Shown here piece after piece: positions 1-64,000 of a stretch of DNA of 64,000 nucleotides. Within the stretch, counting starts at the first letter, position 1, and every line of letters begins with the position of its first letter. This DNA comes from a virus, in the IMG/VR virus record IMGVR_UViG_3300043775_000777, positions 51,434 to 115,433 of that record; one strand, 5' to 3'. The position numbers and the translations under genes are program-made. Below the pieces are notes generated by a model. It made no database searches and had not been told where the DNA came from. It worked only from the letters and a program-made list of their open reading frames with translations.

Positions 1-56
1 CTATAACCAATTGCTGTTCCTAATATTGCTATAATTATTAAAATTCCTTTTGTCAT
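1..56 (-). CDS. Small membrane protein, 3' part outside window
   Basis: An ATG at 54-56 on the minus strand opens a frame that runs off the left edge and encodes a hydrophobic start (MTKGILIIIAILGTAIGY). This looks like a single transmembrane segment. The ATG overlaps the TGA of the upstream gene by the ATGA arrangement, so it belongs to the same leftward operon. Function unknown. Confidence 0.5.
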   Translation of the reverse strand, partial: MTKGILIIIAILGTAIGY

Positions 57-643
57 ACTACTCTTTCTTTAAAATAAGAACCACCTTCTCCATCAAGGGT
101 TGTGTTTAATAACTGACAATATGTTGCTAGATCAGATTCAAAAGTCTTATCTAAATTTTGTCTTCTTATGAAATACTGAGAGTTTCTCATATACTCATAA
201 TTTCTGACACTAAATTCATCAACATATTTTTCAGTAGCTTTTAGGATTGTTTCCCAGTCATAATCATAATTCTCAAAGAACCATTTAAAAGCACCTTCAA
301 GATTCTTGGGATTAACTCTAGCATATTTACCGGAGTTAAGTTTCCTATTAGGAAATATTTCTACATATTCCTGTATCTTCTCTAAGAAGCCATCTCCCAT
401 TAAATCTCTAAGTGTTTTCTTTTTAGTTCTCTTGAAGAACCCGTTAATTTCCTCCATAAAGATAAGACTTTTACTTGTAAGTTGCAAGTTTTCATCTATC
501 CAATGATCTTGTTGCAGTCTTTTGCACTCAAGTTCTTTATTGATAAAATTATGAGGTATTATTTTTTCTCTTATGCAATGCAAAACATAGTATGTGTTTG
601 GTGTTAGGTTCTCTTTTATCAACCTTTGAAATATCTCTGTCAT
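53..643 (-). CDS. Hypothetical protein, possible winged-helix replication/regulatory protein
   Basis: The product is 196 aa from the ATG at 643, which overlaps the TAA of the ung gene as TAATG; a TTG six bases upstream is less likely. The N-terminal third (LTPNTYYVLHCI...) is predicted helical and has the spacing of a winged-helix DNA-binding domain. The C-terminal half is aromatic and helical (AFKWFFENYDYDW, YEYMRNSQYFIRRQ). I do not recognise a named family. Its place next to uracil-DNA glycosylase suggests a role in DNA replication or gene control, but this is inference. Confidence 0.6.
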   Translation of the reverse strand: MTEIFQRLIKENLTPNTYYVLHCIREKIIPHNFINKELECKRLQQDHWIDENLQLTSKSLIFMEEINGFFKRTKKKTLRDLMGDGFLEKIQEYVEIFPNRKLNSGKYARVNPKNLEGAFKWFFENYDYDWETILKATEKYVDEFSVRNYEYMRNSQYFIRRQNLDKTFESDLATYCQLLNTTLDGEGGSYFKERVV

Positions 644-1356
644 TACCAAGTAATTTTTGCATTAAACTGTCTTTCTACAACTTCATTAATCTTAACAAAC
701 AGGTTATCTGAGTTCCATCTCTCCTGCTGATTATATGCAGCACTGGCTGGATGGCTTACAAAAAACTTATAGTTGTTATCATTAACGGCTTCAGACCATT
801 CTTGAGCTTGTTTACCCATATATACATATATAAGTCCGGCTTCATTCCATGTTAAATAATCAAACAGATAAGCCATAAAAGGTTTCCATATATTGTAATG
901 CTGCCCTATCTTACCTACTGTAGTTGTAAGAGCTGTATTAACTAATAGTACACCTTGTTCTGCCCATCTTGTTAAATCTGTATCAAGACTACCAGGATGT
1001 CCATTGTAAACAGTTCTGTTTACTTCATCTAATAAATACCTAAGACTAGGTTGTAACTCTTTAGTATTGCTACAGCTAAAAGCTATACCATCAGCAACAC
1101 CAATTTGAGGATACGGATCCTGCCCTACTATAACTACCTTAAGTTCATTTACAGGACATTCTTCAAATGCTCTAAACATTTGTTTTAATGGCGGAGTAAA
1201 TCTTCTACCATCCATAGATAACCTAGCTAACTCTGTAATGATTTTATCAAACTCTGCACTATATATAAAACTTCTTAGTTTTGTTGACCATCCGGAGTTT
1301 TCTAATCTAGCATACAGTTTATCCTTAATTTCCTCTAAATCTAGTTTCTGATTCAT
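643..1356 (-). CDS. ung: Uracil-DNA glycosylase (family 1)
   Basis: This 237-aa protein removes uracil from DNA, starting base-excision repair. The family-1 signatures are visible: the water-activating loop GQDPYP at residues 78-83, the uracil-binding LLVNTALT around 137-144, and the leucine-loop motif as SHPASAAYN at 201-209 (HPAS replaces the usual HPSP). Length is normal for the family. It starts at an ATG at 1356 and is the first leftward gene after a divergent promoter region shared with the rightward gene at 1388. UDG genes are frequent in crAss-like phages, where they probably protect AT-rich phage DNA or clear host uracil. Confidence 0.95.
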   Translation of the reverse strand: MNQKLDLEEIKDKLYARLENSGWSTKLRSFIYSAEFDKIITELARLSMDGRRFTPPLKQMFRAFEECPVNELKVVIVGQDPYPQIGVADGIAFSCSNTKELQPSLRYLLDEVNRTVYNGHPGSLDTDLTRWAEQGVLLVNTALTTTVGKIGQHYNIWKPFMAYLFDYLTWNEAGLIYVYMGKQAQEWSEAVNDNNYKFFVSHPASAAYNQQERWNSDNLFVKINEVVERQFNAKITW

Positions 1357-1364
1357 ATTTTATT

Positions 1365-1372
1365 TATTTTTG
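1365..1372 (+). promoter_or_regulatory. TAnnTTTG -7 box for the gene at 1388
   Basis: TATTTTTG matches the Bacteroidota -7 consensus TAnnTTTG and ends 15 nt before the ATG at 1388, in the 31-nt gap between the divergent ung start and this gene. Confidence 0.4.
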
Positions 1373-1387
1373 TTTAAAACTAACACA

Positions 1388-1699
1388 ATGGCAATAAAAG
1401 TTAAAGAACTAAAAGATGATGCTATCATTGAAGTAAAAGTCAATAAAAACTATTACTTAATGGTAAAATCAGTTCTTCTTCATCTAGTAAGTTTAATTAC
1501 AGCTGAAGATAAAGATGCTTACATTAAAGAAGCAATCAGTAAAGAATATAAAGACTTAGATGAAATTCAAAGATCTTTCTATACTCTTTCTTTATTACTA
1601 GCTGAAATAGAACAAGTTGCTAAAACCAAAGAACTCTTTGTAGAAAAAGAAGTTCTTGAGCCTGGTGATGAAGGTTATGTAGCTCCTAAGCTAGATTAA
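1388..1699 (+). CDS. Hypothetical protein, lone rightward gene in the leftward arm
   Basis: The product is 103 aa from the ATG at 1388, which follows an A-rich leader (aaaactaacaca) typical of this phage; an upstream in-frame TTG at 1370 is less likely. The sequence is helical and charged with an acidic tail (EPGDEGYVAPKLD). It is transcribed against all its neighbours, divergent from ung and convergent with the gene at 1686, whose 3' end it overlaps by 14 nt. Function unknown. Opposite orientation and a private promoter suggest separate regulation. Confidence 0.75.
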   Translation: MAIKVKELKDDAIIEVKVNKNYYLMVKSVLLHLVSLITAEDKDAYIKEAISKEYKDLDEIQRSFYTLSLLLAEIEQVAKTKELFVEKEVLEPGDEGYVAPKLD

Positions 1700-2060
1700 T
1701 ATTATAAATCTTTCCTACTTCCACACAAGCTTCAATAGCTAAAGCTAATTCATCTTTACTACAATCTGCAAATGATTTACATATTGTAGCCTCTCCTGCT
1801 TCATAACATAATCCTGATCTTTCTTTAATCAACACTTTCATTTCTTCAAAGGTATAGCCAGATTCTTTGGCTAATTCTCTTATACATGCGTGCACTTTTG
1901 CCAATTGTGCTACACTGTGGTCAGCATCTGCTAAACCAATATACATTTCTACTTTCTGTCCTTCTGGAATCTTATCCAAAAAGATTTGATAAGCTAACTT
2001 AGATTGATCATCCGGATATGTCAGCTTACCATCTTTCTTAACTAATTTAACTGATAACAT
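1686..2060 (-). CDS. NinB-like recombination protein (tentative)
   Basis: The 124-aa product has a core (VAQLAKVHACIRELAKESGY, then FEEMKVLIKERSGL, then KSFADCSKDELALAIEACVE) that recalls NinB/Orf-type phage recombination mediators, which bind single-stranded DNA. This resemblance is by eye only. It starts at ATG 2060, one base after the neighbouring stop, so it is part of the operon. Its 3' end overlaps the convergent gene at 1388-1699. Confidence 0.5.
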   Translation of the reverse strand: MLSVKLVKKDGKLTYPDDQSKLAYQIFLDKIPEGQKVEMYIGLADADHSVAQLAKVHACIRELAKESGYTFEEMKVLIKERSGLCYEAGEATICKSFADCSKDELALAIEACVEVGKIYNINLA

Positions 2061-2061
2061 A

Positions 2062-2313
2062 TTAACAAGTTATATTATCAATCATTTCTACAAATTGCAT
2101 AAAATGATCTTTTGAGGTTATTCTAATTGCTGGTATATCCCAACATTTAACTATCCAATTATTATCTTCTACATCAATACTATCTGTGCTATATAAAACT
2201 ATATTGTCACAAAGTTCTTTATTGTAATAATAATAATCATATCCATTCTGACTTTCATCATCTTGAATTAATATTTTTTCAAATCCTAATTCTATTAAAT
2301 CTTCTTCTGTCAT
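2062..2313 (-). CDS. Hypothetical small acidic protein
   Basis: The 83-aa acidic protein has a tyrosine run (YDYYYYNKEL) and no recognised domain. Its ATG at 2311-2313 overlaps the TGA of the upstream gene (ATGA), indicating translational coupling. Function unknown. Confidence 0.6.
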   Translation of the reverse strand: MTEEDLIELGFEKILIQDDESQNGYDYYYYNKELCDNIVLYSTDSIDVEDNNWIVKCWDIPAIRITSKDHFMQFVEMIDNITC

Positions 2314-2720
2314 TTGTTTGCTAATTTAATTAAGAAATCTGCTGGATTCAGAACTTCTTGTGAATAATTTTGCCGGGCATAGTCATAGCCTTTATAATCC
2401 ATTAAAGCTCCAAACTTAGCATGTCTTTCTTTCATATAGTGTTTGACTATCTGTACTACAATATAAAAGTTATCCTTATCTTCTGATATCATCATATTAT
2501 ATACATTTTCTACTTCATCAGCAGTAATTAAACCTAAGAGTTTATTAAGCTTTAATTCAGCATAAAACATAAACTTTCTATACTGCCCATGATATGGACC
2601 GGAAGAATATAAGTTAAAAGTATAACTCATATTAGTATCCACATTCTTTAACAACTCATAATGATCAGAACAAATAGCTACACAAAGTTTGCTTAGCTCT
2701 TTATCTTCTCTTTTACCCAT
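2310..2720 (-). CDS. Hypothetical protein
   Basis: The product is 136 aa from the ATG at 2720 (MGKREDKEL); a TTG four codons upstream is possible but would run into the preceding micro-gene. It is predicted mostly helical, rich in Tyr and Lys, with no recognised domain. Its ATG shares its A with the TAA of the 32-aa gene upstream and its stop overlaps the next gene. Confidence 0.65.
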   Translation of the reverse strand: MGKREDKELSKLCVAICSDHYELLKNVDTNMSYTFNLYSSGPYHGQYRKFMFYAELKLNKLLGLITADEVENVYNMMISEDKDNFYIVVQIVKHYMKERHAKFGALMDYKGYDYARQNYSQEVLNPADFLIKLANK

Positions 2721-2818
2721 TATTGATCCCAATTATTTTCATCATCATCTCTTAAAGAAAATATTATAAGACCTGCTGATACTAATACTATCACTGTAAC
2801 TATTGCTATTGTACTCAT
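2720..2818 (-). CDS. 32-aa single-span membrane peptide
   Basis: An ATG at 2818 opens a 32-codon frame with a hydrophobic stretch (IAIVTVIVLVSAGLIIF) followed by a charged tail (SLRDDDENNWDQ). The stop shares one base with the next ATG (TAATG), and the start lies 2 nt after the upstream stop. That perfect operon fit argues it is a real gene. It is probably an inner-membrane peptide with the C-terminus outside the bilayer. Function unknown. Confidence 0.6.
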   Translation of the reverse strand: MSTIAIVTVIVLVSAGLIIFSLRDDDENNWDQ

Positions 2819-2820
2819 AA

Positions 2821-3108
2821 TTATCTGTTTATAAATTTAATTGCTCCATTAAAATGATCTACTGTATCAAAAAATCTTTGAGGATTAGTCTCAGCATAAT
2901 CTAAAATACTGTTTATTGCAAGCTCATAATCATCATCAAGCTCCATTACAACTGCCATAAAGTGCATGTTAGTCATAGGTTCACTAAAGCTTATAGTTAT
3001 AGGACATTCATTATGTAATTTTATATAAAATCCTTCTAAGATTCTGTGTTGTTTAAATCCATACTTTTTTAAAACCCTCTTAACTTTTTTAACTTCTTCT
3101 GCTGTCAT
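2821..3108 (-). CDS. Hypothetical protein, paired with the gene at 3105
   Basis: The 95-aa product contains a KKYGFK motif after an N-terminal helix, then alternating beta and helix. The upstream gene has a similar layout (LVKYGFYR), so the two may be diverged copies. The ATG at 3108 overlaps the upstream TGA by 4 nt. No known domain recognised. Confidence 0.6.
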   Translation of the reverse strand: MTAEEVKKVKRVLKKYGFKQHRILEGFYIKLHNECPITISFSEPMTNMHFMAVVMELDDDYELAINSILDYAETNPQRFFDTVDHFNGAIKFINR

Positions 3109-3374
3109 ACCCTTGCAAATTGAAATAATGCTACTAATTTACCATACTCTTTCATTACCCACTCTGGAGTAAATATAGCTTCATGACCAGTAAGTAAAAC
3201 AATAACATTATCAGTTACAGACATTTTTATATTTGCATACCAGTTATTGGCATAAAGTAATACAAATTCAACACTAATATCTTTATACATATATTTATGA
3301 TGATTATTACTGTTTCTATAAAACCCATACTTCACAAGCTTCTTACCTATTAGTTCTGTATCTCTAAGTGTCAT
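3105..3374 (-). CDS. Hypothetical protein, paired with the gene at 2821
   Basis: The 89-aa product has the same order of elements as its downstream neighbour: a short helix, then KYGF, a beta region and a C-terminal helix. It starts at ATG 3374. Function unknown. Confidence 0.6.
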   Translation of the reverse strand: MTLRDTELIGKKLVKYGFYRNSNNHHKYMYKDISVEFVLLYANNWYANIKMSVTDNVIVLLTGHEAIFTPEWVMKEYGKLVALFQFARV

Positions 3375-3389
3375 ACATATTATTCTGAT

Positions 3390-3539
3390 TTAAATGTTAC
3401 TATCTTTCCACTCCTTCCATGTATCAAAGTCTTGTAACTTATCTAACATCCATTTAGCACCTGCTATAAAATCATTATAGTACCTATTGTTGTTGTCTTC
3501 TTCTACATACTTTTCAGCAGCTTCTTCAAGTTCTTCCAT
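3390..3539 (-). CDS. 49-aa protein with FIAGAKW motif
   Basis: An ATG at 3539 opens a 49-codon frame ending in TAA at 3390. The protein is acidic, then carries FIAGAKWML, a short motif seen in many small Bacteroidota phage proteins. It lies 1 nt from the upstream stop, matching operon spacing. Function unknown. Confidence 0.6.
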   Translation of the reverse strand: MEELEEAAEKYVEEDNNNRYYNDFIAGAKWMLDKLQDFDTWKEWKDSNI

Positions 3540-3540
3540 T

Positions 3541-3762
3541 CTATTCCATTGTTAGGTTATTATCAGATACAATCTCCCGGATTTTATCTCTTAATTCTTC
3601 ATAAGTATTATATACTTTAGGAGGTAGTTTTTCATTATACTTAAGTTCATTTCTTAAGTGCTGATCTAATTCCCACATAGCGTGTTTCCATTTCCAACCA
3701 TCTAAGGCTACTCTAGCATCTTCTGCTGCATCTTCATCAGAAAATTTAATAATTACTTCCAT
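3541..3762 (-). CDS. Hypothetical protein
   Basis: The product is 73 aa from the ATG at 3762, which directly follows the upstream stop; a longer frame from a TTG would overlap the upstream gene and is not favoured. It is charged and helical (FSDEDAAEDARVALDGWKWKH). The sequence resembles small proteins of Bacteroidota phages but has no assigned function. Confidence 0.6.
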   Translation of the reverse strand: MEVIIKFSDEDAAEDARVALDGWKWKHAMWELDQHLRNELKYNEKLPPKVYNTYEELRDKIREIVSDNNLTME

Positions 3763-3763
3763 A

Positions 3764-3958
3764 TTACTTGTTTTTTCTTTGGTCCCAGTAATCAATAAAA
3801 AATCCTGCGGCAACTATTAAGTTCATACCGCAGGAAGCTATAATCTCAATAGCATCTTCATAGATAGTACTCAACAAATGTATGTGACCTACTGTCCAAA
3901 AAGGTATGGCTAAGTTTTGGCTTATCCAAACTATAAGATATTTAATAAAATGTTTCAA
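3764..3958 (-). CDS. Small membrane protein with TTG start
   Basis: The 64-aa frame has two hydrophobic stretches (IKYLIVWISQNLAIPFW and IIASCGMNLIVAAGFFI) and a basic tail, so it is probably a two-span inner-membrane protein. The start appears to be TTG at 3958, immediately after the upstream TAA. The only internal ATG would remove the first membrane span. Confidence 0.5.
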   Translation of the reverse strand: MKHFIKYLIVWISQNLAIPFWTVGHIHLLSTIYEDAIEIIASCGMNLIVAAGFFIDYWDQRKNK

Positions 3959-4372
3959 TTACTGTAATGCTTCAAGTATTTTATCTAAGTTCTTATTAGT
4001 AAGATAGAAACTAGTTCCAGAGCTAGACATAAAAGCCATACTAGAACCTGTCTTTAAGAACCAAGTCTTTCCATCTAATTCAAGAGTTAACTCTTTCTTT
4101 TCTATAATAGCCTGCTTTAAGATATTAAAGAACTCTATTGTATTTTCTTTTGAACCTAATGATATATAATCTACATCAGTGATGTATTGATACTCAAGAT
4201 TCTTATAATACAATGTATACCAATTACTTTCAGCATCATAGAAGTGAGTTAGTTTTGGTAATACTGTAAGTTTGTTATACCATACTGTACTATCCTTTGT
4301 TGTTTCTTTAACAACAATTTGTGAATGTGCTGCACCTGTTGACAACAACAATAATAATAATAACTTTTTCAT
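3959..4372 (-). CDS. Secreted/periplasmic protein with Sec signal peptide
   Basis: The 137-aa protein begins with a classic signal peptide (MKK, eight leucines broken only near the end, then STGAAHS|Q). The mature part of about 120 aa is beta-rich with many aromatic residues. It sits beside a lipoprotein gene, so the pair probably acts in the host envelope. Possible roles are superinfection exclusion or envelope modification; this is inference. No family recognised. Confidence 0.7.
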   Translation of the reverse strand: MKKLLLLLLLSTGAAHSQIVVKETTKDSTVWYNKLTVLPKLTHFYDAESNWYTLYYKNLEYQYITDVDYISLGSKENTIEFFNILKQAIIEKKELTLELDGKTWFLKTGSSMAFMSSSGTSFYLTNKNLDKILEALQ

Positions 4373-4387
4373 AATTTATAAAGTGCT

Positions 4388-4744
4388 TTATTGTAAAGAT
4401 GAAAGACTATCCATTTCTTTTGCTAATTTATCAGATTGTATTTTTATTTCAGCAATAACTTTATTTAAACTATCAGATTTTAATGATAATTTATTTACAT
4501 CTTCTACCGCATCTATATATGTTTGACTATTATGGTCTGCACCAACACCATCTAATCTAATTACAAATTGTTGTCTATCAGATTTTAATTGTTCTACATA
4601 CATTGCACGGTCTAATAAAGCTGCTGTTTTATCAGTTAGTTCTGAATATTTTTTCTTTTTTAAATCAATTTGTTCTTGAATTGAATTGCTATTGCAAGAT
4701 CCTAATACTATAATACTGCTTGCAAAATAAAATAACTTTTTCAT
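4388..4744 (-). CDS. Lipoprotein with coiled coil
   Basis: The 118-aa protein has a lipobox (VLGSC, acylated at Cys17) after a short hydrophobic signal. The rest is helical and coiled-coil-like (heptads in LKKKKYSELTDKTAALLDR and LNKVIAEIKIQSDKLAKEM). It would be anchored to the envelope. It overlaps the upstream membrane-protein gene by ATGA. It could act in superinfection exclusion, or as an outer-membrane spanin component, although the latter usually sits with the lysis genes. Confidence 0.7.
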   Translation of the reverse strand: MKKLFYFASSIIVLGSCNSNSIQEQIDLKKKKYSELTDKTAALLDRAMYVEQLKSDRQQFVIRLDGVGADHNSQTYIDAVEDVNKLSLKSDSLNKVIAEIKIQSDKLAKEMDSLSSLQ

Positions 4745-4965
4745 AATTGTTTTCTTTTTTTAATATTAATAATTTTATTTACTGTGTTAAACATGTTCTT
4801 AAAAAGCACATAGTTTAACAATGCTAAACCTATTAGCAAAAACCAATTCCAAATTCCAGGATGAAAATGCTGTATATACACAGCAATACCCGTACTACCT
4901 ATAACAGCAAGTAAGTGTAAACCTACCATATACCATAGTAGCCAAGTTCTAGTCTCCTTCTTCAT
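4741..4965 (-). CDS. Two-span membrane protein
   Basis: The 74-aa product has two hydrophobic segments (LLWYMVGLHLLAVIGSTGIAV and WFLLIGLALLNYVLF) and a basic tail KIINIKKRKQL on the cytoplasmic side. Its stop overlaps the start of the lipoprotein gene, so the two are likely translated together. Function unknown. Confidence 0.65.
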   Translation of the reverse strand: MKKETRTWLLWYMVGLHLLAVIGSTGIAVYIQHFHPGIWNWFLLIGLALLNYVLFKNMFNTVNKIINIKKRKQL

Positions 4966-4967
4966 TG

Positions 4968-5228
4968 TTAATAGATTTCTGGTTCTTGTCCCTCTTCCGC
5001 GGCTGAGATATCTCCTCCGGCTTTTTTAGCTTTAACCACCTCTGTAATCTTTCTTGAATTTTCTGATTCAAGATGCTGTATTCTAGCTTTCTCTTGTTGT
5101 CTTTCATACTCTTCCCAGTTATACATGTCTAATTCTTTCATTCTAGCTACATCAGCTATAGTAATGCCATCTGGTATACCTCCATTTGCATTAATTAAAT
5201 CTATACAAAATTCTTTCATCCTTCCCAT
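4968..5228 (-). CDS. Hypothetical protein
   Basis: The product is 86 aa from the ATG at 5228; a second ATG at 5219 gives an ATGA overlap with the upstream stop and is equally plausible. The protein has a long charged helix (WEEYERQQEKARIQHLESE) and an acidic tail (EEGQEPEIY). Function unknown. Confidence 0.6.
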   Translation of the reverse strand: MGRMKEFCIDLINANGGIPDGITIADVARMKELDMYNWEEYERQQEKARIQHLESENSRKITEVVKAKKAGGDISAAEEGQEPEIY

Positions 5229-5665
5229 AATTTCAAGGCTTTTAGTGTTAATTCTTTTACTGCCATATCAATTCTTGATATCTCCTTAAATTCCATATAC
5301 TTTTTAATTTTCTTTCTAGCATCTTTATCAAAGTGAGTTATGACAGCTGTATATCTTTTATCAGCTTGTCCTGCTTTATGATTAGGAAACTCATATGGAA
5401 ATGCAATCATAAGATCATTTACATTTGCAATAAAACTAATGTCACTATATTCAAGTAATTGATATGGATGAAACTTTGCAGAAGTTACCGTTTCTCTCTT
5501 CATATCAAATACTTTTCCTATAACAAATTCTGTTTTATTAAACTTGTAATACATAAGTGCAATTAGATAGTTTCTTCTATCCATACTTCTTCTGTTCTTA
5601 CCTTCCTTAAGAAGATCTTTAACTAACTCACATTGCACCAACACATCTTCATAAGTATAATCCAT
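5216..5665 (-). CDS. HTH protein resembling DnaA domain IV
   Basis: The 149-aa product has a central region (RRNYLIALMYYKFNKTEFVI, then GKVFDMKRETVTSAKFH) that follows the plan of the DnaA domain IV helix-turn-helix: a helix with RN, a tyrosine-rich helix, IG-x-x-F, then a TVT-containing recognition helix. The fold similarity suggests DNA binding, perhaps as replication initiator accessory or repressor. There is no ATPase domain. The C-terminus is basic and helical. ATG start at 5665. Confidence 0.6.
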   Translation of the reverse strand: MDYTYEDVLVQCELVKDLLKEGKNRRSMDRRNYLIALMYYKFNKTEFVIGKVFDMKRETVTSAKFHPYQLLEYSDISFIANVNDLMIAFPYEFPNHKAGQADKRYTAVITHFDKDARKKIKKYMEFKEISRIDMAVKELTLKALKLWEG

Positions 5666-5668
5666 AGG

Positions 5669-5851
5669 CTACATAAAAAATGGGAACAATAATCCTTTTA
5701 TCTCAGAGATAATAGGTCCAATAATAAGTGTACTTAAAAATCCATGTGTTTGAGACCACTGATACCAAAAATACAGCATAAATATATGTGCTGTAATCAT
5801 ATATAACCAAATAATAGCTGTAAAGACAGCTAGTCCATCATCATTTCTCAT
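5669..5851 (-). CDS. Two-span membrane protein
   Basis: The 60-aa product is nearly all hydrophobic (VFTAIIWLYMITAHIFMLYF and LSTLIIGPII ending in LLFPFFM). It is a probable inner-membrane protein in the leftward operon, 3 nt from the HTH gene. Function unknown. Confidence 0.55.
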   Translation of the reverse strand: MRNDDGLAVFTAIIWLYMITAHIFMLYFWYQWSQTHGFLSTLIIGPIISEIKGLLFPFFM

Positions 5852-5862
5852 ACTAATAAATT

Positions 5863-6129
5863 TTAAATTAATTCTAAATCTGCTTCTTGAAAATGTTCTG
5901 CTTCTATTGCTTCTAAAGTAACATAAGGTGCAAATCTATCCGCACTGTAATACTCATAAGGAAATGATTGTTCTGATAGTTGTACTTCTTTCAATCTATA
6001 ACCATATCTATTTTGTTGTAGACTCATTCTGGCTACTTCAACTACAGTATATACCTTACCTTCTTCTAACCATTCATATGATGATATTCTTTTAGGTTTA
6101 TTACGGCTATCAATGCAAATCACCTGCAT
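5863..6129 (-). CDS. Hypothetical protein, beta-rich
   Basis: The product is 88 aa from the ATG at 6129; a TTG three codons upstream is the alternative. The sequence opens with a basic beta-strand region (MQVICIDSRNKPKRI) and W-x-x-EGKVYTVVEV, a pattern typical of small SH3-like phage proteins. It overlaps the 3' end of clpS by about 20 nt. Function unknown. Confidence 0.6.
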   Translation of the reverse strand: MQVICIDSRNKPKRISSYEWLEEGKVYTVVEVARMSLQQNRYGYRLKEVQLSEQSFPYEYYSADRFAPYVTLEAIEAEHFQEADLELI

Positions 6130-6364
6130 ATTCTTCAATTTCTGATTTAATGTCTAGATCATCAAATTTATTCTTTAATTCAAACATTTCCAAGAAATCT
6201 CCTGATTTAACTGGACATTTTCCTTTATTGTGTGCTATGACCGCACATTGCTCAGCTTGAATAGGCTCATGTTTACAGAACCTAATCAAGCTAGCCATGA
6301 TATACTGATAAGAATTTACATCATCATTGTAAATAACTACTCTGTGTGTTTTGTGCTCTTCCAT
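6110..6364 (-). CDS. clpS: ClpS-like N-degron adaptor
   Basis: The 84-aa product (from ATG 6364) matches the ClpS core. The substrate-pocket motif NDD is at residues 13-15, the conserved pocket histidine is H45 in AHNKGK, and AEQC before it plus GKCPVKSGD after it are characteristic of Bacteroidota ClpS. ClpS binds destabilising N-terminal residues and hands substrates to ClpA/ClpC-ClpP. The usual flexible N-terminal extension is absent with this start: only six residues precede the first strand. A GTG at 6409 would add 15 residues but overlap the helicase gene by 28 nt. Lacking the extension, the protein might bind Clp without delivering substrate. A transferase of the same pathway is encoded at 18835. 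Confidence 0.85.
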   Translation of the reverse strand: MEEHKTHRVVIYNDDVNSYQYIMASLIRFCKHEPIQAEQCAVIAHNKGKCPVKSGDFLEMFELKNKFDDLDIKSEIEEYAGDLH

Positions 6365-6381
6365 ACCATTAAGATAATAAA

Positions 6382-7479
6382 TTAAACTGTCACATTGAAA
6401 TTTTTCCACATAATTTTAGTCTGGTCAAATCCTTCCAATGCATCTTTTACCCATTTCTCATCTACTGTATCCATATAACATAGTATATGGACAATAGCTT
6501 TATCATCTGGGTTTAGCCGGAGTAATCTACCAATTCTCTGTGCAGCCTTTCTCTCATTACCATATGCATGCATAATAATACCTTGTTTTAAATTAGGTAT
6601 GTTTACACCCTCATTCAACTGTAGAACAGTAGAAAGTTTGGTAATCTCTCCATCTTTGAACTTAAGCAAGTTCTCTTCTGATTTTGGATTGTTGCTATGA
6701 TAGCTATGATCACATAACTTATCAGCTTGAGCCTGAGTATTAGCAAATAGAATACACTTACTTTCTATGCTGTCAAATAATAACTTAGCATACTTTTCTT
6801 TAGTAGGATATTCCATAAGAGCTTTCATTCTCATAACTCTAAGCATATGTACACTGCCGGAGCCTACATCTAGTCTTCTAGACCAATAAACATAATTAGA
6901 TTCTTCATCTGTCATATATGTTTTATTCTTCATAGTGACTTGATAGTTCTTTACTTTGCTTAATCTTAGCTCATGCACAACAATCTTATAATCATTCAGT
7001 ATTCCATTTTCTATGGCATCATCTGCCTTAAATGTAAATACTACAGGACAAAACTCTTGCACTAACTTACCTTTTTCTGAATAGTCTCTCTTTGGCGGAG
7101 TACCGGTCAGCCCAAGTATCTTGCCTTTAAATAACTGCAAGAATCCCCGGTGACTGTCTAGTAAACTATGCATCTCATCTAAGTATACAACATCATAATC
7201 ATTAGGATCATGTTTGTTTAAGCTTAGATAAGTAGTGAAGACTACTCTACCTAGAAGATGATGCTTATCAAACTTAACAGCATCATCTTTCCAGGATTGA
7301 AATATAGCTTTTTTAGGTGCAACTACAAGACATTTCATCAGTGGTGTAGTATTTCTATCCATATGAGTCAGGCCAACAAGGGTCTTACCGACCCCTGTGC
7401 CTAAGACTACAGAAGCCCGCTGCTTACCATCAGTAGCAGCTAGAGCTTCTATTTGTATGTCTTGTCTGTCTTTTGTCAT
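6382..7479 (-). CDS. SF2 DNA/RNA helicase (DExH type)
   Basis: The 365-aa product, from the ATG at 7479, shows helicase motifs in order: a Q-like DRQDIQIEAL at 5-14, Walker A GTGVGKT at 27-33, DEMH (motif II) at 101-104, TGTP (motif III) at 125-128, and QRIGRLLR (motif VI) around 314-321. The layout resembles short RadD/XPB-type phage helicases such as T4 UvsW. Likely roles are replication-fork remodelling or recombination. A TTG six codons upstream is a weaker start. Confidence 0.9.
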   Translation of the reverse strand: MTKDRQDIQIEALAATDGKQRASVVLGTGVGKTLVGLTHMDRNTTPLMKCLVVAPKKAIFQSWKDDAVKFDKHHLLGRVVFTTYLSLNKHDPNDYDVVYLDEMHSLLDSHRGFLQLFKGKILGLTGTPPKRDYSEKGKLVQEFCPVVFTFKADDAIENGILNDYKIVVHELRLSKVKNYQVTMKNKTYMTDEESNYVYWSRRLDVGSGSVHMLRVMRMKALMEYPTKEKYAKLLFDSIESKCILFANTQAQADKLCDHSYHSNNPKSEENLLKFKDGEITKLSTVLQLNEGVNIPNLKQGIIMHAYGNERKAAQRIGRLLRLNPDDKAIVHILCYMDTVDEKWVKDALEGFDQTKIMWKNFNVTV

Positions 7480-7484
7480 AAATT

Positions 7485-7889
7485 TTATTTTAACCAATTC
7501 ATAATTCTAGCTTCTTCTGGATGATTATGCACCCAGTCATGACAGTTTCTACAAACTGCCTTCCATGTACTTTGTATTAAATAAAATGCATCTCTGTTAC
7601 TTCCAGCAAATGTGTGGTGTATGTCAGTGGCACCATTAGTGCAACCGGCAACTTTAATCACACATAGCTGATTATCAGTAAGATATCTTTCTCTTAGTTT
7701 GCTATACTCCGCATCTTTCTTTGCTCTTTTAGCAGAAACACGGGGGATGGCAGAATTTGTTGGTTTCTGTACAGTATCTCCGCTTTTGTGGCAACTCCAG
7801 CAGTTTTTACATAGCTTTAATCCCCCGGTTCCACTACTCTTCCATATGGGTCTTTCTAACCCACATCCATCACATACCTTAGTCTTCAT
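7485..7889 (-). CDS. HNH endonuclease-like zinc protein
   Basis: The 134-aa product starts with a C-x2-C...C-x2-C zinc ribbon (CDGCG, then CKNCW), continues through a basic linker (SAKRAKKDAEY), and ends with an HNH-type core: DIHHTFAG, then AVCRNCHDWVH and EARIMNWLK. The HH, CxxC and CHDxVH elements fit a beta-beta-alpha metal nuclease with zinc. It lies just upstream of the helicase and probably works with it in DNA processing. ATG at 7889. Confidence 0.75.
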   Translation of the reverse strand: MKTKVCDGCGLERPIWKSSGTGGLKLCKNCWSCHKSGDTVQKPTNSAIPRVSAKRAKKDAEYSKLRERYLTDNQLCVIKVAGCTNGATDIHHTFAGSNRDAFYLIQSTWKAVCRNCHDWVHNHPEEARIMNWLK

Positions 7890-8100
7890 CAAAGTATTTT
7901 ATTATTTCTCTATTTCTAATATACTCCATAGCTTCATAAATAGTGTCAAATTGTGTCATACTTGAAATATTAAAAAACTTACCTTCTATAGACATAACAG
8001 CATCAGTACAAAAAGTTGATTCCCATACATCATATGCATCATTGTGAGTTGTTGGTACCAAACTCCATTTAAATCCAGGATAATCTCTAATACTCATCAT
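7879..8100 (-). CDS. Hypothetical protein, paralogue 1 of 3
   Basis: The product is 73 aa from ATG 8100 (a second ATG at 8097 is possible). Its end (EAMEYIRNREIIKYFDED) matches the ends of the next two genes upstream, indicating a tandem family of three. The bodies are diverged but keep the order of a beta-rich N-terminal half and a terminal helix with an acidic-aromatic tail. Function unknown. Confidence 0.6.
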   Translation of the reverse strand: MMSIRDYPGFKWSLVPTTHNDAYDVWESTFCTDAVMSIEGKFFNISSMTQFDTIYEAMEYIRNREIIKYFDED

Positions 8101-8332
8101 CAAAAAATTCAGTTATTGCTTGGTATCTAACATGATATACAGCTTCTTCTAAAGTATTATAATACTCTCCTTTAAACGGATGGGTTATATCATACTTAAC
8201 TCTATATCCTTTACCACTAGCTTCTATTTCAAGATCTGAAAACTTAGATCTCCACCATCCAATATATCCTCTATGTGTAAGCAAATGATCAGATATGAAT
8301 CCTGGTATGTCTGGTAAATCCATAGTGCTCAT
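8087..8332 (-). CDS. Hypothetical protein, paralogue 2 of 3
   Basis: The product is 81 aa from ATG 8332. It shares the terminal helix and tail (EAVYHVRYQAITEFFDDEY) with both neighbours. Its start lies inside the 3' end of the upstream paralogue, as if it arose by tandem duplication. Function unknown. Confidence 0.6.
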   Translation of the reverse strand: MSTMDLPDIPGFISDHLLTHRGYIGWWRSKFSDLEIEASGKGYRVKYDITHPFKGEYYNTLEEAVYHVRYQAITEFFDDEY

Positions 8333-8570
8333 AATCAAAAAATTCAGTGAATAATTCTGCCACTATATATTGCATAGCTTTTTTTTGAGACCGGAACTTA
8401 ATCTCACTATATGGTGTATTAAATTCATTAACTTCATAATAAGCAGTATCACCCCTGTTATTTGTAACAGGAGTAATACTATACTTACCATATATGTCTG
8501 CAATTACATAATGGAGTTTTGGATTTCCATATACATAATGATACTCAAACATTGCATTACTTGCTGGCAT
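8289..8570 (-). CDS. Hypothetical protein, paralogue 3 of 3
   Basis: The 93-aa product ends with KAMQYIVAELFTEFFDYEHY, the family signature, followed by about ten extra residues read through the start region of the next copy. ATG 8570 overlaps the upstream gene by 14 nt; the ATG at 8552 would leave a 4-nt gap and may be the true start. Function unknown. Confidence 0.6.
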   Translation of the reverse strand: MPASNAMFEYHYVYGNPKLHYVIADIYGKYSITPVTNNRGDTAYYEVNEFNTPYSEIKFRSQKKAMQYIVAELFTEFFDYEHYGFTRHTRIHI

Positions 8571-9048
8571 TTCTCAGTCTTGGTAGTTGGTTTGGATCCT
8601 TGTCTAAACTTAAAAAGTTTTTAGGAAGGATACCTTCAGCCATAAAGATAGTGATAATTTGTTCTTTGTTTATACCTAAATCTTTAAAAGTTAAAGTATT
8701 CTTGAACTTGTCATCAGTCTCAGTATCAGCTATTAACAGCTCTGTAAGTGGACTTTTGGGAAACAAAGTCTTGAATATAAAATTGCTGTATTGTATAGTA
8801 ACTTGTTGTTTAAACTTATTAAGTACAATTTGTGCTCTCTTATAAACATTAACTATTCTTTGTTTTTTCTTACTACACATAGTAGCCAATTCTTGTTGTG
8901 TCAGAGCATCTAGACCATATAGTGCTCTTTTGTATAAATAATTCTGGTATTGTGAATACCCATCAGTTTCATACTGCATATACATTTTACCTGCAGATAA
9001 CTGATAATTTTTTACATCTTGTTTTAGCTTTTCCATTTTGTTATACAT
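8557..9048 (-). CDS. Hypothetical helical protein
   Basis: The 163-aa product is Lys/Gln/Tyr-rich and almost wholly helical (TQQELATMCSKKKQRIVNVY), with a C-terminal region LTFKDLGINKEQIITIFMAE. ATG at 9048; the in-frame ATG at 9036 is an alternative. No family recognised. It begins a transcription unit downstream of the terminator at 9068-9091. Confidence 0.6.
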   Translation of the reverse strand: MYNKMEKLKQDVKNYQLSAGKMYMQYETDGYSQYQNYLYKRALYGLDALTQQELATMCSKKKQRIVNVYKRAQIVLNKFKQQVTIQYSNFIFKTLFPKSPLTELLIADTETDDKFKNTLTFKDLGINKEQIITIFMAEGILPKNFLSLDKDPNQLPRLRNASK

Positions 9049-9054
9049 TTAAAT

Positions 9055-9091
9055 TCATAAAAAAAGAAAGGGGACAGTTACCTATCCCCTT
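9055..9091 (-). terminator. Intrinsic terminator of the 9112-9576 gene
   Basis: On the minus strand, a perfect 7-bp stem (AAGGGGA at 9085-9091, TCCCCTT at 9068-9074) with a 10-nt loop is followed by a T-rich run. It lies 21 nt after the stop of the gene at 9112. Confidence 0.8.
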
Positions 9092-9111
9092 ATTCATATA
9101 CACTCTATTAA

Positions 9112-9576
9112 TTAGATACCGAATTCTTCATTTGGTTTAATAGCACTAGACTTAGTAGTCTCATAAGCTGCCTTAATCTCATCTACATTTGTGTGAGCAA
9201 TAGGACTATCTGTAAGATTTTGTTTTTCAGTATACAAAGTACGTCTGTAAACTGGTGCACCATCTACACGGCAAACAATACCAGTAGAACCTGCTACTTT
9301 AAGGTCACGCTCAGGATTTTTGTCATTGAATGGTTCCAAAGACTCCTGTACAATAATCTTACCATCAAGCAATTGACCTGCATAATATCCTGCTGCTTGT
9401 AAATCTTCCATCTCTGCAGAGATAATTGCAGACAATTTCTTTCTTCTTAAGAAACCATTGTCATCATACTGATTAACTGTTTGTTCAACTCGGATATATC
9501 CAAATTCCGGGTTATTTGATACATTGATTACTGATCCAGTAGTAGCATCTGCTAATACAACAACTTTTGAACTCAT
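9112..9576 (-). CDS. Putative DNA-binding/replication protein with EEFGI tail
   Basis: The product is 154 aa from the ATG at 9576, with a beta-rich N-terminus (SSKVVVLADATTGSVINVS). It has its own long leader and terminator, so it is probably strongly expressed. The last residues (NEEFGI) resemble the end of the OB-fold-like protein at 14133 (SEEIGI). This suggests both carry a short tail for contacting the same partner, as SSB proteins do. A function in single-stranded DNA binding is inference. Confidence 0.6.
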   Translation of the reverse strand: MSSKVVVLADATTGSVINVSNNPEFGYIRVEQTVNQYDDNGFLRRKKLSAIISAEMEDLQAAGYYAGQLLDGKIIVQESLEPFNDKNPERDLKVAGSTGIVCRVDGAPVYRRTLYTEKQNLTDSPIAHTNVDEIKAAYETTKSSAIKPNEEFGI

Positions 9577-9631
9577 AACTTTAAGTTTTAAATAGATAAA
9601 TAAATAATAATTGAATTGATCTTTTGAGTTG

Positions 9632-9664
9632 ATTACTATAATACTAGTCACTCATACTAGTAAT
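9632..9664. promoter_or_regulatory. Inverted repeat upstream of the 9112-9576 gene
   Basis: ATTACTA (9632-9638) and TAGTAAT (9658-9664) form a 7-bp inverted repeat around two direct ACTAGT hexamers. It lies about 60-90 nt before the ATG at 9576 and could be an operator or leader hairpin. Confidence 0.4.
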
Positions 9665-9696
9665 AAGTTGATAACACCTTTATTGCAAGTCAGGTA

Positions 9697-9966
9697 TTAT
9701 ATATCCAATGGGCCCGTAAGGTCTATTATATCATCAAATGGTGTATCATCTGATATAATGTCATCACAACTTTCATCATCTGGTAGATAATCAAAGTCAT
9801 AGTATTTTTCTTTTGTGTTCTGAAGAACAGCTGATTCTAGAAAGGGATTTAATGCATGCTCTCCTGCATCTAAGGACATAAGGTATTGCTCATCTTCATC
9901 AGTAAGATCTAAGTATTGTTCTATGGTTAGAAATATTACCTTGCCATTAGGCAGTTGATAGAGCAT
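9697..9966 (-). CDS. Hypothetical acidic protein
   Basis: The 89-aa product is strongly acidic in its C-terminal half (DDESCDDIISDDTPFDDIID). DNA-mimic proteins can look like this, but there is no specific evidence for it here. ATG at 9966. Function unknown. Confidence 0.6.
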   Translation of the reverse strand: MLYQLPNGKVIFLTIEQYLDLTDEDEQYLMSLDAGEHALNPFLESAVLQNTKEKYYDFDYLPDDESCDDIISDDTPFDDIIDLTGPLDI

Positions 9967-10054
9967 TTTAAATTCATAAAGTTTAGTAAATGTAAACCAT
10001 TCTTAAGAATAGTGATTATACCAACCTACAAATTATTGCACTATATAGCTAAAC

Positions 10055-10080
10055 AATGAAAAGGGGGCATTGCTACCCCC
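10055..10080 (-). terminator. Intrinsic terminator of the 10123 operon
   Basis: GGGGG (10063-10067) and CCCCC (10076-10080) form a GC stem with an 8-nt loop, followed on the minus strand by CTTTTC. It lies about 45 nt past the stop at 10123. Confidence 0.7.
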
Positions 10081-10122
10081 ATATCATTTGGTCAGGAAAA
10101 GCATATCCACAGATATACTATC

Positions 10123-10551
10123 TTAAAATTCTTCCATGATCTCTAATGTATCAGCCATTAGATAACTACTAAATGTCTTTTGTATACCTTTATCATCAAT
10201 ACCAAGAGATTCAACTTCATAATGTCTCCAATCATGAAAGCCTCTAAATTCCTTGATAGTACAAGCAATCATACCATTATTGTCAGATAACTCAGACTCT
10301 ATTGTTTTAGGTTTATCAATCTCATAGCTTAGATTGTTAACATGAGTAAGACATATAGTACCTACAGGAATTATATCCGGTAACTTTCTGCCTAGTATCA
10401 ATTTAAACAACCATTTACTACAATCAGAACTACTACCAATAAACGGAGTCAATAACTTAGTTATCTCTTCTGCATTTGGATGATTAATCATTGATTTAAG
10501 AGTATTATACAAATCAGTTTCATCAAACTCTAAGTGTATTTTCATGCTCAT
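10123..10551 (-). CDS. Hypothetical protein
   Basis: The product is 142 aa with ATG at 10551 (or 10545). It is mixed alpha/beta and acidic at the end (TLEIMEEF). It is the last gene of a short operon (11315 to 10123) that ends in the terminator at 10055. Function unknown. Confidence 0.6.
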   Translation of the reverse strand: MSMKIHLEFDETDLYNTLKSMINHPNAEEITKLLTPFIGSSSDCSKWLFKLILGRKLPDIIPVGTICLTHVNNLSYEIDKPKTIESELSDNNGMIACTIKEFRGFHDWRHYEVESLGIDDKGIQKTFSSYLMADTLEIMEEF

Positions 10552-10553
10552 AG

Positions 10554-10769
10554 CTAGTCATTTAATCTTCTGAAGTCTCTTATTTTAGCTAAGAGAGCTT
10601 CATTGTAGTGTGTAAAGAAACCTTTGTCTATAATCCGGTAGTTGATTTTATCAATCTTTTGTACCGGATAAATTGTTTTCTTTACACCAGTTAAGATTAA
10701 GTTGTCATCAATATCTCTAATGTCTGCCTTGAGATCCATCCCAAGAACAGAAGTAATTAAATCACTCAT
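10554..10769 (-). CDS. Hypothetical protein
   Basis: The product is 71 aa from ATG 10769, overlapping the upstream stop by 8 nt. It is beta-rich in the middle with a C-terminal helix (EALLAKIRDFRRLND). Function unknown. Confidence 0.55.
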   Translation of the reverse strand: MSDLITSVLGMDLKADIRDIDDNLILTGVKKTIYPVQKIDKINYRIIDKGFFTHYNEALLAKIRDFRRLND

Positions 10770-11091
10770 CACTAAATAGATTATCCATTAAATTTCTCAA
10801 ACTTCTTTTCTTAGCCTGTGCATGAGAAACTTTCTCAAAGATTTGAATTGCCATGACAACTTCATTAATATGAACACACTGCTCTACTACCATAGCATAT
10901 GATTCTGTTTTAATATCACTGGCATCATATGCTTTTATACACAACTGAGTTATTTCCCGGCATCTTTCTTCAGTAATACCTAACACTTCATGTATTAAAT
11001 CTGATTTCTCATCAATAATACATAGTTTAAATTTATTATCCTGTGGATAAGACTTCTTCTTTTTCTTAAATAATTTCCTGAACCATTTCAT
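10762..11091 (-). CDS. Hypothetical protein with basic N-terminus
   Basis: The 109-aa product begins with an amphipathic, very basic helix (KWFRKLFKKKKKSYP) that could bind membrane or nucleic acid. A mixed alpha domain follows. It is 2 nt from the two-span membrane protein gene upstream. Function unknown. Confidence 0.55.
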   Translation of the reverse strand: MKWFRKLFKKKKKSYPQDNKFKLCIIDEKSDLIHEVLGITEERCREITQLCIKAYDASDIKTESYAMVVEQCVHINEVVMAIQIFEKVSHAQAKKRSLRNLMDNLFSDE

Positions 11092-11093
11092 AA

Positions 11094-11315
11094 TTATCTT
11101 TTTAGTTTAAACTCTTGTTTTCTTTGCTCATCATACCATATTTGCACACTTATACAAACTGTGATTGACACTAACAAACCTTGAAAAACATAACCAACTG
11201 GTGTGTAATTTTCAAAATTGAAGGCTGCCCCATATGTTATCAAACCTTCTAGGATACATAATACTACTAATCCTATACTTACATTCAAAATAAAATTTAC
11301 TAATTTCATAATCAT
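11094..11315 (-). CDS. Two-span membrane protein
   Basis: The 73-aa product has two hydrophobic segments (NFILNVSIGLVVLCILEGLI and VFQGLLVSITVCISVQIW) and a basic end. It is a probable inner-membrane protein. ATG at 11315. Function unknown. Confidence 0.55.
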   Translation of the reverse strand: MIMKLVNFILNVSIGLVVLCILEGLITYGAAFNFENYTPVGYVFQGLLVSITVCISVQIWYDEQRKQEFKLKR

Positions 11316-11330
11316 ACATTTTTTAGTTAA

Positions 11331-11365
11331 TAAATAAGACAGACTATTACACCTTTTGTCTGTCT
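11331..11365 (-). terminator. Terminator-like hairpin after the 11389 gene
   Basis: AGACAGAC (11337-11344) and GTCTGTCT (11358-11365) form a perfect 8-bp stem, followed on the minus strand by TATTTATT. It separates the 11389 gene from the 11315 operon. Confidence 0.6.
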
Positions 11366-11388
11366 ACTGCGGTTGGAGGTGTACGCAA

Positions 11389-11643
11389 TTATACTAAATA
11401 CTTAACTGTCATAGCATAGCCAAATAGACCGGTAGCTGCACCACAAAATGCTATTAATGTTACTGTCATAGCATTAATTGTTTTGTTCTGCATTAACTTG
11501 TCTAATTGTTCTTCTATAACTACTATCTGATATTCTGCTTCTGATAGCATTTGATACTTTAAATCTGCTGGAACATCACCCATTTGAACTTCATCTCTAA
11601 GGTTGTTCCAAAAATCTAGCTTTTCCTGTAGCTCTTTAATCAT
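11389..11643 (-). CDS. Tail-anchored membrane protein
   Basis: The 84-aa product has a long N-terminal coiled-coil region (LQEKLDFWNNLRDEV; EAEYQIVVIEEQLDKLM) and a C-terminal membrane span (VTLIAFCGAATGLFGYAMTV). This suggests a tail-anchored inner-membrane protein facing the cytoplasm. Function unknown. Confidence 0.55.
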   Translation of the reverse strand: MIKELQEKLDFWNNLRDEVQMGDVPADLKYQMLSEAEYQIVVIEEQLDKLMQNKTINAMTVTLIAFCGAATGLFGYAMTVKYLV

Positions 11644-11648
11644 AACTT

Positions 11649-11723
11649 TTAGTTTTTAGTGTTTAAATAATACTGTGAATAAAATAGTGCTATAAGTAGC
11701 ACAGTAATCATAATCTCTTTCAT
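11649..11723 (-). CDS. 24-aa membrane peptide
   Basis: ATG at 11723 opens 24 codons: KEIMITVLLIALFYSQYYLN forms one membrane span with a basic tail. The stop lies 5 nt before the next ATG. It is very small, but its spacing fits the operon. Confidence 0.4.
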   Translation of the reverse strand: MKEIMITVLLIALFYSQYYLNTKN

Positions 11724-11735
11724 AATCATTCAATA

Positions 11736-11909
11736 TTAGTTTCTATATGCATATGGTCTTGACTGTGCTTTGCGGACAGATCTGTCCACATGCTCTTTTC
11801 TACCATTACCGTGACAAGTCTTATTTGCAGCACAACTAGTTAACCATAGTGCAAACATAATAAACAGTCCAACTAACATTCCTTTGATTACAATAATTAC
11901 ATTTTTCAT
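11736..11909 (-). CDS. 57-aa lipoprotein
   Basis: ATG at 11909 opens 57 codons. A basic start and hydrophobic stretch lead to a lipobox ending LTSC (Cys26). The short mature part is polar and basic (KTCHGNGRKEHVDRSVRKAQ). It is a likely envelope lipoprotein acting against superinfection or on the host surface; function unproven. Confidence 0.6.
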   Translation of the reverse strand: MKNVIIVIKGMLVGLFIMFALWLTSCAANKTCHGNGRKEHVDRSVRKAQSRPYAYRN

Positions 11910-11937
11910 ATTAAGGGTTTAAGGGATTACTAAATAA

Positions 11938-11998
11938 AAGTACACAGTGAGAGTTTTAACCACACCCGCTCACAAGTTGACCGCGTTACTGTGTACTT
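11938..11998 (-). terminator. Long-stem hairpin after the 12006 gene
   Basis: A perfect 11-bp inverted repeat (11938-11948 with 11988-11998) encloses 39 nt. On the minus strand it is followed by TTATTT, so it can end transcription of the gene at 12006. The loop contains a further GTGAG/CTCAC pairing and a TTGACCG motif (11977-11983). Confidence 0.55.
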
Positions 11999-12005
11999 AA
12001 GCTAA

Positions 12006-12269
12006 TTATCTATCTTCATAACATTGCTGACACATATGTACTTCATCACAAGTACATGTCAGTTCAGGGTTAATTGCATAGAGTCTTGCCATATCAGCAA
12101 ACTCACTAGCAATCTCACCGTGCACCTGAAACTTAGGCTTAGGTGTAGTTACAGCTCTCTTAGCTCTAATAAGCATCTTGAGAGTATTCCGGAGATGATT
12201 AATGTCCATATCATCAACATTAATCTTCTGACCATTCTTCATAGTCCAGTAAACAGGTTCTTGAATCAT
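12006..12269 (-). CDS. Hypothetical protein with C-terminal zinc-knuckle-like motif
   Basis: The product is 87 aa. The last 16 residues (CTCDEVHMCQQCYEDR) hold a CxC...H..CxxC pattern that could bind zinc. The 46-aa protein at 16505 has a similar arrangement. The ATG at 12269 overlaps the upstream TGA (ATGA). Function unknown. Confidence 0.6.
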   Translation of the reverse strand: MIQEPVYWTMKNGQKINVDDMDINHLRNTLKMLIRAKRAVTTPKPKFQVHGEIASEFADMARLYAINPELTCTCDEVHMCQQCYEDR

Positions 12270-12418
12270 ATCAATAAAAGTTTAGTAGATAATATTTCTA
12301 GTTCTTCTTTATCAAATGATGTCTTAACCAATACAACATTGCTATTAGACCAGTACTGTTTAAATTCTTGTTCTGTTTGGACCAATAATGTTCCACGGTG
12401 TTCAAATAAGTAATACAT
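12266..12418 (-). CDS. 50-aa hypothetical protein
   Basis: ATG at 12418 opens 50 codons (MYYLFEHRGTLLVQTEQEFK...), ending in a TGA that overlaps the next ATG by 4 nt. The coupling and good composition support a real gene. Function unknown. Confidence 0.6.
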   Translation of the reverse strand: MYYLFEHRGTLLVQTEQEFKQYWSNSNVVLVKTSFDKEELEILSTKLLLI

Positions 12419-12440
12419 AAGTTTAAGTTTTAAGTGAATA

Positions 12441-12472
12441 ATAAATAAAATAGGGGAATCACTCCCCTATTT
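12441..12472 (-). terminator. Terminator with the stop codon of the 12459 gene in its loop
   Basis: A perfect 10-bp stem (12448-12457 with 12463-12472) has the TGA stop (12459-12461) in its loop and is followed on the minus strand by TATTTATT. Confidence 0.8.
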
Positions 12473-12773
12473 GTTCTAACACTGGCAGCTCATCATAATG
12501 ATAGCTACTACTAGTAGTGTCTCGCATAACATTTAAATAGTTACAATAGTCTAATTCAGGATCAGAACTTACATAACCATTATCAATACACTGTGATGTA
12601 TAGTCTTCATAACTAAGAATTTCTTCTTCTGTAGTAGACTCTACTATATCAGCAATTTTTTGTTTAGCAAGTTCTTCAGTGCTATAAACACCAACTATAC
12701 TAGTTTCAGGTTGACAATAATTATCATCTGTGTCACGTATGAATGTCCAAAAAACAATGTATACTTTCTTCAT
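12459..12773 (-). CDS. Hypothetical acidic protein
   Basis: The 104-aa product starts with a beta-strand (KKVYIVFWTFIRD) and is acidic throughout, with a long Ser/Thr/Glu-rich centre. It is a single-gene unit. The leader carries repeats of CTTAAACHTAAA before the ATG, and the stop codon lies in the loop of its terminator. Function unknown. Confidence 0.6.
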   Translation of the reverse strand: MKKVYIVFWTFIRDTDDNYCQPETSIVGVYSTEELAKQKIADIVESTTEEEILSYEDYTSQCIDNGYVSSDPELDYCNYLNVMRDTTSSSYHYDELPVLEQIGE

Positions 12774-12821
12774 AAGTTTATGTTTAAGTTTAGGTTTAAG
12801 TTTATAAAATAAGCAGTTTAT

Positions 12822-12837
12822 AGTCCTGCTTAGGACT
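12822..12837 (-). terminator. Hairpin after the 12846 gene
   Basis: AGTCCT (12822-12827) and AGGACT (12832-12837) form a 6-bp stem with a 4-nt loop. The T-run is weak, so it is a probable but not strong terminator. Confidence 0.45.
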
Positions 12838-12845
12838 CACAAAGG

Positions 12846-13091
12846 TTACTGATAGGCAGAAGACATAAATTTCCTTAAATAAGGAAATGTATATTCTTCA
12901 TTAGTATGCCCTAATACAGTATGATTACCGGAAACACCATTTTTTACTTCATAAGTAGAAAAGATTTTATATTTCCAATAACCATAATCATTAACATACC
13001 AACCTTCATGGGTATCTTCTCCTACATTGTATTTAACTACATTGTTATCAAAGACAATCCATCTGCAATAATTTAATACTGTTTTTTCCAT
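12846..13091 (-). CDS. Hypothetical protein
   Basis: The product is 81 aa from ATG 13091, aromatic and beta-rich (CRWIVFDNNVVKYNVGEDTH; WYVNDYGYWKYKIFSTYEV). It is a single-gene unit with a CACTTAAACTTATACTTAGA leader like that of the 12459 gene. Function unknown. Confidence 0.55.
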   Translation of the reverse strand: MEKTVLNYCRWIVFDNNVVKYNVGEDTHEGWYVNDYGYWKYKIFSTYEVKNGVSGNHTVLGHTNEEYTFPYLRKFMSSAYQ

Positions 13092-13209
13092 TCTAAGTAT
13101 AAGTTTAAGTGAATAAATAAAGTTTCTATAAGTTAATTAATACACCACAGTTATAAGATTACGTTCACTACCTCAACAGGTTTCCTCTTACAACTGCAAT
13201 GTATTAATA

Positions 13210-13263
13210 CCACAAGTCAACCCCTGCTTTACAGGATGAGGGGTTATGCCTGAAACCTTGTGG
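13210..13263. ncRNA. Nested hairpin element
   Basis: CCACAAG (13210-13216) pairs with CTTGTGG (13257-13263). Inside, AACCCCT (13219-13225) pairs with AGGGGTT (13239-13245), and an inner CTG/CAG pair closes a small loop. An upstream AGGTTTC (13169-13177 area) can compete by pairing with GAAACCT (13252-13258), as in switching RNA structures. Confidence 0.4.
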
Positions 13264-13318
13264 TTAAATCAGATTCATTAGGTACTATAACAGTAATAAT
13301 AACAATAACAATATTATT

Positions 13319-13513
13319 ATGACATTCCATAGCCTTTCATTGACCGGTCCGATCTGGTATTGCTACCCAGACAAATCTCCGGACTATGGCAGTTACAAAG
13401 TAACATTTATCTACCCTTGTAGTGATAATAAACTATCACTCTGTGAGCTGAATCTGAATGCTCAACAGAAACCCGGTTCTTACATACTGAATCTCTATGA
13501 ACCGGGAAGTTAA
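13319..13513 (+). CDS. Doubtful 64-aa rightward ORF
   Basis: An ATG at 13319 opens 64 codons (start MTFHSLSLTGPIWYCYPDKS). Composition is plausible for a protein, but the frame lies in a hairpin-rich region, has no promoter or gene neighbour in its direction, and contains an 8-bp inverted repeat at its end. It is more likely chance. Confidence 0.2.
   Translation: MTFHSLSLTGPIWYCYPDKSPDYGSYKVTFIYPCSDNKLSLCELNLNAQQKPGSYILNLYEPGS
13472..13506. repeat. 8-bp inverted repeat
   Basis: CCCGGTTC (13472-13479) and GAACCGGG (13499-13506) can form a GC-rich hairpin with a 19-nt loop. There is no T-run on either side, so it is not an obvious terminator. Confidence 0.5.
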
Positions 13514-13954
13514 AGAGTATTGTTATTAGGTATAACCCACCATTAGTTATTCTAGGTGCTACAACACCACAGTAAACTAATAAACTGTAACAAAGGTAAT
13601 GCCTATCTGCTGTGTTAACTATGCTAAACAATAGGACTTGTGACCGGAAATTACTGCTTTCCCGGAAGCCTTTACTGTGCTCATCTAACTAATACTATAT
13701 ATAATAGTAGTAATAGTAGTGTATTACTGATTCTGTGTAATGCTAAGTCTATGATTAGCCATATACTTAGTATTGTATAAGCTTTCACAAGCATTCTGTG
13801 ACTGTTTCTGTTGGTATAATAATGCTGAGAGTTTGTCACTCAACCCCAAACTAACCTACATTCATTCACAGTTTGTTATTAATTACTGCACATATATTAC
13901 ACTATGGGTATCTTCATTCCCGGGGGTAGTATGCAATAACTGTGCACTTTAGTC

Positions 13955-14000
13955 TTGACCATTCAATCAGCGGTTGTTGACCGGTAGTTGACCGCTGAAA
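13955..14000. repeat. TTGACC repeats and CAGCGGT inverted repeat
   Basis: TTGACCA (13955-13961) and TTGACCG (13977-13983, 13988-13994) are direct repeats. The last two sit inside an inverted repeat CAGCGGT/ACCGCTG. Further TTGACCG copies are at 11977-11983 and 13340-13346. They are candidate binding sites for a replication or regulatory protein. Confidence 0.45.
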
Positions 14001-14020
14001 CAGTCTAACTATTTTTTTTA

Positions 14021-14032
14021 AAATTAAAGTTG
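14021..14032 (-). promoter_or_regulatory. Orphan CAACTTTAATTT box
   Basis: This matches the CARCTTYTATTK box found before each small gene to the right, but no ATG follows at 29-36 nt. It points leftward into the gene-poor region, suggesting it drives a non-coding transcript. Confidence 0.45.
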
Positions 14033-14041
14033 CTTAAAGCT

Positions 14042-14080
14042 ATTGTCTGAAAGACAATTAAACACATAGTATATACTATG
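14042..14080. repeat. Hairpin and 16-bp palindrome
   Basis: ATTGTCT/AGACAAT (14042-14048, 14052-14058) forms a tight hairpin with a 3-nt loop. CATAGTATATACTATG (14065-14080) is a perfect palindrome. Both sit between the terminator of the 14133 gene and the orphan promoter box, and could be an operator. Confidence 0.5.
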
Positions 14081-14094
14081 GCTTCACTAAAAAT

Positions 14095-14117
14095 AATAAG
14101 GGTGTATTTCTACACCC
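14095..14117 (-). terminator. Terminator of the 14133 gene
   Basis: GGGTGTA (14100-14106) and TACACCC (14111-14117) form a 7-bp stem with a TTTC loop, followed on the minus strand by TTATTATTTTT. Confidence 0.8.
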
Positions 14118-14132
14118 CTATTATCCTTGAGA

Positions 14133-14537
14133 TTATATCCCAATTTCCTCAGATACCTCAACCTCCTCAAAGTCATCATCAGAATTCTCAGAAGCAACAA
14201 CAAGGCTTGATAATGTGTACCAAGGTTTACGCGCAGTTCCATCAGCATTCTTGCTTCTAGAAACTTTACCTAAGTAGGTTTCCCCTACCTCCATACCTTG
14301 CTCATAGCTAGTACTATACACTACTATATCAGCTTTGGTGTGGCTGTTACCATTATCATCAGTAAACCTGATAGTTGCTAACTTGTAGGTTAGGGTATCC
14401 CCGTTACCATTAGTGTAAGTGAACTCTTTATCACTTAATCTAACCAAGGTAGCCTTAATGTTGGCAACCTTTTGCACATTACCACTAGGTGTTGTTTCTT
14501 CCTTAAACACCAACGCAATCTTTTTCTTTTCAATCAT
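14133..14537 (-). CDS. Putative single-stranded DNA-binding protein (OB-fold-like)
   Basis: The 134-aa product is beta-strand rich (KIALVFKEE; TYKLATIRFTDDNG; ETYLGKVSRS), as in OB folds. It ends in an acidic tail (SDDDFEEVEVSEEIGI), the hallmark of SSB proteins, which use such tails to recruit partners. The end also resembles that of the protein at 9112 (NEEFGI). A promoter box lies 48 nt before the ATG and a strong terminator follows. The SSB assignment is inference from composition. Confidence 0.6.
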   Translation of the reverse strand: MIEKKKIALVFKEETTPSGNVQKVANIKATLVRLSDKEFTYTNGNGDTLTYKLATIRFTDDNGNSHTKADIVVYSTSYEQGMEVGETYLGKVSRSKNADGTARKPWYTLSSLVVASENSDDDFEEVEVSEEIGI

Positions 14538-14649
14538 AACTTTTTGATTTTTGGGTTAATAATAATTTTCTTACAATAAAAGTTGCAAAAGGCTAAGCCG
14601 AAGGCTTCCAACACTGTCTGTTATTAACTCTCTCTCAGCTTAAATAAAA

Positions 14650-14665
14650 AGGGGATTACTCCCCT
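14650..14665 (-). terminator. Terminator with the stop codon of the 14656 gene in its loop
   Basis: AGGGGA/TCCCCT stem (14650-14655, 14660-14665); the TAA at 14656-14658 is in the loop and TTTTTATTT follows on the minus strand. Confidence 0.8.
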
Positions 14666-14868
14666 AATTTATTTTCTGCTTGTGTTACAAGTGGCTCTAT
14701 AATACCTTCTTGTATGTCATCTCTAAATGCTTTTAGAGTATCTATTGCTATGCTAAGTTCATATTTATCATAAGAAATCAAATCACTATCTGTTTTTATG
14801 ACTCTTTCATAAAGACTAATCTTTGCATTAAGCATTGCAATAATGTGTAATACCGTTTCTGTGTCCAT
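14656..14868 (-). CDS. Hypothetical protein, related to the 17577 gene product
   Basis: The product is 70 aa from ATG 14868, 30 nt after a promoter box; a longer frame upstream crosses the previous terminator and is not real. It is helical, and its end (LKAFRDDIQEGI... KLGE) matches the 17577 product (LKAYRAYVQEGI... NTGE), indicating paralogy. Function unknown. Confidence 0.6.
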   Translation of the reverse strand: MDTETVLHIIAMLNAKISLYERVIKTDSDLISYDKYELSIAIDTLKAFRDDIQEGIIEPLVTQAENKLGE

Positions 14869-14907
14869 ATTATATAGTTTAAGATTAAATAAAAGTTGTC
14901 TGTGTAA

Positions 14908-14931
14908 ATAGAAAGGGGAACAATGTCCCCT
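14908..14931 (-). terminator. Terminator of the 14936 gene
   Basis: AGGGGA (14914-14919) pairs with TCCCCT (14926-14931) around a 6-nt loop, followed on the minus strand by TTCTATTT. It lies just after the TAG at 14936. Confidence 0.75.
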
Positions 14932-14935
14932 ATAT

Positions 14936-15322
14936 CTATGGCTTAACAGGTGCTTCCAACAACTGAAACAAATCATCTTTGTCTAACAGTTTGTGTATGT
15001 CTGCCTGATATCTGTATAATTCAGTACGATATCTGTCCCAAGCACCATAATCAGCACACACAAGTTTAAGTTTCAGAACATTAGCTTTGGATTCTTCATA
15101 ATCTTTGGAATCCATACCAAGTTCTTTACTAGCATTAATCTGGCTATTCAACACGCCTATTGCAAAGACATATTGTTTATCAGAACTACCCTTGTCAATA
15201 GAAATGTTGTTGTTAACATAAATCTCAGGAATAGAATTTATTGATTCCATTAATTGAGAACACATTTCTTGTGCAAATTCAAAATCTGCTTTTGCTTGTT
15301 TGTAAGCTTCTAACTTTTTCAT
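14936..15322 (-). CDS. Hypothetical helical protein
   Basis: The 128-aa product is almost entirely helical, with coiled-coil character (KKLEAYKQAKADFEFAQEMC). A promoter box lies 36 nt before ATG 15322 and a terminator follows. Function unknown. Confidence 0.6.
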   Translation of the reverse strand: MKKLEAYKQAKADFEFAQEMCSQLMESINSIPEIYVNNNISIDKGSSDKQYVFAIGVLNSQINASKELGMDSKDYEESKANVLKLKLVCADYGAWDRYRTELYRYQADIHKLLDKDDLFQLLEAPVKP

Positions 15323-15369
15323 AGTGTATATTTTAATATTTTATTTCAATAAAAGTTGTAAAAAAATAA

Positions 15370-15390
15370 AGAGAGTATTACACCCTCTCT
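15370..15390 (-). terminator. Terminator with the stop codon of the 15378 gene in its loop
   Basis: AGAGAG (15370-15375) and CTCTCT (15385-15390) form the stem; the TAA at 15378-15380 is in the loop and TTTATTTTT follows on the minus strand. Confidence 0.75.
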
Positions 15391-15524
15391 ATCTTTCTCT
15401 CCATATATAACTTTACATAGAGCTTTTCTAGTTTGTCTGAATCAACCATACTGTTCATTGCCTTAATAGCACTAAGCATAGTTTCATATTCTTCCCAACT
15501 AATTACAATAGTTACTTGTTCCAT
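15378..15524 (-). CDS. 48-aa hypothetical protein
   Basis: ATG at 15524, exactly 29 nt from a promoter box, opens 48 codons (MEQVTIVISWEEYETMLSAI...KIERV). Helical and charged. The stop lies in the terminator loop. Function unknown. Confidence 0.6.
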   Translation of the reverse strand: MEQVTIVISWEEYETMLSAIKAMNSMVDSDKLEKLYVKLYMERKIERV

Positions 15525-15559
15525 AGTATATAATTTAGATTATATTAAAGTTGTTAAAA

Positions 15560-15576
15560 AGGGGATATTACTCCCC
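15560..15576 (-). terminator. Terminator with the stop codon of the 15568 gene in its loop
   Basis: AGGGG/CCCCT stem with the TAA at 15568-15570 in its loop and TTTTTAAC following on the minus strand. Confidence 0.75.
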
Positions 15577-15825
15577 TTCTTTCCAAGGTCTATACAGTCC
15601 TGATTCACAGATATTGTGTGCAAAAGAATTTAATTTCTTTTCAAAATCTTCAATATCAACTTCAGCATACCAACTTGTGCAATCTTTGTTAAATGATTCA
15701 AGAGCCTGTTTATATTTGTATGCTAAAAAATGATAGTCTATTCTTTTTTCTTCAGGATAACTGTGATAGTTTACTGAACGGTCTACCATACCTGATAGAC
15801 TTTTAAATGCTTTTTCAAAGTTCAT
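15568..15825 (-). CDS. Hypothetical protein
   Basis: The product is 85 aa, helical, Tyr/Phe/Lys-rich (FLAYKYKQALESFNK), ending KEGE where the terminator hairpin supplies the last codons. Promoter box 35 nt before ATG 15825. Function unknown. Confidence 0.6.
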   Translation of the reverse strand: MNFEKAFKSLSGMVDRSVNYHSYPEEKRIDYHFLAYKYKQALESFNKDCTSWYAEVDIEDFEKKLNSFAHNICESGLYRPWKEGE

Positions 15826-15865
15826 ATTATATAGTTTTAATTTTCTTAAAATAAAAGTTGTTAAA

Positions 15866-15889
15866 TGAAAAAGGGGATATAGTCCCCTT
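15866..15889 (-). terminator. Terminator of the 15895 micro-gene
   Basis: A perfect 7-bp stem (AAGGGGA 15871-15877, TCCCCTT 15883-15889) with a 5-nt loop, followed on the minus strand by TTTCATTTAAC. Confidence 0.75.
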
Positions 15890-15894
15890 ACTGA

Positions 15895-15963
15895 TTATCT
15901 CATTATGCGGTATTTAACATAACACAATAAGAATACAAATCCCCAAAGAATTGCTGTTACCAT
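15895..15963 (-). CDS. 22-aa membrane peptide
   Basis: ATG at 15963 opens 22 codons (VTAILWGFVFLLCYVKYRIM), a single hydrophobic span with a basic end. It has its own promoter box (36 nt upstream) and terminator, so a 22-codon gene has a full transcription unit of its own. Function unknown. Confidence 0.5.
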   Translation of the reverse strand: MVTAILWGFVFLLCYVKYRIMR

Positions 15964-16011
15964 AGTTGTTAGTTTTAAATTTTAATAAAATAAAAGTTGC
16001 TATGTATAAAT

Positions 16012-16034
16012 AAAAAGGGGGAATTTCTTCCCCC
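16012..16034 (-). terminator. Terminator of the 16040 gene
   Basis: A perfect 7-bp stem (GGGGGAA 16017-16023, TTCCCCC 16028-16034) with a 4-nt loop, followed on the minus strand by TTTTTATTT. Confidence 0.8.
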
Positions 16035-16039
16035 ATAAA

Positions 16040-16222
16040 CTATACAACTAACAATGTATGTTCAGGGTGTATTATATGGTATTCTTCTACCAAACTATCC
16101 CTGTAAGCCTTTATCTCTTCTTCCGGCAATTGCTCAAATGCTTTTAACATAGCTTTGTCAGCTTTTTTTCCTAATAAGATTAATATCCCATCAATCTCAT
16201 CAATCATAAATTTTGTTATCAT
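16040..16222 (-). CDS. 60-aa hypothetical protein
   Basis: ATG at 16222 is 31 nt from a promoter box; an internal ATG at 16207 is possible. Helical (MLKAFEQLPEEEIKAYRDSL). The LKAF...KAYRDS pattern faintly recalls the 14656/17577 family. Function unknown. Confidence 0.55.
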   Translation of the reverse strand: MITKFMIDEIDGILILLGKKADKAMLKAFEQLPEEEIKAYRDSLVEEYHIIHPEHTLLVV

Positions 16223-16254
16223 ATTGTATATATTTTTATTACAATAAAAGTTGA

Positions 16255-16284
16255 AATAAAAACTTAGGGATTATCTCCCTAAGT
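16255..16284 (-). terminator. Terminator with the stop codon of the 16271 gene in its loop
   Basis: ACTTAGGGA (16262-16270) and TCCCTAAGT (16276-16284) form a 9-bp stem with the TAA (16271-16273) in the loop and TTTTTATTT following. Confidence 0.8.
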
Positions 16285-16459
16285 CTTCATCATACTCAAA
16301 TGTTCCGGTCTCTATGTATTCATAGATCTCATGCTTAGTAGCATAGTCTACAACTTTGCCGTCTTCAAAGAACAGTGCATACTGTTTCCGGCCATCCATA
16401 GTCTGTTGATACTTAACTTGTCCTGTAAGTAACAACCAAATGAAAATAACTTTTACCAT
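16271..16459 (-). CDS. 62-aa protein with N-terminal membrane segment
   Basis: A hydrophobic start (VKVIFIWLLLTGQV) suggests a membrane anchor or signal. The rest is acidic and beta-like (ALFFEDGKVVDYATKHEIYE). Promoter box 29 nt before ATG 16459. Function unknown. Confidence 0.55.
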   Translation of the reverse strand: MVKVIFIWLLLTGQVKYQQTMDGRKQYALFFEDGKVVDYATKHEIYEYIETGTFEYDEDLGR

Positions 16460-16493
16460 AATATATATTTCTAATGCAATAAAAGCTGTTTAA

Positions 16494-16520
16494 AAGAAGA
16501 AGGTTTATAAGCCTTCTTCT
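16494..16520 (-). terminator. Terminator with the stop codon of the 16505 gene in its loop
   Basis: A GAAGAAG-type stem pairs AAGAAGAAGG with CCTTCTTCTT; the TAA at 16505-16507 lies in the loop and a T-rich tract follows. Confidence 0.7.
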
Positions 16521-16645
16521 TCTTTATACTGTAGATATGATTCATATGCTGTTAAGCAATATGCATCATACTCTGCTTGTAATTCAGCACAAGAATTACA
16601 ATGGTTTTCATCACCTAGTAAACAGGCACAAGTTGTATTTTCCAT
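16505..16645 (-). CDS. 46-aa cysteine-rich putative zinc-binding protein
   Basis: ATG at 16645 is 29 nt from a promoter box. Two pairs, CxC near residue 6 and HCNSC near residue 15, could form a zinc site; a helical tail follows (ELQAEYDAYCLTAYESYLQY). It resembles the C-terminus of the 12006 product. Function unknown. Confidence 0.6.
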   Translation of the reverse strand: MENTTCACLLGDENHCNSCAELQAEYDAYCLTAYESYLQYKEEEGL

Positions 16646-16680
16646 AATATAAGTTTAGCACACAATAGAAGTTGTATTAA

Positions 16681-16704
16681 ATAAAAAAGGAGCTATTGCT
16701 CCTT
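16681..16704 (-). terminator. Terminator with the stop codon of the 16693 gene in its stem-loop
   Basis: AAGGAGC (16687-16693) and GCTCCTT (16698-16704) form a 7-bp stem with a 4-nt loop; the TAG at 16693-16695 is within it and TTTTTTATTT follows. Confidence 0.8.
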
Positions 16705-16950
16705 AATTATAATGTCTTTCAACCATTGGTTAATGAACTCTTCAGTTACATAACCTATTGGATCTTCCATACATCTAGTGTCCCACATTTCAAATGTAGT
16801 TACACCATCTCCTTTTAATCCAAATCCACCTCCTACAACACTAATCATTTCATCTTCATTAGGATATTGAAATGTCCAATGAGTTGCACCCGGTATTACA
16901 CGGTGTGCCTTCCTGATAAAATCTTCAGGGAATCTTAATGCCTTTGTCAT
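16693..16950 (-). CDS. Hypothetical protein
   Basis: The product is 85 aa with a glycine loop (VVGGGFGLKGDGV) between beta strands and a helical end (FINQWLKDIIIKEQ). Promoter box 30 nt before ATG 16950. Function unknown. Confidence 0.55.
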   Translation of the reverse strand: MTKALRFPEDFIRKAHRVIPGATHWTFQYPNEDEMISVVGGGFGLKGDGVTTFEMWDTRCMEDPIGYVTEEFINQWLKDIIIKEQ

Positions 16951-16985
16951 AATGTATAATTTATCATTAAATAAAAGCTGTTTAA

Positions 16986-17020
16986 ATAAAAAAGAGCAAG
17001 GATTATTCTCCCTGCTCTTT
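16986..17020 (-). terminator. Terminator with the stop codon of the 17003 gene in its loop
   Basis: AAAGAGCA (16991-16998) and TGCTCTTT (17013-17020) form an 8-bp stem; the TAA at 17003-17005 is in the loop and TTTATTT follows. Confidence 0.8.
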
Positions 17021-17179
17021 TACTCTACAAACATTAAACACAATGTATTCTCCCGCAGTATGTATCTCATATTTCTTGAGAATACCTTTGGTCATCCATT
17101 GATTCAATCTAGTTTGCATTTTAGTTAGTTCTCCTGCATCTGATGCAAGAAAACTATAAAGGTCAACACGTAGTTTCAT
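17003..17179 (-). CDS. 58-aa hypothetical protein, possible winged helix
   Basis: ATG at 17179 is 29 nt from a promoter box. The order of helices then a beta hairpin (ELTKMQTRLNQWMTKGIL; YEIHTAGEYIVFNVCRVKEQ) would suit a small winged-helix DNA-binding protein, but this is a guess from pattern. Stop in the terminator loop. Confidence 0.55.
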   Translation of the reverse strand: MKLRVDLYSFLASDAGELTKMQTRLNQWMTKGILKKYEIHTAGEYIVFNVCRVKEQGE

Positions 17180-17211
17180 ATGTATAGTTTCTGTGGCAAT
17201 AAAAGCTGAAA

Positions 17212-17237
17212 AATAAAAAGAGAGACATTGTCTCTCT
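17212..17237 (-). terminator. Terminator of the 17245 gene
   Basis: A perfect 8-bp stem (AGAGAGAC 17219-17226, GTCTCTCT 17230-17237) with a 3-nt loop and TTTTTATTTTTC following on the minus strand. Confidence 0.8.
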
Positions 17238-17244
17238 CTTAATG

Positions 17245-17445
17245 CTATGCACCTTGTAGCTTTTCTTCTATGTGCATTATTAGGTTAAGCATTCCCATAA
17301 TGGAGCAACCTGCTAATATAATACCCATAGTAATTAAACCTACCATTGGTGCAGTTGGTTCTACAGATAATACTCCGAAGAAGTATAAACAGAATGTGCC
17401 AAGGCCTGAAGCATATAGCACAATAAACTTAAGTAATTGTTTCAT
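17245..17445 (-). CDS. 66-aa two-span membrane protein
   Basis: ATG at 17445 is 30 nt from a promoter box; longer frames upstream cross a terminator. Two hydrophobic spans (LLKFIVLYASGLGTFCLYFF and VGLITMGIILAGCSIMGMLN) suggest an inner-membrane protein. Function unknown. Confidence 0.6.
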   Translation of the reverse strand: MKQLLKFIVLYASGLGTFCLYFFGVLSVEPTAPMVGLITMGIILAGCSIMGMLNLIMHIEEKLQGA

Positions 17446-17485
17446 AGTATATAATTTCTCATACAATAAAAGCTGTCTAACACAG

Positions 17486-17557
17486 AAAAAAAAGGGGATA
17501 TCATCCCCTGTAGTGTTTAACTTTTCATAGCTTTTAGTTTTCATACAATAAAAGCTG
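17486..17557 (-). ncRNA. Empty cassette: promoter box plus terminator with only MKS-stop
   Basis: A full promoter box (17546-17557) is followed at 29 nt by ATG AAA AGT TAA (17517-17528), and 8 nt later by a perfect terminator (AGGGGAT 17493-17499, ATCCCCT 17503-17509, then a T-run). The unit would make an RNA of about 45 nt. It is either a small RNA or the remains of a deleted mini-gene. Confidence 0.5.
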
Positions 17558-17561
17558 AATT

Positions 17562-17591
17562 AAAAAGCAATACAGGTTATTCCCCTGTATT
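17562..17591 (-). terminator. Terminator with the stop codon of the 17577 gene in its loop
   Basis: AATACAGG (17569-17576) and CCTGTATT (17584-17591) form an 8-bp stem; the TAA at 17577-17579 is in the loop. Confidence 0.75.
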
Positions 17592-17759
17592 ACTTTCCAT
17601 TGCTGATACAGCAGCTTCAATACCTTCTTGAACATAAGCTCTATATGCTTTTAAATCAGATAGCTCATATAGTTCTTTAAATGTCTTACCTTCTGTTTCT
17701 AAGGTAGCAATTGCTTTATCTAGCGTTTCAGCTAAATCAAATAGTTGGTTTGCAGTCAT
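17577..17759 (-). CDS. 60-aa hypothetical protein, paralogue of the 14656 product
   Basis: ATG at 17759 is 30 nt from a promoter box; the longer upstream frame is a low-complexity artefact. Helical (LAETLDKAIATLETEGKTFK), ending LKAYRAYVQEGI...GE like the 14656 product. It is the first leftward gene after the divergent control region. Function unknown. Confidence 0.6.
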   Translation of the reverse strand: MTANQLFDLAETLDKAIATLETEGKTFKELYELSDLKAYRAYVQEGIEAAVSAMESNTGE

Positions 17760-17789
17760 AGTTATTAGTTTCTCATACAATAGAAGTTG

Positions 17790-18113
17790 TGCTATATACT
17801 GTCTTCTCTGTGTGTGTGGTTGGTGTGCTGCCTCGGTTGTCTCAGCACCCTCCCCCCTCTGTGTCATAGTCTTCTGCTTAGCTTTTGCATCTGTTGTCTC
17901 TGCTTTGTTCTGTCTCTGCTAGCATCCACACACTTTTCCTGTGTCAGAGTTTTTTAGATTTTTTCCTAGATTCAGGCTTGCTCCCTCAGCTTCATAGGGG
18001 GTATGCCACTTTTTTTCAGAGCCCCGGGGGTTTTTGCTATATGCCCCATCTCACACTCTTATATACTACAACTTAATTATCTTAAAAAAATTTGGTATGT
18101 TTAGAATTATGTA
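17790..18113. other. Divergent control region with pyrimidine-rich tract
   Basis: No gene is visible. The plus strand of 17790-17960 is strongly pyrimidine-rich (for example tgtcttctctgtgtgtgtgg), unlike the rest of the window. Further right are two GC-rich patches (near 18000 and 18022). This is where leftward and rightward transcription diverge, so it may hold an origin or control sites. Confidence 0.5.
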
Positions 18114-18121
18114 TATATTTG
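18114..18121 (+). promoter_or_regulatory. TATATTTG promoter of a short RNA
   Basis: TATATTTG is an exact TAnnTTTG -7 box. Transcription would begin near 18128 and stop at the terminator at 18161-18187, with no ORF between. Confidence 0.6.
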
Positions 18122-18127
18122 TTGAGC

Positions 18128-18187
18128 TAATAACTTTCATTTTAGGATTAATACTAAAAGCCCCGGAGCTACAGTCTGGGGTTTTTT
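18128..18187 (+). ncRNA. Predicted RNA of about 60 nt
   Basis: The RNA runs from the inferred start after the TATATTTG box to a strong terminator. It has no ORF. The same layout and length recur at 19715-19775, with a similar AT-rich middle and CCC/GGGG terminator. Confidence 0.5.
18161..18187 (+). terminator. Intrinsic terminator
   Basis: CCCCGGA (18161-18167) pairs with TCTGGGG (18175-18181), followed by six T. Confidence 0.8.
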
Positions 18188-18319
18188 AATAAGTGTGCCC
18201 CCCTGTGTTGAGATAGACATAGGCCAAGTTCCAGACAGCATACCGTAAGATCTGCTCACTACACTGGACTTTTTGGTTACTGGGAAAGCATGGTACCAAC
18301 ATGTATAACTAGTAACAAC
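18188..18319 (+). other. Non-coding stretch between two terminators
   Basis: No gene seen. It is GC-richer than its surroundings and ends in a second terminator. It could be part of a longer leader RNA that reads through the first terminator. Confidence 0.4.
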
Positions 18320-18364
18320 CCCAGATAAGTTTCTCTGATCAAGAAATACTGTCTGGGTTTTTTT
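18320..18364 (+). terminator. Intrinsic terminator with structured loop
   Basis: CCCAGA (18320-18325) pairs with TCTGGG (18352-18357), with an inner TTTCT/AGAAA stem, followed by seven T. Confidence 0.7.
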
Positions 18365-18389
18365 GTATATTAGATATTGTATATATTTG
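18361..18389 (+). promoter_or_regulatory. Tandem promoters: TTTTGTATATTA and TATATTTG
   Basis: TTTTGTATATTA (18361-18372) is one of seven copies of the presumed late motif. TATATTTG (18382-18389) is a host-type -7 box ending 5 nt before the ATG at 18395, implying a leaderless or near-leaderless mRNA. Confidence 0.6.
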
Positions 18390-18394
18390 TAGAT

Positions 18395-18838
18395 ATGAAA
18401 AAGTATGACATGGGTAAGTATGTGCTCCTGGCCGGGGAAGATGCTACCAAGATATTTGACTACTATGATGTAGATGAGATGCACGGGTTGAACAGAAAAG
18501 ATGCTCAGGCAGAAGAAGTAGATAAGACTGTAGGCAACGGGGTTTATATTTATGGGTGGACTAACTATGACCCAGCAGATAAGAAGCTTACTGCTAAGAA
18601 GCCTTATCTCCCGTTTCTGTTTATTAACCTAGGTACATTTAAGAGGTACTCTATTACAGAGAAAGCTACCGCAGTTATGCATGAGACTATGCATATGGCT
18701 TTGTTACTTAATAACTGGAATGTCAAGGATAAAGAAGAAGAGGTTATTACTTATGCTGAAGATGAAGCTAACAAGATTATTGATAAGCTAGGGTTTGATA
18801 AGAAGGAGCAACCTAAAAAAGGGTTCTTCAAAAAATGA
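18395..18838 (+). CDS. HETMH metallopeptidase-like protein
   Basis: The product is 147 aa from the ATG at 18395. It contains HETMH at residues 96-100, the HExxH zinc site of gluzincin-type peptidases, with downstream glutamates (E114-E116, E122) able to act as third ligand. The sequence before it is beta-rich (PFLFINLGTF), as in short one-domain phage and bacterial peptidases. Its TGA overlaps the ATG of the next gene (ATGA), so it is coupled to the aminoacyl-tRNA-protein transferase homologue. A cleavage that exposes new N-termini would supply substrates for that enzyme; this link is inference. Confidence 0.65.
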   Translation: MKKYDMGKYVLLAGEDATKIFDYYDVDEMHGLNRKDAQAEEVDKTVGNGVYIYGWTNYDPADKKLTAKKPYLPFLFINLGTFKRYSITEKATAVMHETMHMALLLNNWNVKDKEEEVITYAEDEANKIIDKLGFDKKEQPKKGFFKK

Positions 18839-19509
18839 AAGTATACTTTGATCATGTCCAAGGCTTTGGCAAAGTAAGTGACCTGGAGTTAATTATCAAC
18901 TGTGCATATGGAATATTAGAACCTAATGAATCTCCCACAGATGCATTACTACAAGGATGGATACCGTGGGAGGGTAAGTGGTATAATGAGCGCAGTACTA
19001 GAATTAATTTAGCTAAATATAGACCATCTAAGACTACTAAGAAGTTATCCAAAAAGATTATAGTAGAAGCTGGAAATATTGATGTATCATTAGAACAGTA
19101 CACAGAACTATACAACAAATACTGTCAGCATCATGGCTTCAAAAGAGATATCAAGCTAGAGTCATTCAAGGATTGTTCTGTTATAGAGTATCAAACAGAT
19201 GAGCTTGTTGGTATTAGTTTATACAAACAGTTTGATACACAGTTTGTGGCATATCAGTTTATATGGGATTATGCAGATCCTAAACTTTCTCTAGGTACAG
19301 TAGCTCAGATGATGGAGTGTGAAACTGCAAAGCTTCTGAACTGTGAGTATGTTTATCTACTTGGTGGGTATGAGCAGTGCTGTAAGTATAAAGCTAACTA
19401 CCCGGGGTTTGAATTCTGGACAGGTGCAGAGTGGTCTACTGATATAGAACTTTATAACACTCTAGTAGATAGAGATGAAAGAATAAAGATTGAGAACTAT
19501 GATGTATGA
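18835..19509 (+). CDS. Aminoacyl-tRNA-protein transferase (ATE/Bpt family)
   Basis: The 224-aa product resembles arginyl/leucyl-tRNA-protein transferases, which add Arg or Leu to N-terminal acidic residues and so mark proteins for ClpS/ClpAP. It shows GW at 41-42, RINLAKYRPSKTTKKLSKK at 56-74 (family pattern: F-x-P-S-x-S-Q-R-R), then the GNAT-like C-terminal core with SLGT at 152-155, EYVYLLGGYEQC at 171-182 and YKANYP at 185-190 (family: YYYLGYYI-x-x-C-x-x-M-x-Y-K). The zinc-type CxxC near the N-terminus of many ATEs is not seen. It overlaps the metallopeptidase gene. The amino acid it transfers cannot be told from sequence. Confidence 0.8.
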   Translation: MKVYFDHVQGFGKVSDLELIINCAYGILEPNESPTDALLQGWIPWEGKWYNERSTRINLAKYRPSKTTKKLSKKIIVEAGNIDVSLEQYTELYNKYCQHHGFKRDIKLESFKDCSVIEYQTDELVGISLYKQFDTQFVAYQFIWDYADPKLSLGTVAQMMECETAKLLNCEYVYLLGGYEQCCKYKANYPGFEFWTGAEWSTDIELYNTLVDRDERIKIENYDV

Positions 19510-19696
19510 ACCAACTAATAGGATAGAGGTAAACACACCTAAAGGTTCTGGGATCATATGGATCATTACTGACTATGGGCATGAGACGGATACTATCTAT
19601 ACTGTGATTATTACAGCCACCGGAGAGTTCTGGCAGTTTACTCACAAAGACATCCGTGCAAAAAATAATTTAACTTATGGTAGAGATATAAAATAA
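19499..19696 (+). CDS. 65-aa hypothetical protein
   Basis: The ATG at 19499 (or 19502) overlaps the end of the transferase gene by about 10 nt. The protein is beta-rich (IIWIITDYGH; YTVIITATGEFWQF), perhaps a small SH3-like barrel. Third gene of the same operon. Function unknown. Confidence 0.6.
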   Translation: MMYEPTNRIEVNTPKGSGIIWIITDYGHETDTIYTVIITATGEFWQFTHKDIRAKNNLTYGRDIK

Positions 19697-19700
19697 GTTG

Positions 19701-19708
19701 TATATTTG
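19701..19708 (+). promoter_or_regulatory. TATATTTG promoter of a second short RNA
   Basis: An exact -7 box four bases after the stop of the previous gene; only a terminator follows within 70 nt. Confidence 0.55.
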
Positions 19709-19714
19709 TACTAG

Positions 19715-19775
19715 TTCATAACTGAAAATTTAATTAATTGTGCTGAGAACCCTGGAAATTTTTTCTGGGGTTTTT
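19715..19775 (+). ncRNA. Predicted RNA of about 61 nt
   Basis: No ORF lies between the TATATTTG box and the terminator (AACCCT 19748-19753 with TGGGGTT 19766-19772, then T5). The size and layout match the RNA at 18128-18187. Confidence 0.5.
19748..19775 (+). terminator. Intrinsic terminator
   Basis: AACCC(T) pairs with (T)GGGGTT around an A/T-rich loop, followed by a T-run. It also ends the metallopeptidase-transferase operon. Confidence 0.7.
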
Positions 19776-19796
19776 AGTTTAAATTAAAATAGTTTA

Positions 19797-19804
19797 TATA
19801 TTTG
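19797..19804 (+). promoter_or_regulatory. TATATTTG promoter for the 19854 operon
   Basis: An exact -7 box about 50 nt before the ATG at 19854, just after the preceding terminator. Confidence 0.6.
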
Positions 19805-19853
19805 TGTCACCAACAAACCATGAGAGCAATAACTCCTAATTATTTATTTACTA

Positions 19854-20159
19854 ATGACTGCCCAGCAAAAGCTGTTGTGGGAAAAGCTAACTGAAGAAGT
19901 TAGAGATACCGGCATGGATAACCTCCGTGCCCGGGAGCTCTATGATGAACTAAGTAAATTATTAAATATGTCAGATAAAACATTGATATCTATTACAGAA
20001 AAAGAAAAAGGCCTAGAGGTTAGACTACATGAAGAAGCCTATGGTAATCTAGCTCTTATAGGTTTATTAGAAAAGATCAAGTTGAATATCTTAGATTCTC
20101 TTCCTGAAGATAAAGAACCAGAAACTAAACCTAGTGCTAAACAAAAATATGACGCGTAA
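19854..20159 (+). CDS. Hypothetical helical protein
   Basis: The 101-aa product is helical (LLWEKLTEEVRDTGMDNLRA; AYGNLALIGLLEKIKLNIL) with a charged tail (PEDKEPETKPSAKQK). First gene of a rightward early operon that includes the Acb2-like and GroES-like genes. Function unknown. Confidence 0.6.
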   Translation: MTAQQKLLWEKLTEEVRDTGMDNLRARELYDELSKLLNMSDKTLISITEKEKGLEVRLHEEAYGNLALIGLLEKIKLNILDSLPEDKEPETKPSAKQKYDA

Positions 20160-20178
20160 CAAATTAAAACCAAATACA

Positions 20179-20466
20179 ATGAGTGAAGAAAAACCAACTT
20201 ATGCAATGCCGGAGAATAACCCGGAGATTATTGAACACAAGATTGTTCCTTTTGGACATCAGTTGATGGGATTAGATCCAGATAATCTAGATGATACTAC
20301 AGTAACTAAAGTAAAGTTACTAGCAGCAGAAATGGCTGAGATCTTAAAGACAGATTATGAGAATGAAAGAGGGCCCTTGAAAAGCTTACTCTTTGATCAT
20401 GCATTAGGAGAGATATTAAATGCATCTATGTCAGTAGTAAAAGTTTTAACACTAAAGAATAAGTAA
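20179..20466 (+). CDS. Acb2/Tad1-hairpin-like protein (possible anti-CBASS sponge)
   Basis: The product is 95 aa from ATG 20179, which follows an A-rich leader. After FGHQLMGLDPDN it has two helices: KVKLLAAEMAEILKTDYENE and LLFDHALGEILNASMSVVKV. This order, with a final helix of the form A-x-x-x-I-x-x-A-x-M-x-x-V-K-x-x-T, is the pattern of Acb2 proteins (DUF7681), which bind cyclic nucleotides and block CBASS or Thoeris defence. The match is by eye. Confidence 0.5.
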   Translation: MSEEKPTYAMPENNPEIIEHKIVPFGHQLMGLDPDNLDDTTVTKVKLLAAEMAEILKTDYENERGPLKSLLFDHALGEILNASMSVVKVLTLKNK

Positions 20467-20759
20467 TGTCAACATTTAAAAAACTAAGAGGCCGGGCTAT
20501 ATTGCTTAATGTGCCGCAGAGAAAGAAGTCAGTTATTGAACTGTCTGCAAAAGATGAAGAAGCTATGATGCAGGAAGCAGCCAAGCTTTGGAGTAAACTT
20601 ACTGTATATGCTATAGGAGATAAAGTAGAAGAAGTAGCTGTAGGTGATGAAGTATATGTTAGAACAGGAGCTCTAAACATGGAGACTGTAGAGAGAATAG
20701 AGATTGATGGTGAGATTAAACTTCTCCTTAATGAAGGTGATGTTGTTATAATCTGGTAG
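20466..20759 (+). CDS. GroES-like co-chaperonin
   Basis: The 97-aa product has the GroES plan. A first strand (RAILLNV), a mobile-loop region with a hydrophobic tripeptide (SVIELS in place of GIVLTG), then VYAIGDKVEEVAVGDEVYVR like the GroES VLAVG...VKVGDIVI, and a final strand pair (IKLLLNEGDVVIIW). Phages such as T4 encode their own co-chaperonin to fold capsid protein with host GroEL; a similar role is likely. It shares one base with the preceding stop. Confidence 0.65.
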   Translation: MSTFKKLRGRAILLNVPQRKKSVIELSAKDEEAMMQEAAKLWSKLTVYAIGDKVEEVAVGDEVYVRTGALNMETVERIEIDGEIKLLLNEGDVVIIW

Positions 20760-20761
20760 TC

Positions 20762-21106
20762 ATGGATAAAAATAAAACTCCGGTATCTCCTTATCCAACT
20801 ATGACAGAAGGTATCTATGGGAATAACACTAGTATTGTTACATCTACATTTGGAAATCCTAAAGATCTTTCTGACAGGGTAGTAAAACTATCTCCTGGAC
20901 CTAGACCTGTATACTATGGCGGAGAGTCTAATCCTTATGAAGTATTTAAAGTATTAGAAGCATGGGGTCTGGATAGAGACTTCTATTTAGGTAACGTCAT
21001 TAAATATGTAGTAAGAGCTGGTAAAAAGAATCCAGGAAAGTATAAAGAAGATCTAGAAAAAGCCATAGTATATCTCCAAAAGAGAATTGAAAGTTTGGAT
21101 AAATAA
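20762..21106 (+). CDS. DUF3310 protein
   Basis: The 114-aa product carries the DUF3310 core at its C-terminus: YYGGESNPYEVFKVLEAWGL, then NVIKYVVRAGKK and DLEKAIVYLQKRI. DUF3310 proteins are common in phages, are helical, and are sometimes linked to nucleotide metabolism, but no reaction is established. The first 45 residues are a polar extension. Confidence 0.8.
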   Translation: MDKNKTPVSPYPTMTEGIYGNNTSIVTSTFGNPKDLSDRVVKLSPGPRPVYYGGESNPYEVFKVLEAWGLDRDFYLGNVIKYVVRAGKKNPGKYKEDLEKAIVYLQKRIESLDK

Positions 21107-21116
21107 ATTTTATCTT

Positions 21117-21124
21117 TATATTTG
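21117..21124 (+). promoter_or_regulatory. TATATTTG promoter, 5 nt from ATG
   Basis: An exact -7 box immediately before the ATG at 21130, again implying a leaderless mRNA. Confidence 0.6.
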
Positions 21125-21129
21125 TCAAC

Positions 21130-21324
21130 ATGAAATACATATTTGCATTTGTATTATTAGGTTTTATTTTGGTATTCTGGTTTGTTGCAAATGCAATGAA
21201 TAAACCTATACTAAATAAGATGCATAACTATTATGAAGATGATAAAAATGGTAGACAATTTGCAAATATGCTTATCGGACTTATTATTATATTGGCATTT
21301 TTAATGGGATATCTTGTTGCTTAA
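21130..21324 (+). CDS. 64-aa two-span membrane protein
   Basis: Two hydrophobic segments (YIFAFVLLGFILVFWFVANA and FANMLIGLIIILAFLMGYLV) flank a short charged loop. It has its own promoter and terminator. Function unknown. Confidence 0.65.
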   Translation: MKYIFAFVLLGFILVFWFVANAMNKPILNKMHNYYEDDKNGRQFANMLIGLIIILAFLMGYLVA

Positions 21325-21376
21325 TACTCTGTCATCTCCTTTTCCGCAATAACTTGTTAACCTGTTAAGCAACTTA

Positions 21377-21407
21377 ATCCTCAGTTTTTTAACTGGGGAT
21401 TTTTTTA
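21377..21407 (+). terminator. Intrinsic terminator
   Basis: ATCCTCAG (21377-21384) pairs with CTGGGGAT (21393-21400), followed by seven T. Confidence 0.85.
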
Positions 21408-21418
21408 TATCAAATATT

Positions 21419-21430
21419 TTTTGTATATTA
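21419..21430 (+). promoter_or_regulatory. Late-type promoter motif TTTTGTATATTA
   Basis: It lies 27 nt before the first fibre gene and directly after a terminator, one of seven copies in the right arm. Confidence 0.65.
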
Positions 21431-21457
21431 TAGTGTATATTTATAAAAACAATAATC

Positions 21458-22462
21458 ATGGATATTTTAAATTTTATTTCTTGGATAAGAGGACGCAGAC
21501 AAGTAACATCTGTTGATCCGGCTAAATCTCTATTACCAGTTGGTCTTAAGGACGGTAGAAGAGATGATGAATACTTAGCAGGTGCTATATCAGTACAAGA
21601 CTTTACAGCTCAAGTAGCTTCAGTAATTCCATCAGGTGCACAAGGACCGCAGGGTCCACAGGGTGTGCCCGGACCCGTTGGTCCAGCAGGACTAAATTGG
21701 CAGGGTGCATGGTCTGCTTCTGGTGTGTATGTTGTTGATGATGCTGTAGGATATGGTGGAGCATCTTGGTTTTGTATTGCTAACGTAGGACCTTCAGTAA
21801 CTACACCTGACTTAGATCCAACTAACTGGGCACTATTGGCTTCTCAAGGAGCTACAGGACCACAAGGACCTCAAGGTATTCAAGGAATACAAGGACCATC
21901 TGGATCAGGATTACCAGGTACTATAACAAGTCAAACTCAATATTGGACGGGTACACAGTGGGCACCAACTATGGGACTATCAACTACTCCTTCAGCTACT
22001 CCAGGAGCTTCAAGAATTGGTATTGGAGGAAGTACTCCAAATACTAGCAGTTATGCATTAAACGTAATTACAAATGCTAATGGTTTAAGAACTGTTCAAT
22101 CAAATAGTGGACTTGGAATTAGTAATCAAATGTCAAATACAGCTACATCATTTAACTTTGGTGTAAACAATATTAGTGCTAACCCTTTAATTGATAGAGC
22201 TGCTTTCTTTAGTCATAATAGTACATTCCCAATTAAGTTTTCTCATAGTAGTACAGATAGATTAATCATACAAGGTAATGGTCAAGTAGTTATTGGTAAC
22301 GGTTTTGCATTTTCTCTTGATGCTAATCTAGTTGTTAAAACCGGAGATATAGAAACTGAAGAAGCAGGTAAAGGATTAATTCTTACATCATCACCAAGTG
22401 GTTTTAGATATAGAATAACTGTATCAGATCTTGGTGTATTAAGTACAACTGCTGTACCATAA
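21458..22462 (+). CDS. Collagen-like fibre protein
   Basis: The 334-aa product has an N-terminal domain of about 55 aa (MDILNFISWIRG...) shared with the next gene, probably a virion anchor. Two collagen-type Gly-X-Y stretches (about 60-78 and 131-150) flank a W/Y-rich module (79-129) like a carbohydrate-binding domain (W..GVYVVDDAVGYGGASWFC). The C-terminal part is beta-rich with a repeat-like S/N/T content. It is likely a trimeric fibre for host surface binding. Confidence 0.8.
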   Translation: MDILNFISWIRGRRQVTSVDPAKSLLPVGLKDGRRDDEYLAGAISVQDFTAQVASVIPSGAQGPQGPQGVPGPVGPAGLNWQGAWSASGVYVVDDAVGYGGASWFCIANVGPSVTTPDLDPTNWALLASQGATGPQGPQGIQGIQGPSGSGLPGTITSQTQYWTGTQWAPTMGLSTTPSATPGASRIGIGGSTPNTSSYALNVITNANGLRTVQSNSGLGISNQMSNTATSFNFGVNNISANPLIDRAAFFSHNSTFPIKFSHSSTDRLIIQGNGQVVIGNGFAFSLDANLVVKTGDIETEEAGKGLILTSSPSGFRYRITVSDLGVLSTTAVP

Positions 22463-22475
22463 AAAATAAATAATC

Positions 22476-23315
22476 ATGGATATACTTAATTTTATAAACT
22501 GGTTAAGGGGCGGAAGACTAGTTAAAACAATTGACCCTGCACAAACATTAGTACCTGTTGCTACTAGAGATAGTAAACGTGATGATGCTTGGTTGACAAA
22601 TGCAATGACTGTAGAAGATCTTGGTAGTCAAATACCTGTTGATAGACTAGTTGCCGGTACATCAGAAGTTGTACTAACTGATAATGCAGGTGATGCTGAG
22701 CTAACATTTAGTCCAGGTGATGTAACAATTCAAACCACAGGTTTAGGAGCAGATCTATTTATTAGAACACTTGGTGGAGATGACATATTTATTGAATCAG
22801 GTGATGATATCACACTAAGAGGTGATCAAGGTACTTTTGATGCTGAAGCTGAAGGTGGAGATATAAATATATATGCTGGAGATGGTTCTGACGGTAATGC
22901 TGCTAATGCAGGTTCTGGTGGAGATATTAGAATTGAAGCAGGTGATGCTGGTAATAGTGTATCAGGTAGCCAAGGAGAAGGTGGTTTTGTAACTATTCGA
23001 GCTGGTTACACTACAGCAACTGGTTTACCAGGAGGAGATATTAGTCTTATTTCAGGTAATAGTGTAGATGGTATATTTGGTGATGTTATTATCAGTGGCA
23101 ACTTTACATGGGAATTCTCTACAAGAAATGCAACAATTCTATTTCCTGCTGTAACTTTAGCTACATTACCAAATCCTGTTTCAGTACCTGGAGCAAGAGC
23201 TATGATTGCTGATTCTACTGCATTCGCATCAGGAAACTTTGGTGTTCAGGCTGTAGGTGGCGGTGCTAATATAGTACCTGTATTTTCAGATGGTACAAAT
23301 TGGTTACTAGGATAA
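22476..23315 (+). CDS. Glycine-rich beta-helical fibre protein
   Basis: The 279-aa product starts with the same anchor domain as the preceding gene (MDILNFINWLRGGRLV; DPAQTLVPV). The centre is a Gly/Asp-rich repeat region (GGDINIYAGDGSD; GGDIRIEAGD; GGFVTIRAG; GGDISLISG), typical of a right-handed beta-helix. The end (GARAMIADSTAF...FSDGTNWLLG) is a motif seen at the C-terminus of many tail fibres. It probably shares an attachment site with the collagen-like fibre. Confidence 0.75.
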   Translation: MDILNFINWLRGGRLVKTIDPAQTLVPVATRDSKRDDAWLTNAMTVEDLGSQIPVDRLVAGTSEVVLTDNAGDAELTFSPGDVTIQTTGLGADLFIRTLGGDDIFIESGDDITLRGDQGTFDAEAEGGDINIYAGDGSDGNAANAGSGGDIRIEAGDAGNSVSGSQGEGGFVTIRAGYTTATGLPGGDISLISGNSVDGIFGDVIISGNFTWEFSTRNATILFPAVTLATLPNPVSVPGARAMIADSTAFASGNFGVQAVGGGANIVPVFSDGTNWLLG

Positions 23316-23333
23316 TATTAAAAAATAAAAACC

Positions 23334-23789
23334 ATGTCAATAGGAAATTTAAAAGATACAGGAAACCAAGGTAATAATTTACCATTCCAGTGGAAAGTTC
23401 TACAAGGACTTCAATCAATTATTACTAATGCCTTAAATGTTAATATAGTAAATCCATTAGGTCAGCAAAAGGCAAGTGATTCAGTATCTACTGTATTAGC
23501 TGCTGAACAAGCAAATGGTATAGTACAAGCAGGATTCAGAAGATTTACTAATTCAGATAGCGATCTTACTGGTTTCCCAATAATATTATCTGTTTCTTTT
23601 GCTAGTGTGGGAACTGCTAATGCTAAGATTTCTACAGATGCTGGGTCAAATTACACTGATCTTGCCCCAGGGGAAACATTAAACTTAGAAGCAGGTGCTG
23701 TTATGAATTATTATGAAGGAACTAACATATATTGGGATACCACAACTAATGCAGGTGCTGCGTTATTAGTTGCATATAATTATATATAA
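23334..23789 (+). CDS. Small virion-associated protein
   Basis: The 151-aa product has a short helical start (NLKDTGNQGNNLPFQWKVLQ) and a beta-sandwich-like remainder (SVSFASVGTANAKISTDAG). It lies between fibre genes, with its stop overlapping the next start. It is probably a fibre accessory or adaptor. Confidence 0.55.
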   Translation: MSIGNLKDTGNQGNNLPFQWKVLQGLQSIITNALNVNIVNPLGQQKASDSVSTVLAAEQANGIVQAGFRRFTNSDSDLTGFPIILSVSFASVGTANAKISTDAGSNYTDLAPGETLNLEAGAVMNYYEGTNIYWDTTTNAGAALLVAYNYI

Positions 23790-25030
23790 TGGGTGTAATT
23801 ATAAATACTTCTGGTATATCTAATCAATCATTATTGGCTAATGATCAAATGTTGGCTGATGCATTTGGTAGAATAAGAGTAAGTGAACCATTTACATTAT
23901 TTGACTCTAGTCATAGATTTGCAGATAATAATTTGTGGTCAACAGCTACTGCTGTAAGTGGGTCTGCTACATTTGATGCTAATGAAGGTTTAATAAACTT
24001 AGGTGTAACAGCAGCATCAGGTTCTGAAGTTATTAGAGAAACCACAAAGGTGTTTTCTTATCAACCTGGTAAGAGTCTTCTTGTTCTTAATACATTTGTA
24101 ATGAATGCTGCTAAGACAGGGCTTAGACAAAGGGTTGGATATTATGGGGCATCTAATGGATATTATCTAGAACAGAATGACAGCGCAGTAAGTTTTGTTG
24201 AAAGAAGTTCTGTTTCAGGATTATTAGTAAATAATTCAGTTGCTCAAGCAAATTGGAATGTTGATAAGATGGATGGTTCAGGCCCTAGTGGTATTACACT
24301 TGACTTAACAAAAGCTCAGATCTTATTTATGGACTTGGAGTGGTTAGGTGTGGGAACAGTTAGGATAGGATTCATTATAGATGGCAATTATTATGTTTGC
24401 CATAAATTCAACCACGCTAATTTAATTACATCTACATATATTACTACAGCTTCTTTGCCGTTGAGGTATGAGATAACTAACACAGCTGCTACAGCTAGTT
24501 CAAGTAGGTTGAAGCAAATATGTTCTACTGTATTGTCAGAAGGAGGATATGAGCTTCGTGGTTTACAACAGGCTGTAGGTACACCAATAACAACACCTAA
24601 GACCTTAACTACGGCAGGCACATTGTATCCTATAGTTTCATTAAGATTAAAATCAACTAGATTAGATGGAATAGCTATAGCTACAGCTGTTTCTATAATA
24701 GGAAATACATCTGGTAATTACAATTGGCAATTAATATCATCAGGAGCAACTACAGGTGGAACTTGGATTAGTGCAGGAGTAAATACTTCTGTAGAATATA
24801 ATTTAACAGGAACTGCTTTTGCAGGGGGGAGAATTATAGCATCAGGATATTTTACAGCTACAGCAAGTACAAGTGTATCTATTGATATATTAAAGGCTGC
24901 ATTGTTTAGTAATCAATTAGAAAGAGATGGATTAACAGGAACTCCTTATGAGTTTACAATAGCTTTAACGGCAGGTACAAATAATGAAAGTGTATTTGCA
25001 TCAATGGATTGGGAAGAAGTAAGTAGATAA
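23789..25030 (+). CDS. Tail/appendage protein of a widespread phage family
   Basis: The 413-aa product contains DAFGRIRVSEPFTLFDSSHR near the N-terminus and DLEWLGVGTVRIGFIIDG in the middle. These motifs occur in a structural family found in many marine and gut phages. The fold is expected to be lectin-like jelly roll, suited to glycan binding. It overlaps the previous stop (TAATGG). Confidence 0.7.
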   Translation: MGVIINTSGISNQSLLANDQMLADAFGRIRVSEPFTLFDSSHRFADNNLWSTATAVSGSATFDANEGLINLGVTAASGSEVIRETTKVFSYQPGKSLLVLNTFVMNAAKTGLRQRVGYYGASNGYYLEQNDSAVSFVERSSVSGLLVNNSVAQANWNVDKMDGSGPSGITLDLTKAQILFMDLEWLGVGTVRIGFIIDGNYYVCHKFNHANLITSTYITTASLPLRYEITNTAATASSSRLKQICSTVLSEGGYELRGLQQAVGTPITTPKTLTTAGTLYPIVSLRLKSTRLDGIAIATAVSIIGNTSGNYNWQLISSGATTGGTWISAGVNTSVEYNLTGTAFAGGRIIASGYFTATASTSVSIDILKAALFSNQLERDGLTGTPYEFTIALTAGTNNESVFASMDWEEVSR

Positions 25031-25032
25031 AT

Positions 25033-25635
25033 ATGAGTACAAGAATAGACATAAAACCAGTATCTGACCCTCCTGTTGGAGCAACATTGATGAAAACAGG
25101 TCAGACAACATCTTATCGAACTGGTGATGATGGTGACCTTGAGGCTGGAAGAGCTACATCATTTACAGTCTTAGCAAGTAATAATCCTTTTGGTAATACC
25201 AATAGATTTACTGATGAGCTTGGTGGTCAGACATACACAAACAACATTGTCATTGATTGGAGTACTTATAACGGCACAAGGGTTTTAGGAATTTCACGAG
25301 TAGCAATAGCAACGGGTCAAACTTGGAATACTGCTATTGATGATTCACTTTCTTATTCAGTTGGAACTTTTACAAGTGGATGGAGATTACCAAATATTAG
25401 GGAGATTTTTAATCTTTTGAACTTTGTTAATGACCAAAATAATTTATTGAATTATTCACCTTTCAATTTATCTTCAACAGGAAGAGTATACTGGAGTTCA
25501 ACTACAATTATTGGAGCAACTACACTTGCGTATGCACTTAGTAATATAGGATTAATTTCACAACAAACTAAAACAACATCATATACTTATTTCAGAGTAA
25601 GAACATTTAACGTATCAGGAACAACACTATCATAA
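25033..25635 (+). CDS. DUF1566 (C-type-lectin-like) receptor-binding protein
   Basis: The 200-aa product ends with the DUF1566/Lcl signature: WRLPNIREIFNLLNF, then VYWSSTTI and a final RVRTF. Such domains are surface-binding and often the target of diversity-generating retroelements in gut phages. I see no reverse transcriptase or template repeat in this window. Codon use looks slightly less AT-biased than that of its neighbours, which may mean recent transfer. Confidence 0.75.
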   Translation: MSTRIDIKPVSDPPVGATLMKTGQTTSYRTGDDGDLEAGRATSFTVLASNNPFGNTNRFTDELGGQTYTNNIVIDWSTYNGTRVLGISRVAIATGQTWNTAIDDSLSYSVGTFTSGWRLPNIREIFNLLNFVNDQNNLLNYSPFNLSSTGRVYWSSTTIIGATTLAYALSNIGLISQQTKTTSYTYFRVRTFNVSGTTLS

Positions 25636-25636
25636 T

Positions 25637-25873
25637 ATGGCAACTTATAAATTCCCTCAGTTCAATGTTGAGATTATCAATCCAACAGTGACAGTCACAA
25701 CAGTTGTTGATGACATAATCAATAAAGTATGCACAGCAAATGTATTGCTCTCAACACCTTCTGCAATCTTTGGTGTTGACTTTCCAGGATACACATACAC
25801 ATCTGATTGGTCAGATCAAGATATCATTGATTGGGTTAACAATGTAGAGCTACCAAAGTATCAAATTAACTAA
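25637..25873 (+). CDS. Small virion-associated protein
   Basis: The 78-aa product (FPQFNVEIINPTVTV; FPGYTYTSDWSDQDIIDWVN) resembles short proteins that often accompany lectin-like fibre genes in Bacteroidota phages. Probably an accessory of the preceding protein. Confidence 0.5.
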   Translation: MATYKFPQFNVEIINPTVTVTTVVDDIINKVCTANVLLSTPSAIFGVDFPGYTYTSDWSDQDIIDWVNNVELPKYQIN

Positions 25874-25899
25874 GTAATTATAATTATATATTAAAATTT

Positions 25900-25911
25900 T
25901 TTTGTATATTA
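25900..25911 (+). promoter_or_regulatory. Late-type promoter motif TTTTGTATATTA
   Basis: It lies 26 nt before the first lysis gene at 25938. Confidence 0.65.
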
Positions 25912-25937
25912 TACTGTATATATTTATTATTTGACAA

Positions 25938-26237
25938 ATGGAAAATTGGGTTTTAACACTAATACTATTCATAGCAGGTACTATATTAACCATATTTGGA
26001 TTCTTTTTAAGAACTGCTTATTTAGATGCAAGAAAAGATATTGAGCTTTTAATACAAACAGATCAAAAAAGAGCTGAAGAATTAGGAAAACTAAAAGGTA
26101 AGATAGAACTAGTTCAACAGAGTTCTGAATTAAAATACCAAGCTATTCAAGAGCTTACTCAATTAGAAATAAAAAATCTGGCAAAGAATGTAAGTGAGTT
26201 GTCAGATGCAGTAAAACAACTAATAATCAAAAGATGA
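25938..26237 (+). CDS. Membrane-anchored coiled-coil protein (lysis region)
   Basis: The 99-aa product has one N-terminal membrane span (WVLTLILFIAGTILTIFGFF) and a long coiled coil. It stands just upstream of the endolysin, as do XhlA-like holin accessories and spanins. ATG at 25938. Confidence 0.6.
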   Translation: MENWVLTLILFIAGTILTIFGFFLRTAYLDARKDIELLIQTDQKRAEELGKLKGKIELVQQSSELKYQAIQELTQLEIKNLAKNVSELSDAVKQLIIKR

Positions 26238-26479
26238 AACAATTAAAAAAAAGATGGAACTCTAAGACTCCAAAGTTTTGGAAAAGAGTACAACAAATTG
26301 CAATAGTAGCCGGAACAGTAGCAGGTGTAATTATTGCAGCTCCAGTAGCATTACCAGCAGCGGTAGTAACAGTAGCAACATATGTAGTAACAGCAGGAAC
26401 AGTAGCTGCTACATTATCACAACTAACAGTTGAGGATACTAAAAAAATAAAAGATGTTGACAACGCAGCAAACAATTAA
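26234..26479 (+). CDS. Putative holin
   Basis: The 81-aa product has a basic start ([17 protein letters not shown]), then a long Ala/Val-rich hydrophobic region ([20 protein letters not shown]...) long enough for two spans, and a short polar end. It overlaps the endolysin gene by 26 nt and the previous gene by 4 nt, a typical lysis cassette. Holin role inferred. Confidence 0.55.
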
Positions 26480-26921
26480 GAAGTACGGTACTCCCAATAT
26501 AACAGGAGAAGGTTACTTAGTAACTGTAAACCTGCCTTATCCAATGAGATTAGCTTGGGATACTGACACTACTGTAACTAAATTAAGATGTCATAAGTTA
26601 GTTGCTGGTAGTTTTGAAGATGTGTTTAAAGATATTCTAGCTACCTATGGATTACCTAAGATTAAAGAGTTAGGTATAGACTTGTTTGGTGGATGTTTTA
26701 ACTTCCGTAAGATGAGAGGAGGCTCTGCTTGGTCAAGACACTCTTGGGGAATAGCAATAGATTTAGATCCTGCTAGAAACACTTTAAAAGAAACATCTAA
26801 GACTGCTAGGTTTGCTAGACCGGAATATAAAGCAATGATTGATATATTCTACAAACATGGGTTTATATCACTAGGAAGAGAAAAGAATTTTGATTGGATG
26901 CACTTTGAAATAGGCTCCTAA
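26454..26921 (+). CDS. Endolysin, peptidase M15 (D-Ala-D-Ala carboxypeptidase type)
   Basis: The 155-aa product shows the zinc-binding pattern of M15_4/VanY-type enzymes: [13 protein letters not shown] (H96, D103) and WMHFEIG (H150). Such enzymes cleave peptide bonds in peptidoglycan. There is no signal peptide, so export depends on the holin. Start ATG 26454, inside the upstream gene. Confidence 0.85.
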
Positions 26922-26945
26922 ATTTAATAACTAAAACAAATAACA

Positions 26946-27254
26946 ATGGGAAGAAAGAAAAAAGAAGTTAATGTAGAGCTAGAAGTAAAAACAAAAACTA
27001 AAAGAGCTTACATTAAGAAAGACAAGAAAAACTTAGATGTAATTATTGATACACCTAAAGTTGATGTAGAAGTACATGCTACAGAAACAGAACAACATGT
27101 TACTATTGATACTCCTAAACTGGATATTGAAGTAACCAGAAATTCGGAAGGTTCACAAGTTAAAGTACAAGCTTCTAATAAAGTATTAGAGAAAGTAGGT
27201 AAAGTGTATGGAGCTTGGGTTTTAAAACGTCTTGCTAAAAGAAACAAAAAGTAA
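26946..27254 (+). CDS. Hypothetical basic protein
   Basis: The 102-aa product has a Lys-rich start, a repeated beta motif (LDVIIDTPKVDVEVHATETE; TIDTPKLDIEVTRNSEG) and a basic helical end (VLKRLAKRNKK). A truncated second copy follows at 27265. Function unknown. Confidence 0.6.
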   Translation: MGRKKKEVNVELEVKTKTKRAYIKKDKKNLDVIIDTPKVDVEVHATETEQHVTIDTPKLDIEVTRNSEGSQVKVQASNKVLEKVGKVYGAWVLKRLAKRNKK

Positions 27255-27264
27255 TGAAGTTTAG

Positions 27265-27477
27265 AAACTTGATGTTGTAGTTGATACCGAAAAAGTTGAT
27301 GTAGAAGTTCATGCAGATGGAGAGAATAAAGAATTTGTATTGGACAGCAAAAAACTTGATATCAATGTTACTAAGACAGAAGAAGGCACTACTGTAGTAG
27401 TAGAATCTGAAAATGCTTTATTAAAAAAAGCAGGTACATTCTTATCTAAGTATTGGGTTAAAAAATTTAATAAGTAA
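27265..27477 (+). pseudogene. 5'-truncated duplicate of the 26946 gene
   Basis: A frame of 70 codons without start (KLDVVVDTEKVDVEVHADG... to WVKKFNK and TAA) matches the last two thirds of the gene before it. An in-frame TAG precedes it and no ATG, GTG or useful TTG is available. Its 5' part is replaced by 23 nt (27246-27268) identical to 28400-28422, the end of one gene and start of another. This indicates a recombination deletion. Confidence 0.65.
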
Positions 27478-27495
27478 CAATTTAAAATAAACACT

Positions 27496-27771
27496 ATGGT
27501 ACTTTCTGCTGAAGCTCCATCATTTGGAGTATTTGAAACATTGACACAATACGGTGCACTTGGTGTAGTTGTACTTGGATTAGGAGCTGTTTTATGGTTT
27601 ATGTTGAAAAGACAGATTGCCTCAGAAGATAAGTTAAAATCTAAAGTGGATGAGTTACAAAAAGAACTCACTACTTATATTGCTTCAGATGCTCATAAAA
27701 CAACCGAAGCCTTGAATAATAATACAAAGGCATTGGAAAAATTACAAGACATTATAATTTCTAAGCGATGA
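27496..27771 (+). CDS. Holin-like or spanin-like membrane protein
   Basis: The 91-aa product has one membrane span (YGALGVVVLGLGAVLWFML) and a C-terminal coiled coil (EDKLKSKVDELQKELTTYI), like BhlA/XhlA-type lysis proteins. It overlaps the next gene by 4 nt. Confidence 0.6.
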   Translation: MVLSAEAPSFGVFETLTQYGALGVVVLGLGAVLWFMLKRQIASEDKLKSKVDELQKELTTYIASDAHKTTEALNNNTKALEKLQDIIISKR

Positions 27772-28121
27772 AAAACAAGCTTATATTACTAGGACTTATA
27801 ATAATAATCATGGGTCTTATGATTACTCAAATATTTAAGAGTGGTACAGAGCATGTTGACGTTGTTGATAAAGCAATAACTCTTGAAGTTAGTAATAAAA
27901 AATTAACTAAAGAGAATGTCATATTAGAGTCAGATGTAAAACAGCTTGAGCAAACTGTATTAACAGCAGAAGGTGAATTAGCACAAACACCAGTTGCAGA
28001 AACCATTGAGGTTATTAAAAAGGTAAGAATTTACATTCATGACACTATTGTTATTCATGATACAGTAGTTATTAAAGAACAGAAGAACTTCTGGGGTAAG
28101 ACTAAATCAGACACACTATGA
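27768..28121 (+). CDS. Inner-membrane spanin-like protein
   Basis: The 117-aa product has an N-terminal span (LILLGLIIIIMGLMITQIF), then a long coiled coil and a beta-like end (IYIHDTIVIHDTVVIKEQ), the plan of an i-spanin that links inner and outer membranes at lysis. It is in the lysis cassette. Spanin role inferred. Confidence 0.6.
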   Translation: MKNKLILLGLIIIIMGLMITQIFKSGTEHVDVVDKAITLEVSNKKLTKENVILESDVKQLEQTVLTAEGELAQTPVAETIEVIKKVRIYIHDTIVIHDTVVIKEQKNFWGKTKSDTL

Positions 28122-28408
28122 AAAAGTTTTTTAGAGAGCTCATCTCAGATGACAATAAAATCAATGAGCAAGCATTTGTAGGTGTAGTAGCATTCTTTGC
28201 TATGGCATTTATTTTAATAGTGGATGTAATTACAGGTATACTAGGTAGAGAACTTATTATAAAAGAGTTTATCTTTGATGGCTTTATGATTCTTACACTT
28301 GGAGCATTTGGAATTACTACTGCTGGTAGAATTATGTCACTCAAAAAAAAGAACCAAGATGAAAGTAACAAAGACGGGGAAAGCGGGCACCTTATAAATA
28401 AAAAGTAA
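28118..28408 (+). CDS. Two-span holin-like protein
   Basis: The 96-aa product has two hydrophobic spans (FVGVVAFFAMAFILIVDVIT and FDGFMILTLGAFGITTAGRI) and a highly charged tail (SLKKKNQDESNKDGE). Its position among lysis genes fits a holin or antiholin. Confidence 0.6.
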   Translation: MKKFFRELISDDNKINEQAFVGVVAFFAMAFILIVDVITGILGRELIIKEFIFDGFMILTLGAFGITTAGRIMSLKKKNQDESNKDGESGHLINKK

Positions 28409-28566
28409 TGAAGTTTAGAAACAACTGGAAAGGTTCAAGAAGACAATGGGATAAAGTAATGTTAAGATTTAGAATCTCAGCATTAGATGTATTCACATTA
28501 GAACTAGATTATTCCAGAGAATTCTACCTTCTAACTATATTAAATTTTACACTTAAAAATAGATAA
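28408..28566 (+). CDS. 52-aa hypothetical protein
   Basis: The ATG shares its A with the preceding TAA. The product (MKFRNNWKGSRRQWDKVMLR...) is basic then hydrophobic. Its first codons and the end of the gene before it are duplicated at 27246-27268. Function unknown. Confidence 0.55.
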   Translation: MKFRNNWKGSRRQWDKVMLRFRISALDVFTLELDYSREFYLLTILNFTLKNR

Positions 28567-28568
28567 CT

Positions 28569-28793
28569 ATGAAAAATGGATTAAAAGGAGTTACAGATGC
28601 AATGGTCTTCTGTAAATCAATGCAAAAAGGTGGACCAGCTCCAATGATTAAATCAATGAAAAACTATGCTGAAGGTGGTATGACAGATGCTGAATGTCAA
28701 GGATGGCCTCCAAGAAAAGGTTGTCACGGATTTAACAGAAAAGCTGTATCTGGAAGTGTTAGAAGAGCACAAAAAAGACCAAGAAGATTTTAA
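28569..28793 (+). CDS. Small basic Gly-Gly-motif protein
   Basis: The 74-aa product contains MQKGG and YAEGGM motifs, a cysteine pair region (AECQGWPPRKGCHGF) and a very basic end (RRAQKRPRRF). YAEGG followed by Cys also occurs in the giant ORF at 61324, and KxGG motifs recur at 41-45 kb. It may be a virion protein bound to DNA. Confidence 0.6.
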   Translation: MKNGLKGVTDAMVFCKSMQKGGPAPMIKSMKNYAEGGMTDAECQGWPPRKGCHGFNRKAVSGSVRRAQKRPRRF

Positions 28794-28815
28794 ATAATTA
28801 ATAGAAACTTCTATA

Positions 28816-28846
28816 ATCCAGGTATGTTCTATGCCTGGATTTTTTG
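28816..28846 (+). terminator. Intrinsic terminator
   Basis: ATCCAGG (28816-28822) pairs with CCTGGAT (28834-28840), followed by six T. Confidence 0.85.
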
Positions 28847-28877
28847 TTTTAAATATATCTGGTTTAAACTTTTATTG

Positions 28878-28885
28878 TATATTTG
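28878..28885 (+). promoter_or_regulatory. TATATTTG promoter for the 28909 operon
   Basis: An exact -7 box 23 nt before the ATG at 28909, after a terminator. Confidence 0.65.
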
Positions 28886-28908
28886 CTTAAACTTAAAATT
28901 AAAAACCA

Positions 28909-29214
28909 ATGGAAAACCAACAAGAACAAATGGAGAATCTATCTCCAGAACAGCTGGCAGCAAGGAAAGAAGAGATGAAACAATTCTTTGAAGATGCCTT
29001 ACCTTACTTAAAAGCACAAGCTGAATATGAAAAGTTATTAGCTGATATCTCAGAAAATAAACTTAAGAGATTACAGTATGATCATCAGTATGCAGTTACT
29101 ATGTATCAGATAAACAATCCAGAACCATTAGAAGAAGATCTTGATGAAGAAGGTGTGGAATTAGAAGGAAGAGTTAATCCTGAAACAGCTAAAAGAAAGC
29201 TTAAAAAGAATTAA
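28909..29214 (+). CDS. Hypothetical acidic helical protein
   Basis: The 101-aa product is helical, with an acidic stretch (EEDLDEEGVELEG) and a basic end. First gene of the operon leading to the packaging genes. Function unknown. Confidence 0.6.
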   Translation: MENQQEQMENLSPEQLAARKEEMKQFFEDALPYLKAQAEYEKLLADISENKLKRLQYDHQYAVTMYQINNPEPLEEDLDEEGVELEGRVNPETAKRKLKKN

Positions 29215-29216
29215 TA

Positions 29217-29597
29217 ATGGCACTTGTTAATCAGGTACAGAAGCGTGTCAAGATGCCTAAATGGGATGTTGTAAAATTTCAGATACTCACACACTGTTAT
29301 ATTAACCGTATAACTATGAGTGAATCTGATTTGAACTGTCTTACCTTGTTAAGTTTTAATGAACCTATAGAACTTACAAACTTTTGTTTGGATGCTTCTG
29401 CAGAAGAAGATTGGATATTTAAATCACCACAGACTGTTAGAAACTGTATTAATAAAGCAGAGAAAAACAATCTTGTGATAAAAGATACAGATAATAAGAA
29501 ATTGATTATGCTGAATCCAAACTTAATGATTCAGACTAAAGGTTCAATTTTACTTGACTATAAATTCTTAGGCAATGATACCGAAGAAGGCCAATAA
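29217..29597 (+). CDS. Putative winged-helix regulator
   Basis: The 126-aa product has helices with the spacing of a winged HTH: VVKFQILTHCYINRITMSES, then FKSPQTVRNCINKAEKNNLV (recognition helix) and a wing KDTDNKKLIML. It could regulate late genes or take part in packaging. Family not recognised. Confidence 0.55.
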   Translation: MALVNQVQKRVKMPKWDVVKFQILTHCYINRITMSESDLNCLTLLSFNEPIELTNFCLDASAEEDWIFKSPQTVRNCINKAEKNNLVIKDTDNKKLIMLNPNLMIQTKGSILLDYKFLGNDTEEGQ

Positions 29598-29964
29598 GTT
29601 ATATAAACAGTTGTCAGAAGATTTAAATGTTGAAGAGGATTTGATAGATAAATTTATTGAACACTACTACAAAGATATAAGGTCAGCATTGGTAAACTTA
29701 AAATATCCAAGAATGAATGTTGATGGTTTAGGTCACTTTGTAGCAAAACCCACTTTAGTAAGATCTCATATACCAAAATTTACTAAAAATTTATCTGAGC
29801 ATGATACTTCAACATTTACAGCTTACCATACTAAAAAAGGCTTAGAGTTAAAGTTAGATCAGCTTATAGAACTAGAACATAAAATAAGTTTAGAGGAAAT
29901 AAGAAAAGAAGAATTTAAAAAAAACAAAAATGAAAGCAGTACTAAAAACAATCTGGGAGAATAG
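29575..29964 (+). CDS. IHF/HU-like DNA-bending protein
   Basis: The 129-aa product follows the HU/IHF plan: N-terminal helices (KLYKQLSEDLNVEEDLIDKF; HYYKDIRSALVNLKYPRMNV), then the turn DGLGHFVAKP that matches the IHF GFGxF motif, and a basic arm. crAss-like phages carry such IHF-like proteins. It overlaps the previous gene by 23 nt. Confidence 0.7.
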   Translation: MIPKKANKLYKQLSEDLNVEEDLIDKFIEHYYKDIRSALVNLKYPRMNVDGLGHFVAKPTLVRSHIPKFTKNLSEHDTSTFTAYHTKKGLELKLDQLIELEHKISLEEIRKEEFKKNKNESSTKNNLGE

Positions 29965-30238
29965 AAAAGGTATCCTAGAAGGAATTAAGAACTCAATCAT
30001 TAGAGATGAGTTTGTAGAAGACATAGCACGGATGAGACATGATATCTGTGATGGCTGTGAGCACTTAGATACTAAAGGTAAAGAGTGTGCTGTAAAGAAA
30101 ACACAACCCTGTTGTGCTGAGTGTGGATGCTCATTAGCATTTAAGACCCGGTCATTATCATCAGAGTGCCCATTAGGTAAATGGGATGCTATAGCTACAG
30201 AAGAACAAGAAGAAGAATTAGATAATCTTAAAGATTAG
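29930..30238 (+). CDS. Cysteine-rich zinc-ribbon-like protein
   Basis: The 102-aa product has CDGCEH, then KECAVKKTQPCCAECGCSL and SSECPLGKW, enough cysteines for two zinc sites. Such proteins occur next to packaging genes of Bacteroidota phages. Overlaps the IHF-like gene by 35 nt. Function unknown. Confidence 0.65.
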   Translation: MKAVLKTIWENRKGILEGIKNSIIRDEFVEDIARMRHDICDGCEHLDTKGKECAVKKTQPCCAECGCSLAFKTRSLSSECPLGKWDAIATEEQEEELDNLKD

Positions 30239-30242
30239 TATT

Positions 30243-30509
30243 ATGTACAGTATAAAATGGTGGAAACTATTAATTGTATTTTTTTCAGCAATAGTTTTAG
30301 AAGCTAATAGTATTGCAGGTTTTAGATTCTTAATGAATGAAAATTGGATGGGTATGGTTATGATGGCTTTTATCAATCCTTTTTTATGTTTACCTATGAA
30401 CCATTATACAATTGAAGTTAAGAAATTTAAGGAAAGAGCAATTATTGCTTTAGCATTTAGCATCGGCTTTACAGTAGGGATATTAACAATAAGACCTTTT
30501 TTTATATGA
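30243..30509 (+). CDS. Small membrane protein
   Basis: The 88-aa product has about three hydrophobic segments (WKLLIVFFSAIVLEANSIAG; WMGMVMMAFINPFLCLPM; AIIALAFSIGFTVGILTI). Function unknown. Confidence 0.6.
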   Translation: MYSIKWWKLLIVFFSAIVLEANSIAGFRFLMNENWMGMVMMAFINPFLCLPMNHYTIEVKKFKERAIIALAFSIGFTVGILTIRPFFI

Positions 30510-30521
30510 GTATAGTAGTCA

Positions 30522-31394
30522 ATGCTAAAGATTATAGCTACAGAAAAAAGAACAATTAAAGAAATGATAAAATTTAATGCAGATAATCATAGTTACTCCA
30601 GTATAGATGGTGAAGCTATTGATTGGATAAGTGTTACAACACTTGTTTCCCATTTTAAAAAACCTTTTGATGCTAAAGCAGTAGCAGAGAAAGTAAGTAA
30701 AAGCAAAAGATCTAAATGGGCTGGAGTAGATCCTAAGATTATCCAGGAGATCTGGAATAATGAATCTACTAGATCCACTACTCTTGGTACATGGTATCAT
30801 AACCAAAGAGAAGATGACTTGTGTGCATTAGCATCATTAAGTGTAGAAGGAACTACTATACCTGTATTTAGACCTGCAGAGGTTAAAGAAGGTGTCAAGA
30901 TAGCTCCATCACAAAAATTAGAACCAGGCGTGTATCCAGAACATATGGTCTATTTAAGATCAGCAGGTATCTGTGGACAATCAGATTTAGTGGAAGTAGT
31001 CAATGGTAAAGTAAACATCATTGACTACAAAACTAATAAAGAGATAAAGAAAGAGTCATATGTAAACTGGGAAGGTATATCTGATAAGATGTCTCATCCT
31101 GTAAATAACTTAGATGACTGTAACTTTTATCATTATGCTTTACAGCTCAGCATTTATATGTATATTATATTAAAGCATAATCCTAAACTAAGACCCGGAA
31201 ATATATTTATACACCATATAACATTTGAAGTAAAAAAAGAAGATCAGTGGGGATATCCTATTGCCAAACTAGATGACAATGGAGAACCTATAGTAAAAGA
31301 AGTAATACCAATGGAAGTACCTTATTTAGTAGATGAAGTGCATGCTATTATTCACTATCTTCATGATAACAAAGCCAAAATTAAAAAGAAATAA
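30522..31394 (+). CDS. PD-(D/E)XK family nuclease
   Basis: The 290-aa product shows the PDDEXK core: H93 in LGTWYHNQRE, D155 in CGQSDLVEV, and IDYKTNK (D168, K170), followed by YALQLSIYMYIL, the QLxxY-type motif of RecB/Cas4-like enzymes. It is probably a DNA exonuclease acting in recombination or DNA processing before packaging. ATG 30522 or 30564. Confidence 0.85.
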   Translation: MLKIIATEKRTIKEMIKFNADNHSYSSIDGEAIDWISVTTLVSHFKKPFDAKAVAEKVSKSKRSKWAGVDPKIIQEIWNNESTRSTTLGTWYHNQREDDLCALASLSVEGTTIPVFRPAEVKEGVKIAPSQKLEPGVYPEHMVYLRSAGICGQSDLVEVVNGKVNIIDYKTNKEIKKESYVNWEGISDKMSHPVNNLDDCNFYHYALQLSIYMYIILKHNPKLRPGNIFIHHITFEVKKEDQWGYPIAKLDDNGEPIVKEVIPMEVPYLVDEVHAIIHYLHDNKAKIKKK

Positions 31395-31396
31395 AA

Positions 31397-31912
31397 ATGC
31401 TGATTAAACTATTTGATGTACAGAATAAAACAGTTGTTCCTACTGAACACTGTTACACACTGAAGTCTCTTAAAGATATAATGGATGATTATCCTGATGA
31501 CTATCTTAAAATATATCAGTATCTGTTTTATATGACATGTCCGGATCCAGATATGAATCCATTTTTCCATACACCACATATAGAGAAAGAATCATTAATC
31601 ATGCGGGAGATAGAAGCAGAATTCTCTACAGAAGATACTGAGATATACAATGCATTAAGATTCTGTGAGAAACTATATGAAACTCCAACCTCCCGCGCGT
31701 ACGGGGGTATGCAGAAAGCACTAGATAGAATATCTAATTACCTAGCTACTGCACAGATTACTGATGGTAAAGATGGTAACATAGCTCAGATAAGAGCATT
31801 AGCAAAAGACTTTGATGGTATCAGACAATCCTTTAAAGGTGTCTACAAGGATCTACAGGATGAACAACAAAGTAAAGTCCGTGGTGGTCAGGGTCTTGCA
31901 TATGATAGTTAG
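31397..31912 (+). CDS. Putative small terminase subunit
   Basis: The 171-aa helical product stands 2 nt before terL. It has FYMTCPDPDMNPFFHTPHIE and CEKLYETPTSRAYGGMQKAL, a pattern I associate with the gene upstream of terL in crAss-like and related phages. The TerS role is inferred from position and size. A GC-rich hairpin spot lies inside the gene (31691-31709). Confidence 0.55.
   Translation: MLIKLFDVQNKTVVPTEHCYTLKSLKDIMDDYPDDYLKIYQYLFYMTCPDPDMNPFFHTPHIEKESLIMREIEAEFSTEDTEIYNALRFCEKLYETPTSRAYGGMQKALDRISNYLATAQITDGKDGNIAQIRALAKDFDGIRQSFKGVYKDLQDEQQSKVRGGQGLAYDS
31691..31709. repeat. GC-rich hairpin spot in the putative terS
   Basis: TCCCGCGCGTACGGGGG is far more GC-rich than its surroundings; CCCG and CGGG can pair around a CGTA-containing loop. 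Packaging start sites often lie within terS genes, so it is a weak pac/cos candidate. Confidence 0.3.
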
Positions 31913-31914
31913 TC

Positions 31915-34119
31915 ATGAGTCAAATCTTTGAAGACATACCAACTTGGGATAATGGTAATTGGACTACCACATCTTTTGATAGCAGAGAAGAGTTTGCTAC
32001 ATATCTGCGTTCAATATTTAAGGAACCCGGTCAGTATGAGTTTGATGAAGTTAGTACAGAGTTATTTGTATCAGAATCAAATAAGTTTAGAAAGCTTGGT
32101 ATATACACTACAGCTCCTTTTAAATCAAAAGACTTTATTAACTACTGGGATGACCAGAAAGCTAAATGCAGGAAGGGTTTACTAATTAAGCACGGAACTA
32201 AAGCTTGGTTTTTAGCAAGAGAGTACTACATGTGGCTTAACTTCCTACCTATCTTTAACAAAGAGATACAACAATTTGGATTTGCTGATATCCGGGATGC
32301 TCAGTATCATATGGCTTTATATGAACTACTAGCAGAACTAAACTATAAGCATGTAGCTATCTTAAAGAAACGTCAGATAGCATCTTCCTACTACCATATG
32401 GGTAAGCTTATAAACCAGCAATGGTTTGAAGCGGGTGTTACACTAAAGATTGGAGCAAGTCTTAAAGATTATATAAATGAGAAAGGTTCCTGGAAATTCC
32501 TACAGGAATATGCAGCATTCTTAAATGAGCATACAGCATGGTACCGTCCAATGTCACCAGATAAGGTAATGATGTGGCAACAGAAGATTGAAGTCAGAAA
32601 AGGTAACAGAAAAGCTGAGGTAGGTCTTAAAGGTACTATACAAGGTATGTCATTTGAAAAGGATCCTACAAATGGTGTCGGTGGTCCAGTTAAATATTTC
32701 TTTCATGAGGAGGCCGGGATTGCTCCTAAGATGGATCAGACATATGAGTATATGCGTCCTGCCATGAGATCTGGTTTAATTACTACAGGAATGTTTATAG
32801 CTGCAGGATCTGTGGGTGATTTATCTCAATGTGAGCCATTAAGGAAAATGATTGTAAAACCTTTAGACAATGATGTATATTCTGTAGAATCAAATCTTAT
32901 AGACTCTAAAGGTACTATTGGTTTATCCGGACTGTTTATCCCTGAACAATGGTCTATGCCGCCATATATAGATAAATATGGTAACTCACTTGTTACTGAA
33001 GCCTTAGAAGCTTTAGACAGACAATTTGAAGTTTGGAAAAAAGAACTTGACCCGGAGACATACCAGTTAAGAATATCTCAGCATCCTAGAAATATAGAAG
33101 AAGCTTTTGCTCACAGAACAGTATCTGTATTCCCAACTCATCTTATTACAGCTCAGGAAAGAAGAATAGAAGATAAAGAATATGCATATGAGTTTCTAGA
33201 TATCTCAACAGATGAGAATGGGAAACCTAGTGTTAGATCCTCTAATAAAAGACCTATAATGGAATTCCCTGTAACTAAGAATACAGAGGATAAAACAGGT
33301 GTACTTGTTGTATGGGAAAGACCAATAAAAGATCCTGCATTTGGACAGTATTATGCATCTATTGACCCCGTGTCTGAAGGTAAGACAACTACTTCAGAAT
33401 CATTATGTTCTATATATGTAATGAAAGCACCAGTAGAAGTAACTAAAGTAACAGGTACAGAAACAGAGACTTATATAGAACCAGATAAGATTGTAGCTGC
33501 CTGGTGCGGAAGGTTTGATGATATTAATAAAACACACCAGAGACTAGAGCTAATTATAGAGTGGTATAATGCATGGACAGTAATAGAGAATAACATCTCA
33601 TTATTCATCCAGTATATGATATCTAGAAAGAAACAAAGATACTTAGTACCTAAGAGTCAGATTATGTTCTTAAAAGATCTAGGAGCTAATGCTAATGTAT
33701 TCCAGGAATATGGCTGGAAAAACACTGGTACTTTATTCAAAGCTCACCTTCTTAGTTATGCTATAGAATATACTAAAGAAGAATTAGATATAGAAACAAA
33801 GACAGATGGTACTATTGTTAGAACTAAATATGGTATAGAAAGGATTCCTGACCCTATGTTACTTAAAGAAATGAGAGCATATGCAGATGGAGTCAACGTG
33901 GATAGGCTAGTTTCATTCTGTGCACTTGTTGCATTTATGAAAATACAGCAGTCTAATAGAGGTTATACAAGAAGAACAATCATGGATGATGCAGCTAAAA
34001 ACTTGCAAAAGTCAGAAAATTTGTTTAAATTAAAGAGTAGTCCGTTCCGGCATATGGGTAAATCTTTTTATTCTGGAGGACAGGGATTTAAAAGATCCCC
34101 ATTTAAGAATCTTAAATAA
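31915..34119 (+). CDS. terL: Terminase large subunit
   Basis: The 734-aa product is the packaging motor. A Walker-A-like segment is KKRQIASSYYHMGK (151-164). Walker B with catalytic glutamates is YFFHEEAG (261-268). The nuclease domain begins near YYASIDPVSEGKTT (D484), with further acidic residues after KDLGANANVF. Length and layout fit large terminases of crAss-like phages. Directly upstream of portal. Confidence 0.85.
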   Translation: MSQIFEDIPTWDNGNWTTTSFDSREEFATYLRSIFKEPGQYEFDEVSTELFVSESNKFRKLGIYTTAPFKSKDFINYWDDQKAKCRKGLLIKHGTKAWFLAREYYMWLNFLPIFNKEIQQFGFADIRDAQYHMALYELLAELNYKHVAILKKRQIASSYYHMGKLINQQWFEAGVTLKIGASLKDYINEKGSWKFLQEYAAFLNEHTAWYRPMSPDKVMMWQQKIEVRKGNRKAEVGLKGTIQGMSFEKDPTNGVGGPVKYFFHEEAGIAPKMDQTYEYMRPAMRSGLITTGMFIAAGSVGDLSQCEPLRKMIVKPLDNDVYSVESNLIDSKGTIGLSGLFIPEQWSMPPYIDKYGNSLVTEALEALDRQFEVWKKELDPETYQLRISQHPRNIEEAFAHRTVSVFPTHLITAQERRIEDKEYAYEFLDISTDENGKPSVRSSNKRPIMEFPVTKNTEDKTGVLVVWERPIKDPAFGQYYASIDPVSEGKTTTSESLCSIYVMKAPVEVTKVTGTETETYIEPDKIVAAWCGRFDDINKTHQRLELIIEWYNAWTVIENNISLFIQYMISRKKQRYLVPKSQIMFLKDLGANANVFQEYGWKNTGTLFKAHLLSYAIEYTKEELDIETKTDGTIVRTKYGIERIPDPMLLKEMRAYADGVNVDRLVSFCALVAFMKIQQSNRGYTRRTIMDDAAKNLQKSENLFKLKSSPFRHMGKSFYSGGQGFKRSPFKNLK

Positions 34120-34124
34120 GTGAT

Positions 34125-36875
34125 ATGCAAATAATAAACGCATTACAAGCTAAGAAAGGTGTTAAAACTTCCCATAACAGAATGGGTAGTATTACTCAGC
34201 CTTTACAGTTTTTATTAAAAAAAGATAAAGATGATGAGTGGGCAGCATGGAACCTTGACTGGTTAGAGTGGAATGGTTTGAAACAAATCCGCAGAAATGC
34301 CCGCAGATTAATGAAGAACTACAAACTTGCAAAAGGTGTAATAGACAGATCAGACTACATAGTTGAAGATGATAATGATTATAGAGATATAGTAGAAGTA
34401 CTAACAAAAGAAGATGCTTCTGCATTAGAGTTAAAGTTCTATCCTATCATCCCAAATGTTATTAATGTTCTAGTAGCTGAATTTGCAAAGAGATCAACTA
34501 AGCTTGTTTATAGAGCAGTAGATGAATACTCTTATAATGAAATGCTAGAGCAAAAAAGAGTAGCTGTTGAAGAAGTTCTTTTAGCTGATGCTCAACTTAA
34601 GATTACTGCAGCTTTATTAGAACAAGGATTAGATCCTGATTCTGAAGAAGCACAAGCAGAATTAAATCCTGACAAACTCAAATCTCTTCCTGAAATAGAA
34701 TCATTCTTTAAGAAAGACTACAGATCTATGGCAGAACAGTGGGCATCCCATCAACATAAAGTAGATGTTGAGAGATTTAAGATGGATGAACTTGAAGAAA
34801 GAGGTTTCCGTGACATGCTTATTACAGATAGAGAGTTCTGGCATTTCCGCATGATGGAAGATGATTATGAAGTAGAGTTGTGGAATCCGCCTATTACATT
34901 TTATCACAAGTCACCAGATGCTAGATATATATCACAAGGTAACTGGGTAGGTAAGATAGATATGATGACTGTAGCTGATGTAATTGACAGATATGGTTAT
35001 GCTATGACTAAAGATCAATTAGAGGCTTTAGAAGCAATCTATCCTATCAGATCCGGTGGTTATATAGTTGGTGGTTATCAAAATGATGGTACATACTATG
35101 ACGGAACCAAAAGTCATGAGTGGAATGTTAACATGCCTTCATTAGCATACAGACAGTATACCACAATGCGTGCAGGATCAGTGCTAGATGGAGGAGATAT
35201 TATAGCTCAAATAATGTCTGAGGGAGAAGATTACTTTGATCAAGGTACTGCATATCTATTAAGAGTAACTACAGGTTACTGGAAGTCTCAGCGGAAGATT
35301 GGGCATCTCACTAAAATAGCTGAGAATGGTGAAGTTATAAATGAGATAATAACTGAAGACTATAAAGTAGAAGACAAACCTGTCTATGATACTAGATTGT
35401 TTAAAAACAAAACAAAAGATAATCTAGTGTATGGAGAACATATTGATTGGATCTGGATTAATGAAACTTGGGGTGGTATAAAGATTGGCCCAAACATACC
35501 TTCATTCTGGGGTATGAATAATCCAGGAGGATTTTCACCTGTCTATATTGGTATAGATAAGAATCATATTGGACCATTAAAGTTTCAGTTTAAAGGAGAC
35601 AGTACTTTATATGGTTGTAAGTTACCGGTGGAAGGTGCTGTGTTCTCAGATAGGAATACTAAGTCAACTGCATTACTTGACTTAATGAAGCCATATCAGA
35701 TTGGTTACAATATAGTTAACAATCAGATTGCAGACATCTTAGTTGATGAGCTTGGTACTATCATTATGTTAGATCAGAACACTCTTCCACGACATTCACT
35801 AGGAGAAGATTGGGGTAAAGGAAACTTGGCAAAAGCATATGTTGCCATGAAGAATTTCCAGATGCTTCCTCTAGATACATCTATCACAAATACAGAGAAT
35901 GCATTAAACTTCCAGCATTTCCAAAAACTTGATCTATCTCAGACAGAAAGATTAATGTCTAGGATTCAGTTGGCTAATCACTTTAAGCAACAGGCTTATG
36001 AAGTTATAGGGGTAAACCCTCAAAGGATGGGACAGCAGTTATCTCAAATGACAGCTACCGGAGTAGAACAAGCTGCTGCAGCATCATATGCTCAAACAGA
36101 AGTATTTTTCATTCAACACTGTGATTACTTAATGCCTAGGGTGCATCAAATGCGTACTGACCTTGCTCAATATTATCATTCTACAAAACCATCCACTAGA
36201 TTAAGTTATATCACAGGAGCTGATGATAAAGTTAATTTTCAAGTAAATGGAACTGATTTACTTTTGAGAGACCTAAATATATTCTGCACAACTACGGCAA
36301 ACCATAGAGCTGTGTTAGAACAATTAAAACAAATGGCAATGCAGAATAACACTACAGGAGCATCTATATATGATCTTGGTAAAGTTATTCAGTCTGACTC
36401 TATTTCTGAACTTAATAATGCACTTAAGTCATCTGAAGAAAAACAATCACAACAAAAACAACAAGAGCAACAGTCTGCACAACAAATGCAGCAAGAACAA
36501 CTTGCTTCAGCTGAAAAACAAAAACAGATGGAAATCCAAGCTGCTGCTGAAAGAGATGATAAGATGATTCAGAAAGATATTACAGTAGCTGAAATCAGAG
36601 CTTCTGGATATGGTGCTATGGCAGATGTAAATCAAAATCAAGTATCTGACTTCCAAGATGCTATGAAGGACATAAGACAAACTGAACAGTATGAATCACA
36701 AATGAACCTTCAGAGAGAAAAGCAAACTAATGAGAATTACAGAGAAACTCAAAAGCTGGATATTGAAAGACAAAAGCTTAATGTGCAAAGAGAAATAGCA
36801 GATAAGCAGTTACAGATAGCTAGAGAGAACAAAAACAAGTATGACAAGTCAGATAAAAATGATAAGAAAAAATAG
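34125..36875 (+). CDS. Portal protein
   Basis: The 916-aa product follows terL by 5 nt, as portals do. It has a long alpha/beta body and a C-terminal Gln/Glu-rich coiled-coil region (from about residue 765: KQSQQKQQEQQSAQQMQQEQ) with charged repeats. The size fits crAss-like portals with extended C-termini. Forms the dodecameric ring at the capsid vertex. Confidence 0.75.
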   Translation: MQIINALQAKKGVKTSHNRMGSITQPLQFLLKKDKDDEWAAWNLDWLEWNGLKQIRRNARRLMKNYKLAKGVIDRSDYIVEDDNDYRDIVEVLTKEDASALELKFYPIIPNVINVLVAEFAKRSTKLVYRAVDEYSYNEMLEQKRVAVEEVLLADAQLKITAALLEQGLDPDSEEAQAELNPDKLKSLPEIESFFKKDYRSMAEQWASHQHKVDVERFKMDELEERGFRDMLITDREFWHFRMMEDDYEVELWNPPITFYHKSPDARYISQGNWVGKIDMMTVADVIDRYGYAMTKDQLEALEAIYPIRSGGYIVGGYQNDGTYYDGTKSHEWNVNMPSLAYRQYTTMRAGSVLDGGDIIAQIMSEGEDYFDQGTAYLLRVTTGYWKSQRKIGHLTKIAENGEVINEIITEDYKVEDKPVYDTRLFKNKTKDNLVYGEHIDWIWINETWGGIKIGPNIPSFWGMNNPGGFSPVYIGIDKNHIGPLKFQFKGDSTLYGCKLPVEGAVFSDRNTKSTALLDLMKPYQIGYNIVNNQIADILVDELGTIIMLDQNTLPRHSLGEDWGKGNLAKAYVAMKNFQMLPLDTSITNTENALNFQHFQKLDLSQTERLMSRIQLANHFKQQAYEVIGVNPQRMGQQLSQMTATGVEQAAAASYAQTEVFFIQHCDYLMPRVHQMRTDLAQYYHSTKPSTRLSYITGADDKVNFQVNGTDLLLRDLNIFCTTTANHRAVLEQLKQMAMQNNTTGASIYDLGKVIQSDSISELNNALKSSEEKQSQQKQQEQQSAQQMQQEQLASAEKQKQMEIQAAAERDDKMIQKDITVAEIRASGYGAMADVNQNQVSDFQDAMKDIRQTEQYESQMNLQREKQTNENYRETQKLDIERQKLNVQREIADKQLQIARENKNKYDKSDKNDKKK

Positions 36876-36930
36876 ACTTAGCTATATAGTGCAAAAAAAT
36901 ATCTGAGCTCTTTTAAATTTGTCAAGTTTA

Positions 36931-36942
36931 TTTTGTATATTA
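36931..36942 (+). promoter_or_regulatory. Late-type promoter motif TTTTGTATATTA
   Basis: It lies 23 nt before the scaffold-like gene and can drive it and the capsid gene. Confidence 0.65.
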
Positions 36943-36965
36943 AAGTATAATTAAAAACCAACAAC

Positions 36966-38231
36966 ATGGAAACAACCAACAATCCAACTGGGGAAACCCA
37001 GGTCCTTGATACTACAAAGGTAGATCAAGTAGATGTAAACATTGATGAGATCTTTGGCATGCCGGGTGCAGAAAGTGTAATGCTTCCTGAAGATGGTAAA
37101 ACTGAAGAGAAACCTAAAAATCTATTTTCTAAAGAAGAAGTAGATACTACGTTCCTTGACAACCCCAAGGCTACTCCTGAAGAAAGACAGGAAGCTAAGG
37201 AAAAGAAAATTGAAGTTGAAGAAACAATAGCTGAACTTGATGGCTTAATTTCTCAAGAAGAAGATGCTGGTAACAAAGGTAGACCTAAAGTAGATAAATC
37301 AGGTCTTGCAGAGTTAGCAACTAAAATGATTGAGGAAGGTACACTTATTCCTTTTGATGATGATAAACCATTAGAAGAATATACTACTAAAGATTTCAGA
37401 GAGTTATTTGAAGCAAACTTCCAAGAAAGAGAAAATAAAGTTAGAGAAGACACACCAAAAGAATTCTTTAACTCTCTTCCAGAAGAACTTCAAATTGCAG
37501 CCAAGTATGTTGCTGACGGAGGTACAGATCTTAAAGGTCTGTTTAGAACATTAGCTTATGTAGAAGAAATAGTACAACTAGATCCTACAAGTGAGAATGA
37601 TCAAGCAGAAATTGCAAGACAGTATTTATATGCAACACAATTTGGTACTCCAGAAGAGATTGAATCTGAGATAGATGATTGGGCTGATATGGGTAAACTT
37701 GAGCAAAAAGCTAAACAGTTTAAACCTAAGTTAGACCGTATGCAAGATGAGATTGTAGCAAATCAACTTGCAGAACAAGAAGCTAGAAAAGAACAACAGG
37801 CTAAACAAGCTAAACAATATACAGATAATGTATATAATACTTTAGCAACTGGTGAAATAAACGGTGTTAAGCTTGACAAAAAAATTCAGAGTATGTTATA
37901 CTCAGGATTAGTTCAACCTAACTACCCTTCAATTTCTGGTAAACAAACAAACATGCTTGGACACTTACTTGAAAAATATCAATTTATTGAACCAAGACAT
38001 GATCTTATTGCTGAGGCACTTTGGTTACTTGCAGATCCAGATGGATATAAAAGTAAACTAAAAGACCAAGGCGGTAAAGCAGCTGTAGAAAAAACAGTAA
38101 GACAATTAAAGACAGAGGAGTCTAGGAAAATCTCTTCATCTTCTAGTACTGATGAGTATGAAGAACAAAAGAGAGGAACCGCAAAACCTCAAAGAACCAT
38201 CTCAAGATCTAATATGTTCAAGAGATTTTAA
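36966..38231 (+). CDS. Putative scaffolding protein
   Basis: The 421-aa product is very acidic in its first half (EEVDTTFLDNPKATPEERQE), helical with coiled-coil regions in the centre (EQKAKQFKPKLDRMQDEIVA), and basic at the end (RTISRSNMFKRF). It lies between portal and capsid genes. These are features of scaffold proteins, but the role is inferred. Confidence 0.65.
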   Translation: METTNNPTGETQVLDTTKVDQVDVNIDEIFGMPGAESVMLPEDGKTEEKPKNLFSKEEVDTTFLDNPKATPEERQEAKEKKIEVEETIAELDGLISQEEDAGNKGRPKVDKSGLAELATKMIEEGTLIPFDDDKPLEEYTTKDFRELFEANFQERENKVREDTPKEFFNSLPEELQIAAKYVADGGTDLKGLFRTLAYVEEIVQLDPTSENDQAEIARQYLYATQFGTPEEIESEIDDWADMGKLEQKAKQFKPKLDRMQDEIVANQLAEQEARKEQQAKQAKQYTDNVYNTLATGEINGVKLDKKIQSMLYSGLVQPNYPSISGKQTNMLGHLLEKYQFIEPRHDLIAEALWLLADPDGYKSKLKDQGGKAAVEKTVRQLKTEESRKISSSSSTDEYEEQKRGTAKPQRTISRSNMFKRF

Positions 38232-38259
38232 TTAGTAACAATTTAAATAACAAATAAAA

Positions 38260-39879
38260 ATGGCAACTCCAGTTTTAAACAATGGTATATTCCTCCGGGA
38301 TACCTCTTACAACGCAAGTTCCCATGTGGATTCTTACCACTTGGTTAACATGCTGAAAGATGCTGAGCCTATGGACTTAGGCCCAGTTGACTTATGGGCT
38401 ATGGCTCAGAAAGTTGAAATGCCACTTTATCAAATGTCTTCATTTGGTGGCAAGAATGTAATTATGGTTGATAATGCTCGTGGTGAGTATAAGTGGCAGA
38501 CTCCAGTGTCTGTAGACTTACCTTACATCATTGAGGATATTGAACCAGACAATAACTTTAAAGGTGTGGATGGAACTACATTCCGCATCAAATTAAGCCG
38601 CAGAGAATTTGGACATGGTGATATCATCACTTATGACAAATACAATGGAGCTGAGATGTACATTGTACCTTCAGAAGATATCCTTCCTATTGGAGATGGA
38701 TACATCTATACAGTACAATTAGTTGATAATGACAACAACAAATACTTGGATAACAAGTACTTGGCTAATGGTACTAAAGTATTCCGTAAAGGTTCTGCCC
38801 GTGGAGAGTATGGTGAAAGATTTTCTGACATCCAAACAAGAACAGGATTCCGTGAATTCTACAACTTTGTTGGTGGTGCTGAAGCTCATGTTCACTATTC
38901 AATCTCTAGCCGTGCTGACTTAATGATTAAAGGTGGAATGAATGCAGATGGTACAGTTCCTGTAACTGAGATCTGGAGAACATTTGACAAAAACATTGAT
39001 CCAGCAATCACATCATTAGATGATATGGTTAAAGTAATGGGTAAAGACAAAGTTAAAAAAGCATTTGACAATGGTGATTTGTCACGTACATTCTTAACTA
39101 CTCTTGAGTCTGCTCACTTATCTAAAATTGCTACTGACATTGAGACTTACTTAATGTGGGGAGCTGGAGGTAGAGTACGTCAAGATGGTCCAGATGATAT
39201 CCGTTTATCTGTGGGTCTTTGGAGACAGTTGGATAACTCATTCAAAAGAGTATACAACAAAAATAACTTTACACTTGATTTGTTCCGTGGAGAGATCTAC
39301 AACTTCTTCAATGGTAAGGTTGAGTTCCAAGGTCCAGATCCAAAACGTTCACTAGTTGTACAAACAGGTATGGGTGGAATGAGAATGGTAAATGAAGCTA
39401 TCAAGCGTGAAGCAGTATCTTCAGGTCTATTGATTCAGGCTGCTGATATCGGTGCAATCACTGGTAAAGGTATGGACTTGAACTTTGGATTTGCTTATAC
39501 TTCATATGTAATTCCATTCTTGGCAAATGTTAAGTTTGTATTGAACCCAGCATTTGACAATGTTCATACTAATGATATTGAGAACCCAATCATTGATGGT
39601 TTCCCATTATCTTCTTACTCATTCATTATCTTTGATATCACTGACAATACTAATGACAACATCTTCTTGTTGAAATTGTCTTGGGATAATCAATTGAAAT
39701 GGTGGTATCAAAATGGTACTATGGACTACATGGGACGTACACAAGGATTCCAGTCTTCTGGACAATTCAATGGGTACCGTGTTATGATGTCTCAAACAAT
39801 GCCAGCTATCTGGGTTAAGGATCCTACTAAAGTCCTTAAGATTGTTATGAGAAACCCAATCACTGGTGGATCATTCTAA
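38260..39879 (+). CDS. Major capsid protein
   Basis: The 539-aa product follows the scaffold-like gene and is itself followed by a strong terminator. It has a HK97-type order: a helical start, a long E-loop-like region around the aromatic and charged residues 60-170, then a backbone helix (DIETYLMWGAGG) and beta elements. Codon use is shifted to the better-translated synonyms (cgt, aac, gac) compared with neighbours, as expected for the most abundant virion protein. Confidence 0.75.
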   Translation: MATPVLNNGIFLRDTSYNASSHVDSYHLVNMLKDAEPMDLGPVDLWAMAQKVEMPLYQMSSFGGKNVIMVDNARGEYKWQTPVSVDLPYIIEDIEPDNNFKGVDGTTFRIKLSRREFGHGDIITYDKYNGAEMYIVPSEDILPIGDGYIYTVQLVDNDNNKYLDNKYLANGTKVFRKGSARGEYGERFSDIQTRTGFREFYNFVGGAEAHVHYSISSRADLMIKGGMNADGTVPVTEIWRTFDKNIDPAITSLDDMVKVMGKDKVKKAFDNGDLSRTFLTTLESAHLSKIATDIETYLMWGAGGRVRQDGPDDIRLSVGLWRQLDNSFKRVYNKNNFTLDLFRGEIYNFFNGKVEFQGPDPKRSLVVQTGMGGMRMVNEAIKREAVSSGLLIQAADIGAITGKGMDLNFGFAYTSYVIPFLANVKFVLNPAFDNVHTNDIENPIIDGFPLSSYSFIIFDITDNTNDNIFLLKLSWDNQLKWWYQNGTMDYMGRTQGFQSSGQFNGYRVMMSQTMPAIWVKDPTKVLKIVMRNPITGGSF

Positions 39880-39900
39880 CCAGGACACTATAAAAAAAAC

Positions 39901-39926
39901 GGGAGGGGGAAACTCCTCCCTTTTTT
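39901..39926 (+). terminator. Intrinsic terminator after the capsid gene
   Basis: GGGAGG (39901-39906) pairs with CCTCCC (39915-39920), followed by six T. Confidence 0.9.
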
Positions 39927-39972
39927 AATTAAAAAGTATTAAATTTAACCAACAAAATAAAAACCAACAACA

Positions 39973-40989
39973 ATGGAAAATTTCACAATGGTTGAGACCG
40001 GTAAGGGCTCAGTAAGAAAAACGGCTATTGCAGTCCGTCCGTTCTTTGACAGTAGATCTTCTAACATGGGATTAGAAGAATATGGTATGACTCTATTTGA
40101 TGGAGTTACACATACAGAGCAACTTGCTTGCTTAGAAAACAATGGTGTGACCAGGTATATTACCGGTCTTAATGAATATGCACCAGAGATAAAACTATTA
40201 GATCCTGATACAAGGGACTCTAAAGTAAGAGCAATCAGAGAAGCTGTAGCTGAACTTGAAAAAGAATTAGCTGCAAATGTTATTGAACCAGATGATAAAG
40301 ATTTTTGGAATAAAGTAAAATTGCTTTCTCCAAGTAATACAGACTTCTGGAATAAGATTACATTAGCATGTGGTAATGATCCGCTATACTTGGATCCAAA
40401 AGATCCATTTGATAGAATCAAACTTTATGCTATTGAAGCCGGTGGCTTTTCAATTGTAGCAAAAAGTTTTGATGATGCTAGATCAAAACCAGTACCGCCA
40501 AAGTTTTATCTTGATAAAGAAGAAGAAACTGTAATGGTAAGAACTGAATACAAGAAGTTGCGTAACAAAGCACTTTCTGAACTTCAGAAACTATTTGACA
40601 AAAACAGTACTAAGTTATTCTACATTGCTAAAGTTGTAGATATCAATAGTACACAATATAGAAAGTCTACACCAAATGATGTTATATATGAGAATATGGA
40701 CTTATACATCAATGGTGAAGGTGGAGAAACCAACAAAGAAAGAGCTGCCAAATCATTTATGGAAGCAGCAAATATGGACATGGAAACACTAAAAATTAAA
40801 TCAATTGTACGTGATTCCAGTTTTTTTAAGTATATTATAAGTAAGCCAGATGGTTATTTATATCATAATAAGTCTAGTAGCTTATTAGGTAGAAATGTAT
40901 CAGATGTTATTGAGTACTTGAAGAACCCTCTAAATGAGGATATTTTAAAGGATCTCAATGCTGCTTGTGAGAAGTATTGGAACTCTTAA
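39973..40989 (+). CDS. Hypothetical virion protein
   Basis: The 338-aa product lies between capsid and cargo-like genes. It has an N-terminal beta region (SVRKTAIAVRPFFDSRSSNM), two DFWNK repeats (about 107 and 123) and a charged helical end. Probably a head or assembly protein. Function unknown. Confidence 0.6.
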   Translation: MENFTMVETGKGSVRKTAIAVRPFFDSRSSNMGLEEYGMTLFDGVTHTEQLACLENNGVTRYITGLNEYAPEIKLLDPDTRDSKVRAIREAVAELEKELAANVIEPDDKDFWNKVKLLSPSNTDFWNKITLACGNDPLYLDPKDPFDRIKLYAIEAGGFSIVAKSFDDARSKPVPPKFYLDKEEETVMVRTEYKKLRNKALSELQKLFDKNSTKLFYIAKVVDINSTQYRKSTPNDVIYENMDLYINGEGGETNKERAAKSFMEAANMDMETLKIKSIVRDSSFFKYIISKPDGYLYHNKSSSLLGRNVSDVIEYLKNPLNEDILKDLNAACEKYWNS

Positions 40990-41001
40990 ATTTAAAATAA
41001 A

Positions 41002-42705
41002 ATGGCAAATAAAAAAACTACTACTGACAAGTCTAAGGCAAAGTCTGGTAGTAAATCTAGTTCTACTATCAAACCGGTTAGTGGTAAGATAGTTCCTGTT
41101 AGTGGTAAGATACAACCAGTTAGTTATAGACCGGTAGGTTCATCTGTAAAGAAATCTACTAGTAGTAAACCTTCTAGTAGTAAGACTTCTACATCTAAAA
41201 GTACTCCATCTAAAAGTAAATCAACTGTTGTAAAACCTGATTCAAAAGGAGTAGTAAGAGTAAATGATATAAATAAAGGAGATTATACTATTAACCTTAA
41301 CAGTTATAGTAAAAAAACAACTAAGTCTAAAGCTCCGGTTAAAAAATCTGGTGTTGCGAATGCTGCAAAAACTCCAGTTAAATCAACTGCTTCAAAACCT
41401 AAAACAACTCCTAAAAAATCTAGTTCTCCTAAATATGTAGAGCCAGGTACTAAAGCATTCTGGGCAATGACTCCAGACCAAAGAAATGCTAACACTATGC
41501 TTAATATAAAAGAAAGCATTGCAGGAGGTCCTAAAAAATCTACATCTAAAACTGCAGGCTCGGCTGTTAAAACAGCTGCTAAATCAGCTGCTGACACAGT
41601 AAAAGGTGTAACAGGTGGTTTGCAAAAAATAAAAGATACTAAAAAACAAGAAACACCTACACCTAGAATAGCTAAAGCTCCAGAAAAGAAGTCTTCAGTT
41701 AGTGGTAAAAATGTTACTTCAAAACAAGGAGCAGCAAAAATCAAAGGTATTGTAGAAGGTTTGGAAAGACCAACTGCAAAAAAGACACCTACTAAAGCAA
41801 AACCAGTAGCACCTAAAATGGCTACAACTATTGGTTCTGCAAAAGTTTCTGTACCTTCTAAAGGTAAAGTTAAAATAGAACCAAACTTAGGTAAGCCAAA
41901 ATCATTTACACCACCTAAGACTGAGACTAAACCTAAAGTACAAACTGCACCAAAACCAGAACCAAAACCTGAACTAATCAGAATGGAAATGATTCCATTG
42001 GCAACAGTAGCTAAACAACTTCAAGATTCTCAGCGTGCAAAACTTCCTTCAACTATTGAAATTCCTAAGTCTGTAGCAACAACTGCTAAAACTCCTGCAC
42101 CAGCAGAAGAGAAAAAAGGTTTGTTTGCAAGAATGAAAGAGAGAAGAGAAGAAAGAAGAGCTGAGAGAAAAGCTGAGAAAGAAGCTGAAAAAAATTCAAC
42201 AGCAAAAATGAAAAGAGGTGGGATGGTAAAGTATGATGCAGGTGGTTCAACATCTGCTGTTAAACCTAAAGGTAAACCTTATACATCTTTGTCTAAAGGT
42301 AATCCTAATTTAAAGCCTATGCCTAAACCTATGCCTAAACCAGGAGAAAAACCAATACCTGCAAAAACAGGTGCTAAAGGAACTGGTACATATTATGGAC
42401 CAGGACCAAAACCTTTAGCAGGTGGTAATAAAAAGATTGTGATTAAAGTTGGCAGTTCAAATAAAACCCGTTCAACCCCTGTTACTAAAAAAACAACTAG
42501 TGCTGTTAAAAAACCAGCAAAATCTAAATTGCAATCTGATGAAAAAATAATGGATAAAGCTAGATATATTTCACAAGGAATTAAAGATGTATATAATTCA
42601 CAAGTTGAAGGTATAAAAAAGTCTCCAGGATATAAAGCATATAAATATGTTAAAAATGCAATGGGTTATAAAAAAGGTGGTTCTATTAAAAAATCTAAAA
42701 AATAA
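41002..42705 (+). CDS. Large Lys/Ser/Thr-rich Gly-Gly-motif protein (putative cargo)
   Basis: The 567-aa product is low-complexity and very basic, with SSK/PKS-type repeats and little expected folded structure except a short region near 150-165 (FWAMTPDQRNANTMLNIKES) and a charged helix near 375-395. It carries MKRGGMVKYDAGGS and ends YKKGGSIKKSKK. It is probably disordered and DNA-binding inside the capsid, perhaps ejected with DNA. Inference. Confidence 0.6.
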   Translation: MANKKTTTDKSKAKSGSKSSSTIKPVSGKIVPVSGKIQPVSYRPVGSSVKKSTSSKPSSSKTSTSKSTPSKSKSTVVKPDSKGVVRVNDINKGDYTINLNSYSKKTTKSKAPVKKSGVANAAKTPVKSTASKPKTTPKKSSSPKYVEPGTKAFWAMTPDQRNANTMLNIKESIAGGPKKSTSKTAGSAVKTAAKSAADTVKGVTGGLQKIKDTKKQETPTPRIAKAPEKKSSVSGKNVTSKQGAAKIKGIVEGLERPTAKKTPTKAKPVAPKMATTIGSAKVSVPSKGKVKIEPNLGKPKSFTPPKTETKPKVQTAPKPEPKPELIRMEMIPLATVAKQLQDSQRAKLPSTIEIPKSVATTAKTPAPAEEKKGLFARMKERREERRAERKAEKEAEKNSTAKMKRGGMVKYDAGGSTSAVKPKGKPYTSLSKGNPNLKPMPKPMPKPGEKPIPAKTGAKGTGTYYGPGPKPLAGGNKKIVIKVGSSNKTRSTPVTKKTTSAVKKPAKSKLQSDEKIMDKARYISQGIKDVYNSQVEGIKKSPGYKAYKYVKNAMGYKKGGSIKKSKK

Positions 42706-42711
42706 ATAATT

Positions 42712-42897
42712 ATGGCAGCTTACACAACGGGTAAAATGAATAACCCAAATACAAAAGTACAAGCAGGTAAAAAAGCAGGTTCTAAAGGTGTTAAATCTGG
42801 AGTAAATCTTAAAGCTACTGCAGCTAAGAAAGCTACAGGTAAATCTTCAGGGAAAGTTAACACCCCTCCTAAGAAAGCTAATCCTGGTAGAAATTAA
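42712..42897 (+). CDS. 61-aa basic protein
   Basis: The product is Lys/Gly/Ala-rich (AGKKAGSKGVKSGVNLKATA), histone-like in composition. Probably a DNA-condensing virion protein. Part of the basic-protein cluster. Confidence 0.55.
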   Translation: MAAYTTGKMNNPNTKVQAGKKAGSKGVKSGVNLKATAAKKATGKSSGKVNTPPKKANPGRN

Positions 42898-42900
42898 GTC

Positions 42901-43239
42901 ATGCCAAAAGATTCTTGCTATCATAGTGTAAAAGCACGGTATGCCGTGTTTCCTTCAGCTAGGGCTTCTCAAGCTATTGCCAAATGCCGTAAAGGTAAAG
43001 GTCAAGTAAGAAAGACTACTAAAGGCACTGAACTAAAAAGATGGCAAGCAGAGAAATGGCAAGATACAAAATCTGGAAAACCTTGTGGAGCCGGTGGTAA
43101 AAATGAATACTGCCGGCCTACAAGAAAAGTATCTAAGGATACACCAAAGACTAAGTATGAACTAACTCCTTCTAAACTAGCTGCTAAGAAAGCTGAGAAA
43201 TCTAGAGTAGGTATGGGAAGAAGAGTTAAAAAAGCATAA
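42901..43239 (+). CDS. DUF5872-like basic protein
   Basis: The 112-aa product has the pattern SCYHSVKARYAVFPSARASQ, then AKCRKGKG, LKRWQAEKWQD and CGAGGKNEYCRPTRKVSKDT. This matches a small basic family seen in phages and other viruses. Conserved cysteines may bind metal. Likely virion-associated. Confidence 0.65.
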   Translation: MPKDSCYHSVKARYAVFPSARASQAIAKCRKGKGQVRKTTKGTELKRWQAEKWQDTKSGKPCGAGGKNEYCRPTRKVSKDTPKTKYELTPSKLAAKKAEKSRVGMGRRVKKA

Positions 43240-43241
43240 CC

Positions 43242-43592
43242 ATGGCAAAAAGTAGAGCACAACAAGCAGCAATAGCTATCTCTATGAAGAAAGCTGGTAA
43301 AACTCCTAAGATGAAATCTGGTGGATCTACTCCCGCATGGACTAGATCAGAAGGAAAAAATAAGACAGGTGGTCTTAATGCTAAAGGAGTAGCAAGTTAT
43401 AGAGCAGCTAATCCTGGTAGTAAACTTCAGACAGCTGTTACTACTAAACCTTCTAAGTTAAAACCTGGAAGTAAAGATGCTAAGAGACGTAAGAGTTTCT
43501 GTGCTAGAATGTCTGGGATGCCTGGACCTATGAAAGATGAAAAAGGAAGACCTACAAGAAAAGCTCTTTCTTTAAGAAAGTGGAACTGTTAA
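43242..43592 (+). CDS. DUF6321-like basic protein
   Basis: The 116-aa product has MKSGGSTPAWTRSEGKN, GGLNAKGVASYRAAN, and KRRKSFCARMSGMPGP...RPTRKALSLRKWNC. These motifs define a small basic family found in many phage genomes. Cys near the end is conserved in the pattern. Likely virion-associated. Confidence 0.7.
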   Translation: MAKSRAQQAAIAISMKKAGKTPKMKSGGSTPAWTRSEGKNKTGGLNAKGVASYRAANPGSKLQTAVTTKPSKLKPGSKDAKRRKSFCARMSGMPGPMKDEKGRPTRKALSLRKWNC

Positions 43593-43604
43593 ATTATATA
43601 TAAA

Positions 43605-44030
43605 ATGAAAACTTGTAAAACTGGATGCGGCAAAATGAAAGCCGGAGGATCTGTAAAGAAAGTAAAAAAAATGGCTACTGGTGGTCAAGCTCTAAATAAA
43701 GCTAAAGGATTTGCTCCTGCACAAAAAGGAGGCAGCAATGTATCTAAACAAATATATGGTATTCCAAATGCCGGAACTACGGGACCAAATAGAACTGCCG
43801 GATATGACTACAAAAAAGGTGGTGCTACAACATCACGTGCAGTAAGGGAATCATGTAAAAATAGCATGGTTAGAGATTTTGATGGTAAATGTGTTACTGA
43901 ACGTAAAATGCAAACAGGTGGTTCATTAAAACCAGTAAACAAAATACAAAATCCTGGACTTGCTAAACTACCTACTGCTGTTAGAAACAAAATGGGCTAC
44001 ATGAAAAAAGGTGGTGTTAAAAAGAAATAA
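43605..44030 (+). CDS. Basic protein with six GG motifs
   Basis: The 141-aa product holds KAGGS, ATGGQ, QKGGS, KKGGA, QTGGS and KKGGV, plus two Cys near the start and two in the middle. The motifs are spaced irregularly and end the protein (YMKKGGVKKK). It has no other domain. Likely virion cargo. Confidence 0.6.
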   Translation: MKTCKTGCGKMKAGGSVKKVKKMATGGQALNKAKGFAPAQKGGSNVSKQIYGIPNAGTTGPNRTAGYDYKKGGATTSRAVRESCKNSMVRDFDGKCVTERKMQTGGSLKPVNKIQNPGLAKLPTAVRNKMGYMKKGGVKKK

Positions 44031-44032
44031 TC

Positions 44033-44401
44033 ATGGCAACTAAGAAACCTAAAAATCCAAAAGAAGCCAAGTTAAAGTATTATTCTCCAGATGGTAATTA
44101 TAAAACTAAAATTACCAAAAAGTATGGTGAAGATGAAAAAGTTAAAGAAACAAGAACTTTAAAAGGAGTTCTTCGGGGAGTTAACAAACCATCTGTTATA
44201 AAAGAAGAACCTAAAGCAGAACCTAAATTATATCAGGCAAAAAAAGGAGGGGCTACTGATAAGAAATGGATACAGAAAGCTACAGCTTCTATAAAGAGAA
44301 GAGGTACTGAAGGTAAATGTACTCCTATAACTAAACCAGGTTGTACAGGTAGAGCTAAAGCTCTTGCTAAGACATTTAAGAAAATGGCTAAAAATAGATA
44401 A
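44033..44401 (+). CDS. Basic Gly-Gly-motif protein
   Basis: The 122-aa product has AKKGGATDKKWIQKATASIK, followed by RRGTEGKCTPITKPGCTGRA and KALAKTFKKMAKN. The last part is a short helical-basic module recurring in phage virion-type proteins. Two cysteines could form a metal site or disulfide. Confidence 0.6.
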   Translation: MATKKPKNPKEAKLKYYSPDGNYKTKITKKYGEDEKVKETRTLKGVLRGVNKPSVIKEEPKAEPKLYQAKKGGATDKKWIQKATASIKRRGTEGKCTPITKPGCTGRAKALAKTFKKMAKNR

Positions 44402-44403
44402 TC

Positions 44404-44868
44404 ATGAAAAAGACTAATAAAGAAAACCCAGTTACATTCTTTAGAAAAGCTAATGAAGCTAGACAAGCTTCAGTAAAAAAGTCTATTAAGAAAGCTCAAG
44501 ATGGTATTGAGACAAATGATGATCTTATTAATAAAGCTGGGTCTACGGGTGGTTATAAAAAGTCAATGGAAAAATATTATCCATGGGAAGCACCTGTTAA
44601 ACTTAAGAGTCCTGTTAATGAAAAAACACCTTGGATGAAACCTACCAGAGAATATGCTGATCCTAGAATGGACCCTAATTATAACCTAAATCCTCCAGCT
44701 TCTTCAAACTTTAGAGGGCCTCAGGCTCTTAATGCAAGAAGTGCTTCACTTCAAGGTCAAGGAATGAGAGGAACTGCTGATACTATCTCAAAAGTTCAAA
44801 ATACATATTCTCCACAAATTATTAATAAACAAAAAAGAGGAGGCTCTGTAAAAACCAAAAAGAAATAA
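44404..44868 (+). CDS. Basic Gly-Gly-motif protein
   Basis: The 154-aa product starts NPVTFFRKANEARQASVKKS, is Pro/Asn-rich in the middle, and ends with KRGGSVKTKKK. Last member of the basic-protein cluster before the neck genes. Confidence 0.6.
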   Translation: MKKTNKENPVTFFRKANEARQASVKKSIKKAQDGIETNDDLINKAGSTGGYKKSMEKYYPWEAPVKLKSPVNEKTPWMKPTREYADPRMDPNYNLNPPASSNFRGPQALNARSASLQGQGMRGTADTISKVQNTYSPQIINKQKRGGSVKTKKK

Positions 44869-44871
44869 GAC

Positions 44872-45570
44872 ATGCTTAATAGTACTATTACCATAAAAGT
44901 TAAAGAAAGGATCAACAAGCTTGACAGTAATGACTATGATAACATAGAATGCTGGCAGATTGTTGAGGCTTTCAATAAGGCTCAGGTTGAATGGGCTAGA
45001 AGACAGCTGCATGGTATTAACCAGGTAAGAGAAGGTGATGAGCAATCCACCCGTAGAAAAGATGACTTACAAATCTTACTAACTACAGAGACTTTACCTA
45101 CAGTAGATAAGCAGTATTACTTTAAGGGTGCTATTCCAGAGGATTACTTACAATGGAAAAGAGTAGATGTATTTGCTCAGAAAGACTGTTGTAATAAAAG
45201 AAGAATGACTGTATACTTAGCAGAGGAAGGAAACCTTAATCAACTTCTCAGAGATAAAGCTAAACAACCTAACTTTGAATGGGCAGAAACATTTGCTACT
45301 CTTAAGGGTGGTGATGTAAATGTATATACAGATGGAGTGTTTAATATACAAACCATGGATCTTATATATTACAGACAACCTATTAAGATACAAGTGCAGG
45401 GATGTGTTGATCCTTATACAGGTGTTGCATCAGCAGCAAATGTAGAATGTGAGTTTAAAGATGATATAATAGAATTAATAATTGATGAGGCTGTAAGTAT
45501 TATAGCTGGAGATATTGAGTCTGGAAACCAATTCTCTAGAGGTACTGATACAGCTGAACGTAACAACTAA
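44872..45570 (+). CDS. Putative neck/ring protein
   Basis: The 232-aa product has an N-terminal helical domain and then a beta region (DKQYYFKGAIPEDYLQWKRV), resembling head-tail adaptor proteins in layout. It shares the cysteine-rich style (DCCNKRR) with later virion proteins. Position between head and tail genes supports a role at the neck. Confidence 0.6.
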   Translation: MLNSTITIKVKERINKLDSNDYDNIECWQIVEAFNKAQVEWARRQLHGINQVREGDEQSTRRKDDLQILLTTETLPTVDKQYYFKGAIPEDYLQWKRVDVFAQKDCCNKRRMTVYLAEEGNLNQLLRDKAKQPNFEWAETFATLKGGDVNVYTDGVFNIQTMDLIYYRQPIKIQVQGCVDPYTGVASAANVECEFKDDIIELIIDEAVSIIAGDIESGNQFSRGTDTAERNN

Positions 45571-45575
45571 AAATA

Positions 45576-46076
45576 ATGGCAACAAGAATGTTAAAAAGAC
45601 CAGATGCTGGAAGTAAACCACAAGTGACAGTAACTCAACCTAAGAGTGAATCACCTAAAGCAGAACCAACTCCGGATACAGGAGTAGGTGGTAGCTCATT
45701 AGATACAATGGTAGCAGCTTGTGCTTCTGAACTTATGAGTGCAAGAAATGTCTTTCATAAGCTACATCTAAAAGTTACAGGACCTGGATCTTATGCAGCA
45801 CATGTAGCTATTGGAGATTTCTATGATGGTTTACCTGGACATGCTGATACATTAGTAGAAGGATATCAAGGAGCTGCAGAAAAAATATTAACTCTAAAAG
45901 ATGTTGCTCCAAGAACATTAGATGATGTAGCTGATGGTGTTGCTTACCTTAGAGAAATTTCCGGAATGATTACAAAACTTCAAGGAATGTTACCATATTC
46001 TGAAATAGTAAACAACTTAGATTTAGTTAAAGATTCTATTAACTCTACTAAGTATAAGTTACTTTTCTTGAAATAA
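45576..46076 (+). CDS. Ferritin-like DUF5856 protein
   Basis: The 166-aa product has a disordered first 40 aa, then a four-helix ferritin/Dps-like core. ARNVFHKLHLKVTGPGSYAA (two His), IGDFYDGLPGHADTLVEG (Asp, Asp, His), and later helices. Ferritin-like proteins of this kind are found next to structural genes in crAss-like and other phages; an iron or oxidative role is possible. Confidence 0.7.
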   Translation: MATRMLKRPDAGSKPQVTVTQPKSESPKAEPTPDTGVGGSSLDTMVAACASELMSARNVFHKLHLKVTGPGSYAAHVAIGDFYDGLPGHADTLVEGYQGAAEKILTLKDVAPRTLDDVADGVAYLREISGMITKLQGMLPYSEIVNNLDLVKDSINSTKYKLLFLK

Positions 46077-46095
46077 TTTGGTTATTTAAAAAAAG

Positions 46096-46107
46096 TTTAG
46101 TATATTA
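46096..46107 (+). promoter_or_regulatory. Late-type promoter motif TTTAGTATATTA
   Basis: It lies 34 nt before the gene at 46142 and follows a gap with no other signal. Confidence 0.65.
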
Positions 46108-46141
46108 TAGTATATTTATTTATTAATTAAAACAAAAAACA

Positions 46142-47734
46142 ATGAGTTATTTTAATCATGCTTTCCGAAAAACCTTTGTTGGTACAGTTGGGGGCTTTAA
46201 CCCAAATGGATTAACAGGTAAACTTGGTACTCCAGGTAACACTTTACCAGGTGGAACATTTGCATTTGTAAATGCTAGAACTTGGGATATTCTTCCAACA
46301 ACTTACACTGAAGGGTTAGGTTGTTGTAACCTTGTACTTGCTGCAGGTTCACTTTATCAATTTGATAAAATTGGACCTTTCCACGGAGGATACCGTGAGT
46401 CTAACAAGTCTAAGGAGATCAACCCTAAATATGTAAACCGTTTCTACCGTGTAGATCCATGTTTACCACAAAACAATGTAATCCATATTGGTAATACTGC
46501 ATATACTAGTGATATTGCATTAGCATTAGCTATTACTAATGATGGTGTAGATTTAGTAAATGGTGTATATACAGATGTTCCGTTAGTGGATACTACTGCT
46601 CCAACAGGATCAGGATTAGTTGCTAATATTACTGTAGCAGGTAACAATGTAACATTTGTAGAAATTGTTAATGGCGGAACAGGATGGGTTACTGGTGATG
46701 TTGTTACAACTACTGTTGGTGAACCAATTCCATATACTGATGGTACAGGTACTCAACCTACATTTACTGTAACTGCAGGTGTTGGTGCTAACTGTTGTAA
46801 AAAATTCTATTGTGGTGAAACTTATACATTGCGTGTTGATGTTAAAGGTTCTCCTGCATTAAGATTACTTAACCACAACTCTTACATCATTGCTTCTGCA
46901 TATGGTGGATGTTGTCCAGCAGGTGCAATTGCTCCAGTAGAAATTGATTCAACTTTAATCTTTATCCAATGGGCTGAGGCTATCACTAGATATCCTGTTA
47001 TTTCTCCATTCATGCAGATAGCTGTTATTGACCAAGCTGGTACTCCTTGGTATGCACCAGGAACAGATCCTGCTTTCTTAGCTGCTGAAGATGTTGATAC
47101 TTGGGATCATTATGTAACTCCAGGATATATTCTTAATGATTGTGCTGGTATGGTTCTTAACGGAGCTTATGTAGATACTAAATTCCAAAACTGTACATTC
47201 CAAATCACTGACTTCTATGAAGTAGAGCCAGTAAGACTATATGCTTCTGAAGTAGACTTAAATGGTGATCCATGTTTGTTTAATGGAGTATGTGTTGTTA
47301 CTGAGTGTGAAGGAAGACAAGCTATGGGATTAGGTGAATCAGTTGCACGTGATGTAATCTTATCTGAGCAATACAGACAAAACTTCTTCCACAGTGACTT
47401 CCGTATCCGTGAAATCACTCAAGGATATAGTGTGTTTGATTTCATCAACCGTAACACTTTATATACAAGATACTTCTTGCAACATAATGTACCACGTTTC
47501 AATAACCCAACTAGCACATTTGACAATGATCAATACTTGTTAGAAGTTATTACTTGTGGAAGAATTGTTGCATTTGAAAACTTTGTAAATAACTGGTTAG
47601 GTAACTGTTCTCAGTGTACAGGTCTTGAAGTTGAAGGTTGTGTTGAACCAGTTTGTGAGTCATTATATGACTTCCCAGCTATTACTACACCTAATTTTAG
47701 CCCAAGCACACCACAAATTTGTGGACTACCGTAA
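46142..47734 (+). CDS. Major virion structural protein (unassigned)
   Basis: The 530-aa product has cysteine pairs spread through it (GCCN, CCKKFYCG, GGCCPAG) and a C-terminal region VFDFINRNTLYTRYFLQHNV. It is the only gene between its promoter and the terminator at 47760, and codon use is optimised like that of the capsid gene. So it is probably made in large amounts: a tail or decoration protein. Family not recognised. Confidence 0.6.
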   Translation: MSYFNHAFRKTFVGTVGGFNPNGLTGKLGTPGNTLPGGTFAFVNARTWDILPTTYTEGLGCCNLVLAAGSLYQFDKIGPFHGGYRESNKSKEINPKYVNRFYRVDPCLPQNNVIHIGNTAYTSDIALALAITNDGVDLVNGVYTDVPLVDTTAPTGSGLVANITVAGNNVTFVEIVNGGTGWVTGDVVTTTVGEPIPYTDGTGTQPTFTVTAGVGANCCKKFYCGETYTLRVDVKGSPALRLLNHNSYIIASAYGGCCPAGAIAPVEIDSTLIFIQWAEAITRYPVISPFMQIAVIDQAGTPWYAPGTDPAFLAAEDVDTWDHYVTPGYILNDCAGMVLNGAYVDTKFQNCTFQITDFYEVEPVRLYASEVDLNGDPCLFNGVCVVTECEGRQAMGLGESVARDVILSEQYRQNFFHSDFRIREITQGYSVFDFINRNTLYTRYFLQHNVPRFNNPTSTFDNDQYLLEVITCGRIVAFENFVNNWLGNCSQCTGLEVEGCVEPVCESLYDFPAITTPNFSPSTPQICGLP

Positions 47735-47759
47735 TATTTAGAATTAAACTAAAAATAAT

Positions 47760-47794
47760 AAGGGGAGCTGAGTTTCAAACTCCTCCCCTTTTTT
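47760..47794 (+). terminator. Intrinsic terminator
   Basis: AAGGGGAG (47760-47767) pairs with CTCCCCTT (47783-47790), followed by a T-run. Confidence 0.85.
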
Positions 47795-47805
47795 AATATA
47801 TAATT

Positions 47806-48348
47806 ATGGCAAATCATATACTAAGTTTAGAGGTACCAACTGTAATGAATCCTTGTATCTTAAAGATATTTGATACAAGTGTTTATACTAATTTACTTCC
47901 GGTAACTTGTCCTACATTAAACATAACAGTACCAGGATTTGGATATTCTGTACAGTTGAATACTACACAAGATTTTGCAGAGACTATTACAGCTTGTGAT
48001 CTAGGACTGCAAACAACAGATTGTGGAACAGTTACTGTAGATATACCAGATGGAGTATATATTATTAAGTACAGTGTGTCTCCAAATGAAACTGTATATG
48101 TAGAGTATAACCATATGAGAATTACTCAAGCATTAAACAAATACTACAATGTATTATGTGATGTAGATGCTAATGCATGTGATCCTCCATTTAAAATAAA
48201 ACAAAGACTTGAAGAGTTAAGATTAATTTTTATGTATCTTCAAGCTGCAAAAGGTAAAGTAGAGTTTTGTCATGAGCCACAGAAAGGAATGAGCTTATAC
48301 AACTATGCTTTAAAGCTTTTAAATAAAATGACTTGTACTAATTGTTAA
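47806..48348 (+). CDS. Virion protein, beta-sandwich plus helical end
   Basis: The 180-aa product has an N-terminal beta-sandwich-like region (ILSLEVPTVMNPCILKIFDT) and a helical end (IKQRLEELRLIFMYLQAAKG), with Cys in CDVDANACD and CTNC. It lies among cysteine-rich virion genes. Probably a fibre or adaptor base. Confidence 0.55.
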   Translation: MANHILSLEVPTVMNPCILKIFDTSVYTNLLPVTCPTLNITVPGFGYSVQLNTTQDFAETITACDLGLQTTDCGTVTVDIPDGVYIIKYSVSPNETVYVEYNHMRITQALNKYYNVLCDVDANACDPPFKIKQRLEELRLIFMYLQAAKGKVEFCHEPQKGMSLYNYALKLLNKMTCTNC

Positions 48349-48367
48349 ACATATAAAACCAACAAAA

Positions 48368-48571
48368 ATGAGTAGTTGTCCTAATTGCGGAGCCAAGTTA
48401 AGTTGTGGATGTCAGAAAAGAACACTTGCAAATGGAAAAACAGGATGTAGTAATTGTGCTAGCAGAGTTGAAAAAAAACCAGCACAAATTGCAACTGAGA
48501 AACCAACTGTAAACACAAATACTTGGGGGCCACATAGATATTTAAACTTAAAGAAATTTACTAAGAAATAA
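48368..48571 (+). CDS. 67-aa zinc-finger-like protein
   Basis: Pattern CPNCGAKLSCGCQKRTLANG then CSNCASR gives two CxxC pairs plus a CGC, a likely zinc site. A basic tail follows. The stop shares one base with the next ATG. Confidence 0.6.
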   Translation: MSSCPNCGAKLSCGCQKRTLANGKTGCSNCASRVEKKPAQIATEKPTVNTNTWGPHRYLNLKKFTKK

Positions 48572-50946
48572 TGGCATTTGCACCACGTTATAGTATTGTA
48601 CCTTGTTGTCCTGATTTAGGAACTCCTACAGCATCATTTCAAATACCAGGTGGACCAGTTCCAAATGGTGTATATGTATATAATGGTACTTCTGATTCTA
48701 TTAGTGGTGTTGATTTTGAACCTGGCTATTGTTATACTATAATAGATTTAGGACCTTATCCAACTGGTGCACCTATTGCTCCAGACTTTAGTGACTTTGA
48801 ACTTGCTGAAGATTGTTTTGATAATAAGTGTATAGCATGTGCTATTGCATTACCATATACGTTTGAGATCTATAATTGTTGTGATTCTGAAACTACTGTA
48901 ATATTAAATATTCCAGGTGCCACCCTAGGCATGGATGGTACAGTAAATCAATATACAGGTGAGATACCATTTGAGGTAAATGGGTTTACATTTCTTCCAG
49001 GAGAGTGTTATAACTTTACTCTTGTAACTAGTAGAGAGCAATCAGATGGGCCAGCAATTGATAGTTTTGTACAAACAGGTGATTCTTGTGAAACAGCTGT
49101 TGGATGTCCAGCATGTCTTGTTACACAACAATATTTAAGATTTGTCTCATGTTGTGATGATACAACAATATATTTAAGACCAGATGATAATAGTACATAT
49201 TTACCTGGTGTGTATGAATATCTTGGAACTCCTACAGTTGGTCTTGAAAACATTTGTTATAGTGTTACATTGTATAATGTAGGTGTAGCACCTATTAATA
49301 ATATTGGAGATTATGGTGCATTACCAGAGGCTCCAGCATTTATAGAAAATGTTACATTCAATACTTTATCAAATACTAATACTGATTGTAATAATTATAA
49401 ATTAGAGTGTCCATCATGCACATCAAAATGTTATACTTTATATAACTGTGACGGAATATTTTTCAATACTACAGTTGACATGTCAGCTTATGTTGGAACA
49501 TTTGTTTCTGTCTCAAATGTTGATGGACCTATAGAGGGCACATGGTATGTTATTATAAATACCGGTAATTGTAATAATGCTATAGAAGACATAACTGTAG
49601 ATGTAACTCCACCGGAGCCTTGTGATTGTAGATGTTTTGAAGTTATAGGTATAACTAAATCTATAACATATGTTGATTGTGACGGAAATTTAATAAAAAC
49701 ATTAGGTCCGGCTAAATTTTGTTCATTGGTGTATCCATTGGTAACTGGTGTTCCAGGACAATATCAAGTATCAGAAGGAGATAACTGTGTTAGGGGTGCA
49801 TGCCCAATCAAGTGTTATGAGCTTACTGAATGTAACACAGGTGAGGTAATAACATCACAATCTCAAAGTTTATCTCAATATTATATTACAGGTCAGATAA
49901 TTGAACTAGTTGGACAACCTGGTTGTTGGGAAGTAACAAGTGATGCAGCTGAAGATTGCACTTGTCCGATAGATGTAACTGTAACAATAGCTCATGTAGA
50001 TTGCCCAACCTGTTTAGGCATTACAGCATATAAACTTACAAATTGTGAAAATGCTAATGATATAAAATATACATATGATGATTTATCTCAGTATGTAGGG
50101 CAGACTCTAAGAACAGATTGTGGATGCTATATTGTAGAATTAATTGACTTTCAACCTACAAGTACATCTCCTATAGTTATTATATCTTCATTTAATAATT
50201 GTACTGAGTGTTTAAGAATATACTATAAGCTTACAGATTGTAATGGAGTAGAAAATCCTATTTACACATTTACAGATTTATCAGATTATATTAATAAAGT
50301 AATAAATATTAAAGGATGTGATACCTGCTTTACTATAGAAGAAACAGATGTCCCTATTAATCCTACTATAGTTACAGTAACAAATTCATTTCAACGTTGT
50401 GGAGATTGTACGCCCCCATTACCTTGCTTGTGTAACAGGATAACTAACTATAGTACTAGTACTAAAGAGTATGAGTACATAGATTGTAATGATGATACTG
50501 TGCTATTAACTTTAGCAGCAGGGGAAAGTAGTGGAAAGATATGTCTTAAGAGATGGGTTATAGATTACCCTGATACAGATAACTTAGAAATATTTGGTGA
50601 TTGTCAAAGTACAGAAACAACAGGTGTTTATGTATGTCCAATTGTAACACCTAAGAAAAAAGTAAAACCTGGATACTCTGTACCAAGTTGTGATATAGAA
50701 AAGTATGAAAAGATAACCTGCAAATCATCAGAGATTTATTATAAACAAGTGATGAGACTTAGATATGGAATCTCTAATTGCTGCCCTGAAGATGAAGAGA
50801 AGTGGTTAGTTAAGAAAGAACTCATTGATCTAGTAGCTTTAATAGATCCAGATTATACTTGTGTACCGGTTACTACATGTTGTAGTCAACCTATTAGTTC
50901 ATGTGGGTGCGGATGCAATCAACCCCTCAAAACTTGTAATTCTTAA
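48571..50946 (+). CDS. Modular cysteine-rich virion protein
   Basis: The 791-aa product is a chain of about eight beta modules of 70-110 aa, each beginning like YKLTNC or YELTEC, with a DLSQYVG segment, a GC[WY] core and an end CPTCL-type pair (for example near residues 430, 490, 550). Cysteines are far more frequent than in neighbours. It is likely an extended appendage or decoration protein; the modules recall adhesin repeats. Confidence 0.6.
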   Translation: MAFAPRYSIVPCCPDLGTPTASFQIPGGPVPNGVYVYNGTSDSISGVDFEPGYCYTIIDLGPYPTGAPIAPDFSDFELAEDCFDNKCIACAIALPYTFEIYNCCDSETTVILNIPGATLGMDGTVNQYTGEIPFEVNGFTFLPGECYNFTLVTSREQSDGPAIDSFVQTGDSCETAVGCPACLVTQQYLRFVSCCDDTTIYLRPDDNSTYLPGVYEYLGTPTVGLENICYSVTLYNVGVAPINNIGDYGALPEAPAFIENVTFNTLSNTNTDCNNYKLECPSCTSKCYTLYNCDGIFFNTTVDMSAYVGTFVSVSNVDGPIEGTWYVIINTGNCNNAIEDITVDVTPPEPCDCRCFEVIGITKSITYVDCDGNLIKTLGPAKFCSLVYPLVTGVPGQYQVSEGDNCVRGACPIKCYELTECNTGEVITSQSQSLSQYYITGQIIELVGQPGCWEVTSDAAEDCTCPIDVTVTIAHVDCPTCLGITAYKLTNCENANDIKYTYDDLSQYVGQTLRTDCGCYIVELIDFQPTSTSPIVIISSFNNCTECLRIYYKLTDCNGVENPIYTFTDLSDYINKVINIKGCDTCFTIEETDVPINPTIVTVTNSFQRCGDCTPPLPCLCNRITNYSTSTKEYEYIDCNDDTVLLTLAAGESSGKICLKRWVIDYPDTDNLEIFGDCQSTETTGVYVCPIVTPKKKVKPGYSVPSCDIEKYEKITCKSSEIYYKQVMRLRYGISNCCPEDEEKWLVKKELIDLVALIDPDYTCVPVTTCCSQPISSCGCGCNQPLKTCNS

Positions 50947-50951
50947 TAATA

Positions 50952-50963
50952 ATTAGTATATTA
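50952..50963 (+). promoter_or_regulatory. Late-type promoter motif ATTAGTATATTA
   Basis: Only 4 nt separate the motif from the ATG at 50968, so the transcript would be leaderless unless it begins further downstream. Confidence 0.55.
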
Positions 50964-50967
50964 TAAT

Positions 50968-52662
50968 ATGAAGCCTTTAAACTTAGATAATAGACCATGT
51001 AGCCCAATATCAAGTAACTGTGTAATATGGCAGGGACCAGATATTCCATGTATCAAGTTATGTACAGGAGATACGGTATCTGATGTTGTATTTAAACTTG
51101 CTACAGAGTTGTGTACAATAATGGATCAGTTGAATGTAAATAATTATGATTTAACTTGTCTTGGTATTACAGCATGTCCTCCGGAAGACTTTCAAGCTTT
51201 AATACAATTACTTATTACTAAGATTTGTGAGCTTAGTGGAATTACAGTTACTGAAAGATCAACTTCAACATGTCCAGATTGTGTAGTATCAGTAGCTCCA
51301 TGTTTTATTGAAAATGGTCAAACTACTATGCAGTTAGTTGACTATGTTCAAATGATTGGAAATAGAATATGTTCTATACTTGCTGAAATACAAAGTATTA
51401 ATGATCAGATTACTGTTATTAATTCTACACTAGTAGACTTACAATTTCAAATAGATAATCTTCCTACATATACACTACCTTCATTTGAAGTAGATTGTAT
51501 ATTAGCAGGAAGTAATTCATTAGATGTAATTGTTCAAACATTGATGAATGACAATGCATTAGGTTACTGTGCTTTATTAGGAGCAACAGGAACACCTGCT
51601 GATATTAATGCAGCAGTATTATCTCAATGTATTACAGACATAGATCAACCATTAGCTGCATTACCTGCTGTAAATACTTTTAGTGCATACTATTCAGGTT
51701 CATGGGTTAATGCTGTATCATTAGGAGCAGCACCATCTGTTTCAAATGCAATTAATAATATTTGGATTGCAATTTGTGATATATATAATTATCTACAAAA
51801 TTTTAACATTAATGTAGAAGATACAAATTCAATTGATTTAACCTATACAGGAGGTGTATTATCAGCTAATATAGTAGATACAGGTTGGGTAGATTTATTA
51901 GGATTTAACTGGTATACTGGAACATCAATAACAAGATACAAACCTCAATGTAGAAGAATAGGTAATGTTGTACACTTTAAAGGTATGTTAATGATACCAT
52001 TGTCATCTAACGGAACAGGTGGAGGTGCAGCAGTTCCTTGGGAATATGGTTCAATTGATTCATATATATCAAACACATCTGTTGCACCATTTCAAGGCTC
52101 AGGCGGAGTAACTGTTGATGCAGGTGGTGCTATATATTTTAATAATAATACTAGTGTTATTCCTAATTCTGTAGTATCTAATACACCAACTAATTATAAT
52201 TTTGATTTTATAGTTCAAAGTAATTATGTAGTAGCTTCTAGAAATATATTATTAGACAGTGGTGATTCTGCTCTACTAACAAGTGTAATGAAAATATGGA
52301 TTACAGCTGATAAAAGGTTAGTTTTACAAATATTAAGAGATAATGAATATTCAGCAGGGGGTCAAGTAGGTAATATTATTGGAACAAGTGTTTTAAATAC
52401 ACTTGTCTCTAGAGTAAATGAAGGTGATAGACTTCCTCAGTTTGCAAGAGTTGGTAGTACAATAGCAGGTAATACCGCAGCTGGTCAACAACCATTGACA
52501 GCTACATATTATGCCGGTGCTCCAGCTCCTGAAAATTATCCATTTGCTTGTGACGCAGGAGATCCTCTTCAACTTGGTGGATTTGGTTGGATATCAATAG
52601 ATGGTATGATGCAATATTTAGAACCATGTAATGCAGATATTAAAGAATATGTTTGTGAATAA
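50968..52662 (+). CDS. Fibre-like virion protein
   Basis: The 564-aa product has an N-terminal domain with NCVIWQGPDIPCIKLCTGDT and repeated helical-Cys segments, a central beta region, and a C-terminal portion of tail-fibre type (WVDLLGFNWYTGTSITRYKP, then FKGMLMIPL). The start domain is also found in the next gene. Likely a head or tail fibre. Confidence 0.6.
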   Translation: MKPLNLDNRPCSPISSNCVIWQGPDIPCIKLCTGDTVSDVVFKLATELCTIMDQLNVNNYDLTCLGITACPPEDFQALIQLLITKICELSGITVTERSTSTCPDCVVSVAPCFIENGQTTMQLVDYVQMIGNRICSILAEIQSINDQITVINSTLVDLQFQIDNLPTYTLPSFEVDCILAGSNSLDVIVQTLMNDNALGYCALLGATGTPADINAAVLSQCITDIDQPLAALPAVNTFSAYYSGSWVNAVSLGAAPSVSNAINNIWIAICDIYNYLQNFNINVEDTNSIDLTYTGGVLSANIVDTGWVDLLGFNWYTGTSITRYKPQCRRIGNVVHFKGMLMIPLSSNGTGGGAAVPWEYGSIDSYISNTSVAPFQGSGGVTVDAGGAIYFNNNTSVIPNSVVSNTPTNYNFDFIVQSNYVVASRNILLDSGDSALLTSVMKIWITADKRLVLQILRDNEYSAGGQVGNIIGTSVLNTLVSRVNEGDRLPQFARVGSTIAGNTAAGQQPLTATYYAGAPAPENYPFACDAGDPLQLGGFGWISIDGMMQYLEPCNADIKEYVCE

Positions 52663-52673
52663 AATATTATATA

Positions 52674-53378
52674 ATGGCAACAACAAATACATGTAAAAAG
52701 TGTGGATGTGAGGATAGCTTTATGCCAAGTCCTGCACCGTGCCCAACTCCAATAGGATGTCCTAATCCAGAACCATGTTCTGAAGTATTAGATTCTCAAT
52801 GTGTGATATATTCAGGAAGTAATATTTTATGTAACAATAATGTATTAGTTACAACCAATGACTCTGTAGCTGAAGCTTTAGAAAGTATAATAGATTACTT
52901 TTGTGCTAATGCTCCATCTCCTGTAACATTGACATCAGCCGGTGGAACTGTATCATTAGTAAATGACGGTACTGGTCCAGCATTAGCAGTAAAAGGATTA
53001 ACAGCTGGATATGGTATAAATGTTTCAACAACAACAACAGCAGTTACAATATCTGCAAAATGTCCAATTCAAGTAGAAATTACAGCAGGAAGTGCAGGAC
53101 GCATTGAGGCTAATGTTACAGGTGGTGTTGCACCTTTTACTTATGACTGGAGTATGGCTGATTTAATAAATGGAGTTGAAAATTCAATGTTTACATTGAC
53201 TCCTTTAGGAAATCCTGCAACAGTACTGCCAGCATTGAATCCAGCTGTAGTAAATAAATTTGATGCTTGTGGATCAGCTAATTTAGGATCTGTTGGTCTT
53301 GCAAAAGTTATTGTAACAGATTCAGAAGGATGTACAGCTAAAGATACTTATCTATTAATTAATATTGCATGCGCTTAA
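52674..53378 (+). CDS. Virion protein with Ig-like end
   Basis: The 234-aa product begins with a Cys-rich segment (CKKCGCEDSFMPSPAPCP), then QCVIYSGSNILCNNNV like the previous gene's start, and ends with a beta domain (GGVAPFTYDWSMADL...VIVTDSEGCTAKDTYLLI) of PKD/Ig-like type. Likely a short fibre. Confidence 0.6.
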   Translation: MATTNTCKKCGCEDSFMPSPAPCPTPIGCPNPEPCSEVLDSQCVIYSGSNILCNNNVLVTTNDSVAEALESIIDYFCANAPSPVTLTSAGGTVSLVNDGTGPALAVKGLTAGYGINVSTTTTAVTISAKCPIQVEITAGSAGRIEANVTGGVAPFTYDWSMADLINGVENSMFTLTPLGNPATVLPALNPAVVNKFDACGSANLGSVGLAKVIVTDSEGCTAKDTYLLINIACA

Positions 53379-53420
53379 GAAGTTGCAGGTTTGTTGGTTT
53401 CTGTAACAACAAAGGCAAAG

Positions 53421-53447
53421 CCCTCACACTTGTGGGGGTTTTGTTTT
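53421..53447 (+). terminator. Intrinsic terminator
   Basis: CCCTCAC (53421-53427) pairs with GTGGGGG (53432-53438), followed by a T-rich run. Confidence 0.8.
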
Positions 53448-53475
53448 TTACTTACATTTGTTAAAGTCATTTATT

Positions 53476-53487
53476 TTTAGTATATTA
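53476..53487 (+). promoter_or_regulatory. Late-type promoter motif TTTAGTATATTA
   Basis: It lies 9 nt before the ATG at 53497 and after a terminator; it begins the tail operon. Confidence 0.65.
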
Positions 53488-53496
53488 ATATATAGT

Positions 53497-54078
53497 ATGA
53501 AGGAAATTAAAAAGCCTGATATTAAAGGACCACGGTATAGACCTGAAGTCCACAACATAATGAACAAAGAGTTCTTTGATAGTTTTAGACAAAAGTATCC
53601 TAAGTATAAAAATCTTACTGATGCTGACTTAAAGAAAATAGGTAAGGCTTTTAACAGACTTGTATTTCAGACAGTGATAGATACAAGAGATGGAGTTCAG
53701 TTACCTGAGTCAATAGGTTGGTTATTTATAGGAACCTGTGAACAAAGTAAAAAGTATAATATTGATTTTGCTAAGTCACACCAGTACGGTGTAACAGTTT
53801 CAAATAAGAACTGGGCAACAGATGGAAAGCTTGCAAAAATATTTTATACTAACTATGCTCCAAAAATTAAAATAAAAAATAAAGAATACTGGAAGTTTGT
53901 AGCATGCAGAGAATTTAAAAGAAGTGTTGCTAAAACATATCCAGAAAACTGGAACATGTATGTAGCAGTTGACCCAACTGAAAAAATAAGGAAGACATAC
54001 CAAAAGTTTAAAACTAGACAAATTGCTCTAAAGCTTCAAAGCAAAGCATTAGAAACATATAATGAATTTGATTTATGA
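53497..54078 (+). CDS. Hypothetical tail/assembly protein
   Basis: The product is 193 aa from ATG 53497; an upstream TTG would place the promoter inside the gene. It is basic, with DLKKIGKAFNRLVFQTVIDT and LPESIGWLFIGTCEQSK as recognisable blocks of a family common in crAss-like genomes. First gene of the tail operon. Function unknown. Confidence 0.65.
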   Translation: MKEIKKPDIKGPRYRPEVHNIMNKEFFDSFRQKYPKYKNLTDADLKKIGKAFNRLVFQTVIDTRDGVQLPESIGWLFIGTCEQSKKYNIDFAKSHQYGVTVSNKNWATDGKLAKIFYTNYAPKIKIKNKEYWKFVACREFKRSVAKTYPENWNMYVAVDPTEKIRKTYQKFKTRQIALKLQSKALETYNEFDL

Positions 54079-54737
54079 CAACAATAGGTGAAGCAATATC
54101 AAGAGTAAGAAATACACTAAAGGCTGTTAAGGAAGATCCTTTCTTAACTGACAGAACTATTTATTTCTCACTTCAAAAATATGCACAGACTCTAATCAAA
54201 AGAGAAGATAACCAATTCCGGTTAATGAAGATGAGTCAGATATTTAAAGTGCTTCCTTATGTAGAACTTATTGATGTAGATAAAGTGGAGGCAGGATGTA
54301 TAGGTGTTTACTCAGAATGTTATTTTAAGAGATCAAAAGATAAACTCCCAAATATACTTAATGGTATGTTTGGTCCTATTATCCGTACAGTATCTTCTAT
54401 AGATGGATCTATAGAAATGTTTAGAACAGATCCCGGTACTTGGATATCAATAACTAAGTCAACTACATTTAAATATAACAAGAGACCATATTTCTGGTAT
54501 CTTAATGGATATCTTTATGCACCTAATATAGATTGGGACGCTGTAAGAATAGAAGCAATTTTTGATGGAGTGTTAGAAACATGTGATACTGATCCATGTG
54601 TAATTAGACAAGATGATCCTTTTGTTTTACCAGAGTATTTATTTTCTGAAGTAGAACAGTTTGTAGTAAAAGAATTAACCATGGCTATGTCAGTTCCAAC
54701 TGATGGACCGGATGATAGTCAAAATGCTCTTAGATAA
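54075..54737 (+). CDS. Putative ring/tail adaptor protein
   Basis: The 220-aa product has an N-terminal helical region (IGEAISRVRNTLKAVKEDPF) and beta-rich remainder. Overlaps the previous gene by 4 nt and shares one base with the next start. Its position before the knob protein suggests a neck ring. Confidence 0.6.
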   Translation: MTTIGEAISRVRNTLKAVKEDPFLTDRTIYFSLQKYAQTLIKREDNQFRLMKMSQIFKVLPYVELIDVDKVEAGCIGVYSECYFKRSKDKLPNILNGMFGPIIRTVSSIDGSIEMFRTDPGTWISITKSTTFKYNKRPYFWYLNGYLYAPNIDWDAVRIEAIFDGVLETCDTDPCVIRQDDPFVLPEYLFSEVEQFVVKELTMAMSVPTDGPDDSQNALR

Positions 54738-55774
54738 TGGATTTTAATTACACCCTCCGCTATAGAACATTTGATCAGTTGTTAGAAGATGTAACAATTG
54801 ATTTAAATATATTAGCTCTAGAAAATATGATAGAGCCTCAACAGTTAATTAAACTTGCTAAAAAAATTAACTATGACTTAGGTCTAAGAATAAATCAAAC
54901 TAGAGAAGTTATACTAGATGTTTGTCATGGTAAAGTAAAGCTACCTGATAATTTTTACACACTTAACTATGCAATGATTTGCGGTGACTATGTTAAAGCA
55001 GTAGGTTATCCCACCGGTGGTACTAATATTCAAGAAGTACCTTATACAGAAGTACCAAGTACAGTAAATACATGTGCTCCAATTACTGTAAACTGTAGAA
55101 CATGTAATTCAAATCCTTGCAACCAAACTGCAGCATGTGATCTTAATCATCCTATAGTAGATCCTATACCTACAGCATATGATCCAAACAATCCTTATGG
55201 TGATACATGTATTCCTCCAAGAGTATTTATGAATTGCAAAGGAGAAAAATGGGAACTAGTTCAGTATATAGGTACTACAAACTATAACATTTATAAATCA
55301 GTAAGACCATTAAGATTATCTCAAAGTAGAGAAATAGATTGTGAGTGTCCTAATCTTTATTATAATAGTCCGGATTCTGGATATATTAAAAACAATTACT
55401 TGTTTACTTCATTTGAAGATGGTAAAGTATATCTTAATTATCAAGGTACAATGGAAGATGAGCAAGGTCAGTTATTGGTTCCTGATCATGATTTTCTTAA
55501 TGAGTATTATGAATATGCTTTTAAACAAAGAATACTTGAAAACTTATTTCTTAATGGGGAAGATGTTGCTCAAAGAATGCAATTAATTGAACAAAGATTA
55601 AAGGCAGCAAGAAACAATGCACTTACTGTAGTTAATACTCCAAACTTTAAAGAGATGGAAAAACTTTGGTGGACTAATAGAAGAGCTCAGTACTTTAAGT
55701 ATTATGATATGTTTAAATCATATCAAGGTTATAATGGTTATTACGGTAATTTTGGACGCAATAGAGTAGTTTAA
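54737..55774 (+). CDS. Putative ring/tail tube adaptor protein
   Basis: The 345-aa product has a helical start (TFDQLLEDVTIDLNILALEN), KLPDNFYTLNYAMICGDYVK (a motif of crAss ring proteins), an inserted Cys-rich loop, and a helical end with Tyr/Gly-rich tail (YQGYNGYYGNFGRNRVV). Likely part of the head-tail connector. Confidence 0.65.
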   Translation: MDFNYTLRYRTFDQLLEDVTIDLNILALENMIEPQQLIKLAKKINYDLGLRINQTREVILDVCHGKVKLPDNFYTLNYAMICGDYVKAVGYPTGGTNIQEVPYTEVPSTVNTCAPITVNCRTCNSNPCNQTAACDLNHPIVDPIPTAYDPNNPYGDTCIPPRVFMNCKGEKWELVQYIGTTNYNIYKSVRPLRLSQSREIDCECPNLYYNSPDSGYIKNNYLFTSFEDGKVYLNYQGTMEDEQGQLLVPDHDFLNEYYEYAFKQRILENLFLNGEDVAQRMQLIEQRLKAARNNALTVVNTPNFKEMEKLWWTNRRAQYFKYYDMFKSYQGYNGYYGNFGRNRVV

Positions 55775-55776
55775 TA

Positions 55777-58700
55777 ATGGCAAAAGAAATGCAAAATAGT
55801 GCTCAGATAATAAACCGTAGTTTTACAAAAGGTCTTAACAAAGATGCAGATCCATCCTTTGTTCAAGAAGGTATGTGGACTCATGCCCGCAATGTTGTAA
55901 ATAATACAGAAGAAGGTAACTTAGGTACATTATCAAATGAAGATGCAAATACATTATGTATTACAGCAGGAGCAACTATGCCGGCTAATGCATTAAAGAA
56001 ATATATTATAGGAGCTATACAATTGTTTTCAGACAAATGGATAATCTATACAGCTGGTCATAATTCTAAAGGAATTTCTGTTAGTTCTGAGATAGGTTTA
56101 TTTGAAGCTGATACTTGTACATATAGACCTATAGTTCAAGATGCTTGTTTAAATTTTGATAAGAGATATCTTATATCTGGATCAGCTAGAGAAAAAGAAG
56201 ATTGTACTTGGCAAGTATATTGGGCTGATGGAAATAATCCAGATAGATTTTTAAATGTAGGTGATCCACAAACATGGCCAAAACCACCACTTGTATGGGC
56301 AGGTCAAGCTAATATAAATTATTATGTAGATGGCACAAGTCAAGTTCTTTGGCCTGGAGTTGCATGGAAAGAAAAAGAAAGAGTTGTTAATGAGTGTGTG
56401 TTTGTAAGTTATTTACCTAATCTAAATTGTGATAAAATTAGATTAGCAAGGTTAATGGAAACACCTTGTCTTAAAGTTACTCTTGGTAATCAAGGAGGTA
56501 CATTAAGAAATGGAACATACTTTGCAACTATAGCATATAGTATAAAAGGACAAAGGGTAACAGATTACTTTTCACAAAGTAATAATCAACCTATTTGGTT
56601 CCCAAATGATTTGCAAGGATCACTTATTATAGATGTAGAAGCAGACAGTGTAAACTTTGATGAATTTATATTAGTAGTAGTACAGAATATAAACCAAGGA
56701 ACTGTTGCTAAACAGATTGGTACTTATTCTACTAGAACTACTAGAATTGCATTAGATCAAATTAAAGAAGATCTTATATCAGTTCCCTTACAGTTTTTAC
56801 CTTTACAGACTCCTGTATTTGAAAAATCAGATCAGATTGCAGATGTAAATAATTATTTGCTTAGAGTAGGTCCTACATCTAAGTTTGATTTTAACTATCA
56901 ACCATTAGCTAATCTTATTCAAGCTAAGTGGGCTTCAGTAGAATATCCAGCTGAGTATTATGTTAAAGGTGGAAATAAAGGTAGTTACTTAAGAGATGAA
57001 GTATACTGTTTCTTTATCCGTTGGGTATATGATACAGGAGATAAATCTGCATCATATCATATTCCGGGTAGAGCTCCAAGAAATTATCCAAACCCTAACA
57101 GCCCTACATATGAATACTCAGATGATAATGGTATAAACTCATTAACAGCTGATGATAAAATATTTGAAGTATATAATACATCTACCGTTGATCCTATAAT
57201 TGGTAATCCTGTTGTAGGTACAATAACAGATGATGGCGGACAAGTTATTGCTGTAGGGGATATGGCTTATTGGCAATCAACTGAAACATATCCAGATGAT
57301 AGACCTGATATATATAATGCAAGTTATCATTGTTGGACAGGTGTATTTAATAATCCAAATCTATCTTGGGATTTATGCGGTACTGCAATAAGACATCATA
57401 AGTTTCCGGATAACATGACGGATACTTCACCTAATGCTGTAACTAATCACTTCAAACCAAATCCTCCATATACCCCTAATCCTTTAAAAATAAGATTAAT
57501 GGGTCTATACTTTGAAAACATAACTTATCCAAAAGATAATGAAGGTAATGATATACCGGGAATAGTAGGTTATGAAATCTTAAGAGGGTCAAGAGAAGGC
57601 AACAGATCTATTATTGCAAAAGGTATGTTAAATAACTTTAGAACATATCAAATAAGAGGACAAGTTGTAAATAATGCAGCACCTACAGTTGGACTGTATG
57701 CAAACTATCCTTTTAACACAATCAATGGGTTTTATAATACAGGAACTGGTAATGATCACAATAGACCTTTTATGGATCCATTTATTAGAATCAATGATCC
57801 TAATATTACTAATCCAAAGTATAATGATAATGTAGAAGATCAAAGAGTACCTAGAGATATTGTATCTTTTCATTCACCAGATACAATGTTTAATACTCCT
57901 TTCTTATCTACAACTGAATTAAAGCTTTATGGATACTTAAGAGGTACAAGTAATCAGAAATTTATTGAACCAAATAAACATCCACAGTTTAAACTTATAA
58001 GTGACTTGTGTTTATACCCAATGTTTCTTACAGGTTTAATAGAAGCTATAATATCATTTAGAGGTAAGATAGATATTACTTCTGCTGAATATACTACTCC
58101 AGGTTTAGGAGGAGATGCTTCTTTTGCTGCTCAAGCTGTTGCCGCAAGTGTTGCAAATGCAGCATATACGACAAGCCCCTACTTTTTACCTCCTAACCCT
58201 ATACCATCTCTAGGTTATAATAATGCTTTAACAAACTATTTTACATCTGGTGGTGCTTTATTTGATGCTTTGAGTATGGCATTTGCAGGAACTACTCCTA
58301 ATTTAACTATACTTGATACAACACTTGAAGGTTATATGGCACCTGCTATTGCTGCAGGTGGAGTGGCTGCTTCAGGAAGTAGATACAATTATACACTTCC
58401 AGATTGGGCATATCTAGATCCTATCAGTAGAGCATTAGGGGCTACTAATCAATTATTGTTTTATTTTAGTGAAGGAGCAAGAGCAACACAGGCTCTCTTA
58501 TTGGCTATCATTCCTTATGAACAATTTGCTTTACAAATGCTTGCTCATGGTCTTTATGATGACATGAGACCTAATAACTCAGCAAACGGTTTATATAGAT
58601 TTAAAATTGATGACAGAACTTATCTAAGAGGTAACATACAACAACTACCGTCTTATTATCAATATGGAGCTGGTGGTGCAGGAACAGGTGCTCCACAAAG

Positions 58701-61323
58701 TTATAGTATAAATAATTTAAACAGATCTGACACAGTTGTAATAAGAACAATAGCTGGACCTAATTTTACACCACCTCCACTTACAAGAGCAGTTGGTCCA
58801 AATTATATCACAGAACCAACCGGAGTTCAGTATGTGGATCAATCTTTAACAACACTTGGACATATAGTACAAAACGGATTAGTTAATTCTAGCACCTTAA
58901 ATAATTATACACCTACTGGTAATGAAGCTCCTAATTTTGATAATATTGATAATGAGTTTGGTGCCCCAATTGCTAGTCATTATGCAGGTATAAAAGTTAG
59001 AATAAGAAATCAATATGGGCAATTACAGTCTGTAAAACAAATTGTAATCACTCCTTGTGAACAAAAATTCAAATATGATGATTTAAGTGATGCAGTAGGA
59101 AGAACAACAAATTGCAACAAATGTAATGTTGATACTAAACTTAAAGTAATCAATACAACTCCTGTATTTTTTGGAGGAGATACTTTTGTAAACAGATACA
59201 CTGAAAAGAATACAATGTTCTATTTCTATGATTGGTTGTATGGTCAACCTGATGGATTTGAATATAATTATCTGTTACATCAAATGATTCCTCAACCGAG
59301 ATTTTGGGCTAACTCTAAACAATATGATGTATCAGAATTAGCACCTACAAACTGGTTTAGTTTACCTGCTCCGGGAACAGGTCCATTACCAAGTAGATTT
59401 TATAGATTAGATTATGACAAGTATGATTATGTTAATGAACCTAATCAAGTAAACTATCCGGGATTATTTAGACCAAAAGATTCTAGATTTTATCTAGCAT
59501 GTTCTTCTGTAAGAGATTTCTTTGTAGAGTCAGATGTACTAGTAGATTTTAGAATAGCTGGTGACTATGAGTGGGAAAAAAATTATAACCCATACAACTA
59601 TACAGATCTGTTCAGAATGTTTGATATGGATCCTCAAAATATAACTAGAGGTAACTGGTATAGATATGATTACTCATTAAGCATAAGCAAACTATATAAT
59701 CAATACTTTTCATCAGGTGCACTACAAAACACATACTATGATCCTAAAGTAGCTAAGCTATGTTTTACATATCTTCCGGATAGAATCTATTACTCATTAC
59801 AACAACAGGATGAATCATATAAGGACAGCTGGTTTATATTCCTACCTAATAACTATAGAGAGTTTAAGTCTCAGATATCAGGAGTGAAGTCTATAAACAA
59901 GTCAGGTATCTTTATTACATTTAAGAATGATAGTCCTCAGATGTTCCAAGGTGTTGATACACTTAACACAGATCTAGGTACTAAGATTACTATAGGTGAC
60001 GGAGGTTTATTTAGTCAACCTGGTCAAGCTGTAACTAATGCAGATAAACCATATGAGTATGGTTCATCTCAAAATAGATTAGCTGTAATATCAACTCCTG
60101 CAGGATTATTTTTTGTATCTCAAAACCAAGGTAAGATATTTAATTATGGTGAAGGTTTAAAAGAGATATCACAGATTGGATTGAAATGGTGGTTTGCAAT
60201 GTTTTTAAAATACAAACTAACACAGCATTTTCCTGAATATGCATGGCAAGATAATCCAGTAGCAGGTATTGGTATTCAAGCAGTATATGATAATGAAAAC
60301 TCACTACTTTACTTCTGTAAAAAAGATTATGACTTAAGACCAGAATTAGACGGTAGAGTTGATTATGTACCGTTAGTAAAAGAATGTTACATTAATTCAG
60401 ACGGAATAGCTGTTGAAAAAGGAACAGGTGATTACTTTACTTTAGACGGTAAAGGTATATACATGATTGGTGACCCAAGGTTATTTATACCTGCATCATG
60501 GACTGTAAGTTATGATCCTAAGAATGAGTTCTGGATATCATATCATGACTGGCATCCGGACTTAGTTATTCCTGCAAAAACTGTATTCTTTACTACTAAA
60601 GAAAATACAGTATGGAGACATAACTTTAACTGTCAAGAGTATTGTAATTACTATGGAGTCAACTATCCATTTGAAATAGAGTTTCCAATTATTACAGGAC
60701 AGACAACAACAATTATAAAATCATTTGAATATATTCTTGAGAGTTATACTAAAGCAGATAATTGTGTAGATCAGTTCCATGTACTAGATCATAACTTTGA
60801 TAATGCTGTGGTTTATAACTCAGAACAAGTTTCAGGATATCTTAACTTAAATATATTCCCTAAGAACAATGTAACATTAAGTTTAGACTATCCTAAGTTT
60901 AATCAGAACATTCCAATGATATTTACAAATCCTGTAAACAATCAAGCTCAATTACTTAATACTCCTGGATTTGATATATTGTTTTCAAAAGAAGAAAACA
61001 AATACAGATTTAATCAGTTCTGGGATATAACTAAAGATAGAGGAGAGTTTCCTATTGGTGCCGGTTATCCTCCATCAGGACCGCTTGTACCAGGAACAAC
61101 ACAATTGCTTGGTAACTATACCCAACAATTTATATGGGATACAAATCCAGATGGTTATACAAGAAATCTAAACTTTAATAATTTAGACTTTACAAAACCT
61201 CTATTGCAAAGAAAGAAGTTTAGGCACTATACAAATTTCCTAGCATTAAGAAAAGAAGTATCAGGAAATATAAACATGATTCTTAAACTTGTAGATAGTA
61301 AAAATCAATATTCACCAAGGTAA
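55777..61323 (+). CDS. Very large tail-knob (muzzle-like) protein
   Basis: The 1848-aa product opens with FTKGLNKDADPSFVQEGMWT and HARNVVNNTEEGNLGTLSNE, the start pattern of the large tail protein of crAss-like phages. The rest is beta-rich with WI/YT-type repeats of propeller character, e.g. IGAIQLFSDKWIIYTAGHNS. It probably closes the tail tube as a knob or muzzle and carries ejection channels. The longest complete gene in the window. Confidence 0.7.
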   Translation: MAKEMQNSAQIINRSFTKGLNKDADPSFVQEGMWTHARNVVNNTEEGNLGTLSNEDANTLCITAGATMPANALKKYIIGAIQLFSDKWIIYTAGHNSKGISVSSEIGLFEADTCTYRPIVQDACLNFDKRYLISGSAREKEDCTWQVYWADGNNPDRFLNVGDPQTWPKPPLVWAGQANINYYVDGTSQVLWPGVAWKEKERVVNECVFVSYLPNLNCDKIRLARLMETPCLKVTLGNQGGTLRNGTYFATIAYSIKGQRVTDYFSQSNNQPIWFPNDLQGSLIIDVEADSVNFDEFILVVVQNINQGTVAKQIGTYSTRTTRIALDQIKEDLISVPLQFLPLQTPVFEKSDQIADVNNYLLRVGPTSKFDFNYQPLANLIQAKWASVEYPAEYYVKGGNKGSYLRDEVYCFFIRWVYDTGDKSASYHIPGRAPRNYPNPNSPTYEYSDDNGINSLTADDKIFEVYNTSTVDPIIGNPVVGTITDDGGQVIAVGDMAYWQSTETYPDDRPDIYNASYHCWTGVFNNPNLSWDLCGTAIRHHKFPDNMTDTSPNAVTNHFKPNPPYTPNPLKIRLMGLYFENITYPKDNEGNDIPGIVGYEILRGSREGNRSIIAKGMLNNFRTYQIRGQVVNNAAPTVGLYANYPFNTINGFYNTGTGNDHNRPFMDPFIRINDPNITNPKYNDNVEDQRVPRDIVSFHSPDTMFNTPFLSTTELKLYGYLRGTSNQKFIEPNKHPQFKLISDLCLYPMFLTGLIEAIISFRGKIDITSAEYTTPGLGGDASFAAQAVAASVANAAYTTSPYFLPPNPIPSLGYNNALTNYFTSGGALFDALSMAFAGTTPNLTILDTTLEGYMAPAIAAGGVAASGSRYNYTLPDWAYLDPISRALGATNQLLFYFSEGARATQALLLAIIPYEQFALQMLAHGLYDDMRPNNSANGLYRFKIDDRTYLRGNIQQLPSYYQYGAGGAGTGAPQSYSINNLNRSDTVVIRTIAGPNFTPPPLTRAVGPNYITEPTGVQYVDQSLTTLGHIVQNGLVNSSTLNNYTPTGNEAPNFDNIDNEFGAPIASHYAGIKVRIRNQYGQLQSVKQIVITPCEQKFKYDDLSDAVGRTTNCNKCNVDTKLKVINTTPVFFGGDTFVNRYTEKNTMFYFYDWLYGQPDGFEYNYLLHQMIPQPRFWANSKQYDVSELAPTNWFSLPAPGTGPLPSRFYRLDYDKYDYVNEPNQVNYPGLFRPKDSRFYLACSSVRDFFVESDVLVDFRIAGDYEWEKNYNPYNYTDLFRMFDMDPQNITRGNWYRYDYSLSISKLYNQYFSSGALQNTYYDPKVAKLCFTYLPDRIYYSLQQQDESYKDSWFIFLPNNYREFKSQISGVKSINKSGIFITFKNDSPQMFQGVDTLNTDLGTKITIGDGGLFSQPGQAVTNADKPYEYGSSQNRLAVISTPAGLFFVSQNQGKIFNYGEGLKEISQIGLKWWFAMFLKYKLTQHFPEYAWQDNPVAGIGIQAVYDNENSLLYFCKKDYDLRPELDGRVDYVPLVKECYINSDGIAVEKGTGDYFTLDGKGIYMIGDPRLFIPASWTVSYDPKNEFWISYHDWHPDLVIPAKTVFFTTKENTVWRHNFNCQEYCNYYGVNYPFEIEFPIITGQTTTIIKSFEYILESYTKADNCVDQFHVLDHNFDNAVVYNSEQVSGYLNLNIFPKNNVTLSLDYPKFNQNIPMIFTNPVNNQAQLLNTPGFDILFSKEENKYRFNQFWDITKDRGEFPIGAGYPPSGPLVPGTTQLLGNYTQQFIWDTNPDGYTRNLNFNNLDFTKPLLQRKKFRHYTNFLALRKEVSGNINMILKLVDSKNQYSPR

Positions 61324-64000
61324 TGGGCAATAGCAGAGTACTACAAAAAGCAACTAAGGAGCTTACTAAAGCCAAAGCTCCTGCAAAATCACGGGATATA
61401 ATTTATGATCCTGCAGGACAGTGGAAGTTTCCTGGTTTAGAAACCAAAGTTCCGACTCCAGATGGATCAATAACTATGAATGGAGTACCTTTCCCTGTAT
61501 ATGGTGTAGACAATACAGGGTTTGCTCAAATAATGTATCCAGATAATGACTATCAGTTTCGTGGAGATGTGGTTCATGAATATCCACAGATGAAAAAAGG
61601 TGGTAGACCTAAAGGATTAATTCCTATGCCTAAACCTAGTAAGAAAGGTTTAGCATCTAAAGCATACTCTAGAAGTTTAGATGCTACTAACAAACTATTT
61701 ACTGAGAATGCTTTATTTAAAAAACCAAAAGATAAAAGAAGAAAAGTCTTTGATCCTAATGCTAAGTATTATGCGGAAGGTGGATCTGCAGGATGCCCTA
61801 AAGGATTTTACTACAATGGAAAAAAATGTGTTAAACTTCCTAAAAATGTTTTTATTACGTCTGATCCAGATGAATATAAACAAAGAATACAAGCTTATAG
61901 AGATAGTTCTATAACACACCAAAATGTTAATAAATATAATAGAGCTCTTCAAAATGTAATAAAAGGAGCATTAGCTACAGGAAGTAGTAATGTTCATGAT
62001 CCATATTATATAACAGGTTTAACAACTAGTTATGGATTTTCATCTGAAGATGCTGCTAAAAAACATACTCGTAAAACAGAAGCACAAGCTAACAAATTAA
62101 AAACTAGATTATTTGAAAATATCATTGATAACAGTGGTTACTATACTCCTCAAACTGGAAGAGAAATAGCACTTCATGACCATCATCCTCCAGTAAAAGG
62201 TAAAAGTGGATTTATTAATAGTATAGATAATGATTATCAATATTATAAATTTCCAGCTCCTAAACAACCAGTAGTATTTGCAAAAGAATATCCTAAAGAG
62301 GAAGTTAAAAAACAATTACCTAAAAAAACATTACCTAAAAAAACATTACCAAATAAAGAAGAACCTGTATATGAAGATATGCCGGAAGTTGGTAGATTAC
62401 CAATTAAACAAGCTCTTATAGATCAACCTAAAGGAACAATAATAACTCAAACAAATACTACACCTGAAGAAGTTGTTGAAAAAACTGATGTTGAATATAC
62501 ACCAGAATATAGTGAAGAAGGTGGTCCAGATTCAGTAGGGTATCATTATAAGGATAAACAAAAAAGATATATAGATTGGAATGGTAGAGCTGTAGGATAT
62601 AGACCTTTAAAGTTTAGGAAGCCTGGACATAGTGGAGAGTTAATTAAACTCGGAGGTAAAAAGTATTTTTATTTGCCTACCATAGAAAGTAGGACAGAAG
62701 ACTGGTTTGTACCTGATAATGATAATGAAGAAGAATATCAAGATGGTGGAGAATATGGTATGCCTTTAGGTACGGGAGTATCTCAGAACTTTATCGGTAA
62801 CAGAGATGAGTTTAAAGTAGGTGGTATACCTGAATTACCATTAAGAGATAACCAAGTTAACTATGATGCATATGTAAATAGGTTTGAACCTAAGACAAGG
62901 TTATATGAGGATGGTGGTTATATTGTAGAAGACATTTCTATACCTTCATTAAATCAATATGATAAAGGTGGTAGATTCAAAAGAAGAAAAAAGAAACAAG
63001 AAGAACAAGTACAACCTGAATATGTTGAGCCAGTAAAAGTTGATGATGAAATGTATGAGTCAGTAACTCCATACACTCAAGCACCTGAAGATTTCAAAAA
63101 AGGTGTAGGTAATATTAAAGAGGTTGAGAAAAAAGCACAAGCTCCGGACTGGTTAAACTTTTCTAGAGAGTATGAAAAGAAAAACTCTAAACAAGCATTT
63201 ATTGATGAAAAGAAAAGAGAATACCTCAAAAGTACTAATCAAGGATTGATAAAACAAGCTGGATATAATATGGAGAACTTTCCTCCGGATGTAGAAAGAA
63301 GATTCAGAGAAGCATATGATTATAAAAAAAATAGCTTTATAGTTAAAAAGCTTGGTAAGAAAGAAAAGTTTTCTCCAAACAGAAGAGGAGAATGGGTTGA
63401 TGAGTTAAGTGACAAAGAAAAAGAAATTGTAGCTAACTCTAAATATGAAAGTAAACTACAACCTGGCTTATGGGATAGAACTCTTGCTGGATTAACAACA
63501 TTAGCAACAAATCAACATTTAACTCCTCTCTTAGCACCAATTGCAAATAAAGTTATGAATGAAGGTATGTTACCTGGATTAACTAAGAAAGAGCAAAGAG
63601 AAATCAAAGATTCTAAAATTACTAAGGTTCCTTTTACAGATATAGACTTACCATTTGGTATTCCAGTTGGCGGTTTAGACGCTTTAGCAGGATTTGATTT
63701 ACCTGGTGTTATTGCAGCTAATGCATTAGAAGCATCAGGTAGCGGAGGTTATGGAGCAGGATATAGAGAAAGCCCTGGTGCATTATCAGCAGAACCTATG
63801 GCTAATGTGCAACCTAAACACATAGCTGCATTAAATTTAATTAATTATACAGCACCATATGATATAGCTGCTATAGCTCCATCTATAATAAGAGGACTTG
63901 GTAGTACAGCTAGAACAATCGGTAGTGTAGCAAAAACAACAGGTAAAGTTCTTACAGAAGCAACACCTTTAAGAAATGCATACAAATATAATCCAAGGGC
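61324..64000 (+). CDS. Giant GG-motif virion/cargo protein, 3' end outside window
   Basis: An ATG one base after the previous TAA opens a frame with no stop to the right edge (at least 892 codons). It contains GG motifs (MKKGGRPKG, YAEGGSAGC, QDGGEYG, KVGGIP, EDGGYI, DKGGRF), a KKTLPKK repeat near residue 336 and long helical charged stretches. The motifs link it to the basic proteins at 28.6 and 41-44.9 kb. Likely an ejected cargo protein. Confidence 0.65.

Follow-up and report, generated by a model that had tools for sequence, protein, structure and literature searches.

Genes at the locus

The window, i.e., the whole 64,000-nucleotide stretch of viral DNA analyzed here, covers positions 51,434 to 115,433 of the IMG/VR virus record IMGVR_UViG_3300043775_000777. 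Four of its genes are relevant to N-terminal tagging of proteins.

6110..6409, minus strand: ClpS adaptor, a host-derived N-recognin with its likely start at 6364 (PF02617, 49.5 bits; distribution independent of ATE)
18395..18838, plus strand: HExxH protein of 147 aa, a putative zinc peptidase, upstream neighbor of ATE and not its obligate partner (motif, locus counts)
18835..19509, plus strand: ATE-like aminoacyl-tRNA-protein transferase of 224 aa (PF04377, 33.3 bits; Foldseek match to human ATE1; dN/dS; 524 viral relatives)
19499..19696, plus strand: N67, a small beta-rich protein of 64-65 aa, starting at the ATG at 19499 or 19502 (pairing counts, dN/dS)

A sequence-only reading of this DNA had already described the first two plus-strand genes, and its coordinates are correct: the open reading frame with the HETMH motif runs from the ATG at 18395 to 18838 and overlaps the ATG of the ATE-like gene at 18835 by 4 nt. 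It overlooked the third overlapping gene, N67 (19499-19696).

An ATE-family protein encoded by a phage

An intact ORF occupies 18835-19509, with its ATG at 18835. In Pfam, it matches the ATE_C family (PF04377) with an E-value of 8.7e-8 and 33.3 bits, against a curated cutoff of 25. Several full-length NCBIfam arginyltransferase models match it at about 1e-7, covering residues 54 to approximately 200, and its scores of about 32 bits miss their equivalog cutoffs (170-358). The ATE_N profile gave no Pfam match at E<=1, and the match to Acetyltransf_6 is weak (E 0.27, below the curated cutoff).

Structure prediction points to the same family. The AlphaFold2 model, built from 20 phage sequences, reached a pLDDT of 79 and a pTM of 0.79. 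Its top match in a Foldseek search against the PDB is human ATE1 (8tzv; E 2.6e-9, TM 0.64 by query length), followed by the Ate1 proteins of K. lactis and yeast and then by FemX, MprF and L/F-transferase at about 1e-6. A profile of the phage proteins also retrieves yeast ATE1 from the PDB (E 3.8e-5).

Conserved residues agree with the profile and the fold. In an alignment with 12 Bacteroidota ATEs, the phage protein retains G41, R56, L153-G154, G178-Y179 and Y185-K186. The columns common to the Bacteroidota proteins (G-W/Y, R, L-G, G-Y and Y-K) are all present in the phage proteins, and the signature pairs Y-K and G-Y do not vary among the latter. The motifs from which the family had first been recognized (GW, KYRPSKT, SLGT, YVYLLGGYE and YKANYP) sit on conserved ATE columns. 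In yeast ATE1, the N-terminal metal-binding cysteine cluster consists of C20, C23, C94 and C95 (PMC10115844). The phage proteins have no counterpart of it, and CxxC is absent from the N-terminal 110 residues in all 28 that were inspected.

Profile, fold and conserved residues therefore give good support to the membership of the ORF in the aminoacyl-tRNA-protein transferase (ATE) family, as originally proposed. Like ATE1, bacterial ATE and Bpt (PF04377), the phage protein has the ATE_C profile, a GNAT-type fold, an N-terminal strand region and the conserved GW, R, LG, GY and YK positions. In contrast to them, it is phage-encoded, measures 224 aa, overlaps a small partner gene and has no detected ATE_N profile; in structural alignments, its identity to ATE1 is about 15%. 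L/F-transferase (Aat), a structural neighbor of the phage model, carries out the same class of reaction as ATE but forms a separate family. Classical Aat substrates start with Arg or Lys, not with Asp or Glu.

The gene is real and under purifying selection, with pairwise dN/dS values of 0.08-0.20. Relatives are encoded in at least 524 IMG/VR stretches. None of the PHROG families matched, and a tblastn search of INPHARED with E-values up to 1, which may omit records very near the window, returned no relative. Close cellular relatives were likewise absent from GTDB contigs. We place the protein in a viral branch of the ATE family that is compact and has its own small, dedicated partner.

N67, the partner of the ATE-like gene

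N67 overlaps the stop of the ATE-like gene and has a family length of 64-67 aa. Among the 94 ATE loci examined, it adjoins ATE in 90 of the 92 informative ones and is absent in only 2; in every one of the 90 loci where it was found, it is adjacent to ATE. Counted in reverse, ATE lies next to N67 in 71 of 78 loci. The 7 N67 loci without ATE have other neighbors. In such loci, a different HExxH-type gene (HEVLH, phrog_20436) was seen directly upstream of N67 (L415:2522-2998).

The dN/dS values of N67 range from 0.05 to 0.12. The protein has no family match in Pfam or PHROGs, and a profile search of the PDB returned nothing credible. Its predicted model is beta-rich but poor (pLDDT 55.7), too weak for a fold search. 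The consistent partner of ATE is N67, rather than the HETMH peptidase or ClpS.

An exchangeable slot downstream of the HETMH gene

The sequence-only reading had called the HETMH protein a peptidase, and the HExxH motif is kept in 79 of 79 members of its family. That assignment stands as far as the motif goes; no described peptidase family or structure was matched in Pfam, NCBIfam or the PDB, and the protein is best called a putative zinc peptidase.

The HETMH gene is only loosely associated with ATE. Counted from HETMH, ATE is nearby in just 11 of 79 loci; counted from ATE, HETMH is missing alongside in 33 of 78 informative loci. The slot adjacent downstream of HETMH is filled by phrog_3704 in 32 of the 79 loci and by ATE in 7, and in most of the remaining loci it is empty, the next conserved gene following. 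HETMH as an obligate partner of ATE is ruled out by this distribution. In relatives lacking ATE, phrog_3704 starts 3 nt after HETMH, in the same slot; the 4-nt overlap between HETMH and ATE is therefore positional. In one such relative of 115.9 kb, G040, HETMH is followed by a phrog_3704 gene of 210 aa and then by the next conserved gene. Copies of phrog_3704 in this phage clade, such as this one (L489:3448-4080), share up to 96% identity.

phrog_3704 is found in none of the 94 ATE loci. Among long records, it occurs in 0 of 17 ATE-positive and 5 of 11 ATE-negative ones (Fisher p 0.005, calculated on related and not independent records). Although it fills the same genomic slot as ATE, phrog_3704 has no homology to ATE or N67 detectable by hhalign. 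Because the slot alternates between ATE-N67 and phrog_3704, never holds both and is filled by non-homologous genes, ATE-N67 behaves as an optional cassette. By hhalign, there was no support for N67 being a fragment of phrog_3704 or for ATE being homologous to it. The phrog_3704 family is widespread in cyanophages, where its members are labeled PurM, phosphoribosylaminoimidazole synthetase or ferredoxin. The "PurM/ferredoxin" label is a misnomer, and the exchange with ATE-N67 may give a handle on this widespread cyanophage gene.

ClpS and its distribution

The ClpS gene seen earlier at 6110 is genuine: the ORF at 6110-6409 on the minus strand matches PF02617 with 49.5 bits. Its likely start is a conserved Met at 6364, where other family members begin. 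The ORF as called from a GTG is probably over-long, and the start at 6364 removes its overlap with a helicase gene ending at 6382. The closest cellular relatives belong to the Bacteroidota, mostly Flavobacteriales, with 44-53% identity in the best matches. As in described bacterial and phage proteins, the family has the ClpS core, with the equivalents of N34-D35 invariant and H66 mostly kept. In the N-degron pocket, the His is retained in the window copy and replaced by Asp in several relatives. The family differs from described ClpS proteins in its Bacteroidota-like lineage, its core of about 84 aa and the equivalent of the Met40 gate, which is aromatic in most members. ClpS has already been described in jumbo phages (PMC7824862) and as gp708 of Atu_ph07 (PMC6102473), where it was interpreted as redirecting the host ClpAP (PMC7824862, PMC6102473). 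Among the longer ORFs listed for the present phage, Clp protease genes were not recognized by eye.

ClpS and ATE are distributed independently. Among 30 records with ClpS that were chosen by length, a single one, almost identical to the window, encodes ATE. When records of 80 kb or more are compared, 10 of the 18 with ATE also encode ClpS, as do 7 of the 11 without ATE, a set assembled by way of portal, HETMH or N67 (Fisher p = 0.72). Many records in both groups are fragments, so that absences are soft on either side. G040 encodes a ClpS 97% identical to that of the window, yet is without ATE. Since it is no commoner in ATE-positive than in ATE-negative records, ClpS is ruled out as an obligate partner, and relatives do not show the linked occurrence of ATE and clpS that the sequence-only reading had asked for.

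The host side

The hosts of this family of uncultured viruses are probably Bacteroidota, as judged from the ancestry of ClpS and from the relatives of the terminase and head genes. Distant relatives of the terminase occur in phages of Bacteroides and Flavobacterium and in crAss-like phages; the head genes find matches among the PHROG head families. A count of 7 Bacteroidota-type promoters, against an expected 3.2 and attained in 5 of 100 shuffles, was not used as evidence.

In Bacteroidota genomes, ClpS is present in 195 of 198 and L/F-transferase in 180 of 198, while 17 of 296 have a match to ATE_C. A host of this type has an N-degron reader and one writer, and usually does not have a writer for acidic N-termini. 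As such a host already encodes ClpS, usually without ATE, the phage enzyme could use the host adaptor, and a phage copy would be optional.

Proposed function and its alternatives

In the reading preferred here, the phage supplies an N-terminal tagging branch that its host lacks, with degradation via ClpS. The chances of this reading are about even. A compact ATE-family transferase would be made together with the overlapping N67. Presumably active, it would use charged host tRNA as the donor of an amino acid, which it would attach to the N-terminus of a protein. Bpt transfers Leu onto Asp or Glu N-termini, and by analogy with this bacterial enzyme, the donated residue would most likely be Leu, placed onto N-terminal Asp or Glu. 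ClpS, from host or phage, would hand the resulting N-degron over to the Clp protease of the host. Since nearly all Bacteroidota encode ClpS and L/F-transferase and few encode ATE, the phage would open a degradation branch missing in the host, with no need for a ClpS of its own. A more specific version is distinctly tentative. It holds that the two-gene module installs the Asp/Glu branch in hosts without it and that host ClpS then destroys chosen host proteins, such as cleaved defense effectors.

Several observations count against a role as N-degron writer. The scores are far below the equivalog cutoffs, the cysteine cluster is missing, and ATE and ClpS do not co-vary. Moreover, GNAT aminoacyl-transferases also serve lipids and the cell wall, and FemX and MprF are structural neighbors of the phage model. 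In the main rival, an aminoacyl-tRNA-dependent transferase, guided by N67, might modify one particular protein, peptide or lipid of phage or host and alter its function instead of its stability. Such a non-degradative role is favored by the closeness of FemX, MprF and L/F-transferase in the fold search, by the missing co-variation with ClpS and by N67, a dedicated small protein next to ATE in 90 of 92 loci, which suggests one special substrate or a regulator. Nevertheless, the phage protein keeps its N-terminal region together with the ATE signature residues, and the fold search places ATE1 structures first. Since nearly every host of this kind encodes ClpS, a missing phage ClpS says little, and the products could still take the ClpS route. 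This rival is deemed rather unlikely, although it deserves more weight than the others.

A diverged GNAT-superfamily acyltransferase, e.g., one dependent on acetyl-CoA, which kept the ATE fold and lost the use of tRNA, is improbable. Many phage GNATs exist, the ATE scores lie below the equivalog cutoffs, and Acetyltransf_6 does match weakly; ATE_C, however, passes its curated cutoff where Acetyltransf_6 does not, the best folds are all ATE1, and the Y-K and G-Y residues are invariant. The least credible explanation is the three-gene toolkit first proposed for this phage, in which the HETMH peptidase, ATE and the phage ClpS form one pathway that cuts, tags and destroys proteins. All three genes are indeed present here, HETMH and ATE overlap by 4 nt, and over half of the long ATE-positive records have ClpS. 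The distributions of HETMH and of ClpS argue against joint action: HETMH accompanies ATE in a small minority of its loci and is far more often followed directly by phrog_3704, ClpS is as common in ATE-negative relatives, and a phage with a nearly identical ClpS has no ATE at all.

Novelty and significance

A limited search of the open literature found no description of an ATE-family phage enzyme, or of arginyltransferase in connection with bacteriophages. Should the enzyme be active, phages would write new N-degrons in hosts which keep the reader but are without this writer. An active enzyme would further offer a bacterial system in which to study how viruses control protein N-termini, as well as a compact tool enzyme. 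If the proposal for the ATE-N67 module is true, it would represent a viral takeover of N-terminal tagging in bacteria.

Other features of the phage

Beside the ATE region, a probable tail-fiber protein with collagen-like GxQGPQG repeats is encoded at 21458-22462 of the window, where relatives vary. Elsewhere, the phage was read in three stretches; recognized by eye were a MoxR-like AAA ATPase and, after it, a VWA-type protein with an HELLH motif (L076:9101-11585; G000:C1 43101-45585). One ORF of 4611 aa (L075:1393-15228; G000:C1 18393-32228) is reminiscent of crAss-like giant genes and has, by eye, an AlkB-like stretch near its C-terminus.
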